Shown one piece after another: positions 1-44,875 of a DNA stretch of 44,875 nucleotides. Source of the DNA: a virus. The translations under genes and the position numbers were made by a program. The notes under the pieces were generated by a model. It did not search any database. It was not told the origin of the DNA and was given only the letters and a program-made list of their open reading frames with translations. Each line of letters opens with the position of its first letter. Positions within the stretch are counted from its first letter, which is position 1. The stretch is from IMG/VR virus record IMGVR_UViG_3300017773_000025, positions 1 through 44,875 of that record; one strand, given 5' to 3'.

Positions 1-26
1 ACTTCATTTTAGTTATTTTTATTTTT

Positions 27-37
27 TTTATATATCC
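27..37 (-). promoter_or_regulatory. Promoter-like motif at the window edge, before a gene starting at 7
   Basis: On the minus strand GGATATATAAA lies 19 nt before an ATG at 7-5 (ATGAAG then the edge). The spacing equals that of the other motif copies, so another minus-strand gene probably begins here; only two codons are visible. Confidence 0.35.
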
Positions 38-63
38 ATGTCTTAGTGAAAAGATATTCTATA

Positions 64-1569
64 TTAGAATCTTATGTTCTGAACTTCGAATGGAAACTTT
101 TCTTCTTTATATATTGTTCGCCTAGCAATACCGTGGCGGTAGATATAATTAACCCAATCATGGTCTTCGGCCTTATATCTAAAATCATCTATAAAATCGT
201 AGATTTTCACTACATTTTTGGATGCATGCTTTCTTAATCCTCTACCAATACTTTGTCTGATAATTACTTCAGACTTAAAGCTTTCGGTAAAAAAGATGTT
301 GTGTATATTTTTAATTGAAATACCTGTGGAAAATGTACCATAAGATGCTACAATAATAACATCGTCATTCTTTTCCATTCGGCTTTTAAATTCTTCTCTT
401 ATATCTACATTAACAGAGCCGTCTACATAATAAACCTTTTTATCTGTTATATGCCTTAATTTATTGTATATTTTTTCACCGTATGCAATCTTATGAAAAA
501 GTACTAAGGAATTTGATGTAGACTTCTTAATTACTTGACAAACAAAATCTAACCTTTTTTCGCTTTGGTTTATAAAATTTTGTTCTAATCCAAATAGTCT
601 TTGTCTGTCTTGTGGATTTTTTGATAAAAATGAAAAAGATTCTTTCTGTTCATCAGTAGCATAATCCATGTGAAGTTGCATTACTTTACAGCTGGCAATG
701 AAACCTTCATCTTGTAAATGTTTGGCTTTAACTTGAGTAACCAATGGTCCCATTGCCGACATTAAGCTTAATCTATTGACGGTTCCTTTTTTAGGAATTG
801 TTCCACTTAACCCAAATCTAAAATCACAATGCCAGCATTTATCCATAATCTTTTGAATTGAGTTAGCTTTTGCTTTATGAGTTTCATCTACAAATACTGC
901 ATCAAATTGACTAAAATAATCTTCTCCTTTTTTAACTAGAGATTGATATGTACCAATAACCAAGTTAGAACTTTTTCTAATTTTTACACCTGCATATATC
1001 TGTTGAGTCTTTAGTGGAACGCCGCATTTATTATATTCTTCAAAATCACCGGTTGCCTGTAAAACTAAATTTACATTAGGAACAATCATAAGGATCTTTT
1101 TCTTTCCTAATTGATCCATAAGATAAGCTACAACCATAAAAGATATTAATGTTTTACCAGCTGATGTTGCAAGCTCGGCTAAGCATCTTCTATATTTTAA
1201 AATTTTAAACGCTGCATCTATTTGATATTCTCTAGGTTTAAAATCAGGTTGTTTTTCAAATATTTTAGCAACCCATTCCCTGAATGCTTCTTCTTTAATT
1301 TCAGTATCAAAAATATTTGTTATATTATTTAAAGAGCATTGAAAATCATAGTCTTTACATATATCCAATATTTCCTTCCATAAACCAGCAGGAATCTTAT
1401 TTCTTTTTACAAAGGATACATTGCCATCCCACACTCTCTTTTTAACTAAAGGGTGAAAGCGCCAGCCTTCAATCTTTTTAGTTAAGCTACTTTTTAGTTG
1501 TTCATACTCTAATTCTGTACAAGCATCAATAACTAAAAACTTTTTATTTTCCGAGAGGGATAGTTCCAT
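64..1569 (-). CDS. uvsW: UvsW-like superfamily 2 DNA helicase
   Basis: Recombination and fork-remodelling helicase. In T4, UvsW unwinds R-loops and branched DNA and moves replication from origins to recombination-primed forks. The 501 residues match T4 UvsW in length (503 aa). Visible motifs: a Q-motif-like PREYQ near 112, Walker A ATSAGKT (134-140), DETH box (228-231), motif III LSGT (254-257), motif V GTFSTGISI (411-419) and motif VI QSIGRGLR (439-446). The first ~100 residues form a separate N-terminal domain, as in UvsW. The start overlaps the stop of the upstream uvsY-like gene by one base (TAATG), which suggests translational coupling. UvsW and UvsY are also close neighbours in T4. All helicase motifs look intact, so it should be active. 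Confidence 0.93.
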   Translation of the reverse strand: MELSLSENKKFLVIDACTELEYEQLKSSLTKKIEGWRFHPLVKKRVWDGNVSFVKRNKIPAGLWKEILDICKDYDFQCSLNNITNIFDTEIKEEAFREWVAKIFEKQPDFKPREYQIDAAFKILKYRRCLAELATSAGKTLISFMVVAYLMDQLGKKKILMIVPNVNLVLQATGDFEEYNKCGVPLKTQQIYAGVKIRKSSNLVIGTYQSLVKKGEDYFSQFDAVFVDETHKAKANSIQKIMDKCWHCDFRFGLSGTIPKKGTVNRLSLMSAMGPLVTQVKAKHLQDEGFIASCKVMQLHMDYATDEQKESFSFLSKNPQDRQRLFGLEQNFINQSEKRLDFVCQVIKKSTSNSLVLFHKIAYGEKIYNKLRHITDKKVYYVDGSVNVDIREEFKSRMEKNDDVIIVASYGTFSTGISIKNIHNIFFTESFKSEVIIRQSIGRGLRKHASKNVVKIYDFIDDFRYKAEDHDWVNYIYRHGIARRTIYKEEKFPFEVQNIRF

Positions 1570-2018
1570 TAGTATTCTTTATCATCTAAACTTATTCTAT
1601 TACGAATAGCAAATGCTAAGTTATCGCAAGTCTTTATACATTCTTGGTAATAATCCATATGAGATTGTAACATTTCCATTTGAGTTCTTAAATGAGATAA
1701 GTCAGCTTTAATAAAAGCAACCTTTTCTCCACTTGTTAACTTAACATCATAATCAATTGAATATTCCCTATACTTAATTTTGTAGTATCTGTCATATGCA
1801 CCTTGCCTTTTTTGTTTTGTTGTTTTAAAGTCTGTAATTTTATCTAATAAGATTTGCCTATAAGATAGCATGTTTACTTGACATTCAGCTAAATTACGAA
1901 CTTCTTTTAATAAACTAACCAAGTGGCTTATCTTACTTTTCCAATCATCTCTATCTTTAGCTAATCTTTTTGCTAATTCTTCATTAGCCTCACCTGTGGC
2001 AGTATCATTATATTCCAT
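1569..2018 (-). CDS. uvsY: UvsY-like recombination mediator
   Basis: Probable recombination mediator, which helps load the UvsX recombinase onto gp32-coated ssDNA. The 149 residues are close to T4 UvsY (137 aa). The protein is mostly helical and charged. Its centre (KQKRQGAYDRYY, then a KLTSGEKVAFIKADLS stretch) and its end (YQECIKTCDNLAFAIRNR) follow the T4 UvsY layout: a basic YY motif, a KxxLxAD-like segment and a C-terminal helix ending in a K/R-R-x-F-A-I-type segment. It sits directly before uvsW, as expected, with one-base stop/start overlaps at both ends. The match is recalled by pattern, not aligned. UvsX itself is not in the window. Confidence 0.72.
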   Translation of the reverse strand: MEYNDTATGEANEELAKRLAKDRDDWKSKISHLVSLLKEVRNLAECQVNMLSYRQILLDKITDFKTTKQKRQGAYDRYYKIKYREYSIDYDVKLTSGEKVAFIKADLSHLRTQMEMLQSHMDYYQECIKTCDNLAFAIRNRISLDDKEY

Positions 2019-2236
2019 TAAAATATACCTTTATCATTATTAATCTTTTTATAGCCCTTTACTTTAGGCTGAAACTTCTTTTTAGGTTCAGTAATAGAAA
2101 ATTTTGTTTTTATTTTACTTAACTCCGATTTATTAAATGTAGAGAATAATTTTAACTTTTTATTACTATCTTCTAAATCTTTATAAAAGTCATCTACTTC
2201 TTCACTCACGAAATTGTTATAATTTTTTAAATTCAT
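2018..2236 (-). CDS. Small basic protein of unknown function between primase and UvsY
   Basis: A 72-residue lysine-rich protein (pattern KKKFQPKVKGYKK near the end) with no recognised domain. Its start overlaps the primase stop by one base and its stop overlaps the uvsY start by one base, so it is translated with the replication genes and is very likely real. The N-terminus (MNLKNYNNFVSEEV) loosely resembles the MKxFxxFxxE leader of phage capsid-targeted proteins, but without the downstream features of such proteins this may be chance. A small DNA-binding or recombination accessory role is possible from its charge and position only. Confidence 0.6.
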   Translation of the reverse strand: MNLKNYNNFVSEEVDDFYKDLEDSNKKLKLFSTFNKSELSKIKTKFSITEPKKKFQPKVKGYKKINNDKGIF

Positions 2237-3309
2237 TATACAAAAATAATATCTAATGAATCCCTTGTAAAATATTTATCCAAGTCGCTTAAGCACCCGG
2301 ATCTATTAGTGTATTCCCATTTTACTAAATCATTCAAATCTTTTACTTTTCTTTGTGGAATATCAAAATCCTTTAAAAACTTATCCCACATAAATACAGT
2401 CTGCCCACTTTTTAGTTTTTCAATCATTCTACTTTTACCCTCCAAATCATTATCAAAGAAATATCTTGCAGTTGGTATTTCATTAAATTCAATTATTTGT
2501 TTTTTAACTCCAGTTAAACCTATAGAGTTATTCATAAACATTGCATCAATAGGACCTTCAAATATAGAAAAATCACGAGACATATCAACAGTTAAAATTC
2601 CAAACAACATTGATATTTTATTTAAGTTATCTAATTCTTCTTCAGTAATTTCTAATGGTAACTTTAGCCTATCATAGATTCTTTCTATATTCCATGTTTT
2701 ATATTTAGGACCACCACTACCGCCTAAGTCTCTGGTTTGGAATCCTAATATTTTACCTTCAGGTGTTAAGTTAAAAACATATAATTCTCTACGCCTTGGA
2801 TCAAAACCAAACCTTTCAGTTTTATGATGGAGCAACCTGCTCTTTAAATACGGATAAGCTTGATATGTTAATGTATTAATTGGATAAACATTAAATCCTA
2901 ATGCTATTTCATCAAATGATAATGCTAATTCCTTTGCTTTATCAAAAAGATAAAAATCTAAGTTTTCTCCTAATGAAAAATGTTTACGGTTTTCCTTAAT
3001 ATAATTAATAACATTAATTCTATCATCACCTTCAAAATTTTCATTGTGATCTTTTAGAAAAGTATCTAAGCTTGCATGCGCCGAACAATTATAACAATGA
3101 AAGTATAAATCATTCCAATAAATGTTCCCTCTTTTTTTTCTTGGTGTATCATGCGAATCACCACAATAAGGGCAAGCAAAATTTAGCCGGCCTTTACTCT
3201 CCAGTATTCTTCTTTTTTCTGGATGAGAATGGTTAGTATGAAGAACTCGGACTACCTTATCGATAATCCGAGCTTTCATTTCAGAAGATATTATTACTTC
3301 TTCTGCCAT
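2236..3309 (-). CDS. 61: DNA primase, T4 gp61-like
   Basis: Makes RNA primers for lagging-strand synthesis, normally with the gp41 helicase (not in this window). The 357 residues compare with 342 in T4 gp61. An N-terminal zinc ribbon is formed by C46-P-Y-C49 and C72-Y-N-C75. The TOPRIM-type catalytic core is visible as FEGPIDAMF (Glu251 as the acidic residue of its first motif) and YFFDNDLEGK (D286-x-D288). A central RRRELYVFN..GKILGFQTRDL segment matches the RNA polymerase domain of DnaG/gp61 primases. It lies 5 nt after gp32 and overlaps the next gene by one base. All key residues are present. Confidence 0.88.
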   Translation of the reverse strand: MAEEVIISSEMKARIIDKVVRVLHTNHSHPEKRRILESKGRLNFACPYCGDSHDTPRKKRGNIYWNDLYFHCYNCSAHASLDTFLKDHNENFEGDDRINVINYIKENRKHFSLGENLDFYLFDKAKELALSFDEIALGFNVYPINTLTYQAYPYLKSRLLHHKTERFGFDPRRRELYVFNLTPEGKILGFQTRDLGGSGGPKYKTWNIERIYDRLKLPLEITEEELDNLNKISMLFGILTVDMSRDFSIFEGPIDAMFMNNSIGLTGVKKQIIEFNEIPTARYFFDNDLEGKSRMIEKLKSGQTVFMWDKFLKDFDIPQRKVKDLNDLVKWEYTNRSGCLSDLDKYFTRDSLDIIFV

Positions 3310-3314
3310 ACTTA

Positions 3315-4235
3315 TTAAAGATCTAAACCATTAATGAAATCATCAAAGTCATCTTTCTTTTCTTCACCTTTTGCGGGTTCAGCAGTAGTTGTCTTTGTTT
3401 CAGTGGTTGCTTTAACAGCAGCAGCTTCAGTAACTTTAGTATTTACCGGTGCTGGTTTTGATCTTGTTATATTTTCAATAGAAGATCCTGGTGAGTTGAA
3501 TTGAGATAATACATTCATTACCTTTCCTCTTACTACATCATCCCATGCTTTATAACCCCATGTTGATAAATCAGGTGCATCTTTTAATAGATCTAAAATT
3601 GCTTTACGACTTTCGTCAGTATCAGTAACCTTTTCTCCATTAATTTCCATTGCTGATTTATTACCGTGGAATTTACTTGAATCATAATTAGGGAATCCAC
3701 CTTTCTTTGAAATTACCAATTCAAAGTTCTTTCCTTCAAACGGATCAAATACTTGAGTTGGTTCATCAAATTGAGGATTAAGTTCTTCATCAATTTTAGT
3801 TTTGATTTTATAACCAAACTTCATGATTTTAACTTGTCCTTCTAGATCTCTGTTCTGTGGATCTTTTATGATTTGTACCAATGCATAGAATACTTCTCTA
3901 CGCTTTAAACCTTCTGACATCTTTTTGTCAACAGCAGATTCAGAGTTTCTTAGTTTAAAGAACATATCCTGTACAGGACATTTTTCTCCAACCGTTGAAG
4001 GGGAATCAGCGAAAAAGCCGTTTCCTTCTCTGTCTTCTAGCCAGTAGACATACTTTCTTTCAAATGGTTTTCTTGGGTTTTTAGCATTAGGTAGAAACCT
4101 AATTAAAGAACGGTAAGTTCCGTCCTGTCCTTGATCTGGTTTAGGTGAATAAAGATCACTCCCTGCGGAAGATGGTCTTTCACCAGTGTCTAAATCTTTT
4201 ACACTTACGTTAAAAATGTCGAATTCATTTGCCAT
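3315..4235 (-). CDS. 32: Single-stranded DNA-binding protein, T4 gp32-like
   Basis: Coats ssDNA during replication, recombination and repair and recruits partner proteins through its tail. The 306 residues match T4 gp32 (301 aa). The core contains YRSLIRFLPN, then KYVYWLEDREGNGFF and a region around GEKCPVQDMFFKLR that corresponds to the T4 zinc-finger segment. A flexible Ala/Thr/Lys linker (about 260-290) leads to an acidic tail ending DDFDDFINGLDL, which is typical of phage SSBs. Unlike T4 gp32 it has a single cysteine (C86), so the T4-type His-Cys3 zinc site cannot form. A 164-nt leader, unusually long for this genome, lies upstream and may be used for autoregulation. Confidence 0.88.
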   Translation of the reverse strand: MANEFDIFNVSVKDLDTGERPSSAGSDLYSPKPDQGQDGTYRSLIRFLPNAKNPRKPFERKYVYWLEDREGNGFFADSPSTVGEKCPVQDMFFKLRNSESAVDKKMSEGLKRREVFYALVQIIKDPQNRDLEGQVKIMKFGYKIKTKIDEELNPQFDEPTQVFDPFEGKNFELVISKKGGFPNYDSSKFHGNKSAMEINGEKVTDTDESRKAILDLLKDAPDLSTWGYKAWDDVVRGKVMNVLSQFNSPGSSIENITRSKPAPVNTKVTEAAAVKATTETKTTTAEPAKGEEKKDDFDDFINGLDL

Positions 4236-4341
4236 GTTAATTGCCTTTTTTTGTTATTATTAATTTATGATAACAAACTCCGTATCTAAACGCCTTTTAA
4301 TTTTTATTGCCTATTTACTTCGCCTTGTTATCGCCTTTTAA

Positions 4342-4368
4342 AAAAGTACCAAACTTTTTAGTACCTTT
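4342..4368 (-). promoter_or_regulatory. Hairpin in gp32 leader
   Basis: On the minus strand AAAGGTAC (4368-4361) can pair with GTACTTTT (4349-4342) around an 11-nt loop. The T-run after the stem partly overlaps its second arm. It could be a weak terminator or attenuator, or the nucleation site for cooperative gp32 binding. The stem is AU-rich and its stability was not computed. Confidence 0.3.
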
Positions 4369-4371
4369 GTT

Positions 4372-4381
4372 TATTATATAT
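4372..4381 (-). promoter_or_regulatory. Promoter-like motif ATATATAATA upstream of gp32
   Basis: It reads GGATATATAATAAAC on the minus strand and lies 136 nt before the gp32 start, in the gap after the GroES-like gene. It matches the repeated motif seen before several other genes in this window (see 5808, 30921, 33141, 34337, 41233 and 42905), but here the leader is long. Confidence 0.4.
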
Positions 4382-4399
4382 CCCTTATGTCAGTTTGTT

Positions 4400-4684
4400 T
4401 CAGACTATTTTGACATTTTTATCTATTATTGCAGTAATATCACGTTCTCTTATACTCAAAACTTTTTCTCCATTATATTTAAATTCGCTACCAGCTAAAT
4501 CATGGAAAAGAACCTTTATGCCTATTTGAAAATCTTTGTCTTTAACACCATCACCTACACCTATTATAGTTCCGGAGTATGGTGGTGCAAATTGACCTTC
4601 TTTCTTTATTAAAATAATGTTACCTTTCTTCTCTGGTTGTTCATCTTTATTTAAGAATATTCTATTTCCTAAAGGTTTTATCAT
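4400..4684 (-). CDS. GroES-like co-chaperonin (functional analogue of T4 gp31)
   Basis: A 94-residue Cpn10-family protein. It starts MIKPLGNRIFLNKDE, the usual GroES opening, followed by a putative mobile loop (KKGNIILIKKEGQFAPPYSG), then GTIIGVGDGVKD, GIKVLFHDLAGSEFKYNGEK and a final RERDITAIID. Each block lines up with the canonical GroES pattern (P-L-x-x-R; G-x-V-x-x-V-G-x-G; G-x-x-V-x-F; L-x-x-R-E-x-D-I-x-A-V). It would cap the host GroEL to help fold a phage protein, usually the major capsid protein. It has 85 nt of AT-rich DNA before it and is followed by the gp32 leader. It looks closer to cellular GroES than to the divergent T4 gp31. Confidence 0.85.
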   Translation of the reverse strand: MIKPLGNRIFLNKDEQPEKKGNIILIKKEGQFAPPYSGTIIGVGDGVKDKDFQIGIKVLFHDLAGSEFKYNGEKVLSIRERDITAIIDKNVKIV

Positions 4685-4769
4685 TTTATTTTAATTTTTT
4701 TTATAGAAAGCTGAAACAAAATTACTAAGTTGCAATATAATTTTTAACTATTCAATGTTAGAAAAGTAT
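4685..4769 (-). promoter_or_regulatory. Candidate promoter region before the GroES-like gene
   Basis: An 85-nt AT-rich gap. On the minus strand it contains TAATTTTG, which fits the TAnnTTTG -7 element known for Bacteroidota promoters, about 50 nt before the ATG. No matching TTTG at the usual spacing was found, and the phage AATATATAA motif is absent. It may be an early, host-type promoter. The evidence is weak because of the AT-rich background. Confidence 0.25.
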
Positions 4770-5429
4770 CTAGTTAGCAGATTTCAAGGCTTTAAGTATA
4801 AAGTAGGCATCAACGATGTCATCTATGGGTTTAGGTATTTTTGTGCTGAAGTCTTTTCCTTGGCACCATTTCCAAAGTTTAGTTCTTCTTAAGCTCTTAT
4901 CATTAAGGACATCATTTTGAAATGCCTCAGCCATATAATGTTTATTAGCATTTCCTTTCCCTGCCAATTTCTTTACATGAGATGGTTGAAAGACAGACAA
5001 GTTTTCAATAGAGTACTTATCTATCAATGCCTTTCTCAAAAAAGTGTTGTATTGAATTATGTCTATGAAAGAATTTCCTTTTGATCCATACGAGAACCCT
5101 TCTAGTGCAACAGATACCTTATCACCTTCAAATAGAGTAGAGAATATTCCAACCATCAGTGAACTAATATTTCCGGCATCTTCTAACTTCTGTCTTTCTC
5201 TCGGTAAAAATTCTTTACTTGTAACTTGCCTATTATATGGGAATCCTAAAATAGCATCATCATCCATTAATTCTTTATGAGCACTAAAAGCTTTAGGTAT
5301 CTTTCTACCTTCTTCATCCCATATACGATTTCCGTAATTAAAAAAAGTTATAAAGTGATATTTACCATCAGCCGTTTCTACACAAGCTCCTGGACTATTT
5401 AAAGAAAAATCAATTCCTATATGAATCAT
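4770..5429 (-). CDS. RuvC-like Holliday junction resolvase
   Basis: A 219-residue RNase H-fold nuclease predicted to cut four-way junctions and other branches, clearing DNA for packaging. The acidic catalytic set is visible: D7 in HIGIDFSLNSPG, E110 in VALEGFSYGSKG, and D203/D204 with D207 in PKPIDDIVDAYF. The segment HVKKLAGKGNANKHYM (151-166) matches the K-x-x-x-x-G-x-G-x-A-x-K region of RuvC. T4 uses the unrelated endonuclease VII (gp49) for this job; no gp49-like gene was seen here, so this gene probably replaces it. It lies 5 nt after the 118-aa gene. Confidence 0.82.
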   Translation of the reverse strand: MIHIGIDFSLNSPGACVETADGKYHFITFFNYGNRIWDEEGRKIPKAFSAHKELMDDDAILGFPYNRQVTSKEFLPRERQKLEDAGNISSLMVGIFSTLFEGDKVSVALEGFSYGSKGNSFIDIIQYNTFLRKALIDKYSIENLSVFQPSHVKKLAGKGNANKHYMAEAFQNDVLNDKSLRRTKLWKWCQGKDFSTKIPKPIDDIVDAYFILKALKSAN

Positions 5430-5434
5430 TCTAA

Positions 5435-5791
5435 TTATATTCTCTTGCCGATAACTGCACCTAATGCAGCACCTACAAGACGTGAGGTTAATAAATCGTA
5501 AAGTACACCTTTAGTAACACCTAATACTTTAGCTACAGCTTTACCTATTGTCTTACCTAAAGCAAATCCAGTTAAACCACCAAATATACTTCCTAATAAG
5601 CCTTCGTTAATTATTTCTTCGACACAGTCTTCTAAAGGCTTACCTTCCTTTTGAGCTTCAAGAATTCTTTCTACTGCCATATCAATTGCAGCATCTTGTT
5701 CTTCAGTTAATTCATGAGACTCATTTAGCAATTCTTTTATATCTAAAGTTTCATCTGTATTCTCTGTTAAATAATCTTTAAAGGTTTTCAT
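5435..5791 (-). CDS. Putative capsid-targeted, protease-processed glycine-zipper peptide
   Basis: A 118-residue protein of unknown function. The N-terminus MKTFKDYLTENTDE closely resembles the capsid-targeting sequence of T4 internal proteins (MKTYQEFIAEA). It is followed by an acidic helical stretch (about 15-60) with several sites fitting the gp21 prohead protease rule (I/L)-x-E: LTE 8-10, LNE 22-24, LTE 28-30 and INE 61-63. After INE63 the sequence turns glycine-rich and hydrophobic (GLLGSIFGGLTGFALGK, then LVGAALGAVIGKRI), like a glycine zipper or membrane-inserting peptide. A 55-residue mature product could be packaged in the head and ejected with DNA. The gene has its own promoter-like motif 16 nt upstream. 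Family membership is inference. Confidence 0.6.
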   Translation of the reverse strand: MKTFKDYLTENTDETLDIKELLNESHELTEEQDAAIDMAVERILEAQKEGKPLEDCVEEIINEGLLGSIFGGLTGFALGKTIGKAVAKVLGVTKGVLYDLLTSRLVGAALGAVIGKRI

Positions 5792-5807
5792 TTGTATTCT
5801 TTATTTG

Positions 5808-5818
5808 TTTATATATTA
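5808..5818 (-). promoter_or_regulatory. Promoter-like motif TAATATATAAA before the 118-aa gene
   Basis: On the minus strand it reads AATATATAAACAAAT, 16 nt before the ATG at 5791, and just overlaps the 3' end of the upstream gene. The same 15-nt string occurs before the amidoligase gene near 33141. Confidence 0.45.
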
Positions 5819-6370
5819 GGATATGTTAACAACAACATCTAAAATGTTATAACCGAATGTAATATCAAAAGTTTGAAATTCTATCGTATTACTTGAAAAG
5901 TTTAAATCTAATGCACCTATTTCAGATATAAACATATCTTTAAGTTGCACAGTTACAAAAACAGTTCCATCAGCATCTAACATTTGAACACCAACACCTT
6001 CAGGTAAATAAGGATGCTTACCGCTTAACTTATAATAATATTCAAACATTTCAACAGCCATCCAGTAATTAACATAACCATCAAATGCTTGCATAGTCAC
6101 TGTCATTGTTTTGTCAAACAACTGCTGTTTAGGAATGCTTGATCTAAATGCTCTTTGGTTACCAGGATAATCTACTTGAGTAACCGCATCAAAAGAAGGT
6201 CCTGGTAGATTCAATGATTGTATTCCATAGTTCCAATAATCTATAGGCTCTTTAATTAACCCACCTGGAATCCTGTTAAGAAATGGTTTATACTTATCAG
6301 ATACTACTTTAGGTATAAAATTTCTAGGAAAGTCAAACTTAAATTGATTATTTCTTGCGCTTAATATCAT
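5816..6370 (-). CDS. Tail-tube-fold structural protein (gp19-like)
   Basis: A 184-residue protein whose middle and end follow the contractile-phage tail tube pattern: GIQSLNLPGPSF, a TMTVTMQAFDGYVNYW-type strand plus helix, VGVQMLDADGTVFVTVQLKD, and a final TFDITFGYNIL. T4 gp19 has 163 residues and the same order (a C-E-S-A-x-L-P-G-like loop, then F-x-x-W, then an F-x-V-x-F-A-Y end). It could be the tail tube subunit or a tube-like baseplate component. It lies well apart from the hub genes, at the end of the structural block. No sheath gene was identified in the window, so the assignment to gp19 itself is uncertain. Confidence 0.6.
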   Translation of the reverse strand: MILSARNNQFKFDFPRNFIPKVVSDKYKPFLNRIPGGLIKEPIDYWNYGIQSLNLPGPSFDAVTQVDYPGNQRAFRSSIPKQQLFDKTMTVTMQAFDGYVNYWMAVEMFEYYYKLSGKHPYLPEGVGVQMLDADGTVFVTVQLKDMFISEIGALDLNFSSNTIEFQTFDITFGYNILDVVVNIS

Positions 6371-6373
6371 ATC

Positions 6374-7342
6374 TTATTGGTTATTCCTATTTCTAAAAAA
6401 GTCATCTTTAATAGCTCCAACTAGATTCCTACCTATAGTATATTGAACTAAGTTCTTTGCTGCATTTCTGTAAAAGAATCTTTTCTTGGATTTAGTCTGA
6501 GCAACTTTAGCTGAATTTTTAATTGCTAATATTTGCTGTCTCTTTTTTATTTGCTTAAGTGCCATCTCTTGAGCTAGTTTAGCTCTTTTGTTTATTAATT
6601 CCACTGTGGTAGATTTTAAATCTTTAGATAGCTCAGCAACCTCATTTGTAAGTTCTTCATTACTATTTCTTAACGCTTCTATTGTTACATCATCTTCAGC
6701 AGCTGAATTAACCAACTCTGCAATTTGAGCCTTTAAGTCTGTTATCTCTGCTTGTAATTTTGCCAATTCAATACTGTACTCTAATCTTTGTTCTTCAATC
6801 TGAGAAGTTAATGATATTCTGTTTGCATCAGTTGCTGCCAACCAAAGACCTTGGTATATAACGGATTCATCTGACGTAGATCCATCTGTAGGATCAACCA
6901 TTTTAGTAGAGATATAAAAATTATTATTATTTAAAGCTAAGATCTTTTTACTATTAGATCTTGTAATTCTAAATAAAACTTCTCCTTGTGATAAATCAAC
7001 CTCTTCTACTTGTGTATGATTTTTTATATCAATATCATCTGTATCTCCAATAAAATTTAAAAATAAACTTCCTACATTACTTAAATCAATTGGAGTATCT
7101 TCACCATCAACTTCATCAAACAAAGTGAATAAGTAAAAATCATCAAACGGTGTTATTCTAATTGTGGCATCTCCTTGTGGCAAAGGCTTTTCATTAACTG
7201 ATAAGTTAACAAACCTTTGATAATATTCTTTTTGAGTTTTTGTTATAGACACATTAGTATTTATACCACCTACAACTGTTTTAGTAGTAGCTTTCTTTTG
7301 TATCTCTTCAGCCTCTGATAATTTATTCTGTTTCGCTGCCAT
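6374..7342 (-). CDS. Coiled-coil structural protein of unknown function
   Basis: A 322-residue protein with three visible parts: a beta-rich N-terminal half (about 40-170, for example DATIRITPFDDFYLFTLFDE), a long coiled coil (about 178-275, with heptads such as LAKLQAEITDLKAQIAELV), and a basic C-terminus (KSKKRFFYRNAAKNLVQYT). It overlaps the upstream gene by 20 nt and is followed 3 nt later by the tail-tube-fold gene, so it is probably a tail or fibre-attachment component. The beta-domain plus trimer-type coiled coil would suit a connector or whisker-like fibre. No family was recognised. Confidence 0.5.
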   Translation of the reverse strand: MAAKQNKLSEAEEIQKKATTKTVVGGINTNVSITKTQKEYYQRFVNLSVNEKPLPQGDATIRITPFDDFYLFTLFDEVDGEDTPIDLSNVGSLFLNFIGDTDDIDIKNHTQVEEVDLSQGEVLFRITRSNSKKILALNNNNFYISTKMVDPTDGSTSDESVIYQGLWLAATDANRISLTSQIEEQRLEYSIELAKLQAEITDLKAQIAELVNSAAEDDVTIEALRNSNEELTNEVAELSKDLKSTTVELINKRAKLAQEMALKQIKKRQQILAIKNSAKVAQTKSKKRFFYRNAAKNLVQYTIGRNLVGAIKDDFFRNRNNQ

Positions 7343-8696
7343 CGTCTTCGGTTATTGTTTGTATTTTTACTGGGGATATAGCTGCTTTAACTTTTATCCT
7401 ATCTCTAAAAGTAGTTACATATGATGTTTTTACTACTAACTTTTCTACTACTTGATCTGAAGTATCTCCAGTATCAGTCTTACCTGTTCCTACAACTAAT
7501 TGTTTACCAGTATCATTATTAATTTGATTGTAAACATTAGCAACGGTTGGAACCACACCTAAATTAATCTGTATCATTTGAGGTCCGTACTTTTGTGGTT
7601 CAAACGAGGTTAATTTAGCATTCTTAATTATTTGCGTAGCATCTGCTTTATTGTATAGTCTTAATACATAATTAATTGAAAATGAAACCGCGCTGTTTGC
7701 ATTTTTAATAATTGGCCTAAATAAAACTGGATCATCAAATTCTGTATCTTGTGTTATAACTTGGAAACTTGTTTGAGTAAATACTGTACCTATTTGTTCG
7801 GTTACACTTATTTCATGGAATACAACATATTGACCACCTGAAGAATTTAACTGAGCAATAAAATTACTAAAGGTAGATCCTGTGACTTGTCCTGATAATT
7901 CATAATAGTCACCAACATCAGATTGCTTTACTTCAGCATATAAGTTATCATAAATATCTCTACTTAAAATAGATACAGAATTAATTTCTTGTACTTCGTA
8001 GAAATTATATGCGTTTTCTGTTATTGTTTGGTAAATACCACTAGCCTTTAATGTAATTGGTGGAGTACCTAAAAATCCTTGACCTTCTGTTAATTTATAT
8101 CCTATACCGTTTGGATCACTAGCAGAAAATAAATTATTCATAAAGTATAAAGCAGGAACTCTCCATTCAATATATGTAGCATATAATTGATCTGCAATTA
8201 ATAAAGGTTCAGGGTTAAACGTAGGTGTATCAGATCTTAAGAAATTAATAGATGCTAAGTTAAGCATTACACCATCTCTTCTCGGTACTTGTACTTCAAA
8301 TATTATTCCATCAAAATCTTCAAAACTAAATCCTGCTATAAAATGAACTCTAACTTTATCATATGCAACATCTAACTCTGGACTAAATGTTTGTAATAAA
8401 TCTACTGTATCTGTTAATGCTGGACTAAAATCATTATAAGGAACACCAATGTCTGTATCTAAATAAACAAACTGAGTTTTATTAGCATTATTAGCAGCGG
8501 CAGAGATATCTTGGTAATTACCCATTACTGCCGAAACTGATTCAGGATTAAATAAATAAGTTCCTTGAGTATTGGCATCTCTCATTAACTCTATAGGGTA
8601 AGTTGCTGTATTAAACGTAGTAGGCGTAGCCTGACTAGTATATACATACTCTATAAGTATTTGCTCAGATATTTGTATAAACCTTGATGATTCCAT
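7323..8696 (-). CDS. Structural protein of unknown function (457 aa)
   Basis: A 457-residue, beta-rich protein with no signal peptide, few basic residues and many Asn/Thr/Gln, as in phage tail and baseplate proteins. It starts MESSRFIQISEQILIEYVY and has repeated amphipathic strands, for example KVRVHFIAGFSFEDFDGIIF. Its last ~60 residues are a Thr/Asp/Val-rich tail (VVGTGKTDTGDTSDQVVEK). It lies 14 nt after the spanin-like gene and overlaps the next gene by 20 nt. It is probably virion-associated, judged by composition and context only. Confidence 0.5.
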   Translation of the reverse strand: MESSRFIQISEQILIEYVYTSQATPTTFNTATYPIELMRDANTQGTYLFNPESVSAVMGNYQDISAAANNANKTQFVYLDTDIGVPYNDFSPALTDTVDLLQTFSPELDVAYDKVRVHFIAGFSFEDFDGIIFEVQVPRRDGVMLNLASINFLRSDTPTFNPEPLLIADQLYATYIEWRVPALYFMNNLFSASDPNGIGYKLTEGQGFLGTPPITLKASGIYQTITENAYNFYEVQEINSVSILSRDIYDNLYAEVKQSDVGDYYELSGQVTGSTFSNFIAQLNSSGGQYVVFHEISVTEQIGTVFTQTSFQVITQDTEFDDPVLFRPIIKNANSAVSFSINYVLRLYNKADATQIIKNAKLTSFEPQKYGPQMIQINLGVVPTVANVYNQINNDTGKQLVVGTGKTDTGDTSDQVVEKLVVKTSYVTTFRDRIKVKAAISPVKIQTITEDDGSETE

Positions 8697-8710
8697 TCTA
8701 TTCTATTTAT

Positions 8711-9496
8711 TTACCATTGTAAAAGCTTAGGGTTCCATGATATACCTATTCCTAAATAAGGAGTAAAGTCACCAGTGCCTGTTACACCCATTCCTAAATT
8801 CAGCCCAAAACCAAATGGTTTTCTGTTTTGCATTTCTAAGCTTTTAAATGCAGAACTTTTTTTATCAATCATTATCCCTTGAGTATTATTAAAAGTAGTA
8901 CCAGGATAATCAGAAGTTAACTTTATAAATACTTCTTTCGTTTTTACATCTTGAGATAGTGTAGCATCTAACCAAATATTTTGTTTTAATCCGATTGTCG
9001 CAGAACCGAAAGATAAGCTATCACTTAAAGTATATGGTAAGCTTACATCAATTAACCTTGAACTTTTTGACCATTCCTTTGCCGATTCAAAACTTAAAAC
9101 AGAGTTAAATTCAACACCGTCTTGTTCAACTACAGTATCTTTAGTCTTAACAGGAACTTCAACTATCTTTTCTTCCACGATAGTTTTATATTTAACAATT
9201 GTAATAGGAGGTCTATTTTTTTCAAATTCTAAACTATCTCTTAGCTCTTCTAAAGATAAATTTAAACCTTTGATTTCCCCAACAGATTCGCCGTTTTCAT
9301 TTACATAATTTCTAATGGTATCATTAGCTGCTATTAAATTATTTTGAAATCTTGTTACTTCACCTTTTGCTTTATCAGTTTCATTACACTGTCTTAATAA
9401 CAAAAATAATAACACTCCTATTCCTCCCAGTAAAAACATCCTAGTGTTCTTTGGGTCTGTTAGAATACCAAGAATATTTTTAACAATTAAAATCAT
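8711..9496 (-). CDS. Membrane-anchored periplasmic protein, spanin-like candidate
   Basis: A 261-residue protein with an N-terminal transmembrane helix (about 20-35, MFLLGGIGVLLFLLLR), a helical stalk (about 40-95), a proline/valine-rich rod (PPITIVKYKTIVEEKIVEVP, then VKTKDTVV), a beta-rich region and a C-terminal hairpin GFGLNLGMGVTGTG...YLGIGISWNPKLLQW. The alternating pattern with a terminal Trp resembles the last strands of an outer-membrane protein. A protein tied to the inner membrane with an outer-membrane-like end could act in outer-membrane disruption at lysis. No lipobox is evident: the Cys after the helix is preceded by RQ. Similar stalk proteins occur in Bacteroidota phages. The lysis role is inference. 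It shares ATGA with the upstream 77-aa gene. Confidence 0.5.
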   Translation of the reverse strand: MILIVKNILGILTDPKNTRMFLLGGIGVLLFLLLRQCNETDKAKGEVTRFQNNLIAANDTIRNYVNENGESVGEIKGLNLSLEELRDSLEFEKNRPPITIVKYKTIVEEKIVEVPVKTKDTVVEQDGVEFNSVLSFESAKEWSKSSRLIDVSLPYTLSDSLSFGSATIGLKQNIWLDATLSQDVKTKEVFIKLTSDYPGTTFNNTQGIMIDKKSSAFKSLEMQNRKPFGFGLNLGMGVTGTGDFTPYLGIGISWNPKLLQW

Positions 9497-9726
9497 TTTA
9501 TATACTTCATTAACTTATTAGGCGTTACCTCGGCAGCTCCATATTTTTTTGCAATTTTATCTATAAAACTTTTTTCTTTAAGCTTCATTCCATCTACTTC
9601 ATGAAATAGTCCATCCCTTTTCTTTGCTAAGCTCTCAATACTTTTTTGCATTAAGTCTAAGGAAAGTTGAATTTCCCTATACCTACTTACATATCCATTA
9701 AGTTCTTTTATTTCTTTCTTTGTCAT
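9493..9726 (-). CDS. Small coiled-coil protein of unknown function
   Basis: A 77-residue lysine-rich helical protein (KKEIKELNGYVSRYREIQLSL, then LMQKSIESLAKKRDGLF) without a membrane segment. Its stop overlaps the start of the spanin-like gene (ATGA), so the two are translationally coupled and may work together. No holin-type features were seen. Confidence 0.5.
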   Translation of the reverse strand: MTKKEIKELNGYVSRYREIQLSLDLMQKSIESLAKKRDGLFHEVDGMKLKEKSFIDKIAKKYGAAEVTPNKLMKYIK

Positions 9727-9743
9727 TTTAATTTAATTAATTA

Positions 9744-10172
9744 TTAAAGTCCTCCTTTGTTATGTACTAATATTTCATTTGCATAATAGTTATGACCACC
9801 ACTAACATTTGTTACATTATAAACTTTAAACATTCCTTGTTCTTCTTTCGTGGATACTACCTTAGCTTTTTCTCCGTTTAATTGATATACTTCAAAACCT
9901 TCTTTTAATTCAGCAGCATCAATTAAACCTACATTTTCACCGTCTATATGATAGAATGGGTGATGTTCAGTTGCCTTAATAGTAGATCCGTTGTCAAAGG
10001 TTAATACAATAACCATACCTACTTCTTCAATTACATCTAACCCACCTACGGTACCAACTCCTGGTGTTTTTGTGTTTTCATTCCATGTTATTACTTCTTC
10101 ACCTGGAATAATATCTTCAATATTTTTTGTATCTCCATTTGCTAAAGATATTTCAGTCCCGGCTACAAAACA
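9744..10172 (-). other. Hint domain (bacterial intein-like) at fibre C-terminus
   Basis: Residues 850-991 of the 991-aa fibre. Block A begins at C850 (CFVAGTEISLANGDTKNIED, 850-869). Block B is T917-E-H-H920 followed by P. The end is ANEILVHNKGGL with H986-N987. These are the residues needed for the N-S acyl shift and Asn cyclisation. The residue after Asn is Lys, not Cys/Ser/Thr, and only four residues follow, so ordinary protein splicing is not expected. Self-cleavage or transfer to a nucleophile is more likely. Confidence 0.85.
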
Positions 10173-12719
10173 TCCTGGTGAATTATCATAACCACTAATT
10201 GTTACTAAACCATTATTAGTAGAATTTATGGAAATTCCACATATACCCCAACCATGCTGTGTCTGTGTTGTGAAAGCGTCATCTTCGCCCAAATTAGCAT
10301 TTGCACCAGTTTGTGTTACGTATTGCCCGTCCCATATACAATCAATCATTTTATATCTACCAACACCATTACCTGCATCAGTACTATCTGTTGAAACAGT
10401 TACTACCTGATAACTAGGCTTTAATGCTAGATTAGGACTGAATGGTCCCCACCAAGAAGTCCAGTTTCCAGTTGATTTAGGAGACTTAATTCTATATTGT
10501 GGTATTCTTAAGTCAACTGAACCATATTGAGCTCTCGATACACCCGGTCCACTTTTTTGAGGAACATCTACCTGAAGAGCTTGGACATACAGCTTAATCA
10601 TTAATCTTTGACCAGGATATGCACCAATAGGAAAAGCAACCTTATAATCAAAATTAATATTGTTACCATTATTAAAAGAAGCCCCAGGTTCAGTATAACC
10701 TAACCCCGGCCCAAAGTTAAGAGAAATAAATGGAACTGTTAGTTCTTCAGTTTGTGGCATACCTGATGAAGGGAAATTATTATAGTATTGCGGTGTTAGG
10801 TCTTGTCTCGTATTCCAGCCATAATTTAATGGAGCAGGAGCCGTTGAAGAAGTACTTACAGTAGTAGTAGGAGCAGAGTTAATAGATGAATTTCTACCAG
10901 TTGCTCTTTTTAATACCCACGGTGTTGCAAATGCAATTTTATTTTTACTTGCAGTAAAGTATTCATTATTATTACCACTGTCTCTTACTGAAAATCCTAA
11001 TGTGTTATCCCACGCAAAATTAGCTGCCGGTACTGGATTCCCTGGACCTTCACTTCCCATTGTTATTGCCAATAAACCTGCATCTAAACCAGTAGTTGCT
11101 TGAGTTCCACCAGTCCATGCTTGTAACATTGCACCTGGAGAATAATCAGTAACTCCATTATTTCCAGTTAATTCATATATAGCTGTTGCTGTTGTTGCTT
11201 GGCCTGTAGGATTTTTGTATATTAAATTACCAAATGACGATGGTGGAAACGTTCCACTTTGGCCTTCACCAGCTATAGTTTGTCTTCCTACAAATCTTGT
11301 ATGAGGTTGCGCACCTGCACTTCCATCATATCCATAATCTATAACTATACTACAAGCATTTAGTGCAGCGGGAGATGCAAGAGTAGTTTCTTTCCTTAAA
11401 ATTATTTGACTATTCCCCATTATATAAATATCTCCACCTACGGTAGAATTGGGTGCAGTTGAATTATTAATAAGCCTAATATCACCAGTAGCAGTAACAC
11501 TGCCATCGGATTGTGTAATGTCAATATTACCATTTAGGGCTGAAGCAATGATTCCTCCAGATGCTGAAGTTAATTGAATTGCACCTCCCGTAGAAGATCC
11601 TAGTGTAGTATCTAACTTTAATTGACCAGCTGAATTTAATTGTATATTTTGATTTGCAGATGTTGTAACATTAAATAAACCTGATCTAAACTGAGTAACA
11701 CCTACTTGTGAATTTTGCTCTGTTACTACTGGAAATCCTGCTCCTGTTTCAAATAAAGTGGCTCCTGAAGTACCAGCTGTAGTTAAACTAAATTTATTAC
11801 CTGGTGGATTAGATCCTGTTCCAACATTAATACTAAAGTCAGAATTCTCACCACTAAAATCTTCGTTGGATCTTTGCCCAGTTTGGAATGTTATTGCTTT
11901 ACCTGCGGAAAAACTTTGTGACCTAGCCGGAACAGAAACTTCAAATCCGACTAATTCATCTACAGTGGTCGGGGTAGTAGCTACTTTAGGTGCACTTAAT
12001 ATTAATCTATCATCTACACCAATAGTGATATTACATAAAGAAGAAAGATTTGCCTGTTGATAGTTATCATTTAAATTTGCTGCACCTCCATGAAATACTA
12101 TAGACTTAGCAGCGGAGTCTTTCTGGTGAATTAATAATGATGCGGTACTAGATATCATTTTATCAGCGACTGCATCTGGTATAATATAAGCATTAGTTAA
12201 TGGAATAGAACCTAATGGGATAGTTGTAGATACTGCACCACCTATCATAACTGAAGGTACACCTTCATTTCCAGATGTTGCACCAGTACCTTCTCCTATA
12301 GGTCCATTATAAATAGCAGTTTGTAATCCTATAGTAGGTGAACCAAAAGTATCTCCCATACCACCACCTACTCCTTGTGGTCCTTGTGGTCCTTCTAAAT
12401 CTATAGTTGTTATAACCCAAGTCGTTCCGTTGTATTCCCAAACTTGACCGTTAAATTGTAAATAGTAATCTCCTTCTAATGGAGTACTTGTTGGATATGT
12501 TGATGTAGGATTAGCACCTGGTGCTGAAGAAGAAGTATCTTCATACCATCTTGTACCTTTAGGTCCTCTACCTCCAGCTGGACCAACAGGTCCTGAGGGG
12601 CCAATAGGGCCTGCGGGACCACCACCATTAAGTAACAATTGGTCAAAATTAAAATTTGTTTTATCGACCAGCTGTGAAATAGTATCTGATGCTATTATTT
12701 CTTGTATAGTGATTGGCAT
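9744..12719 (-). CDS. Collagen-like fibre protein with C-terminal Hint (intein-like) domain
   Basis: A 991-residue putative tail fibre. Parts in order: an N-terminal attachment segment (1-30, MPITIQEIIASDTISQLVDK), a short collagen-like run (32-56, GPAGPIGPSGPVGPAG), a Gly/Ser/Thr/Asn-rich beta-structured shaft (about 60-600), a globular region (about 600-849), and a Hint domain (850-991). The first 35 residues resemble the start of the 214-aa protein at 23621-24265, which suggests a shared attachment site. A probable role is receptor binding or tail decoration. The Hint domain could release the C-terminus or couple it to another protein. The gene is preceded by an A-rich leader (AATAGAAAAGAA) and follows the 1595-aa gene by 10 nt. 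Confidence 0.72.
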   Translation of the reverse strand: MPITIQEIIASDTISQLVDKTNFNFDQLLLNGGGPAGPIGPSGPVGPAGGRGPKGTRWYEDTSSSAPGANPTSTYPTSTPLEGDYYLQFNGQVWEYNGTTWVITTIDLEGPQGPQGVGGGMGDTFGSPTIGLQTAIYNGPIGEGTGATSGNEGVPSVMIGGAVSTTIPLGSIPLTNAYIIPDAVADKMISSTASLLIHQKDSAAKSIVFHGGAANLNDNYQQANLSSLCNITIGVDDRLILSAPKVATTPTTVDELVGFEVSVPARSQSFSAGKAITFQTGQRSNEDFSGENSDFSINVGTGSNPPGNKFSLTTAGTSGATLFETGAGFPVVTEQNSQVGVTQFRSGLFNVTTSANQNIQLNSAGQLKLDTTLGSSTGGAIQLTSASGGIIASALNGNIDITQSDGSVTATGDIRLINNSTAPNSTVGGDIYIMGNSQIILRKETTLASPAALNACSIVIDYGYDGSAGAQPHTRFVGRQTIAGEGQSGTFPPSSFGNLIYKNPTGQATTATAIYELTGNNGVTDYSPGAMLQAWTGGTQATTGLDAGLLAITMGSEGPGNPVPAANFAWDNTLGFSVRDSGNNNEYFTASKNKIAFATPWVLKRATGRNSSINSAPTTTVSTSSTAPAPLNYGWNTRQDLTPQYYNNFPSSGMPQTEELTVPFISLNFGPGLGYTEPGASFNNGNNINFDYKVAFPIGAYPGQRLMIKLYVQALQVDVPQKSGPGVSRAQYGSVDLRIPQYRIKSPKSTGNWTSWWGPFSPNLALKPSYQVVTVSTDSTDAGNGVGRYKMIDCIWDGQYVTQTGANANLGEDDAFTTQTQHGWGICGISINSTNNGLVTISGYDNSPGCFVAGTEISLANGDTKNIEDIIPGEEVITWNENTKTPGVGTVGGLDVIEEVGMVIVLTFDNGSTIKATEHHPFYHIDGENVGLIDAAELKEGFEVYQLNGEKAKVVSTKEEQGMFKVYNVTNVSGGHNYYANEILVHNKGGL

Positions 12720-12729
12720 TTCTTTTCTA

Positions 12730-15700
12730 TTATTTTTTAACTATCGTAACACTGAAACCAAACGATTCAGAGAAACCTGTTCTTTTATTATATATTAGCT
12801 TTAAATCAAATGGATTAGTATTTAATGTTTTTGATGCTACATTATTACTAATAGTTAAACCACTACTAATTTTTTGTGCATCAGTTAGCTCGGCTGTACT
12901 GAACGTATCCGGTTGTTTAACTCTACTTGCTAAAGTATAAAAATCAACCCTTTCTACTTTATATAACTTTAATATATTTTCTTTTATGTATTGTCTTACA
13001 TCATCATCTAAAGTTTCTAAATCTCCATAACCATATAGCTCATTAATGTATTTTTCAAACTGAGCTTTAATAGGATCAAATAAAAATTCAATTAATCTTT
13101 TTTGGTTAAACAGATAAAAAGAAATTACAGGCGCTGATGGCTTTTTCTGTATTTGTCTTATTTGTCTTACACCTTCTGTTTTTATAACTTTTTTATTAAC
13201 AGTAACAGATGCCTGATCCTCAAACATAAATGTTCCTTCAATTAAACTAGGTTGCCTAATTGCAGCTTTAACAAAAGGGTCAGGTTTAAAAGTATCTAAT
13301 ACAATTGTTTCTGGAACTTTAAGACTTTTAGATCCAAAGAATGACTTTCTTTCAAACATAGATCTTGTTCCTATAATTTTTTCTTCAAAAGATTTATCAA
13401 TACTTTTTACAAAATAAGAAGGTTCCCAGTTAGACGAGAACATATAAAAATCTCTATAGTCAATACCTATCTCATTAATTAAAGGGTATAAACTAGGGAA
13501 TGCACTTTCTCTTGATAATTCTAAAATAGTAGATGGATCTTGTTCATTTACTTTATGATAAAAGAAATTCTGAATTTGACCAAATTTTGGATCGGAACTG
13601 TTAAACTGTGCATTCTTATATTTACATAACTCCATTACTTTTATTTTATATGCTGCATCTGGAATAATTACAGTACCTGTTCCACCAGTTACTTCTTCAA
13701 AATCTAAATTTTGATAAGGGTCTCTAAACGATAGTAAAGGTAATGCATAAGGTTCATAATAACCAGCATGCCTAGCTATAGGTGTTATTCTTGGTGTCTT
13801 TTGTAAAGATAAATCATATCCTATTACATCAGCCAAGTTAAAGGCCGTTGGTTTTGCAGGATCTGGTAATACTCCAACATAAATAGATTTTAAGATGTCT
13901 GCTTGTGCTCTTAATTCAATTCCAAAAGTTTGAGCTAAACTTCCATCTTTATTTCTTACTTGGCTTCCGTCAGCTGCAATAGTTTCATATATGATACTAG
14001 GATCACCTTGGTTTACTGCATCAAATATATTACCGAACGCAGCAGCCGTTAATCTATCTTTAAATTGATCATAACCTCCAGACTTTACTGTATATTCAGC
14101 TGTTCTTAATTCTTGATTACCCGGTGTTGAATTAGGAACATTCATAGCGACGGGCTGTAATTGTGACGGATCATCTTTTGTAAATACACTTGCCAAAAGA
14201 ACATTTTTACTTACTACCTCAACAATTCCTGAAATACTAAATGTAGTAAGTACACCACTTATATCAATTTGAAACTTAATATTTCCAAATGTACCATCTT
14301 CTAATATTCTAACATCATTAACCAAATCAGGTTCTACACCGTTTATATCTGGCTGAAACCTAATTACATATATACCGTCACTATTTAAACTCGTCCCACC
14401 TAAGTAAACAGAACCTTTTAAAATAGTTGGTTCATATGCATATTTACCTGTACCACCTATAGTAGGTGCACATGTAGTTTTATTTCCATTTGGTCCGGTG
14501 GTGAAATTACTATTTAAGGAATATAAAGAAGTTCTATCTACAATAGGTTGAAGTTTAAATGCCCCTCCTCCACCACCTGGAACTCCATTAATACATTGAA
14601 TCACATAGTCAACTGAAATTAACATAACAACAGTTTTCCACTTTTCATTCTTTATAAACTTAACTTGGAATTCAGGTTTGTCAGGTAAATTAGGAACTAA
14701 GATTGCAGAAAATCTATAATCATTAAATGATCCATCATTTACATAAGATAATGCTCTTGCATTAAAATCTGCCTTTTCGGTTCCTATTGCTTTTTGTTTA
14801 GCAATAACTCTAACACCTCTTAAAAAAGTTTCTGAGAAATTCTTTTCATCTCCACCATTAAATCTACCATATCTTAATTGTCTATCAATCTCAGTAATAC
14901 CACCAGTCGTAAATCTTTGAACTATAAAATAATCATCAAAATAATTTTTGTTTACGTTTTGGAATGTACCTGGAACAAACGCCTGGCCTGTTACTGGATT
15001 AGCTTCAGTATTATCAGTTGGTGCTACATCAATATAACTCCATGAACTTTTAATAGCATCTTGTGTAAAATATAATGGGAACTCTGATAAGTAATACCAT
15101 TCGTGAGTATATCCACTGGCTTCTTGTATCTTATCCCACTTAGATGGTGCAAAGTTATTTAAACCAAATGCTTCATTAACATCTAATCTATATGGGTGGT
15201 TTCTTACATCTTTTCCACCATTAACCCATGCCCATTTATTAATGTATGGTGCAATTCTAGAAATGGCAGCTTGTGATGTTAAAAAGTTTTCTTCTAATCG
15301 ACTATATTCACTTTTAATATATTGGTCCCCATCCTTTTCTTCATCAGACACTAAACCTATAAGATTATAAAATCCACCGTTGTCATAAAAATTTCTAATC
15401 TGTGGATTTTTACTTATACCTACATAATCTACAAATGGTGGTGTTGTACTAAATGGCTCTACTGCTCCAGGTTTTAGTTGATTATATTGAGCAAATTCAA
15501 AATCTAATTCTCCTTCTTCACTATATAATGTACTATAAAAATCAAAATCAAAATCCTTAACATCAAAAAATGAAAATCTACCAAATGAAGGTTTATAATC
15601 TGAATATAAAGCAACTTGGTTAGATCTTGTAACCATAATCTGATTATCATTACATGTAATAATAGCATACTTATCAATATCAGTATAACCTATAATTTCA

Positions 15701-17517
15701 TCTAAGCCATTATAGATAGGCTCATCAGTATAAGGTACCCAGTCCCCTATTGTAGCAAAACTACCTTTGGTTTGTACAAAGTCACCAGGTGTAAATCTAT
15801 CTTGGTCTCCTAGGGTAACTTTTAATAAACTATTTTTAACATCATTACCACCTACAAAGTTTTTATTAGGAGTGGCTACACTAGTAATAGGATATGTTTC
15901 TACTTGATTATAAAATTCTGGAAATGTAATATCAGTTTTAAAATTTAATCTATTAAACCTCGTGCCACTAAATCTTGACTTAACATAAACAGTGCTGTCA
16001 TTATAAGATGCTACAAAAAATCTATCATTTTCATTTATACCTTTATTAATAGCAGATGTTATTGCTTGTGCAACTTCTTGTATTGTCCCATTAGGATTAA
16101 AAAATCTTTCAAAAGATTTTCCTGGTACTGGTGCCAATGCCTTGTTTGCAAATATTTTACCTATTAAATTATTTCCATCAAAGAATGCAATAGAAGAACC
16201 GTCTTGTATATTATCTTTTACTTGAATATACATTTGTGCAACACCAGCACGTTGTATAATACTTGCATTAGCAAAAGTATCTGGATCTTTATACCCGGTA
16301 AATAAAGATATATCTACTTTGGTATCAAATAGTCTTATTTGATTTTCACTCCAATTAGAACCTTTTTTAACAGTATGAAAATCGTCTTCTTTATCTTTAA
16401 CATAAAATATAGACTCTACCTCATCTACTCTTTTAGGTGTTGGTAGGCCTGTTATAGTTTCTGTTTTAGTAGGATCTAAATATAATAATATACCATTTTC
16501 ATTTGTCATTTCAAATGGTGTATTTAATAATTGTGATACTTCAGTTATAGTTGTTATTGTAGGCTGTTGGGTTTTTTCAGCAGAAGTCCCTTTATAAAAA
16601 GCTTCTCCTGATATATCAAATTGGCCTTCTTCTATTTCATTAACATACATACCAAAATAACGGTTGATAGAATAATCTTCGGCAGTAGGATCATCAAATA
16701 AAAACTCCATGTTTAAAAGATTAGCTAAAAGAATACCATTATTCTGAAACCCTTGTGTAAATAAATATTCATCTTGAATAATAGTAGAATCTTTAGTGAC
16801 TAGATCTTCATATGAAAAACTACCTGAACTTGTAAAACCTCCACTCTTATAAGATATACCATTCCATAAAATTGGCTCATCTTTTCTCCATGTCATATTT
16901 AAAGGAACTTCTGGAAAAGTTTCTTGGTTTCTATAATTTCTTATATAGGATCCTAGCGCGGTACCTTCAGTTAAATCAAATGTTTTGATTGCAGTACAAT
17001 TCTCCAAAACATTTTTATTAAAATCAGCTGATGTTTGTGCCGATGTAGAATTTGTATTTTCGTTGGCAGCTCTTAAATTGTTTACAGCAGCAGGATTGTC
17101 TAATCTAAATATTACAAAATAATTTGGGATTTGCTCATTTAACCAAAGAGGTGCTAATGTTCCTAGGCTTTGCGGATAAGTTTCAGATGCTATAGATCTA
17201 GTACCTGCACAATAGAACATTTCATACTGGTTACCATACTTAGAAAGTACAGCGTCATCTTCATATTCTTGAAATATTTCATATGCAGCTTCTTTAGGAA
17301 ATTTACCAAAATCAAAAAACCTATAGACGTCTCGATCATAGGTACTAGTTCCATCAACCTTAAATGCTTTAAATTTCTGAGAAGACAATCGAGTATTAGC
17401 ACTAAACGATTCTAAGTAAATATCTGTACCATCAGATACAATTTTTACATTACCGGTTAATTTAGGATTTGTTCTAATTAAACTATACGATGCTTTGTCG
17501 AGCAGGTTTTCAGCCAT
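12730..17517 (-). CDS. Very large structural protein, probable baseplate or fibre component (1595 aa)
   Basis: The largest gene in the window. It encodes a Phe/Tyr/Asn/Asp-rich protein with repeated beta-sandwich-like stretches and no signal peptide, enzyme motif or transmembrane segment. The N-terminus (ASYSLIRTNPKLTGNVKIVS) and a conserved-looking block around 60-140 (YRFFDFGKFPKEAAYEIF) begin the protein. The C-terminal ~250 residues contain basic helical segments (about 1470-1540, RQIRQIQKKPSAPVISFYLF). It lies between the 1295-aa gene and the fibre gene, where T4 has gp9-gp12 type genes, so a peripheral baseplate or long fibre role is likely. No T4 homologue was recognised. Confidence 0.6.
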   Translation of the reverse strand: MAENLLDKASYSLIRTNPKLTGNVKIVSDGTDIYLESFSANTRLSSQKFKAFKVDGTSTYDRDVYRFFDFGKFPKEAAYEIFQEYEDDAVLSKYGNQYEMFYCAGTRSIASETYPQSLGTLAPLWLNEQIPNYFVIFRLDNPAAVNNLRAANENTNSTSAQTSADFNKNVLENCTAIKTFDLTEGTALGSYIRNYRNQETFPEVPLNMTWRKDEPILWNGISYKSGGFTSSGSFSYEDLVTKDSTIIQDEYLFTQGFQNNGILLANLLNMEFLFDDPTAEDYSINRYFGMYVNEIEEGQFDISGEAFYKGTSAEKTQQPTITTITEVSQLLNTPFEMTNENGILLYLDPTKTETITGLPTPKRVDEVESIFYVKDKEDDFHTVKKGSNWSENQIRLFDTKVDISLFTGYKDPDTFANASIIQRAGVAQMYIQVKDNIQDGSSIAFFDGNNLIGKIFANKALAPVPGKSFERFFNPNGTIQEVAQAITSAINKGINENDRFFVASYNDSTVYVKSRFSGTRFNRLNFKTDITFPEFYNQVETYPITSVATPNKNFVGGNDVKNSLLKVTLGDQDRFTPGDFVQTKGSFATIGDWVPYTDEPIYNGLDEIIGYTDIDKYAIITCNDNQIMVTRSNQVALYSDYKPSFGRFSFFDVKDFDFDFYSTLYSEEGELDFEFAQYNQLKPGAVEPFSTTPPFVDYVGISKNPQIRNFYDNGGFYNLIGLVSDEEKDGDQYIKSEYSRLEENFLTSQAAISRIAPYINKWAWVNGGKDVRNHPYRLDVNEAFGLNNFAPSKWDKIQEASGYTHEWYYLSEFPLYFTQDAIKSSWSYIDVAPTDNTEANPVTGQAFVPGTFQNVNKNYFDDYFIVQRFTTGGITEIDRQLRYGRFNGGDEKNFSETFLRGVRVIAKQKAIGTEKADFNARALSYVNDGSFNDYRFSAILVPNLPDKPEFQVKFIKNEKWKTVVMLISVDYVIQCINGVPGGGGGAFKLQPIVDRTSLYSLNSNFTTGPNGNKTTCAPTIGGTGKYAYEPTILKGSVYLGGTSLNSDGIYVIRFQPDINGVEPDLVNDVRILEDGTFGNIKFQIDISGVLTTFSISGIVEVVSKNVLLASVFTKDDPSQLQPVAMNVPNSTPGNQELRTAEYTVKSGGYDQFKDRLTAAAFGNIFDAVNQGDPSIIYETIAADGSQVRNKDGSLAQTFGIELRAQADILKSIYVGVLPDPAKPTAFNLADVIGYDLSLQKTPRITPIARHAGYYEPYALPLLSFRDPYQNLDFEEVTGGTGTVIIPDAAYKIKVMELCKYKNAQFNSSDPKFGQIQNFFYHKVNEQDPSTILELSRESAFPSLYPLINEIGIDYRDFYMFSSNWEPSYFVKSIDKSFEEKIIGTRSMFERKSFFGSKSLKVPETIVLDTFKPDPFVKAAIRQPSLIEGTFMFEDQASVTVNKKVIKTEGVRQIRQIQKKPSAPVISFYLFNQKRLIEFLFDPIKAQFEKYINELYGYGDLETLDDDVRQYIKENILKLYKVERVDFYTLASRVKQPDTFSTAELTDAQKISSGLTISNNVASKTLNTNPFDLKLIYNKRTGFSESFGFSVTIVKK

Positions 17518-17566
17518 TTATCTTTCACTTTTTTTATTTATTCACTAAAGATAAAGTTAAAATAAA

Positions 17567-20500
17567 TTAGGCTAGAGGTCCTAATCCACCATCCCTATTG
17601 GTAAGCTGTATACCGCTTCTACCAACTGATGTTTGAGTAAGAGATGGTCTTAATCCTGCAACAACTTTTTCTAAATCATTTAATCCTTTAGTAACTGTTG
17701 CTTTAGGGAATACATCTATACTTAACCTATCAGATCTATATTTAGCAGATATTTCAATATCAAATTGAACTACATCTGAATTGTTAGGATATAGATCAAA
17801 CCCAATTCTTTTAGTGTAAGTAAGATTAACCGTAGATCCTGTTTCATCTCCACCAATATTACCTAACCCTGTACCTGAAGTAGTACCGAAATAATCAGTC
17901 ATTCTATATTGAAATACTAAAGGTACACTCACAGCATTTTGTTGACCAAATTGTACAATTTCTCTAGATTGAATAGAATCACCATCTACTTGAATATTTA
18001 AATGATTATCAGCAGAAATGAATAAATAAGATCCACAGGATTGTCTTCCTAATGTATATTGATCAAAACCTTCAAATGAATTTTTTGAATTTCTACTATA
18101 ACCACCAGTAACATAACTAGCAGAAGTAGTATCCCAAAGGTTTGCTAAAGCAGCAGATGATAATGATGGGCTAGCCTGTAAACTTTGACCAGTATCAAAT
18201 GGTACTACTAATTGTGCAACACCACCAGATCCTGTTGCTAGGTTATAAAGATCTGTTACATTTTCATTTAAATAAATTCCTTGTTGTTTTCCATAAGCCT
18301 GGTCTTGTGTTAATGGTGCAAATTTAGATTGTCTAAATAATACGGCACCAGTACCATTACCTGTAGAAGAACAGTCTACGAAAGAACTAGCAGTAACAGG
18401 TAAGGTTGCAGTATCTCCAGTTAAAGCTATATAAGCATCTCTATATGCGGCATAATTAGTTAAGAAAGGGTGTGCAATTGATATAGCTAAAGTATCATCA
18501 GCAGGTACCTGTGCACCTGGAAATGATGATACGGTACTTGGTAAACCTGTAGATAAAAATCCACCACCCCAAATAAATTCTGTCGTAGGAGCAGCGACTG
18601 TAGTAGCACCAGTAGCAGCATAAAAGTTTTCTTCTGTGTCTAAGTTAAAAGTATAATTACTTTCAGGATTAATATAACTATAAAAATTACCTTCAGCTGA
18701 TACATCCGAAAATCTACTATAAATAAATTGATTCTTATTTTGTGTAGACTGGTATGGAGGTTGAGAAACCATTTGTCCATATTTTGTAGTCGATGTAGTA
18801 TCAGGATTAGTTAAAAGAATTGGTGTAAGATCATATTTACGAATAGTATTGTAATCTGAATCATCCCCTCTAAATGTAGCTCTATCATTTGACTGATTAG
18901 CTTGGCTATTATCTAACCATGAATAAGTTGCCGGTAGAATAACAGACCCATTAACCAAATCACCAACATTACCCGGCGAATATAGTCCAGGATTTTCAGA
19001 TTGTTTTACCATCCTACTTCTATTTCCTGTTATTCTTGCAATTAATTGTAGTGCAGTCTGAGATCTATTAGCAATATTAATAAAATAAGTCTTAGTTACG
19101 ATTGCTCCCCTAGGATCATCTAAACCATCAACCTCTTGAGAATAAAAACCTGCAAATACTTTTGTTGTTGCATTTCTTCTTAGATTAAAAGTATTACCAG
19201 TATCATCTACTAAAGTAGTTTGTAATTCACCTTGAGCACTACTTAATATTTCAGAAAATAAATCTAATTGATTTTGCATTTCATTTAACTTAGTAAATAA
19301 GTCAATCGGTGTTTGATTTTCTGATAAGAAACCTGAAGCAATTACTGGTGAAGAATGCGCATAATAAGTTTCGTTTGCAGTAAATGAACTACTTAAATGT
19401 TTAGGTAAATCTATTGATTCTAAATTTTCATTTAATGCAACCTGTGCTAAGTCTTCTTGGTTTTGAGCTAAGATAGATTCAATAGCACTATCAGAGCTTA
19501 AGTCCGCCGGAAACTCAACTCTTATTGGCGTACTATATTCACTCTCTAATGGATTAGATGGCCACCCAGCTTCAGAAATAGATTTTACTTCTATTTCAAC
19601 TTGTTCACCTTTTCTAATTGGAATGTCTAATTGATTTATATTAACCGATGTAGCATTATCATCATCTATAGGAGCCCACTCATATAATCCTGTTAGATTA
19701 TTTTTTATTCTTGGTCTTAATACACTATCTACAATTACATAATTAGAAAATGCGCCTTGGCTTGTACCTGAACCATCAGTGTAAGTAAATTGATCAACCG
19801 CATTTGCCGCACCATCGGCAGAAAGATATCGGTAGCGATATTGAAATTTAATTATATCTTGTATGCCAGTTTCAGCTGCAGATTTTTCTTCAGGCATTGC
19901 CCAGAATCCTCTTACTCTATATTTAGGAGTTACACTACTCACTGAGTTATCCGAAGCAAAAGAATCAATTTCTGTAACAACCGAAGCATATAGTTTTGCC
20001 TGTGAAGCTCTTTCTGTAATTAAACCTTGTAAAGCATTTTTATCTGAATCTCTTTCAACCTCAGTAGTATAATTGGTAGTCTGTATTTTTGTTCTGCTCT
20101 GAGAAATTGCAACATCCAATTCACTTAATGTAGATTGAATAGTATTTTTTTGATTATTTAAATCTTTAAGTTGAACTATAGCATCTGAATTACTTACTTG
20201 ACCATTAATTAAACTTACTGTAAAATCATCAGGGCTTAAAACTGGAACATTAGGAATTATACCTTCTCTACTTGTTGGAAACTTATCTTGAGCAAACGAT
20301 AGAAGATATCTACCAAAATCAACAGCATTCTGTTGGTAATAATTTGCTAAAGTTTGTTCACCACCAGAAGAATCAATTGTTGTTAAATTATTTGTATAAA
20401 AACCACTTCCTGGTGACCAATTAACTGCAGGTATTTTTGAATCAGGATCAATAGGCTTTAAAAAGGTTACACACCTTTCATTAAAACCAACAGTAACATC

Positions 20501-21454
20501 CACTTCTAAACTATCACTTAATGCAGAACCTATTTTTAAAACATCAGCTCCAATACTTATTGTTCTAGAACCTTCTTGTAATCTTACGATAACAGAATTA
20601 GTACTCGTATCAATCTGTGTAACAGTATATCGTGTATCGATGGGTGTAGAGACAACCTCTAAACTATCACCAACTTTAAGTTGTACTGTATCAGGAAAAT
20701 CAGCCTCAGCATCTGTATAAAAGATTTTGTTTAATTTATACAATTTTTGAACAACTGTTTGTTCAACTCCATTAACTGTTTCAGTAACACTTTCTTCACC
20801 TATTCTTATTACACTAAAATTACCTGAAAATCTTTTATCTCGTGGTGGTAAATCTACAACAGCTTCATCTAATACATAAGATATATTCTTTTCTACAATT
20901 TCTTGTAAAAATGTATCATAATCAATTGCAGCATTTCCACTATATTGAGATTCAAAAAAGTTAATTTTACTTTGTGAGTTAGTATCTAAAATATATCTCT
21001 GTACTATGGCTCTTTCTGTATCAATTGGCGCTTGTCCAGTTATATCAAAAGAAACATACAATAAAGGATTAATTAATTCTTCAAAAAACCAATTAGGTTT
21101 AATGTCAAATTGATTAATAGAATTTATAGCAGTTAAGTCTTGTGCTTCAACTGGTAATTTAGCTAAAACCAATTTTCTAAATGTTCCGTCTGCTAACCTA
21201 ATAGAACTGTTAGCATCATTAAAATTGGTTAGGGTATTAATATTAGTCTGTAGTCTATCAACCGAGTTTTTAAGAAATCCAAAACTTGGAATAGTAATCC
21301 TAGAATTTGTGCCATCATTATTCTGAATATTAACAGTTACCGAATCTCTACTTGAGGTGATCGCCTGATTAACTTTCTCAAAGCTCTCCAGTGAATTGTT
21401 AAAAAGTCTTAACAGTTCTGGGAGCATTGTTTGTATTGAATTATTTTCAGCCAT
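17567..21454 (-). CDS. Large structural protein with coiled coil and Fn3-like domain (1295 aa)
   Basis: The 1295-residue protein begins AENNSIQTMLPELLRLFNNS, a helical N-terminus. A predicted coiled coil lies at about 425-500 (LKDLNNQKNTIQSTLSELDV and following), then a region with fibronectin type III-like spacing (about 510-660, YRVRGFWAMPEE ... VEIEVKSISEAGWPSNPLES). The C-terminal half is Ser/Thr/Gly/Asn-rich beta structure ending TNRDGGLGPLA. It is likely part of the outer baseplate or a fibre, since it follows a 706-aa coiled-coil protein and precedes the 1595-aa protein, all minus strand with gaps under 50 nt. The Fn3-like call is by eye. Confidence 0.58.
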   Translation of the reverse strand: MAENNSIQTMLPELLRLFNNSLESFEKVNQAITSSRDSVTVNIQNNDGTNSRITIPSFGFLKNSVDRLQTNINTLTNFNDANSSIRLADGTFRKLVLAKLPVEAQDLTAINSINQFDIKPNWFFEELINPLLYVSFDITGQAPIDTERAIVQRYILDTNSQSKINFFESQYSGNAAIDYDTFLQEIVEKNISYVLDEAVVDLPPRDKRFSGNFSVIRIGEESVTETVNGVEQTVVQKLYKLNKIFYTDAEADFPDTVQLKVGDSLEVVSTPIDTRYTVTQIDTSTNSVIVRLQEGSRTISIGADVLKIGSALSDSLEVDVTVGFNERCVTFLKPIDPDSKIPAVNWSPGSGFYTNNLTTIDSSGGEQTLANYYQQNAVDFGRYLLSFAQDKFPTSREGIIPNVPVLSPDDFTVSLINGQVSNSDAIVQLKDLNNQKNTIQSTLSELDVAISQSRTKIQTTNYTTEVERDSDKNALQGLITERASQAKLYASVVTEIDSFASDNSVSSVTPKYRVRGFWAMPEEKSAAETGIQDIIKFQYRYRYLSADGAANAVDQFTYTDGSGTSQGAFSNYVIVDSVLRPRIKNNLTGLYEWAPIDDDNATSVNINQLDIPIRKGEQVEIEVKSISEAGWPSNPLESEYSTPIRVEFPADLSSDSAIESILAQNQEDLAQVALNENLESIDLPKHLSSSFTANETYYAHSSPVIASGFLSENQTPIDLFTKLNEMQNQLDLFSEILSSAQGELQTTLVDDTGNTFNLRRNATTKVFAGFYSQEVDGLDDPRGAIVTKTYFINIANRSQTALQLIARITGNRSRMVKQSENPGLYSPGNVGDLVNGSVILPATYSWLDNSQANQSNDRATFRGDDSDYNTIRKYDLTPILLTNPDTTSTTKYGQMVSQPPYQSTQNKNQFIYSRFSDVSAEGNFYSYINPESNYTFNLDTEENFYAATGATTVAAPTTEFIWGGGFLSTGLPSTVSSFPGAQVPADDTLAISIAHPFLTNYAAYRDAYIALTGDTATLPVTASSFVDCSSTGNGTGAVLFRQSKFAPLTQDQAYGKQQGIYLNENVTDLYNLATGSGGVAQLVVPFDTGQSLQASPSLSSAALANLWDTTSASYVTGGYSRNSKNSFEGFDQYTLGRQSCGSYLFISADNHLNIQVDGDSIQSREIVQFGQQNAVSVPLVFQYRMTDYFGTTSGTGLGNIGGDETGSTVNLTYTKRIGFDLYPNNSDVVQFDIEISAKYRSDRLSIDVFPKATVTKGLNDLEKVVAGLRPSLTQTSVGRSGIQLTNRDGGLGPLA

Positions 21455-21477
21455 TATCTAGGTTTCAATTTTATTAT

Positions 21478-23598
21478 TTATTTAACTATATCATAAACGA
21501 AATTTAGTACTCCTTGCTCTGTACAAATCAGATCAATAATTGGAAGAGTACTTAAATCTCCATTAGGTATAGTTGCAGCCAATTTACCAAATGAACCTGT
21601 ATTAAGTCTACTTGGTGAATCGGTATATATTTTTATATTTCTGGATCCTAAAAGAGGAACATTATTAAATGTTAATCTTAATGTTTGTCCAGTTCTCCAT
21701 TGAACATCTGTATCATCGATATAAATAGATAAATCTCCGGCGGCTTGGTTTATAGTATCTAACCTTAACATATTTGTGTATGTTCCTAAGTCTGCAAATA
21801 CTCTAGGATTTACAACATTTAAGTTTAGTGGTGCAGTTGCAGTAATTTGTACATTCCCTGCATCTAACGGAACCATTAAGTTGTATGCCTGTACAGCATT
21901 AGATATTTGTATTTGATTAGGTGTATTGGTATTTACTGTAATTCCTGTACCTTGTCTCACTACATCAGTATTATATTGTAAAGTAGTTGCAACTTCTCCG
22001 TTTGCTAAATTTTGAATCTCTTCAGAATTTTTAGCAATTAAATCTAATAATGTAGTACTACTTGCAAATGCTAATGATGCATTATCAATTTGAGTTTGTA
22101 AATTATTAATTTGGCTTTGTAAGAAAGCAGAAGTACTAACAGAATTAAGAGTATTTTCAACAGCAGCTAATCTTAATTCAATATCAGCCAATTCTAATTG
22201 CTGTCTTTGGAATATCTGAGCCGATGCTTGAAGTTGAGCAGATGCATCTGAAAATAACCCCATTGAAAAAGTATTATAATCATTTACAATTGTATCAATA
22301 CCAGCAGTTCCTGGTGAAGCATCAAATCTTAAATTAAGTTTAAAACCATAACTATTACCATTCTGCCCAGTTACACGATTAGGTTTAAATTTTGGATATC
22401 TTTGAATGAAACCACCATCTGTTGTTGGTGTAACATTATCTAAAACTAAAATACCATATAAGTTAGTTTTTGTCTTAGAAGAATCACTTAAGTCTACCAT
22501 ATCATAATAAATCAATACAGCATTGAATTCAAATGACTCTGCTAAATCTGTACCATTAAATTGTGGAATAGTACTTATAGTTGCATCTGAGGTTATTTGT
22601 TGATAATCATTAGGATTAAAATCTACACTAATTCCATCAAACTCAGATCTTACATATGCCGAACCAGTATAACCTGTTGGATCATTATAGTCGGCTGGAT
22701 ATTTTCGTATGTTAACATTGGCAGTACTTGTAAATGTGGTAGGTTCTGTAAAATAAGAATCCGTTGCAGTTGGTGGAGTTGGCTCGTCCATCCAGTTAGC
22801 ATTAGGATCTGTATACCCTGCTGCATTAGGTCCTTGTAATGCTTGATCATAATCATAGAAAGCAAATATGTCTAATCCTTGAGGATGAACTGTTGCACTA
22901 TTTCTTCCAGCTATATATTCGGCATTAGGGCCTGTACCAGTGATTCTTAATGAAGGTTGATAATTATTATCAGATACAGAATCAAAGAGGATTGTAGGTG
23001 TTCTACCTACCTCTGTTGGTACATTAATATATAATTCTGTATATGCCTCTCCGGCTTTATCTACATTATTTACAATATCAATTTCACCAATGTATCTAAC
23101 TACTCTTCTATATTGTCGAGTACCTTCTAATACTTCATCTTCTTCTACAAATCTAGGTGTTGTTACACCAGTTGATTTCTCTAATGCAGAAGCTTCTCTA
23201 AACCTCATGGCACCACATTCTTTAAGCCACTTAAAGAATACTCTTTCTGAAACAGTTAGGTTTGTTGTGTTATCATATGTAGAATCACTAAGTATAAGTT
23301 CTTCAATATTCAGCGCATAATTCTGAAGACTCTCAGTAAAGTTAACATTAGGATCACCTTTTAACCCACCATTCCATATTGCACCATCTATCGTATCAAA
23401 CTGCATATAGTTTTCAAACGAGCCATAGTCTAATGGTAATCTATCAAAATCTGGTAGATTAAGAAGCACAAACTTAGAAAAGACTAATTTTAACTCATCG
23501 TTATTGAGAGTTCTAGATAAGTCTTTAGCAGATGAAGAGAACGTGTAAAATGTTCCCCCGTCTGCTTGCGGAGTTCTGATTAAGGGCGTTGTTGCCAT
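21478..23598 (-). CDS. Coiled-coil structural protein (706 aa)
   Basis: A 706-residue protein with a globular N-terminal half, a Pro/Thr/Asn-rich section (about 265-310), an alanine-rich coiled coil with clear heptads (about 450-530, for example LELADIELRLAAVENTLNSV), and a C-terminal beta domain ending TEQGVLNFVYDIVK. This order (globular, helical rod, beta tip) is typical of trimeric fibres or baseplate whiskers. It follows the 214-aa fibre-like gene by 22 nt. No family was recognised. Confidence 0.58.
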   Translation of the reverse strand: MATTPLIRTPQADGGTFYTFSSSAKDLSRTLNNDELKLVFSKFVLLNLPDFDRLPLDYGSFENYMQFDTIDGAIWNGGLKGDPNVNFTESLQNYALNIEELILSDSTYDNTTNLTVSERVFFKWLKECGAMRFREASALEKSTGVTTPRFVEEDEVLEGTRQYRRVVRYIGEIDIVNNVDKAGEAYTELYINVPTEVGRTPTILFDSVSDNNYQPSLRITGTGPNAEYIAGRNSATVHPQGLDIFAFYDYDQALQGPNAAGYTDPNANWMDEPTPPTATDSYFTEPTTFTSTANVNIRKYPADYNDPTGYTGSAYVRSEFDGISVDFNPNDYQQITSDATISTIPQFNGTDLAESFEFNAVLIYYDMVDLSDSSKTKTNLYGILVLDNVTPTTDGGFIQRYPKFKPNRVTGQNGNSYGFKLNLRFDASPGTAGIDTIVNDYNTFSMGLFSDASAQLQASAQIFQRQQLELADIELRLAAVENTLNSVSTSAFLQSQINNLQTQIDNASLAFASSTTLLDLIAKNSEEIQNLANGEVATTLQYNTDVVRQGTGITVNTNTPNQIQISNAVQAYNLMVPLDAGNVQITATAPLNLNVVNPRVFADLGTYTNMLRLDTINQAAGDLSIYIDDTDVQWRTGQTLRLTFNNVPLLGSRNIKIYTDSPSRLNTGSFGKLAATIPNGDLSTLPIIDLICTEQGVLNFVYDIVK

Positions 23599-23620
23599 GT
23601 ATTTTTTCTTTCTTTAATTA

Positions 23621-24265
23621 TTATGATAATGTATATCCTTGTCCTCCAACTATGTACCAAACTGGAACGCCTGATCCATTGTCAATTGCTAAAAGATGTA
23701 CACTTTCCCCTATTGCATTTAAACTTATAACATCGGTTGCTCCCGTTGTTACTATATTACTTGCGATACCCTGTATCGTCACTGTACCACTACCTTCAGT
23801 ACAAACAAAGAATATTTCTTGTCCTATACTTCCGCTATATAAAGTAAGAGCTAATGTAGAAGTAATATCCGTGTTACCAACCCTATTTATTGAATAAGGT
23901 GGAATCGCAGTACTATTACCAACATTAATAGCCATTCCTGATCCAGCTGTGGTATCATTAAGAGTAGTAGGGTTTGTATCATTTCTAAATACACCACCAC
24001 CTGTCATATTTAAATTACCAGTCATTTTAACATTTGTCAAAATATCAAAAGTACTAGCATTTATATCAAGTAATATTGTACTTAACCCAACTCTCAATGC
24101 TTCAGTTGAAAGATTGTTTAAATTAGTGATCGTACCTGCAGTTGGGGCAAAGTATACCTCCATTGCATTAATCTCACTAGCAAGAACATTAAAGTTATCA
24201 TTAATTACTAACCTCGATCCTGATAAAGAATCGGTTCCTAAAATTTCTGTTACGCTGATTGCCAT
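23621..24265 (-). CDS. Short fibre-like protein sharing an N-terminal module with the Hint fibre
   Basis: A 214-residue protein. Its N-terminus (AISVTEILGTDSLSG ... NDNFNVLASEIN) resembles the start of the 991-aa fibre (PITIQEIIASDTISQ ... TNFNFDQLL). The middle has beta-fibre repeats (NLNMTGGGVFRNDTNPTTL) and the C-terminus forms a compact beta domain (GQEIFFVCTEGSGTVTIQG, then VWYIVGGQGY) of the kind found at phage fibre tips. It is probably a small spike or short tail fibre. It sits 2 nt after the 1374-aa gene. Confidence 0.58.
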   Translation of the reverse strand: MAISVTEILGTDSLSGSRLVINDNFNVLASEINAMEVYFAPTAGTITNLNNLSTEALRVGLSTILLDINASTFDILTNVKMTGNLNMTGGGVFRNDTNPTTLNDTTAGSGMAINVGNSTAIPPYSINRVGNTDITSTLALTLYSGSIGQEIFFVCTEGSGTVTIQGIASNIVTTGATDVISLNAIGESVHLLAIDNGSGVPVWYIVGGQGYTLS

Positions 24266-24267
24266 TT

Positions 24268-27200
24268 TTATTTTATTTGTTTTATATTTAAGATATTTCT
24301 ACCCTTTTTATATTTATTCCCATTCGTATCAGTAAGTTCTAATGTTATCATATACTTTCCTGGGTCTTTAAAAAGATATGTTAGATACTTGCTTTCAAAA
24401 TATATATCAGCCACGGATGAGTTAGTAGTATTGGAGATAGTCCATCTAGGAGCATCCTTTCCAACTATTCTACATTTATCATAGACAAACATCGCCCATG
24501 TCATCGGTGGTAATACTTTTCCATCATTAATAAACTTAGCAGTTCCCCATGTAGGATTGCTAGTTATACTTTGGCTTGATTTATAAATTCTACTTAAACA
24601 ATCTACATTCCCTCCAATTGGATCTATTTCAAATGGTACATAGCCAGATTTTGCTGATGATTTAAATATTTGATCTAGTATTGTTGTACTAGGTGTAGCC
24701 AAGAGCTTACTTATATAATTTGTATAAAGAGCATGTCCTAAAGGATTCTGTGAAGCAACCAATGCAGGAGTTGACGCAGTCCATTCTGGTGCCAAAGTTC
24801 CACCACTTACATAAGTAGCTATAAAATTCCACTCCGCATAAATTAACAAGAACAAATATTCTCTCATTAACAATGCGTTATATTCATTAGTAGATTGTCC
24901 TGGTTGTTGAACATAACCAGAAGTATCAAATGTACCATTATTAATTGCTTCTGACATTGCAGTAAAGGTTGGACCTGATGGTGATGTTTGATTAAATACA
25001 TTAGGATATGCACCAGGTAAACCAAAAGTAGTTATTGTATGTAAAACATGCTCTATTACTTCTGTGATCTGACTACTAACAGAAGAACTAGGATTTTCCC
25101 ATACAAAATCTACATTAGCATTGGTATCATTTGTATTATCCCAACCTGGGTATGTTCCTAAAACTGGAAGATAAGCAAACATTCCAAGATAACCTATTCT
25201 TTGAATAGTTCTTTTAGATTGCATAGATTGCAAAACTGCTGCTTGTTTATCGTAAGTAATTCCTGTAGCATTAGGATCTAATATCATCTCAATAGTTCTT
25301 GCAACCTTTTCAACAAATTTATCTGATACTGCTACGTTTGAACCACCCAATGCAGGTAGTGCTACTAAAGTCATTCCATTTATTGCAAGAGATCTATCAA
25401 AAGGTGGATATAAAGTAGTTGGAGATAATGGTCCACCAAAATAATCTGTTGTGTTTCCTGTACCACTTGCACAAACTCTAATACCGTTTGTATCTACAAT
25501 GTCAACCGACTTAAAGTCTCCATGTTTTCCAAAGTATCTAGATACTGCTTGAACAAACATTTCGTTATTAGAAGAATTTAGAACTAAATTGTAAACATAT
25601 TTATTAATGATAGAATTTGTACTAACATTTAGTTGATTAACTGCATCGCCTAATGTTGTAGTAGTAGCATTAAAGAAATGAGTACCAACTTGATCATTTC
25701 TATCCATAATTCTTAAATAAGTATTAGGCTTCATTTCACTAAATTGGAAAAATGCTGGGGTATCACCTGTCGTAGCTGTCATATCCCACCATAAATGAAA
25801 ACCATTATTCCATGTACAACTTCTGTCATTTAAATTCTTCCATTGATAAGGTCCGCTAAAACTAGCTTTACCATCGTTTTGATAATTTAATAATTGAAAA
25901 TCTGTACTAGTACCAATGCCGAATGTATTTAAGATTGCATTAACCCTATCAAGAGAATCATATAAACTTGGAGTTTCTTCATCCCACGTTACTTTAGGTG
26001 ATATTGGAATATCCCATAATGATCCATAATTTTTCCAAGTATACTTTCCTTCACTGCTCCAGGTATAAGTTCTTTTTCTACCTTGGTACCATCCTGAATA
26101 TTCTACTTCTCTAGCCTCTACACAGATAGCACTTTCTTTTACTGATGATGAAATATTATTATATAAATCAAACAGCTTCATTTCAACATTATAAGTTCCA
26201 ACATAAGGTAATGTTATAGGAAGAGTTCCATATTGTCCGATAGTACCTCTTATTTGAAAAAAGTAAGAAGGAGATACATCGGATGCCTCTTTAAAAATTG
26301 TCCATTCTATTTCTGAGAAATTCCCAGACTCTAATCCTTGCCAAGTAAATAAAGTTTCTCCTGGTAATTGAATATCAGTAAATTGACCACCGCTTGCAGG
26401 GTTAGCTAAAGTAACTGAAGCAACAAATCTATTTACGTCATTACCATAACCTCTAATACATGGACCTATATCATTAGTAACCTGAGACCAATCAAAAAAT
26501 AACCAAGGATCTGTTTGTGTAGTTTTTAGCGCAGCCACTTGATTAAAAATAGAAGTAGTGATTGATTGTATAGTATCACCAAAAACAACAGTATGAGTAG
26601 CAGAGGTTCCAGTAGCAGGGTCACTTAAAGTATAAACATCCCCAACATTTGCACCCTGAACATTAAAATCAAAAGTAAAGAAGTCATTAGCATTTGTTAA
26701 CTGCTCCCAAGTGCTATCAATATTATCCCAGGTTAAATTATTAAAACTATCATTGGTTAATGTAACTAATGCACCTGATTTAACACCCGGTTGATCTGGT
26801 AAGTATTCTGAAGAATATCCTTGCTTATAATCTAAACCTGCCGTTTTATTTAAATTAGGAGCATATCTTGCAAAGTAAGCAGCATAAACTCCAGCTACAG
26901 ATTGTATAGAAACATTTCCACCATCTTGTAAAGCACCAAGTACGCTATTAGGATCTGGTCCAATTGGAGGTGGTGGTAATACTTGTCCTGGTACATAATC
27001 CATAACCATGTTTCTACCAACTGCGTATTTACCTCCAGCTAATGGAGCTATGTAAGCATTACAAAAATTAATTATAGCTTGTCCCACTACAGCTGCTTCT
27101 TCTAAGCAGAAAGAATCAAATGTTCTTAAATCTTCTATATATGTACATGTTGCGGGCGCTACTTTAAAATCAGTGTTAATACCAGCATTAATAGTATTAG

Positions 27201-28392
27201 TATCATTTCTACTTATAGTATTTGTGACTTCTAATAAACCAAAGAAATCTGCCTCGGCAGTAATACCTTTTATATGAGCATTAAGTGGAAGATATTCTTT
27301 TTCTAATTTTCTTTTTAAACCAAACAACTTAATTAAGATTTCTTCAATTGTGAAATCTTGTAATTCTTCAGTGACTGGTAAATCCTCATCAGTATACTTA
27401 TTAGGAACTATTTTATTAATTCTATAAATAAGTTCAAACATACTAGTCTTCCTAAAGTTTTTATTAGGTAAAGTTATCTTCCTATCATCAAACTGAGCAG
27501 TAGGAGAAAACAAATCTACATCTCTACTCATAATGTACTTTCCAAACTGTGGAGAATTAGCATTTACATTTTTCCAAAATTCTGCTAATTTTAAATTATC
27601 ATATCCAAAAAATTTAATAGCATTAATCAAACCTTTATATGAACCGATGAAAGGATATATGTTACTACCTTCCATCATAATTTCTTTACGCTTAAGATTA
27701 ATCTCTACGTAATCAGGTAATACTTCCTTTATATTTGTTTCTCTAAATACTGAGCTATCAGATGCAATAACATTATAACCCATATTTTGAGTCATAACTC
27801 TTAATCTTTCATCTTCTTCAATACTTTCAGCATATACCATAAATTCACCAACAGTAGTGTTAGTACATTTATCAGTTATAACTAATTTTCTTCTATATGT
27901 ATTTTCTTTTGGTGAAGAGAATGCTAAATCAATTTGTAATGCTTCAGATTTAATTTTATCAGTGATTATAAATCCGTCAGGATCCAAAGTTTGATTAGGA
28001 TCATATTGTAAAGGTGCAATCATTTTATCAACCTTTATAAGAGGAGGTCCGTCAGGTTCTTGAACTAATGCTGATTGAGTACCTGTGTTAAAGTCTTTAT
28101 TAAATTGAAAAAGAATTATTTCATCGGGCTGTGTAGTATCCCAACTAACATCCCAGTTACAAGTTTGGTCAGTTGCAGGTTCTATTTGTGTATGAGGATA
28201 ACCAAACAGAAAAGCACCACTCGTTGAATCTTTTAGTTTCTGTAGAATAAATATTTGACCTACTTCAAATAAGTCAATAGAAACTTGAGGCAAAAAGATA
28301 TCACCAGTCCACTTATCAGCAGCACTGTCATATTGCATGTTGTAATTCTTCCCTTGTTTATCGAAGAAATATAAATGTTGCCAATTAGCCAC
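24268..28392 (-). CDS. Probable baseplate wedge protein in gp7 position (1374 aa)
   Basis: A 1374-residue protein located right after gp6 and an 89-aa gene, where T4 has wedge protein gp7 (1032 aa). The segment NIYPFIGSYKGLINAIKFFG (about 240-260) resembles the KGT/KGIxxxxxFxF motif shared by gp7- and gpI-type wedge proteins. PKD/Ig-like beta-sandwich stretches occur near 730 (YVGTYNVEMKLFDLYNN) and at the C-terminus (DPGKYMITLELTDTNGNKYK). It would link the inner baseplate to the outer rim. The start codon is GTG at 28392, 6 nt after the upstream stop, with no ATG available nearby. The gp7 assignment rests on synteny and a short motif. Confidence 0.6.
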   Translation of the reverse strand: MANWQHLYFFDKQGKNYNMQYDSAADKWTGDIFLPQVSIDLFEVGQIFILQKLKDSTSGAFLFGYPHTQIEPATDQTCNWDVSWDTTQPDEIILFQFNKDFNTGTQSALVQEPDGPPLIKVDKMIAPLQYDPNQTLDPDGFIITDKIKSEALQIDLAFSSPKENTYRRKLVITDKCTNTTVGEFMVYAESIEEDERLRVMTQNMGYNVIASDSSVFRETNIKEVLPDYVEINLKRKEIMMEGSNIYPFIGSYKGLINAIKFFGYDNLKLAEFWKNVNANSPQFGKYIMSRDVDLFSPTAQFDDRKITLPNKNFRKTSMFELIYRINKIVPNKYTDEDLPVTEELQDFTIEEILIKLFGLKRKLEKEYLPLNAHIKGITAEADFFGLLEVTNTISRNDTNTINAGINTDFKVAPATCTYIEDLRTFDSFCLEEAAVVGQAIINFCNAYIAPLAGGKYAVGRNMVMDYVPGQVLPPPPIGPDPNSVLGALQDGGNVSIQSVAGVYAAYFARYAPNLNKTAGLDYKQGYSSEYLPDQPGVKSGALVTLTNDSFNNLTWDNIDSTWEQLTNANDFFTFDFNVQGANVGDVYTLSDPATGTSATHTVVFGDTIQSITTSIFNQVAALKTTQTDPWLFFDWSQVTNDIGPCIRGYGNDVNRFVASVTLANPASGGQFTDIQLPGETLFTWQGLESGNFSEIEWTIFKEASDVSPSYFFQIRGTIGQYGTLPITLPYVGTYNVEMKLFDLYNNISSSVKESAICVEAREVEYSGWYQGRKRTYTWSSEGKYTWKNYGSLWDIPISPKVTWDEETPSLYDSLDRVNAILNTFGIGTSTDFQLLNYQNDGKASFSGPYQWKNLNDRSCTWNNGFHLWWDMTATTGDTPAFFQFSEMKPNTYLRIMDRNDQVGTHFFNATTTTLGDAVNQLNVSTNSIINKYVYNLVLNSSNNEMFVQAVSRYFGKHGDFKSVDIVDTNGIRVCASGTGNTTDYFGGPLSPTTLYPPFDRSLAINGMTLVALPALGGSNVAVSDKFVEKVARTIEMILDPNATGITYDKQAAVLQSMQSKRTIQRIGYLGMFAYLPVLGTYPGWDNTNDTNANVDFVWENPSSSVSSQITEVIEHVLHTITTFGLPGAYPNVFNQTSPSGPTFTAMSEAINNGTFDTSGYVQQPGQSTNEYNALLMREYLFLLIYAEWNFIATYVSGGTLAPEWTASTPALVASQNPLGHALYTNYISKLLATPSTTILDQIFKSSAKSGYVPFEIDPIGGNVDCLSRIYKSSQSITSNPTWGTAKFINDGKVLPPMTWAMFVYDKCRIVGKDAPRWTISNTTNSSVADIYFESKYLTYLFKDPGKYMITLELTDTNGNKYKKGRNILNIKQIK

Positions 28393-28398
28393 GACTTA

Positions 28399-28668
28399 TT
28401 AATTTATTTTTTGATACCACTTAGGAACTGCAAAATTAAAATAAATTCTCAAGTATTTAACTTTATTGACATAAAAAACCATTATAGGATTTAGATAATC
28501 TTCTAAGAATTTTTTAAGATGCCTGTTTCTAAACATATATTTTGACATTGTAACATTTAATAAAGTTTTAGAATAATCGTATCCTGTATTTTTTAATTCC
28601 CAGCCCTCTTCATAAGTAGCTCTATATAAGCTAGGAAATCCTGTTCTATTATTTTTTACTGTTGCCAT
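28399..28668 (-). CDS. Small conserved-position protein between gp6 and gp7-type genes
   Basis: An 89-residue basic and aromatic protein (YMFRNRHLKKFLEDYLNP, then KVKYLRIYFNFAVPKWYQK) with no recognised domain. It begins one base after the gp6 stop and ends 6 nt before the GTG of the next gene, so it is embedded in the wedge operon and is probably a minor wedge component or assembly factor. T4 has no gene between 6 and 7. Confidence 0.55.
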   Translation of the reverse strand: MATVKNNRTGFPSLYRATYEEGWELKNTGYDYSKTLLNVTMSKYMFRNRHLKKFLEDYLNPIMVFYVNKVKYLRIYFNFAVPKWYQKIN

Positions 28669-28669
28669 A

Positions 28670-30526
28670 TTATTCTCCTTTTAGTGCTTTAAGCGTTGGT
28701 GTATTTTGTAACCTACCGGTATTTAAACCTGCAGAGTTTGCACCAGTCGCAATTGTAGTACCTCTATTTCTTTTAGTTTGGTTATACTTTTCTTGTTGTA
28801 TTTTATTATAAAGATTATTAGCTATTGCTTCTTTATAGAATACATTAAGAGAACCTATTTTATTTGCATCTGGGATAGGCTCATAGAAAGTTCCATTTCT
28901 ATCTTTCCATCCACCTCTTATGATTGCTATGTCATTGTTTTCAATAATAATATCTCCAAAACTATCTAATCCTAAATTAGGATCTTCACCTTTCTTTAAA
29001 ACTATTTTCTTATTCTCTATTAATGCTCTTTGGTCAGTCACAGGATCTGTTCCATAAACAGGAACAAAATAAAAACCATCTCTGATTGCTTTTTCATTTT
29101 CTTCAGAGATAAAGAATACATTTACAGAATCAATTCCTTCAACATTTTCAATTATAGAAATAATATCAGATCGTGGAATTCTATCTCTTCTATTTACATT
29201 TAAGAAATACTCATCTAGATTTTTTCTTATTTCAATTCTTATAGCATCCTTATCATAATTTTCAAACCACCTTACTACAACATTAAGAGCATACTTTTTA
29301 ATTACAGGATCTACGATTCTAGTTTCTGCCGTAACTACTTGTCTTCCACTCTTATTTAAAATTTCATAAGTCATTTCTTTTTCCTGTGTGGTCATAGTAA
29401 ATTCTACCTCAGGTACACTAAAGTAATCTAAATCACTAGTTAATTTTTTCTTTACATCTGGAACTAAGAATAGGTAAATAATATTGTCATCATCCAAATA
29501 TTCATCATTCTTAGTATTATAAGCATCTATGAAAGACCAAAAGTCATACTTACTTAGATAGTAAATATAATTATTAGGATTTGCTAATACAAAAGAATTA
29601 CTTTGGTACGGCGCAATTAATCTTGTAAAATTAGGATCTTCAGAATCAGACCCAAACATTGGGTTTCTTGTAATGTTCATTGAAAGAATTTCATTTAAAT
29701 CAACCTGCTCACCTGAAGAATCTGTCCCAGGGTCTGAAAATTTAATATCTAATTGTTTACCTCCAATATTACCAGCCACTCCTCTAGTCTTTACATAAGT
29801 TATTCTAATTCTTGAACCTAATGCAGGTGGTTGCCCAAATTGATTATTTCCAAAGAAAACACTTAGCCCTCCATTAACACTAGTTTTAATCATAGCTGCT
29901 TCTTCACCATTGTTCATATCATATATTGAATCAACTAACTTCCATTTTTTACCATCAACAAAACATTCCACTAAATATTGATCTGTAGGTTCTTTCGTAG
30001 ATAAGTTATAACTTTGTAATGGATTACCAGATCCTGTAAATGATTGCTCATCTTTTTCACCTTGGATAATTTCAACATTAACAAATTGTTTATTACTTTT
30101 ATCTAATCTAATAAAATCACTATTAAATCTTAAAAAATAAGTTAAACTATTTTGTCCTATTTCAAAAGATGAACCATTCATAATCTGAACATAGTCACCA
30201 TTAAGAAGGCTAGATGCACTTGTATTTAATCTTAATCCAATTATACCTCTTGCAGATATACCTCTTGTAGGATCATGCCCTGTTAATCTAGATAAACCGT
30301 AAATAGATTCAATATTTCTTGCTCTTGAAATATTCATTTCAGTTGCAACTGCTTCTATATAAAAGAAAATCATTTCACCTAAGTTAGAAACCACAGTTAA
30401 AATTTGACCGAATGGTGAAGCAGGAGTAAATACTTCTACTGCTTGGTCATAAGTCCTCTGGAGATATTCAAATGAATCCTCAAATAACTCTGTAGCCTTT
30501 AATCTTGTTTTACTAAAAAATGACAT
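28670..30526 (-). CDS. 6: Baseplate wedge protein gp6-like (baseplate J family)
   Basis: A 618-residue protein of the gp6/baseplate-J type; T4 gp6 has 660. The helical N-terminus (SFEYLQRTYDQAVEVFTPAS) is followed by a FFYIEAVATEMNISRARNIE helix and the SIYGLSRLTGHDPTRG turn typical of the family. In the C-terminal third, KKYALNVVVRWFENYDKDAI, then IRKNLDEYFLNVNRRDRIPRS and IIENVEGIDSVNVFF, form the usual beta-alpha-beta J core. It dimerises in the wedge and triggers the baseplate shape change. It lies 13 nt after gp25, as in many contractile tail systems. The Lys/Asn-rich C-terminal tail (about 575-618) is probably disordered. Confidence 0.85.
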   Translation of the reverse strand: MSFFSKTRLKATELFEDSFEYLQRTYDQAVEVFTPASPFGQILTVVSNLGEMIFFYIEAVATEMNISRARNIESIYGLSRLTGHDPTRGISARGIIGLRLNTSASSLLNGDYVQIMNGSSFEIGQNSLTYFLRFNSDFIRLDKSNKQFVNVEIIQGEKDEQSFTGSGNPLQSYNLSTKEPTDQYLVECFVDGKKWKLVDSIYDMNNGEEAAMIKTSVNGGLSVFFGNNQFGQPPALGSRIRITYVKTRGVAGNIGGKQLDIKFSDPGTDSSGEQVDLNEILSMNITRNPMFGSDSEDPNFTRLIAPYQSNSFVLANPNNYIYYLSKYDFWSFIDAYNTKNDEYLDDDNIIYLFLVPDVKKKLTSDLDYFSVPEVEFTMTTQEKEMTYEILNKSGRQVVTAETRIVDPVIKKYALNVVVRWFENYDKDAIRIEIRKNLDEYFLNVNRRDRIPRSDIISIIENVEGIDSVNVFFISEENEKAIRDGFYFVPVYGTDPVTDQRALIENKKIVLKKGEDPNLGLDSFGDIIIENNDIAIIRGGWKDRNGTFYEPIPDANKIGSLNVFYKEAIANNLYNKIQQEKYNQTKRNRGTTIATGANSAGLNTGRLQNTPTLKALKGE

Positions 30527-30539
30527 TTACTTTATTATT

Positions 30540-30902
30540 TTAAAAAAGAGCACCAATGACTCTTTGTTCATTTACGAAAATATCAACTAAACAACCATCT
30601 CTTCCCTCAGTAGAAAAGAAACTTACTTTAGTGTCAACATCAAATCCTGCTAAGTCTGGTAAACAGTAAGCAGTAATCTGGCCGTTGACAGCATTCTCTA
30701 TTGTATTCTCATTTAACACTAATGAAAATATTAATTCATCTAAATTAGCACCCATATTAGAAGCTCCTAAAACATCACCTTTTCTAGTAAAAAGACAATT
30801 TTCTATTTTTATTATAAGCTGAGATAACTTATCACTCACCTCCAATGTAGCATCATTAAATTTTGGAGCGGCAGCATCTCTACTATAAATATCTTTAATC
30901 AT
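30540..30902 (-). CDS. 25: Baseplate wedge protein gp25-like
   Basis: A 120-residue member of the gpW/gp25 family; T4 gp25 has 132. Pattern: an N-terminal helix with DKLSQLIIKIENCLFTRKGDV, a GASNMGANLDELIFSLV motif matching the P-x-F-G-x-x-L-x-x-x-L-F core, and a C-terminal beta pair (VSFFSTEGRDGCLVDIFVNE). It joins the inner baseplate to the first sheath disc and is needed for sheath assembly. It has its own promoter-like motif (30921-30932) and a 60-nt upstream gap, and leads into gp6. Confidence 0.82.
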   Translation of the reverse strand: MIKDIYSRDAAAPKFNDATLEVSDKLSQLIIKIENCLFTRKGDVLGASNMGANLDELIFSLVLNENTIENAVNGQITAYCLPDLAGFDVDTKVSFFSTEGRDGCLVDIFVNEQRVIGALF

Positions 30903-30920
30903 TTAAGAACACTAATTTTT

Positions 30921-30932
30921 TATTATATATTC
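30921..30932 (-). promoter_or_regulatory. Promoter-like motif AATATATAATA before gp25
   Basis: It reads GAATATATAATAAAAAA on the minus strand, 18 nt before the gp25 ATG, inside a 60-nt gap. It matches the recurrent motif of this window and probably drives the gp25-gp6-gp7-type wedge operon. Confidence 0.5.
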
Positions 30933-30962
30933 TCTTTTAATTTGATGGCTTTCAGATTATAA

Positions 30963-31826
30963 TTATCCTGTGAAAAAGTAGTCAACACCTTCATCACCTT
31001 TAATTTCTTCAACTACTCTATCAACTTCTTCTCTGCCTTCAGATGAGATCATGTCATAATTAATTGTAATATTACCTGGAAGATTAAAAGAGAATGTTCC
31101 TAAAATTCTAGATAATTGAATTTTAGCCATTCCTATTACATATCTTTGGAATGCTTCATCATCAAAAAGTGCACAATCAGAAATAGTAGAAAAGATTTCA
31201 AATATAACAGCACGCTTTGGTAATTCACCTTGGAATCTAAACTTCTTAGTTAGCCTATTATAAGTATATGATATTTGCGGTAATAAAACTTGTCTTGCAT
31301 TGTCCATGAATAATGAATTAACAACATAGTACATTAAATTTTCACTTCCTATACCAGCACCATAAACATCATCATAAATAAATTTATCAATTGAAAAGTC
31401 AACATCGTCTGCATTAAAACTCATTTGACCAAATCCTCCATCTTCTCCACTGAATCCACCAATTTCAAATACATCATTAACAGAATATACTCGAGATGGC
31501 ATCTGAACAATACCTCTAGGATTAGAAATTTGATTTTTGTTAGTTATAGTTTCGTTAGATTGACCAGTTCCATGTGGCACGCCTTGTTTAAAGCTAGTTT
31601 TTGATAATGCACCAGCTGGTAAAGCAATATACATTTGCTCTACACTATCTTCATATATTTTATAAAAATATTGTTTTGCTCTTTGGATAATATTGTTTAG
31701 TTCTTTCTTAGGAACTGTAAACGGTATTTGACATGCAATTGTAAGATCATCATTAATTAATTTGATTAGTGCATCTAAACATGCAGCTTCATCTGGATCA
31801 TTACAATAAGTATTCTTATTAGCCAT
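30963..31826 (-). CDS. Putative tail or neck structural protein (287 aa)
   Basis: A 287-residue protein without recognised enzyme motifs. An N-terminal helical part (ELNNIIQRAKQYFYKIYEDS) is followed by a Gly/Asn/Asp-rich middle and a conserved-looking C-terminal helix (FQRYVIGMAKIQLSRILGTF, then ITINYDMISSEGREEVDRVV). That helix-loop pattern (Y-V-x-x-x-A-K-x-x-L-x-R-I, then L-x-S-E-G) recalls structural proteins of T4-like marine phages, without a clear T4 equivalent. The start is 6 nt after the amidoligase stop, so the two are co-transcribed; a 60-nt gap with a new promoter motif then separates it from gp25. Confidence 0.5.
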   Translation of the reverse strand: MANKNTYCNDPDEAACLDALIKLINDDLTIACQIPFTVPKKELNNIIQRAKQYFYKIYEDSVEQMYIALPAGALSKTSFKQGVPHGTGQSNETITNKNQISNPRGIVQMPSRVYSVNDVFEIGGFSGEDGGFGQMSFNADDVDFSIDKFIYDDVYGAGIGSENLMYYVVNSLFMDNARQVLLPQISYTYNRLTKKFRFQGELPKRAVIFEIFSTISDCALFDDEAFQRYVIGMAKIQLSRILGTFSFNLPGNITINYDMISSEGREEVDRVVEEIKGDEGVDYFFTG

Positions 31827-31832
31827 ACTATT

Positions 31833-33125
31833 TTATATTTTTTCTATTTCAATTATTTCCGTATTTTCAAACCTAGCCATTTTAGTAGCTCTACCTTTTC
31901 TAAAAATACCACCTTCCATTTCTCCACTAAATACTCCTTTAGGTCCAAAGACATATGAATCTTTACATATTACATTTTTACTAACATAAGAATCTTCTAT
32001 CTTACAATCAGCTGCATCAGTTGCACCAAATAAGTTACTTTCAAATAAAGATGAATTTACTAACTCTGAGCTAAAGATATCACAATTTAAAATGTTACCT
32101 TGAATTTTACAGTCTACAATATCAACTCCTTTTATTTCAAAACATCTCATTAGTTCTGCATTCTTTAATTGCATTCTACCAGTATCAGCATCATAGTTAA
32201 TCAAACCTTCTTTTAAACCAGCTAAAGTTAAAAGCTTAAAAAGCTCTTCTCTCATTTTAGGATAAAATGTTTCTACAATTTGATCATATGTTTTAAGATC
32301 AACCATTAATCTTATCTTTGGAAATTTTTTCTTAAATGCTTGGTAGTCTTTATAAGATTCAACTATACCACTGTGCTTTTCTAAAACAACATCTAATTGT
32401 TTAAGATCTGCATCGGTATATTGAGGATACATTAAAGTTTCATATAATGATACAACAAAATGTTCTGTTAAATTCATTATTGTATTATACTTCTTCTCAT
32501 AATCTTTTCCACCAAGATATCTAAATTCAATATAATTCTTAGGTAACTTAGAAAAGTTTACACCATAATACTTTTCAGATACAAACATATAATTTTTCCA
32601 TGAAATTCTTTCAGGAGATGGTTGAGTCATTCCACTTAAAGGAACAATAAATTTTATTGACTTAGCATAAACAGAATCTTTTCTATTAGGAAATGCTTCA
32701 TATATTTTATTCTCATCAAAATTTAATACAAATTTACCAATATCTAAATTTGATATATTTGTAGGAACTCCTAATTTCTTTCCATCAAAAGCTACGTTAA
32801 CATGAATAGAACATCTTTCATTAGTAGATCCATTTTCACGAATCCATTTTAATGTTTTAGCAATAATAAGTTTTGATTCAACGAAAGGCATTGGCCCGGT
32901 GACTAATTCTATCATACCGGTTCCACCTGAATTATCAGGCTCTAATTTGAATGTTTCATCACTAGGAGTAAAATCACTATGAGCCTTTTCCTCTATTTGT
33001 ATTCTTTTATTTAAAGCATTAGAAAGGCTTCTTTTAACCTCATCTAATCCTTCATTAGCAAAGAATTCAAATTCTAATCCAATCTTGGATGCATATATAG
33101 CATTTAATTGTTCGTTGGTGTACAT
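31833..33125 (-). CDS. Amidoligase-fold protein with C-terminal beta-helix
   Basis: A 430-residue protein whose first ~215 residues fit the glutamine synthetase-like amidoligase family (Amidoligase_2 type). Motifs: KIGLEFEF (E18, E20), KLEPDNSGG (E62, D64), MIELVTGPMPF (E73), CSIHVNVAF (H108) and NYIEFRYLGG (E200, R202). This family forms amide bonds using ATP, for example by attaching amino acids or amines to peptides. A helical linker (about 215-320) leads to a repeat region (326-420) with pentapeptide-like, right-handed beta-helix periodicity (CKIQGNILNCDIFSSELVNS). It sits between the S1-like gene and tail genes with its own promoter motif, and it is co-transcribed with the 287-aa structural gene. 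The substrate is unknown; a virion or cell-wall peptide is possible. Confidence 0.78.
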   Translation of the reverse strand: MYTNEQLNAIYASKIGLEFEFFANEGLDEVKRSLSNALNKRIQIEEKAHSDFTPSDETFKLEPDNSGGTGMIELVTGPMPFVESKLIIAKTLKWIRENGSTNERCSIHVNVAFDGKKLGVPTNISNLDIGKFVLNFDENKIYEAFPNRKDSVYAKSIKFIVPLSGMTQPSPERISWKNYMFVSEKYYGVNFSKLPKNYIEFRYLGGKDYEKKYNTIMNLTEHFVVSLYETLMYPQYTDADLKQLDVVLEKHSGIVESYKDYQAFKKKFPKIRLMVDLKTYDQIVETFYPKMREELFKLLTLAGLKEGLINYDADTGRMQLKNAELMRCFEIKGVDIVDCKIQGNILNCDIFSSELVNSSLFESNLFGATDAADCKIEDSYVSKNVICKDSYVFGPKGVFSGEMEGGIFRKGRATKMARFENTEIIEIEKI

Positions 33126-33140
33126 GTAGTTCCTGATTTG

Positions 33141-33150
33141 TTTATATATT
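33141..33150 (-). promoter_or_regulatory. Promoter-like motif AATATATAAA before the amidoligase gene
   Basis: It reads AATATATAAACAAAT on the minus strand, 15 nt before the ATG at 33125. It shares all 15 bases with the motif before the 118-aa gene at 5791. Confidence 0.5.
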
Positions 33151-33165
33151 CAAACCAGGAATAGG

Positions 33166-34308
33166 TTATGCTATGTTCATTGTAATCTTACGATCACTAA
33201 CATTCACACTACCAATTTTTACATTTATTGTATCACCTTTAGATAATTCAGCACCCTTTAGTTTTGATTTATGAATTAATCCACTGATTCCTTTTTCTAA
33301 TTCTACAAATGCACCGTATGAAGTTATTTTAGTTACCTTACCTTCAGTAATCATCATAGGTTTATATTTCTCATCAACACCATCCCATAAATCAATCTTA
33401 GGTCCTAATTGGCTTAATATAATTTTTCTATCCGATATAACTTCTTTAGCCCAGAATCTAATAGGGTCTCCTGGTTTAATACTTCTATCATCTAATGCTT
33501 TTTGGAATTCTTCACTTAATTCAGCTTTAGGAATTAATCCTGTTAAGCATTCATCAAATTCTGCAAATACACCAAACTTAGTTGTACCTGTTACAAAACC
33601 AGCTCTTTCTTCTTTTATTGTTTCATTTAACTTATCAATAGTAGAAGGAATCATTGTTCTTAAATATTCTCTATGAGATACTACAACCGTATCCTTTTCC
33701 CTAGAGAATGTTATTGGCATAACTATTATTTCTTTACCTACTAATACATTAAAATCATGTAATTTATTTAACCCTCCTAATGAACCTGGCATAAAGCATT
33801 TAATTCCTGCAACATCTACCCAATATCCACCATGAATTAATTCCTTAACTTTTGCAGTGAATCCTATAGTAGAATTTCCAATTGCATCTTTTATTTCTTT
33901 TAGCTTAACCTCTTGTATAGCATCGGATATCGAAGCCATAACATCACCGTTCTTTTTATTAGTTTTAATCTTAACATCAATTTCCATACCTACTTCCAAT
34001 TGTTCTACAATATAATCAGGTTCTTTAGTTAAAGTACAATAGGCTGTATATTTAGATTCAATATCAATGAGAGCTCTTTCTCTATCTTTGGATATGAAAG
34101 AAACCTCCCCTCTCGTGGTATATGCCACGTTGTCTTCTATAAGTTGTGTTTTCTTTGCTTGGGGATCTGTTAGTCCATACATTGATAAGGCATCAGCAGC
34201 ATATGCTTCATTACACATTAATTTTGTACCTTCAGGAACTTGGACTTTTACTTTCTTAGTATCAAATGGATCATCACTTAATTGAATTGTGATTTCTTGT
34301 TCAGTCAT
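33166..34308 (-). CDS. Ribosomal protein S1-like protein with four S1 domains
   Basis: A 380-residue RNA-binding protein built of four OB-fold S1 repeats: about 66-130, 147-212, 234-300 and 320-378. The second resembles repeat 2 of bacterial S1 (GFTAKVKELIHGGYWVDVAG, then CFMPGSLGGL and DTVVVSHREYL, compared with F-L-P-G-S-L and V-V-V-S-R-R in S1). The fourth is a classical S1 motif (EGKVTKITSYGAFVELEKGI, then SGLIHKSKL and DRKITMNIA). Cellular S1 has six repeats and binds mRNA at the ribosome, so this is a shortened version with an extra N-terminal segment (1-60). It could steer host ribosomes to phage A-rich leaders, or act on mRNA stability. It has its own promoter motif and is flanked by tail genes. 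Confidence 0.82.
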   Translation of the reverse strand: MTEQEITIQLSDDPFDTKKVKVQVPEGTKLMCNEAYAADALSMYGLTDPQAKKTQLIEDNVAYTTRGEVSFISKDRERALIDIESKYTAYCTLTKEPDYIVEQLEVGMEIDVKIKTNKKNGDVMASISDAIQEVKLKEIKDAIGNSTIGFTAKVKELIHGGYWVDVAGIKCFMPGSLGGLNKLHDFNVLVGKEIIVMPITFSREKDTVVVSHREYLRTMIPSTIDKLNETIKEERAGFVTGTTKFGVFAEFDECLTGLIPKAELSEEFQKALDDRSIKPGDPIRFWAKEVISDRKIILSQLGPKIDLWDGVDEKYKPMMITEGKVTKITSYGAFVELEKGISGLIHKSKLKGAELSKGDTINVKIGSVNVSDRKITMNIA

Positions 34309-34336
34309 TTTTTGTTTTTTATGAGGTTAGTATCTG

Positions 34337-34348
34337 TATTATATATTA
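34337..34348 (-). promoter_or_regulatory. Promoter-like motif TAATATATAATA before the S1-like gene
   Basis: It reads TAATATATAATACAG on the minus strand, 28 nt before the ATG at 34308, within a 98-nt gap after the 210-aa gene. The leader that follows is A-rich (CATAAAAAACAAAAA directly before ATG) and has no Shine-Dalgarno sequence. Confidence 0.5.
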
Positions 34349-34406
34349 CCTATGTAGTTTAGTATTTATTATTTTACTTATCACAAGTTGTTTTGTTTCA
34401 TTAATG

Positions 34407-35039
34407 TTAGGATAAACCTACCCAAGGAAAAGCAAACGGTGGAGGAGGGGTACCAGCAGCAGCTAAACCTGACCATAAACCACTAACTAATTTTAAATGA
34501 GCAACAAAAGCTTTATCTAAAGCAGTGCCCAGCGCAGGACCATTATATAATTTAAAAGCAGCAGAAATATCCTTTGTAAGTTGAGCATCAACAGATATAA
34601 ATCCTGTTTGATTATCTATAGAATAACCAGGAAATAAAATATCATTTGATATACCTGCACTTCCTCCTGGTGCTGGTGGCGCAGGTAGCATAGATCCACC
34701 TCCCCAATATTTAACCACAGCTGTTGCAGCATCTAACCATACTTCATCAGGTACTTGCATTCCCCATTCAGTAGGAGAATCACCAGGTGCCCATGTAACT
34801 ACATCATCCATATAAGTCTGAATTTTTTCAAATGATTTTTCAAAACCTTCTTGTATATCTAAAGCAGTACCTACAGAAAGTGGAAATGAACCGAATGATG
34901 TTTGTGCCGCAACGGCTGCTAGTACATAGTCTTTACCAATTTCTTGTGCTATTGGTTTAAATGAATATGGCTCTGTGCCAGTACTACTAACTAACCAAGC
35001 AGGAAACTTTAATCTAAATGGTGCAGGAATCCAAGGCAT
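34407..35039 (-). CDS. Baseplate-associated protein of unknown function (210 aa)
   Basis: A 210-residue protein rich in Ala, Pro, Gly and Trp (MPWIPAPFRLKFPAWLVSS at the start; GTPPPPFAFPWVGLS at the end) with a Gly/Pro linker near 115-128 (GGGSMLPAPPAPGGSAG). It overlaps the gp5-like stop by one base (TAATG), so it is coupled to the needle protein and may be a tip, hub or chaperone component. Similar proteins follow gp5-like genes in some T4-like phages, but I recognise no named family. Confidence 0.5.
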   Translation of the reverse strand: MPWIPAPFRLKFPAWLVSSTGTEPYSFKPIAQEIGKDYVLAAVAAQTSFGSFPLSVGTALDIQEGFEKSFEKIQTYMDDVVTWAPGDSPTEWGMQVPDEVWLDAATAVVKYWGGGSMLPAPPAPGGSAGISNDILFPGYSIDNQTGFISVDAQLTKDISAAFKLYNGPALGTALDKAFVAHLKLVSGLWSGLAAAGTPPPPFAFPWVGLS

Positions 35040-35956
35040 TAGTCAGTGGTATTTTTCTGGCTTAAATATGAACTATTTTTAAAAGGAGGTAATGGTGTAC
35101 CAGTTACTCCACCTGGGGCAGGGTGAATATGTGCATCAAATAAACTTTTCCAAGTATCACCTTTAACTACAGATTCAGCTGCTGCTTCACCTAATTTAAT
35201 CCTTGGTGAATTAACATGTGTTTCTCCACTTGCAGTAATAACAGCATCAACACAATTAATCAGACAATTAGTATCTGCATTAATTACGGTATCAGCTCCA
35301 CTATTAATTGTAAATTGAGCAGAGTGAGTAAATGTTATATTTCCATCATTAAGCATTACCATAGAATCTCCATTAGCATTAATGATATGAACTGAATTAT
35401 CAGGCTTTACATTAACTGTAGTTGGACCTTCAGTTGTAGTATAGTCCATCATTAATCCTTTTTCTTCTGTAAAGAAAACTTTAATATGTTCACCTTCTCT
35501 TTCATTTGTTACTTCAGATACTCCATCTTGTAATTCTCCAGTTAAACCAAATGCAGTATCATAAATTAATACATGAGAATTTTGGTATGATGGTTCTACT
35601 TCAGCTTTTGTTTCATCTGAAGGATAAATGTTTTCATGATAAACAGGTTGATAAAAATTTCCATTGTCAAATGTTAATCTAACAATAGAACCTAATTTAG
35701 GAATTTCAAATTTACCACTTCCTGTATTACTACCTCCATACATTAGCTGATGTGGTCTTGACCAAGGTAAAGCAGCAGTTGGAATTTTAAATGCACTTTG
35801 TGGATCTTCAGGATCTACACGATCATCCATTTTACCATATACTCTAATCTTACAACGACCTTCAAATATATCATCATTAGTATCTTCTACGATTCCTACC
35901 CACTGAGTAGTTCGTAAATCATCAGCGTTAAAATTTTTTGGATCAACCTTTCCCAT
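35039..35956 (-). CDS. 5: gp5/gpV-like baseplate hub and needle protein, no lysozyme
   Basis: A 305-residue tail spike of the gp5/gpV type. An N-terminal OB fold (about 15-120) shows QWVGIVEDTNDDIFEGRCKI, RVYGKMDD, LPWSRPHQLMYGG and KLGSIVRLTFDNGNFYQP. It is followed by a beta-strand repeat forming a triple-stranded needle (about 150-265, for example DNSVHIINANGDSMVMLNDG and GADTVINADTNCLINC) and a tip-like end (DAHIHPAPGGVTGTPLPPF) resembling gpV-type C-termini. T4 gp5 has a lysozyme domain between OB fold and needle; here there is none. It would pierce the outer membrane at the tail centre. One-base overlaps link it to both neighbours. Confidence 0.85.
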   Translation of the reverse strand: MGKVDPKNFNADDLRTTQWVGIVEDTNDDIFEGRCKIRVYGKMDDRVDPEDPQSAFKIPTAALPWSRPHQLMYGGSNTGSGKFEIPKLGSIVRLTFDNGNFYQPVYHENIYPSDETKAEVEPSYQNSHVLIYDTAFGLTGELQDGVSEVTNEREGEHIKVFFTEEKGLMMDYTTTEGPTTVNVKPDNSVHIINANGDSMVMLNDGNITFTHSAQFTINSGADTVINADTNCLINCVDAVITASGETHVNSPRIKLGEAAAESVVKGDTWKSLFDAHIHPAPGGVTGTPLPPFKNSSYLSQKNTTD

Positions 35957-37320
35957 TAGTTAAATATATTGTCTTCTGAAGTTATTGTTGAATTAGGCGG
36001 TGGGCCAGATGGACCAAATGCATTTGTTGAATTTAAACCTGTTCCTACTGGTAGAGCTTCTTCAAATAATTTACTCGAACCAAATTCAGCTCGCTCTTGA
36101 GCAGCACCTAAAGGATTATCTCCTAGATTAGTAATTGAACTTTCATTTCCAAATGTCTCTAATTCATTACCTTGGATAGCTGCACCTACGGCAGCATTAA
36201 TTAAACCTTGTGGGTTTGCTATTGCACCAAGTACATTATTTCTTATTCCAAATACATTACCTAAAGTTAAGCCACTTATTAAACTTGCACCTGCTCTACC
36301 GGCTAAATTAATAGCTCCCTCCACCTGGTCCATTACTGCGTCTTTAGCAAAGTTTTTAAAGCCTGCTTTTGAAAAGAAGTCAGGATCGGTACTAACTTGT
36401 ATTTTGGAGGCATCCATTTTACTATCAAATCCAGCATATTGAGATGAATTTTGCATATCTGAATAATTAAACTTTATTTCTGTTGTAGTAATTTCGCCTC
36501 CACTATTAGTAACACCTTCAAATACCTTTCCACTAGCACCAGGAATCCATTCACATTCAGTAAATCTAAAACTTACTTGTGAAGTATTTTGGTTTGTTAA
36601 CTTTTCAACTTGATCCTTTTGTATTTGATTATTTGCGGCCTGTAACCAATTTCTTACTGTTTTAAATTTTCTTATTTCTTGTACCTGTATAGTAACATCA
36701 AACTTCATTAAGTTAGGAGGAAGTATTATTCTCTTATGCATAGAATCATATACGGCCATTTTATATAAATTAAATAAGGCAGTCATTTTTAAATCTATTG
36801 CTTCTAGACAACCTATAACAATACCCTCTTCTCCTGTAGTTCCTGTGTAAGGATCCACTTTATATTCAAAAGATTTTTGCCAAGCTTCTGTTAATCCTTG
36901 TATTGTTTGAAAATAATAAGGTCTTGCTCTTTGTATTTCCAATAAACCTGTAATAAATGCTTTTAAATATTGAACTCTATTTTTTTCTCCGATTGCATTT
37001 AAGTATGCAACAGCCGATTCTGCTGTCGGGTAATCAGAAGTTTCTGCACCATCATCAGTACTTGTGCTACTTCCTAAACCTGCCCCATTAAAAAGAGGTG
37101 ATGTTGTATCAAACATTATACTAAAACCTAAATAAGTTGGGTCATCTAATTGAGTAACACCATTATTTCCGGAACCTTCAGCTGTTTCAGCACTAACGAA
37201 TTTTTTTGCAAATTCATAACTTCTTGGAAATGTCCCACCTCCTAGATTTGAACCAAACGGTCCAGCTAACTGAGCTAAGCCATCACTCCCTGCGGGATTT
37301 GCTAAATCTATTAAAGGCAT
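35956..37320 (-). CDS. Probable baseplate-tail tube junction protein (gp48/gp54 type)
   Basis: A 454-residue protein. Its centre (about 195-300) carries tail-tube-like strands: KRIILPPNLMKFDVTIQVQE, then RKFKTVRNWL and VSFRFTECEWIPG. A Gly/Ala/Ile-rich helical section (about 325-385, INLAGRAGASLISGLTLGN) precedes an Asn/Ser/Pro-rich disordered tail. By position (between gp27-like and gp5-like) and by strand pattern it fits the tube-cap or tube-initiator proteins gp48/gp54 of T4, but the match is weak and no alignment was possible. It overlaps gp5 by one base. Confidence 0.55.
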   Translation of the reverse strand: MPLIDLANPAGSDGLAQLAGPFGSNLGGGTFPRSYEFAKKFVSAETAEGSGNNGVTQLDDPTYLGFSIMFDTTSPLFNGAGLGSSTSTDDGAETSDYPTAESAVAYLNAIGEKNRVQYLKAFITGLLEIQRARPYYFQTIQGLTEAWQKSFEYKVDPYTGTTGEEGIVIGCLEAIDLKMTALFNLYKMAVYDSMHKRIILPPNLMKFDVTIQVQEIRKFKTVRNWLQAANNQIQKDQVEKLTNQNTSQVSFRFTECEWIPGASGKVFEGVTNSGGEITTTEIKFNYSDMQNSSQYAGFDSKMDASKIQVSTDPDFFSKAGFKNFAKDAVMDQVEGAINLAGRAGASLISGLTLGNVFGIRNNVLGAIANPQGLINAAVGAAIQGNELETFGNESSITNLGDNPLGAAQERAEFGSSKLFEEALPVGTGLNSTNAFGPSGPPPNSTITSEDNIFN

Positions 37321-37345
37321 ATCTTTACTTTGTTTTTATATTTAT

Positions 37346-38830
37346 TTAAGTCGTTGGAGTGAACTCTCTACGTACTAAGGTTAATTTCATTCTTATAGGA
37401 CCAGGTGCAGTTAATAACCATTCAACACCTTTTATAACATAAAAGCCGGTTAAGTATTCATTTACAATTCCTTGTTCTGAATCTGAATTATTTTCATCAT
37501 CACCACCACTTCTAGTTTCTGGAGCCTGTTCTCCTTCTATCTCATCGTTTTCTGGTGCTAATAAAGTACTTTTAATAGGGCTTGCAAATTCTAATATTTG
37601 ACAATAGATTCTACTATATCTTACAAGAGCAGGATTAACTGTATCTAATTCAATTATCATTCCCATTTTATTAATCTCCGTAATATTCTGATAATTTAAA
37701 ACTGTTGAATATTGAAATTCTGGATGGACATTATCACCTTGGGTTCCAAGATATTTATATTTAACTTGATCATTTCTTGGTCCTTCTACTTCCCCATCAA
37801 TTACTCTACCTTTTGTCGCAGGTATCATTCCAGGAGTATCATTAGTTAAAGGATCAACAAATTCACTTACCCATTCTTTTGCTTCCAAATCCCAATATTG
37901 AGAATATTTTTTATAACCATTTGCTTTACTAATCTTTCCACTATTATTAACCATTTGATGTTTAGAGATATATCTAGCACCACCTTGAAGCTGTAACATA
38001 TTACTTAAGTAATTAGGTATGTCATCTGTCTGCCCTTCACCTTCTTCAGTTCCCATCGTATCACTTGGGTTTGTACTGAAACCTTGGCTGGCTTCTATTG
38101 CACCTTCTTGACTAAATAATCTATTAACATCAACCATTGTTAAATAATAATATGGATCAATGTAAGAAGTAAAAAATGTTTCATCATTAAGATAGCTATT
38201 GGCTACAATATCCTGGATGAATGTTTCAGTTGTATCATTAGGATTAGTCCAAGTCATTTGATCTGCCGTCTCCTCAACATTAGATGCAAAGCCTAATTGT
38301 AATCTTTCTGCAATATTTAATAATGCATCAAAGCTTGTAACTTCTTCTTCGTACTCTACACTTTCTGTAAATAAATTAGGAACAAACATTCTTCCAAATA
38401 CTTTAAATTCATTTGGTGATCTTCCTCCACCTCCACCTACAGGTTTACAATCAACGACAGTAAAATCAATTCTTATTGGTTTAAATGTAGTTTCATCACC
38501 TTGTGATCTTATATTAAGTTGTATTAGGTCTCCATCTTTAGGATAAAATCTAGAACTAAACATTCCGTCTGTATCTGCAAACTGAATTGTACATGTAGGA
38601 TAGAATCCATCATTCTTTAATGAAAAGAAATTAAGTCTATCCATTTGAACATCATAAGAATTAATTCTAACGACTGGAATAACCTGAGAAAATTTAGAAG
38701 GTTTTATCTGTTGCTTTGCCCCATCAGAATTTTCACTATCACTTTCAATGTCTAATATTTCTAATGGATCCAATTGAATAGCAGGTTCTATAATGGTCAA
38801 TATGTTTCTTTCAACTATACTTTCTGACAT
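37346..38830 (-). CDS. 27: Baseplate hub protein, gp27/gpD-like
   Basis: A 494-residue hub protein. Visible features: VIPVVRINSYDVQMDRLNFF and GFYPTCTIQFADTDGMF (about 50-91), PKDGDLIQLNIRS (97-109), FGRMFVPNLFTESVEYEEEV, then SFDALLNIAERLQLGFASNV (about 145-185), the typical gp27/gpD sequence of beta-barrel plus helix that recognises the tube and gp5. QDIVANSYLNDETFFTSYID follows. A Ser/Gln/Gly-rich loop (about 240-265) is probably flexible, and the Glu/Asp-rich stretch near 425-455 is acidic. It would trimerise at the top of the gp5-like spike. It lies 3 nt after the LysM/gp53 gene. Confidence 0.75.
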   Translation of the reverse strand: MSESIVERNILTIIEPAIQLDPLEILDIESDSENSDGAKQQIKPSKFSQVIPVVRINSYDVQMDRLNFFSLKNDGFYPTCTIQFADTDGMFSSRFYPKDGDLIQLNIRSQGDETTFKPIRIDFTVVDCKPVGGGGGRSPNEFKVFGRMFVPNLFTESVEYEEEVTSFDALLNIAERLQLGFASNVEETADQMTWTNPNDTTETFIQDIVANSYLNDETFFTSYIDPYYYLTMVDVNRLFSQEGAIEASQGFSTNPSDTMGTEEGEGQTDDIPNYLSNMLQLQGGARYISKHQMVNNSGKISKANGYKKYSQYWDLEAKEWVSEFVDPLTNDTPGMIPATKGRVIDGEVEGPRNDQVKYKYLGTQGDNVHPEFQYSTVLNYQNITEINKMGMIIELDTVNPALVRYSRIYCQILEFASPIKSTLLAPENDEIEGEQAPETRSGGDDENNSDSEQGIVNEYLTGFYVIKGVEWLLTAPGPIRMKLTLVRREFTPTT

Positions 38831-38833
38831 AAC

Positions 38834-39376
38834 CTATGTTTGTGTATTACTATTTCTTGTTGGTAAATTTGCACCTAATGTTATTTTGCCACCTTTAAAT
38901 ATTTTAGCATCTTGTCCTTGTTGTAACATATTCGGCGGTATCGGAGATTTGACTCCAGTCTTTTTAGTTTTTGCTTTTTGTAATAATCTTTGTATTCTTG
39001 ACTGGTCTATTTCACTTTGTACATCCGTATTAACATACTGAGCCAAAGAAGCACTTGGCCTAGATGCAGGATTAGGTCTCTTATAAACTAAGTTTTGATC
39101 TTGTAAATTTGGTATGGCTAAAACATCACCTTCTTGTAAAGAAAAAGGATTAAAGATATTATTAATAATACAGATAGCATCTACATATTGTTCAGATCCA
39201 AAATAGATTCTTGATATCTTATCTACTCTACCTATCTGATCTTGTTGAACATAATGTAAAGCCTTAACACCTAATTCTCTCTTATACTTAAAAGAAGGTG
39301 CAGTCAGATCAAAATACTGTTGCCCAGTTCTATCATCTGTTAATTTATTCTTTAATGTAAGTGATTTAATATTCAT
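38834..39376 (-). CDS. 53: Baseplate wedge protein gp53-like with LysM domain
   Basis: A 180-residue protein. Residues about 40-90 (QDQIGRVDKISRIYFGSEQY, then INNIFNPFSLQEGDVLAIPN) form a LysM-like module, as in T4 gp53 and gpX-type tail proteins. The final ~80 residues are basic, Gln/Ser/Arg-rich and probably extended (SRPSASLAQY ... LLQKAKTKKTGVKSP). In T4, gp53 (196 aa) clips wedges together. Here it directly precedes the gp27-like hub gene. The C-terminal extension could bind a neighbouring wedge. Confidence 0.75.
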   Translation of the reverse strand: MNIKSLTLKNKLTDDRTGQQYFDLTAPSFKYKRELGVKALHYVQQDQIGRVDKISRIYFGSEQYVDAICIINNIFNPFSLQEGDVLAIPNLQDQNLVYKRPNPASRPSASLAQYVNTDVQSEIDQSRIQRLLQKAKTKKTGVKSPIPPNMLQQGQDAKIFKGGKITLGANLPTRNSNTQT

Positions 39377-39389
39377 TGATAGTTTTATT

Positions 39390-41216
39390 TTATGAGTCTA
39401 TTAACATTCTTGTTAAGTTACTTACATATTCACCATTTTCACTATTGGCTGCTAGATTATTCGATGGTTTAATTATATTTGCTATTTGAGCGTCTTCAAA
39501 AGATGCAGGAGGAGCATTATTAGTAGAAGGCTGTAAATTACTAGTTCCTACATTAGGAATAGAACCATAGGTTTCAACTTCTCTACCTGAAAGATTTAAT
39601 ATATCTTCAAGACCTTGGGCTGATGCATATATTCTACCTTGCCCAGCATTAAACATATTTTCTATATCACCTTTATCTCTAGGTTTACCATGCTTCATAT
39701 CAACTTCAAATTTTACTTCCATTGGAAAATCATCATAACCTAAACCAGCACCCATAGTCATTTTAGTATTTTCACAAATCATATTACCCATCATTACAAT
39801 AGGGTTAAGAGGATTACCTACAGTCACATGCCAATCTCCAGTTGGTTCACCACTAATAAATGCAGTTGTTGCCTGAGTACCTGTTTGGCCACCAACCTGT
39901 TCACTTAAAAATCCACCCATCATATTTCCTAATAAAGTACTACCTACCTTCTTTAATCCATCTACAATACTGTTTGCATCAAAACCACCATCACTTGTTC
40001 CAAATAATCCTTTAAAACCAGTTTCAACGTCATTAACTACACTACCTAAATACCCAGAGAAATTTCCACTTCTTAACATAGAAGGATCTCCGAACTGGCT
40101 GGCTACATAACCAGCGCTTCCGTAATATCTATGACCGCCACCAAAGAACTGAGCATTATTAGTAGACATAGTTAGCATATTACTAATAATATCAATCATT
40201 GCAATTTTTGGATTAACATAACTTAATGATTTAAGTTCATATTCAAAATTTAGTGTAAAGTTATTTTCAAACTTTAGACCTCTGTTTCTAATTGTAGTTT
40301 TATCAACAACATTCACCGGACCTAATACAAAGTTTGCATAAGTAGTACCTAACCTATCAGCAGTAGAACTACCTGCACCATTTTGTGCTCTATACTTAGC
40401 ACCTGCCGATACGTTCTTTGCAGCATCAGTTACAGCTTTACCTATTCCTCCTAATTTATTATAAAAAGGTTGTTGTGTATATCCACCGCCAGCTCCACCT
40501 GTATCAATCTCTTCCATCTTGGATTCAATATCTTTATAATTTAACCCATATGACATAGACATTATCTCACCTAACTGATTACCAGCAGTTTCTCCTAAGT
40601 AAGTTACGGCAGTAACACCTGCTATTTGAGTACCGTCTACTGAATCGTCTGCACCACCTCCTTTAGGTCTTATATTATAATTATAAATATTGTCAGGTAT
40701 GGCAGTAGGAAACCTTCTTAATGTAACTAAATGATTTACTGGAATTTTTTTATAATACTTAGAATATAAAAAATCTGATGGCTTATAACCAATCTTTGGA
40801 TACTTTTCGTCAAAGTAATTTATGATTCTAGGGATAGTAACGTTTTGAGCATTTACACCACCCATTAATTTTCTAGCAGCATTATCTTTATCACTAAAGT
40901 TATTTGCTTGAGATGATTGAAGATCTCCATAAAACCCTTGAAAGTTGAATAAGGCATATTTATTAGCAATAGATGCAGCAAACTCAGTATTTTCATTTCC
41001 TTTCGCAACAGTTGCAGAATCTGCTTTATTTCTGGCTTGATAAAATGTTTTACTGTATAATTCGCTAACACCCTTTGCAAACCCTACTGATTGTCCACCA
41101 AAGACACCTAATAATCCAGGACTTTCGTTATCAGCTATTCCACTAGTAGATTGCTCAGGCGATGGATATAGTGCATCATTAAGATTACTGATTGTGGATT
41201 TGAGATTAAAAGCCAT
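39390..41216 (-). CDS. Tail or baseplate hub structural protein (608 aa)
   Basis: A 608-residue protein. An N-terminal helical part is followed by KIPVNHLVTLRRFPTAIPDN (about 155-175), a middle with ALF-like strands (LKFENNFTLNFEYELKSLSY), a Gly-rich segment (about 380-450), and a C-terminal block PLNPIVMMGNMICENTKM, then GYDDFPMEVKFEVDMKHGKP and KGDIENMFNAGQGRIY (about 470-530). The last block has a tail-protein strand pattern seen in T4-like phages of Bacteroidota. It lies before gp53-type and hub genes with its own promoter motif. No T4 equivalent can be named with confidence. Confidence 0.58.
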   Translation of the reverse strand: MAFNLKSTISNLNDALYPSPEQSTSGIADNESPGLLGVFGGQSVGFAKGVSELYSKTFYQARNKADSATVAKGNENTEFAASIANKYALFNFQGFYGDLQSSQANNFSDKDNAARKLMGGVNAQNVTIPRIINYFDEKYPKIGYKPSDFLYSKYYKKIPVNHLVTLRRFPTAIPDNIYNYNIRPKGGGADDSVDGTQIAGVTAVTYLGETAGNQLGEIMSMSYGLNYKDIESKMEEIDTGGAGGGYTQQPFYNKLGGIGKAVTDAAKNVSAGAKYRAQNGAGSSTADRLGTTYANFVLGPVNVVDKTTIRNRGLKFENNFTLNFEYELKSLSYVNPKIAMIDIISNMLTMSTNNAQFFGGGHRYYGSAGYVASQFGDPSMLRSGNFSGYLGSVVNDVETGFKGLFGTSDGGFDANSIVDGLKKVGSTLLGNMMGGFLSEQVGGQTGTQATTAFISGEPTGDWHVTVGNPLNPIVMMGNMICENTKMTMGAGLGYDDFPMEVKFEVDMKHGKPRDKGDIENMFNAGQGRIYASAQGLEDILNLSGREVETYGSIPNVGTSNLQPSTNNAPPASFEDAQIANIIKPSNNLAANSENGEYVSNLTRMLIDS

Positions 41217-41232
41217 TAAATAGGTTTATTTT

Positions 41233-41243
41233 TATTATATATT
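41233..41243 (-). promoter_or_regulatory. Promoter-like motif AATATATAATA before the 608-aa gene
   Basis: It reads AATATATAATAAAAATAAA on the minus strand, 16 nt before the ATG at 41216. It likely starts the hub operon that runs to 34407. Confidence 0.5.
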
Positions 41244-41806
41244 TAACCTAAGCTATTAAGATACTTATCAATGTTAAGCTTACCTTTTTCAAATTTATCT
41301 GTCCAACCTTTTTTATATCTGGCATCAAATTCTCTAACACTATCAATAGAGAGCGGTCCTTTAAAAAATGGCCTTGCAGAAATATCTCTAATTTCTTTTA
41401 GGTTTTTAGAAATCATGTAGAGTTGAACCTTTTCAAATAATTCGGATAAACCAACTTTTGTCTTGGTACACATTACAGATTCTACAACAACATAAAATCT
41501 TTCTCTATCTTTTTCGTTTAATCTTTTTTCTAAAGCATTGGCAGTTTTAAAGTCTTCTGCTTTTAAAATCATTTTCCTTGCTCTATTTTCAAACATATGT
41601 CTGAAATTCATATCAAAGAAATGTTGTTTAAGAAATCTCATATTATCATAAAACTTAACAATACGAATTTGATAAAGAGGATTTACTGGATCCCATTTGG
41701 AATCTAAGATTTTACCTTTAACTGGTAAAAGTATATTAGGGTTTGTATGAGATGCTAATAAGCAGTATACATTTTGTCCCTTATTAAATATCCTATGTGT
41801 TTTCAT
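41243..41806 (-). CDS. Protein of unknown function (187 aa)
   Basis: A 187-residue basic protein with an N-terminal beta part (NVYCLLASHTNPNILLPVKG, then WDPVNPLYQIRIVKFY) that looks like a small SH3-like barrel, and a helical C-terminal half (ENRARKMILKAEDFKTANAL ... DARYKKGWTDKFEKGKLN). It shares 4 nt with the upstream gene. It belongs to a group of five small genes between the collagen-like fibre and the hub genes. No function can be given. Confidence 0.55.
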   Translation of the reverse strand: MKTHRIFNKGQNVYCLLASHTNPNILLPVKGKILDSKWDPVNPLYQIRIVKFYDNMRFLKQHFFDMNFRHMFENRARKMILKAEDFKTANALEKRLNEKDRERFYVVVESVMCTKTKVGLSELFEKVQLYMISKNLKEIRDISARPFFKGPLSIDSVREFDARYKKGWTDKFEKGKLNIDKYLNSLG

Positions 41807-42192
41807 TCAAATTCTATTATGTCATCGAATAACTCGGCAGTACCGTTGACAGTAATATCAGGTGAATGATAAATTTTGTAAGTAATAGGTTTATCTGATA
41901 ACGATTCAACATAAGATTGTATTCCGCCAACAGTTTCTTTGTTAAGACTTCCTAAAACATAAAATATTGTTGTAGAAATATTACGACCTATTGCATTTTG
42001 TAACTGTCTCATTAAATAAGATGATACTACTGCATCAGATGGTTCATATTGATAAAAATCGTTTTTTGTAAGTTTGTTAAATATATCCATATAATTTATA
42101 CACTCAATACTTCTAGGAACATTACCTAAAAATGATTTGACACGAAGTGCATCATTAGAGTATATAAAATTAAATTCTATATGTTCTTCCAT
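41803..42192 (-). CDS. Protein of unknown function (129 aa)
   Basis: A 129-residue acidic protein with alternating strands and helices (IEFNFIYSNDALRVKSFLG, then STTIFYVLGSLNKETVGGIQ), possibly a small alpha/beta domain. No catalytic motif was seen. It overlaps the upstream gene by 16 nt and the downstream gene by 4 nt, so the three genes are tightly coupled. Confidence 0.55.
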   Translation of the reverse strand: MEEHIEFNFIYSNDALRVKSFLGNVPRSIECINYMDIFNKLTKNDFYQYEPSDAVVSSYLMRQLQNAIGRNISTTIFYVLGSLNKETVGGIQSYVESLSDKPITYKIYHSPDITVNGTAELFDDIIEFE

Positions 42193-42506
42193 TCTTCTAA
42201 TTTCTTAAGCTCACTCTTAAGTCTTTTTATTTTAAATTCAATATCCTTCTCTGTAGGTTCAAAGTGAGTACCCCATCGTGTATTAATATCTAATACAGTT
42301 TCATCAAATTTACTACCAACCTCCAATCCGAGATCGTCACATAAATCAAAAAAGAATCTTTTTATATAACTAAATTGATTCTTATCATTTTCATTTACTT
42401 CATAAACATCAGTTGAAGTAAAATGTTCTCTACCTCCACCATGATTATCATCAATGACTTTTTTGATTACACCATTTCTGGCTGGTTCTAAAACTATCTT
42501 AATCAT
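42177..42506 (-). CDS. Protein of unknown function (109 aa)
   Basis: A 109-residue charged protein: a beta-like N-terminus (MIKIVLEPARNGVIKKVIDD), a central helix (YIKRFFFDLCDDLGLEVG) and a C-terminal Lys/Glu coiled coil (FKIKRLKSELKKLEEW). It starts immediately after the 128-aa gene and overlaps the next one by 16 nt. No domain was recognised. Confidence 0.55.
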   Translation of the reverse strand: MIKIVLEPARNGVIKKVIDDNHGGGREHFTSTDVYEVNENDKNQFSYIKRFFFDLCDDLGLEVGSKFDETVLDINTRWGTHFEPTEKDIEFKIKRLKSELKKLEEWKNI

Positions 42507-42893
42507 TTATGATTTTCTTAAGTTTAATTTTTCCCTTAATTCTTTAAAGGTTTTTCTTGCTTCCTTTTTGTCTTTATGCCAAGTAGATTTATCTTTAATT
42601 GTAATAAGTGCTAATGCATCTCTTAACTTATCTATTTCTTTATCTGTATAGCCTTCTTCTTTCCAATATGCTATTTTATTATTTTCTACTTGTTCTAATT
42701 TTGCATATATAGATTTTTCAGCAGCTTCAACATTTGCCTCATGTATCTCTTTGCCCTTTTCTCTAGTTTGTTTACAGATTTCTAACCATTCTTTAAATGG
42801 AAGTTTACCTTTCATTTTTAAAATTCCTTGGTATTTCATAGCCGCTCTTCTTTGGCGACGATTAGGTATAGTTTGATTTGCAGTCTCGCTCAT
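42507..42893 (-). CDS. Basic helical protein of unknown function (128 aa)
   Basis: A 128-residue, strongly helical, Lys/Arg/Glu-rich protein. The N-terminal PNRRQRRAAMKYQGILK is an arginine-rich stretch that could bind nucleic acid, and the rest reads as coiled coil. A promoter-like motif lies 11 nt upstream. No family was recognised; a DNA- or RNA-binding or head-associated role cannot be separated by sequence alone. Confidence 0.52.
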   Translation of the reverse strand: MSETANQTIPNRRQRRAAMKYQGILKMKGKLPFKEWLEICKQTREKGKEIHEANVEAAEKSIYAKLEQVENNKIAYWKEEGYTDKEIDKLRDALALITIKDKSTWHKDKKEARKTFKELREKLNLRKS

Positions 42894-42904
42894 ATGATTA
42901 ATTT

Positions 42905-42916
42905 TATTATATATTA
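42905..42916 (-). promoter_or_regulatory. Promoter-like motif TAATATATAATA before the 128-aa gene
   Basis: It reads TAATATATAATAAAATTAA on the minus strand, 11 nt before the ATG at 42893, in a 39-nt gap. This is the shortest spacing among the copies, giving an almost leaderless transcript if it is a -10 element. Confidence 0.48.
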
Positions 42917-42932
42917 CTAGCTATTAAGTGTG

Positions 42933-43469
42933 CTATTCGCCTTTATACTTGCTCTCAATTAATGATTGTACACTGTTATGTAAACAGTCTAATATTTCAT
43001 CTTCAGATAATTGATCTAAAATAAATGATTGTAATACATCATTAACTTCATCTTTATCAAAAGAAGTACTCATTAATTCATAAACAGCTTTTTGTGGAAT
43101 ATTTACAGGAAATTCTAAAAGAAGTTTTACTTTACTATTTTTCTTTTGTTTATTAAATAAAACTCTGATAGGGGAAATTTCTTTTTTAGGAATCGGAACA
43201 TCTCCTGTAGTTTTTTGTACAGTTATAGATGGCATACCTTTTGGTGACTGAGTTTTTAAAAGTTCACTGGCTAGATCTGACTCTAACGGTTGTATAAATT
43301 CAGATTTTAAATCTTTAGCTAATCTTGTACCATTATTAAAATTTATCCACTTATCATCTTCATTCTTAATGGTTACTACATTCCCAGTATCATCGCCTTT
43401 AATCCATTGCCAATGAGAAGGCTCATTAGACTCTTCTTGTAGAGTTTCTTTAGTCTTATCTTTTTGCAT
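42933..43469 (-). CDS. Protein of unknown function (178 aa)
   Basis: A 178-residue protein with an acidic, hydrophilic N-terminus (KTKETLQEESNEPSHWQWIK), a short central beta segment (KVKLLLEFPVNIPQKAVYEL) and an acidic helical C-terminus (DKDEVNDVLQSFILDQLSED). No domain was recognised. Upstream lies a weaker variant of the window's promoter motif (AAGTATAATAATAA, 43481-43494). It could be an assembly factor for the preceding fibre gene by position, which is speculation. Confidence 0.5.
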   Translation of the reverse strand: MQKDKTKETLQEESNEPSHWQWIKGDDTGNVVTIKNEDDKWINFNNGTRLAKDLKSEFIQPLESDLASELLKTQSPKGMPSITVQKTTGDVPIPKKEISPIRVLFNKQKKNSKVKLLLEFPVNIPQKAVYELMSTSFDKDEVNDVLQSFILDQLSEDEILDCLHNSVQSLIESKYKGE

Positions 43470-43480
43470 TTATTGTCTAT

Positions 43481-43494
43481 TTATTATTATACTT
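43481..43494 (-). promoter_or_regulatory. Weak promoter-like element before the 178-aa gene
   Basis: AAGTATAATAATAA on the minus strand, 11 nt before the ATG at 43469. It contains TATAAT but departs from the AATATATAA pattern, so it is a lower-confidence member of the set. Confidence 0.25.
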
Positions 43495-43516
43495 TAAATA
43501 TAATAATTGTTTAAGA

Positions 43517-44875
43517 TTATGTTGGTATGTTAAATGAAGCAATCATTTTTCTAGCCTGTAAAGTAAATTCCTCAACTACTATTGCAGGGTTACCGGTTGG
43601 GTTACGAACTTCCATTCCTACACCTTCAGAATTTTTTAAATTAAGGAACACTATACCAGTATAAAATCTACCTTGACCACCACCGCCAACAAATTCAATT
43701 GCTTCGTCATGAAGTATAGTACCTGCGTGATTGATAATCTGTAAACGAGCCGATCCACCACTAAGAGCTGCTGAGGTTGTAATAAGAACACTATATCTAA
43801 CTTGTATATCTGTCGCTGTACCAATATTTTTAATTCCATCAGTCTTTCCTGTTCCAACACTAGAGAAATCAGCATGCTGTAGATCATTACTTAATGTTGA
43901 CTGGTCAATATACTGAGTTCCATAAAGAGCAGTATCTACAGAACTACCTGAACTGTTAGCAGCAATAGTCTGGTTGGTGCTAGTCTTAATAATAGTAGGC
44001 TCTGACCAAAGTACACTTGCAGAGCCACCCCCACCTTGTGGACCAACGGCACCTTGATTACCTATAGCACCGGTACCACCTTGGGCACCTGTTCCACCAA
44101 CACCAGTTGCGCCTTGGCTACCGGTTGCACCACCAAATCCAGTTGCACCCTTATCTCCAGTTTCACCTTTAGCGCCCTGTAGGCCAGTAGCACCTTGTAG
44201 TCCTACCGCACCGGTTGCTCCTTCATTACCTACTGTACCTTGATTACCAACCTTTCCTTGATTACCCGTAGCACCTTGTTGACCAATAGCGCCTTGTTCT
44301 CCAGTTGCTCCTTGTTGACCAACTGCTCCTGTAGATCCTGTAAAACCAGTTGCTCCTTGGAATCCTACAACACCAGTTGCACCTTGTGATCCAGTGGCTC
44401 CAGTAGATCCAACTCCACCAGCACCGGTCGCCCCTGTTGCTCCAGTTATGGAAGTACCATAAGCAGTAAATTCTAAAACAAAATCTATACCTTGACCCCA
44501 GTTAGCAGTATAAGTTAATTCAGTAATTGTTAAGTCATATACATTACCTACTAAAGCTACAGCAGTTACTACACCATGCAAAATTTGTTGATTATTACCA
44601 GCGGTTAATATAACAGCACCAAATCCAGTTGATGCTTGTCCGGTATCATCAAAAGTATTAAGGAATGTAGTTTGATCTAATCCTAATGAATCTGTTTTAT
44701 TAATATACAGGCTTGTGGTTGCAGCATCATAATAGAATTTACCAGAAGGTGGGGTAGTTACACCAACTACTCCTGATTGCCAAGGTAAACCGTTTCTTGG
44801 ACCAATTGCACCAGTAGATCCAGTAGCACCTGTATAACCTGTAGCTCCAGTTGCACCTGTATAACCTGTAGCTCC
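43517..44875 (-). CDS. Collagen-like fibre protein, 5' end outside the window
   Basis: The reading frame stays open to the window edge, so the true start lies beyond 44875; the TTG codon at 44581 is inside the gene. The 452 visible residues contain a G-A-T/G-Y-T run (44795-44875), a non-collagenous spacer, about 46 G-X-Y triplets (44024-44443) and a C-terminal domain of ~165 residues. That domain ([20 protein letters not shown] ... [19 protein letters not shown] ... [16 protein letters not shown]) has the strand pattern of a C1q/TNF-like jelly roll. Such collagen plus jelly-roll proteins form trimeric fibres used for adhesion. The triplets are dominated by GAT and GxQ, with no hydroxylation-dependent proline richness. 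Confidence 0.82.
44024..44443 (-). repeat. Collagen-like G-X-Y repeat region
   Basis: About 46 in-frame triplets (residues G47-G186 counted from the internal TTG at 44581), mostly GAT, GxQ and GxV, with interruptions near each end. At the DNA level they appear as repeated caccttg-type words on the plus strand. Such runs are prone to slippage and length change. Confidence 0.85.

Follow-up and report, generated by a model that had tools for sequence, protein, structure and literature searches.

The question raised by this locus is what a glutamine synthetase-like amidoligase, joined to a beta-helix, does among the tail genes of a phage. The window is the whole stretch of DNA that was analysed, 44,875 nucleotides of IMG/VR virus record IMGVR_UViG_3300017773_000025, and the gene in question has an ATG start and its stop at position 31833 (Table 1). 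The first-pass annotation, made from the letters of the DNA, had assigned the product to the amidoligases on the motifs GLEFEF, LEPDNS, ELVTGP, SIHVNV and IEFR; all of these were present, far above chance.

Table 1. Features of the amidoligase gene, its product and the adjoining genes (window positions; residue numbers refer to the amidoligase protein)
Feature	Position	Strand	Basis
Amidoligase/beta-helix fusion protein, 430 aa	31833..33125	-	Open reading frame, profile, relatives, AlphaFold2, structure matches
Glutamine synthetase-type catalytic domain, residues 1-235	32421..33125	-	VIA Z 12.6 to 4bax; invariant motifs
E18-F-E20, GxExEF metal-binding strand	33066..33074	-	36/36; also Atu_ph07 and SCTP-2 relatives
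E73 of ELVTGP	32907..32909	-	36/36; also Atu_ph07 and SCTP-2 relatives
H108 of SIHVNV	32802..32804	-	36/36; also Atu_ph07 and SCTP-2 relatives
E200-F-R202, EFR motif	32520..32528	-	E200 and R202 36/36; also Atu_ph07 and SCTP-2 relatives
Helical linker, residues 236-302	32220..32420	-	AlphaFold2/DSSP
Pentapeptide-type right-handed beta-helix, residues about 331-385	31971..32135	-	5-residue strand period, fold neighbours
C-terminal beta-hairpin cap, residues 386-430, conserved G-x-M-x-GG-x-x-R-x-G	31836..31970	-	AlphaFold2, alignment
Promoter-like AATATATAA, 17 nt upstream of amidoligase start	33142..33150	-	Motif counts, conservation
S1-domain gene, 380 aa, upstream of amidoligase	33166..34308	-	PF00575 4.4e-23
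Neck/head-tail adaptor-like gene, 287 aa, downstream of amidoligase	30963..31826	-	phrog_211 8.6e-13
gp25-like baseplate wedge subunit	30540..30902	-	phrog_43, weak, 0.0072
gp6/J-like baseplate wedge subunit	28670..30526	-	phrog_219 4.4e-25

The AlphaFold2 model of the protein, calculated from an alignment of 36 members with 30-80% identity, had a mean pLDDT of 89.2 and contained the predicted glutamine synthetase-type fold. Residues 1-235 matched glutamine synthetase catalytic domains with a Foldseek E value of 5.6e-6, and the VIA alignment (Z 12.6) covered 182 residues at 3.2 Å. G16, E18, E20, D64, E73, H108, E200, R202 and Y203 were invariant in all 36 relatives, which go down to about 29% identity, and E18, E20, E73, H108, E200 and R202 were also kept in the proteins of phages Atu_ph07 and SCTP-2 (both copies), which are only 20-23% identical. 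By motif order we take these six residues to be the metal ligands and the phosphate-contacting arginine of glutamine synthetase. The active-site cluster proposed earlier (E18/E20/E62/E73/H108/R202) held for five positions, each invariant in 36/36, and less strictly for E62, which was kept in 35/36 and lost in locus L068 and in one member of family profile A3. Conserved loss of the acidic residues among relatives, which the first reading had named as counting against it, was not seen, E18, E20, E73 and E200 being present in 36 of 36. With a dN/dS of about 0.1 for the whole protein against close relatives, the amidoligase is under strong purifying selection.

Formal family membership was checked with PF12224 (Amidoligase_2), for which the gathering cut-off is 22 bits. 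The window protein reached only 15.0 bits (E=0.023), so that the profile search suggested in the first reading fell short of the cut-off. The best match among 24 relatives was 7.6e-5, and no match over the cut-off was obtained in any of 12 huge-phage records. Direct PF12224 searching of the window and of the huge genomes was therefore rejected as too insensitive a detector of the family. Profile A3 matched protein AUZ94978 of Agrobacterium phage Atu_ph07 at E=1.7e-21, and AUZ94978 itself scored 30.2 bits with PF12224, above the cut-off. Profile A3 also matched two tandem genes of Salicola phage SCTP-2 at about 1e-12 to 1e-11, and hhalign gave a probability of 97.4% for the relationship to accepted amidoligases. 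By these profile comparisons the huge-phage family is clearly homologous to accepted PF12224 members, though formally outside the curated cut-off. The gene product is very probably an ATP-dependent carboxylate-amine ligase of the glutamine synthetase-like amidoligase superfamily. This chemistry follows from the fold and the residues; the choice of target does not.

The pentapeptide-like beta-helix claimed for the C-terminus proved to be real. The last 131 residues modelled alone gave a pLDDT of 93.4 and formed a beta-helix with a strand about every 5 residues, plus a long hairpin. Pentapeptide_4 matched 11 of 24 relatives (best 1.1e-9), the window protein itself not being among the matches. 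The fold neighbours of the domain included the pentapeptide-repeat proteins AlbG, MfpA and QnrB1, with Z values of 8-9; other beta-solenoids scored equally well. The likeness to these three proteins lies in the right-handed beta-helix of five-residue period, but here the helix is a short module joined to an enzyme, with no sign of DNA-gyrase mimicry.

A search of predicted viral proteins (BFVD) gave one full-length match, followed by phage amidoligases including the Atu_ph07 protein. The full-length match, A0A6J5PQ40 of an uncultured Caudovirales phage, is uncharacterised and unannotated; with TM scores of 0.89/0.87 it is the same fused protein, although only 25% identical in sequence. AUZ94978 (500 aa) has the amidoligase domain and the catalytic residues in common with the window protein, but is extended by a long insertion behind the first motif and has no pentapeptide beta-helix. 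Its gene lies one gene from the portal gene, on the strand opposite to its structural neighbours. The SCTP-2 paralogues gp124 and gp125 (phrog_33777; 647 and 606 aa) share the catalytic signature, but have long insertions and neither a beta-helix nor a Pfam match. These two amidoligase-like genes (L178:12041-15801) are located near a ClpP-like protease gene. As the beta-helix is absent from both outgroups, Atu_ph07 and SCTP-2, its fusion to the enzyme is a distinguishing mark of the huge-phage clade.

The tail-operon context suggested for the gene was borne out by the neighbouring genes and their PHROG matches, more exactly as a tail/neck operon. A gap of 40 nt separates the amidoligase gene from the S1 gene, and one of only 6 nt separates it from the same-strand gene of 287 aa. 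The proposed pairing with the latter was also confirmed, the partner matching PHROG 211, head-tail adaptor. When loci were recruited via the adaptor instead of the amidoligase, the amidoligase was directly upstream in 76 of the 76 loci with enough upstream sequence, a sample consisting mostly of near relatives. Elsewhere in the window, a 354-aa protein with a collagen-like repeat (43517-44581, minus strand; PF01391, 2.3e-13) is probably a fibre, and three very large tail-region genes of 991, 1595 and 1295 aa occupy positions 9744-21454 (minus strand).

Eight copies of the element AATATATAA were found on the coding strand of the window. Six of them (minus strand; 5809, 30923, 33142, 34339, 41235 and 42907) precede a gene start by 14-31 nt; the genes are the amidoligase, S1, gp25, g39 and two others. 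Thus 6 of the 8 same-strand copies fell into 40-nt upstream zones that make up 3.1% of the window, while shuffled zones contained 0.4 on average. The copy upstream of the amidoligase was kept throughout the near clade, to which the window belongs, including loci with altered flanks. A hairpin in the S1-amidoligase interval (33126-33170, minus strand; -12.3 kcal/mol, z -4.4) overlaps this element and was considered as a functional element, but it was kept in many, not all, near relatives. As AATATATAA was kept in all of them, the interval is better read as carrying a promoter-like element. An Rfam search of the window gave no match. From its position and conservation AATATATAA may serve this lineage of phages as a late promoter, which suggests, without proving, that the amidoligase shares regulation with structural genes.

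In the near clade the gene order was S1, amidoligase, neck adaptor, gp25-like and gp6/J-like. The adaptor was located downstream of the amidoligase in 76 of 78 distinct loci, and of the 72 loci having upstream sequence, 67 had the S1 gene as the first gene on that side. In the far clade the operon was broken up, and the amidoligase adjoined g38/g39 in most loci; in L068 it was near gp25 and the adaptor, and in L166 near the adaptor and g39. Two loci, L067 (735 kb) and L073, were exceptions with the amidoligase away from structural genes. In many far-clade phages a gene of about 140 aa and a DHH-phosphoesterase gene followed the amidoligase with overlaps of 1-4 nt. Position alone is no proof of a virion role, as tail regions carry non-structural genes too, for example the S1-domain gene, whose product in the window contains multiple S1 domains. 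In L001 (8819-9960) the S1-domain gene was split into two open reading frames, probably by a frameshift or a sequencing error. A partnership with the ATP-grasp protein R2K_3 was also considered and rejected; R2K_3 was present in 7 of 9 genomes, never near the amidoligase.

Many proteins of the far-clade loci L065, L066, L068 and L144-L169 begin with MKYLKKFE or MIKKYQNFLNEE-like sequences, which resemble MKTYQEFIAE, the capsid-targeting sequence of T4 internal proteins. Such starts were found in 32 of 434 far-clade proteins versus none of 1725 internal Met positions, and by this resemblance the proteins may be packaged internal proteins. The DHH-family phosphoesterase following the amidoligase (L170:11843-13693, L148:11810-13663 and equivalents) has an N-terminus of this kind. 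The N-terminus of the amidoligase was likewise considered as a capsid-targeting sequence, because far-group members start with MKKYSDKFLNQ; as the window protein does not, this reading was dropped. In L132 an in-frame upstream start at 2998 would give the amidoligase the N-terminus MKYIKKFRLYMYSNEQ, which is like the capsid-targeting motif; this may be chance.

Six clear relatives were found in annotated phage records, all in huge phages of 462-735 kb, and in IMG/VR the family is encoded, according to a profile scan, by at least 566 stretches. Complete genomes of 634, 636, 642 and 735 kb belong to the Mahaphage clade, and Bacteroidetes hosts were predicted for the genomes over 634 kb (PMC7162821). 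Each of the 12 huge-phage-clade records searched contained one full-length copy; W03 and W04 had one further weak partial match each, and two records outside the huge-phage clade contained one and two distant relatives. No match was obtained in two Lak phages (540 and 542 kb), an empty answer that is not proof of absence. Between the window and L064 the identities were 43% for the amidoligase, 48% for the adaptor, 50% for gp6 and 43% for g39, and over the whole range the divergence of the amidoligase paralleled that of the adaptor, the gp6-like protein and g39. A bacterial origin was also considered. A scan of a genome collection gave only three matches, the MAG contigs L172-L174, which may well represent phage sequence placed in bacterial bins, and thus no cellular reservoir was found. 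The amidoligase/beta-helix fusion is a single-copy core gene of huge phages and not an oddity or one-off. The superfamily itself was already known; the fused architecture and the core late-gene context are new here.

The reading that we prefer, tentatively, is a late ATP-dependent amidoligase whose target is a virion protein or late protein of the phage, the beta-helix being its docking module. The enzyme would be expressed late, together with neck, tail and baseplate proteins. By analogy with the family chemistry, it would bind ATP and Mg2+/Mn2+ through E18/E20/E73/H108/E200, phosphorylate a carboxylate and join it to an amine. A virion protein or late protein of the phage might supply the carboxylate or the amine, and this protein or the assembling tail might be recruited by the beta-helix and the conserved cap. 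That the target is a phage protein is itself possible without being firmly indicated: the genes of L067 and L073 are not beside structural genes, many far-group genes are tightly coupled to the genes of about 140 aa and DHH-phosphoesterase instead of tail genes, and the Atu_ph07 relative is on the strand opposite to its structural neighbours. The conserved C-terminus of the adaptor was rejected as a substrate, as far-group adaptors do not retain the FFTG end.

A host target, somewhat unlikely but the most serious alternative, would be cell-wall peptides, whose amidation or crosslinking the enzyme would change late in infection, blocking superinfection or tuning lysis. Podoviruses like phiEco32, LUZ24 and RIO-1 carry amidoligase cassettes for which a cell-wall role was proposed, and the PF12224 proteins of phages have so far been interpreted as wall modifiers (PMC5498523, PMC10580990). 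Late timing would fit such an exit function. These podoviruses, including the LUZ24-like UFV-P2, resemble the present case in having a PF12224-type amidoligase in a lytic phage. In their cassettes the amidoligase occurs with GATase, ATP-grasp, AIG2/GGCT and COOH-NH2 ligase (PMC5498523), whereas in the window it is a lone gene among virion genes, without GATase and not in the UFV-P2 order. A defining partner, the GATase II domain GATase_6 (PF13522), was missing from all nine huge-phage genomes searched, and the positive control was matched in 14. COOH-NH2 ligase (PF14395) was also not found in the nine genomes, but gave no match in the control genomes either. The lack of GATase_6, together with the linkage to structural genes, tilts the balance in favour of a target among the virion or late proteins of the phage.

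It is improbable that the enzyme modifies the translation apparatus, attaching amino acids to a ribosomal or S1-like protein in the manner of RimK, together with the multi-S1-domain protein encoded upstream. Besides the S1 gene being the usual upstream neighbour in the near clade, S1-domain proteins are encoded in each of the six huge-phage genomes tested, in most of them with a frame of 362-409 aa. In the far clade, however, the S1 gene was far from the amidoligase, so that the pair is not a conserved unit. A metabolic ligase forming glutamine or gamma-glutamyl products, carried as an auxiliary metabolic gene, has little likelihood too. True glutamine synthetases were the best solved fold matches, but the identity to them was only about 9-16%, and an auxiliary metabolic gene would not typically be linked to the neck gene throughout the near clade or diverge in step with structural genes, as this one does. 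A structural protein that retains the glutamine synthetase fold with its catalysis lost would agree with the tail-operon position and with the missing E62 of L068 and one A3 member, but is highly improbable, as the other active-site residues were retained in all relatives including those of Atu_ph07 and SCTP-2, and the dN/dS is low.

Within the preferred reading of a phage-protein target, a more speculative and rather doubtful proposal is that huge phages possess a late enzyme dedicated to tagging or crosslinking a virion protein of the neck, tail or baseplate through covalent amide bonds, with the fused beta-helix as its guide. If true, assembly of the largest phage particles would include a hitherto undescribed post-translational step. 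The cultured phage Atu_ph07, which has a relative of the enzyme domain, makes the hypothesis testable. Phage amidoligases have hitherto been read as accessory cell-wall modifiers, but the one described here is conserved, in single copy, among the largest phages known. As a core gene under strong purifying selection with neck and baseplate neighbours, it is a candidate for a covalent modification during virion assembly or for an essential activity that modifies the host late in infection.

Follow-up and report, generated by a model that had tools for sequence, protein, structure and literature searches.

A viral homologue of ribosomal protein bS1 in the tail gene block of marine T4-like phages

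The viral contig IMGVR_UViG_3300017773_000025 (44,875 nucleotides, analysed at full length and hereafter called the window) contains, among its tail genes, an open reading frame for a protein of 380 amino acids with S1 repeats, raising the questions of whether the product is truly a ribosomal protein and what a phage would do with it. A preliminary description had placed the gene at 33166–34308, coordinates that stand, and its strand is here corrected to minus; the same strand applies to all parts of the gene described below. The protein consists of bS1 domains 1–4 preceded by a phage-specific N-terminal extension.

Domain structure and relationship to bS1

The AlphaFold2 model, built from 26 sequences (pLDDT, 81; pTM, 0.52), shows a β-hairpin and helices (residues 1–60) followed by four S1/OB domains, in agreement with the four S1 repeats originally described. 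The N-terminal extension (34129–34308), delimited by the secondary structure of the model and the family alignment, has a conserved β-hairpin (residues 2–9 and 17–24) and then two helices (residues 37–43 and 48–58). Domain 1 (about residues 62–126; 33931–34125) was assigned from the model, the alignment and the structural match, and is followed by domain 2 (about residues 150–215; 33664–33861), domain 3 (about residues 234–300; 33409–33609) bearing the viral signature VTGTTxFGxFxxF(D/N)ECLTG, and domain 4 (about residues 320–380; 33169–33351), exactly after which the protein terminates. Both motifs attributed to the second repeat are indeed located in domain 2: FMPGSL (residues 172–177; 33778–33795) is invariant and VVSHRE (residues 209–214; 33667–33684) nearly invariant among 26 aligned relatives, and the bS1-specific domain 2 motif, GG..V...G..(A/C)F(L/M)PGS together with VVS(H/R)(K/R), is present (residues 160–177 and 209–214). 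In the alignment, the canonical RNA-binding residues Tyr331, Phe334, and His346 of domain 4 are invariant in the family and Arg373 is present, and the net charge of this domain is +5, compared with −3 to −4 in the flavobacterial hosts (which are presumed hosts). Domain 3 retains Phe245 and Phe248, and Pro260 replaces the RNA-contacting His of bS1.

In profile searches, the Pfam S1 model alone recognised two stretches (E, 4e-23), and the NCBIfam bS1 models matched residues 65–379 collinearly (best E, 4.7e-43), outranking the models for PNPase, RNase R, and GSP13. The bit scores are far below the equivalog cut-offs (TIGR00717, about 123 against 577; PRK00087.1, 147 against 624); some true Bacteroidota bS1s also score under the cut-off of 577 but much less far, and the protein is therefore regarded as a divergent homologue and not as a bS1 equivalog. 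The best phmmer match in the PDB was Escherichia coli bS1 (6bu8; E, 4e-28), and the best Foldseek matches of the model were the bS1 chains of 30S mRNA-delivery complexes (9gut_B, E, 7e-24; 9guv_B, E, 6e-21). Superposition with VIA-align onto 9guv_B gave a Z-score of 14.2 over 318 residues with an overall rmsd of 15, a large value that is expected if flexible linkers join the domains, and superposition onto the 30S-bound domains 1–2 (9guq_B) gave a Z-score of 11.9 and an rmsd of 3.4 over 168 residues.

The N-terminal helix of bS1 is its anchor on uS2. In the viral protein, a candidate for this helix (residues 37–44, AADALSMY; 34177–34200) was delimited from the ranges matched in 9guq_B and 9guv_B and from the alignment; the match to 9guq_B begins at bS1 residue 4, with the model aligned from residue 40 onwards. 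An L..(L/M)Y-type helix is conserved in the alignment with the S1 proteins of huge phages and Bacteroidota, and is clearer in LR745206 and LR756502. The anchor is nevertheless suggestive only, because this part of the model is of low confidence (pLDDT, about 58). Domain 1 of bS1 is known to contact uS2 (PMC6847099).

A generic S1-domain protein of the PNPase, RNase R, or Tex kind is ruled out by the Pfam, NCBIfam, Foldseek, and VIA-align results. With PNPase, RNase R, Tex, NusA, and GSP13 taken as the non-ribosomal class, the Pfam scan of the reading frame found no catalytic or other partner domain, and matches to the class were single-domain only and ranked beneath bS1 in the profile, Foldseek, and VIA-align comparisons. 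The earlier proposal that the gene encodes a truncated form of ribosomal S1, as opposed to some generic S1-domain protein, is thus borne out by the profiles, the structure, the collinear domains, and the tree described below, the best structural match being ribosomal bS1 and not an RNase or a Tex-like protein. The product is almost certainly a viral bS1 homologue.

Viral family and tail gene block

Sixty-four close loci were found in IMG/VR, and with a wider alignment at least 566 stretches encode a relative; since relatives are encoded by hundreds of viral contigs, the reading frame is far beyond chance. The S1 family is under purifying selection (omega, 0.07–0.21). Its neighbours match the gp6, gp25 (weakly), gp5, and gp53 baseplate families and a head–tail adaptor, confirming the setting in a tail gene block. 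All on the minus strand, the window contains a gp6-like baseplate wedge gene (28670–30526; profile match), a gp25-like baseplate wedge gene (30540–30902; weak profile match) preceded by a AATATATAAT box at 30922–30931, a conserved downstream neighbour of 430 amino acids (31833–33125), and a gp5-like baseplate hub gene (35039–35956; profile match). The 430-residue neighbour adjoins S1 in all 64 loci, and the gp5-like gene is the upstream neighbour in 60 of them. The gene just upstream of S1 (34407–35039) is variable, being found in 11 of the 64 loci. Among 63 contigs with the downstream neighbour, 58 have S1 and the other five start inside or just at the neighbour; that is, S1 is present in 58/58 contigs where the neighbour and enough upstream sequence exist, and is a core gene of the lineage. 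Contamination of the assembly with a bacterial gene is excluded by the tail-gene synteny in the 64 loci and by the presence in 58/58 contigs. As for the 430-residue neighbour itself, it has no Pfam match and is kept in huge phages too; its N-terminal half reads amidoligase-like, and the C-terminal half has the look of short repeats.

A sister contig of 181 kb (L063/G001), whose S1 is 90% identical, is a T4-like myovirus encoding a portal, head protease, terminase, tail sheath, and topoisomerase, and also UvsX, DNA polymerase, and a sigma factor, together with a tmRNA and four tRNAs, with nearly all genes on one strand. It has a different small ORF at the variable position upstream of S1. The tmRNA (L201, G001:C1:43184-43605) has the tag DNAELAMAA and is followed by tRNA-Ala. 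The closest relatives of the terminase and portal of this contig are those of huge phages and of Lak phages of Prevotella, and the terminase relatives also include Tenacibaculum phages, Flavobacterium phages, and Sphingomonas phage PAU. Based on these relatives, Bacteroidota are likely hosts, and the set is one of marine T4-like phages, which probably infect Bacteroidota. Two further genes of the window were recognised by eye: 9744–12719 (minus strand) encodes a tail-fibre-like protein with collagen-like repeats and a C-terminal Hint-like (intein/hedgehog-type) domain (CFVAGTEISLANGDTKNIEDI ... HNYYANEILVHN), and 4400–4684 is a small GroES-like co-chaperonin gene near a gene for ssDNA-binding protein.

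In the S1 tree, the window family, the huge-phage S1s, and the Lak S1s form one viral clade (support, 100/100), which does not group with cellular bS1; the branch splitting it from all bacterial bS1 has a length of 2.27 changes per site. The tree rules out recent capture from a flavobacterial host. The phylogeny with host S1 proposed in the preliminary description thus shows that the protein belongs to a viral lineage of deep divergence and is not newly copied from a host. The S1 of Microcystis phage PhiMa05 stands apart from this clade, among bacteria. Because the S1 tree agrees with the portal tree in the well-supported splits (the Lak row of the portal tree being a 157-residue piece only), the most likely history of S1 is one of joint transmission with the virion genes. 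The viral S1 shows the signatures of the clade, FMP(GS/NT)L(A/G)GxNKL and VTGTTxFGxFxxFxECLTG, and falls within its range of about 360–390 residues and three or four domains. The tail synteny around S1 is the same in the 462-kb huge phage LR756500, and in phages of 634–642 kb and 636–735 kb S1 adjoins other homologues of the tail genes of the window. In the Lak-B1 homologue (L158 7611-8720), domain 4 is missing and a charged tail forms the C-terminus; reading TAG as Gln gives no extension.

Many phage-labelled matches (Listeria, Enterococcus, and human faecal contigs) were excluded as phage evidence since they resemble bacterial rpsA genes on contigs with a wrong label; several such records, among them OR845856, CAKLQH020000011, and OR846962, carry ordinary bacterial rpsA and themselves look like bacterial contigs. 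Separately, the four Bacteroidota genomes G035, G039, G055, and G071 have a second divergent multi-domain S1 of about 520–560 residues (238–273 bits).

Promoter box, A-rich leaders, and a predicted role on the ribosome

T4 late promoters have the sequence TATAAATA. A resembling box, AATATATAAT, lies 30–39 nt upstream of the S1 start codon (34338–34347, minus strand) and is probably a late-type promoter of the gene; the window has six AATATATAAT sites against a chance mean of 1.33, and the longer box has 11 copies on the coding strand and none on the other. The form TATATAAT occurs within 70 nt upstream of S1 in 88 of 95 family members, compared with 11 of 206 sister-contig genes. Judged from these boxes, and with a sigma factor encoded by the phage, S1 would be expressed late.

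The leader of the S1 gene itself (34309–34333, minus strand) is A-rich and lacks a Shine-Dalgarno (SD) sequence, and the phage leaders are short and very A+T-rich. As first noted for the window, its genes mostly lack SD sequences: an SD 4-mer precedes 3/37 window genes and 5/212 genes of the sister contig, where shuffled leaders gave a mean of 8.6. The A-rich leaders noted at the same time are also real, with the enrichment peaking at −11 to −16 in both the window and the sister contig. At −11 to −15, the adenine fraction is 0.61–0.69 in the phages compared with 0.38–0.54 in marine Flavobacteriia (presumed hosts) under the same treatment, and the SD rate is about 2% in both. In Flavobacterium johnsoniae, adenines at −12/−13 aid initiation and bS1 domain 4 is placed beside mRNA positions −12 to −15 (Baez et al., PMC6847099), and bS1 raised initiation twofold on one SD-less mRNA (McNutt et al., PMC9976891); recognition of the A-rich leaders of Bacteroidota by bS1 is an open question (PMC6847099). 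The A-rich positions of the phage leaders coincide exactly with this putative contact site of bS1 domain 4 on the mRNA.

Of the three ribosomal protein families searched (S1, S21, and S10), bS21 accompanies S1: it is encoded in 16 of 27 tested IMG/VR contigs with S1, 20–36 kb upstream and on the same strand, and in four of six related huge and Lak phages. In seven of the 11 contigs without bS21 the sequence stops no more than about 21 kb upstream of S1, three reach about 26 kb upstream, and the eleventh (L224) is of the huge-phage type; the three may be cut short, because bS21 is 36 kb away from S1 in one relative. The window also stops short of the expected place of bS21. The viral bS21s keep a C-terminal K-A-[IV]-Y motif, and the hosts have KASY. 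No uS10 was found in ten records by a search that was positive in 14/14 controls. The link of S1 to SD-less A-rich mRNAs drawn in the preliminary description is supported by the position-specific leader data and the co-encoded bS21.

Altogether, we propose that the viral bS1 joins the host 30S subunit late in infection and favours the A-rich leaders of late phage mRNAs, a reading to which we assign a probability of roughly 0.6. A late-type promoter of its own within the tail operon, the box of which is present in the sequence, would drive its synthesis late in infection. Its domains 1–2, with their bS1-like fold and collinearity, would then dock on the platform of the host 30S subunit via uS2, as in bS1, and domain 4, positioned near mRNA −12 to −15, would engage the A-rich stretch, consistent with its charge and residues and with the A-enrichment of the leaders. 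Since bS1 exchanges easily, the viral S1, together with phage bS21 on the same platform, could finally shift host ribosomes to the SD-less A-rich phage mRNAs. A takeover of the ribosome by the phage S1 is plausible in this sense, and the low equivalog scores, the anchor pLDDT of about 58, Pro260, and the Lak homologue without domain 4 are counted against action on the ribosome. The gain for the phage is also not obvious, because host bS1 already serves A-rich leaders.

Part of the same evidence fits an RNA-binding protein derived from bS1 that acts off the ribosome on phage transcripts as an RNA chaperone, a protector of mRNA, or a sponge for host mRNAs or factors. The small free S1-domain regulators GSP13 and CvfD share the domain, the anchor helix is modelled at low confidence, domain 4 is lost in the Lak homologue, and whether phage S1 works on or off the ribosome was left open by Al-Shayeb et al. 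(PMC7162821). We consider this rather unlikely, as the full layout of domains 1–4, including the degenerate ribosome-facing domains 1–2, is kept under purifying selection, ribosome-bound bS1s are the best structural matches, and bS21 co-occurs. The decoy role suggested in the preliminary description, in which the protein would poison host bS1 by blocking uS2 or titrating mRNA and so shut off host translation and not boost that of the phage, found nothing in its support beyond the fact that the protein is shorter than host bS1 (domains 5–6 are missing) and might be dominant negative; Firmicutes have four-domain bS1s, and the phage mRNAs are likewise SD-less and A-rich, so that poisoning S1-dependent initiation would harm the phage. 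We give this reading very little credence.

The constant position in the baseplate/tail block, the late-type promoter, and the conserved phage-specific N-terminal extension, a possible dock to a structural protein, would also suit a protein that is packaged with the tail, enters with the DNA, and acts on host ribosomes at once. This seems improbable in view of the lack of a match to any structural-protein family and of the different flanking tail genes in several huge phages, and plain late expression fits the same setting. A role as cofactor for an RNA enzyme of the phage has a precedent in T4 RegB, which uses host S1 (PMC13157829), and the tmRNA on the 181-kb sister contig could be served in the same way; but the search of six related genomes, run without a positive control, gave no RegB family match, and a full-length tmRNA exceeded the cut-off in only one of ten records, leaving a cofactor role very doubtful. 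Extending the proposed action on the host 30S subunit, and quite tentatively, a long-standing line of viral S1 proteins that is passed on along with the virion genes and has viral bS21 as its partner may rebuild the mRNA-entry platform of the host 30S subunit late in infection, making initiation depend on A-rich leaders; if true, this would be a specialised ribosome made by a virus, one that follows a separate leader code in bacteria that lack SDs.

Relation to known systems

The S1-domain protein of Virus NIOZ-UU157 (UniProt A0A7S9STL2) is 92% identical over 380 residues and plainly belongs to the same family; we found no functional or evolutionary analysis of it, and where two papers name this virus the protein is not discussed. 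Other phage entries of the same kind in the databases are labelled 'S1 motif' or '30S ribosomal protein S1'. Bacteroidota bS1s (for example, PDB 9zcd, of which the matched stretch recurs with 100% identity in Flavobacterium loci) resemble the viral S1 in the collinear domains 1–4, VVSHK/VVSHR, and GG..VDV.GI..F(L/M)PGS; the host proteins are about 590 residues long with more domains, whereas the viral copy ends after domain 4, differs at the N-terminus, and bears signatures found only in the viral proteins. The bS1 of Microcystis phage PhiMa05 (PMC13157829) is likewise phage-encoded but of separate origin, as it groups with bacterial bS1 and lies beside ispH and other ribosomal protein genes. 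Phage bS21 (Mizuno 2019, PMC6375957; Chen 2022, PMC9723584) is a different protein, yet it is encoded in the same phages here and is also an exchangeable 30S platform protein with late expression in phages of Bacteroidota hosts. Chen et al. associated the bS21 of phages with late replication and found no other ribosomal proteins in their curated genomes (PMC9723584), and Mizuno et al. considered S1 ambiguous and left it aside (PMC6375957). Judging from the pairing of S1 with bS21, some phages may substitute two exchangeable proteins of the 30S platform at once.

The general concept of phage S1 and S21 with few SD sequences was already published in 2020: Al-Shayeb et al. (PMC7162821) described both S1 and S21 from huge phages, observed that carriers of rpS1 rarely have SDs, and proposed redirected initiation; they found up to six S1 domains in a few genomes, and considered a true rpS1 hard to confirm. 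What appears new, as far as the literature searched shows, is a defined clade of viral S1 proteins that is inherited together with the virion genes, the constant arrangement of four domains within the present lineage, a conserved promoter box belonging to the gene, a consistent pairing with bS21 outside huge phages, and the matching of domain 4 to the A-enrichment of the leaders. With its positive domain 4, in phages whose leaders are even richer in A at the same positions and whose close relatives make bS21, the compact viral S1 offers a tool to test the idea that bS1 recognises A-rich leaders. The rpS1-like proteins of huge phages (LR756500–LR756504 and LR745206) and Lak phages are homologous, of the same clade, and in a late-gene setting, with bS21 in four; in contrast to them, the family described here is a compact four-domain one that has a promoter box to itself and is core and syntenic in a T4-like lineage of marine and fresh waters with contigs of up to 182 kb, and through it the hard-to-classify 'rpS1' of huge phages gains a defined family.
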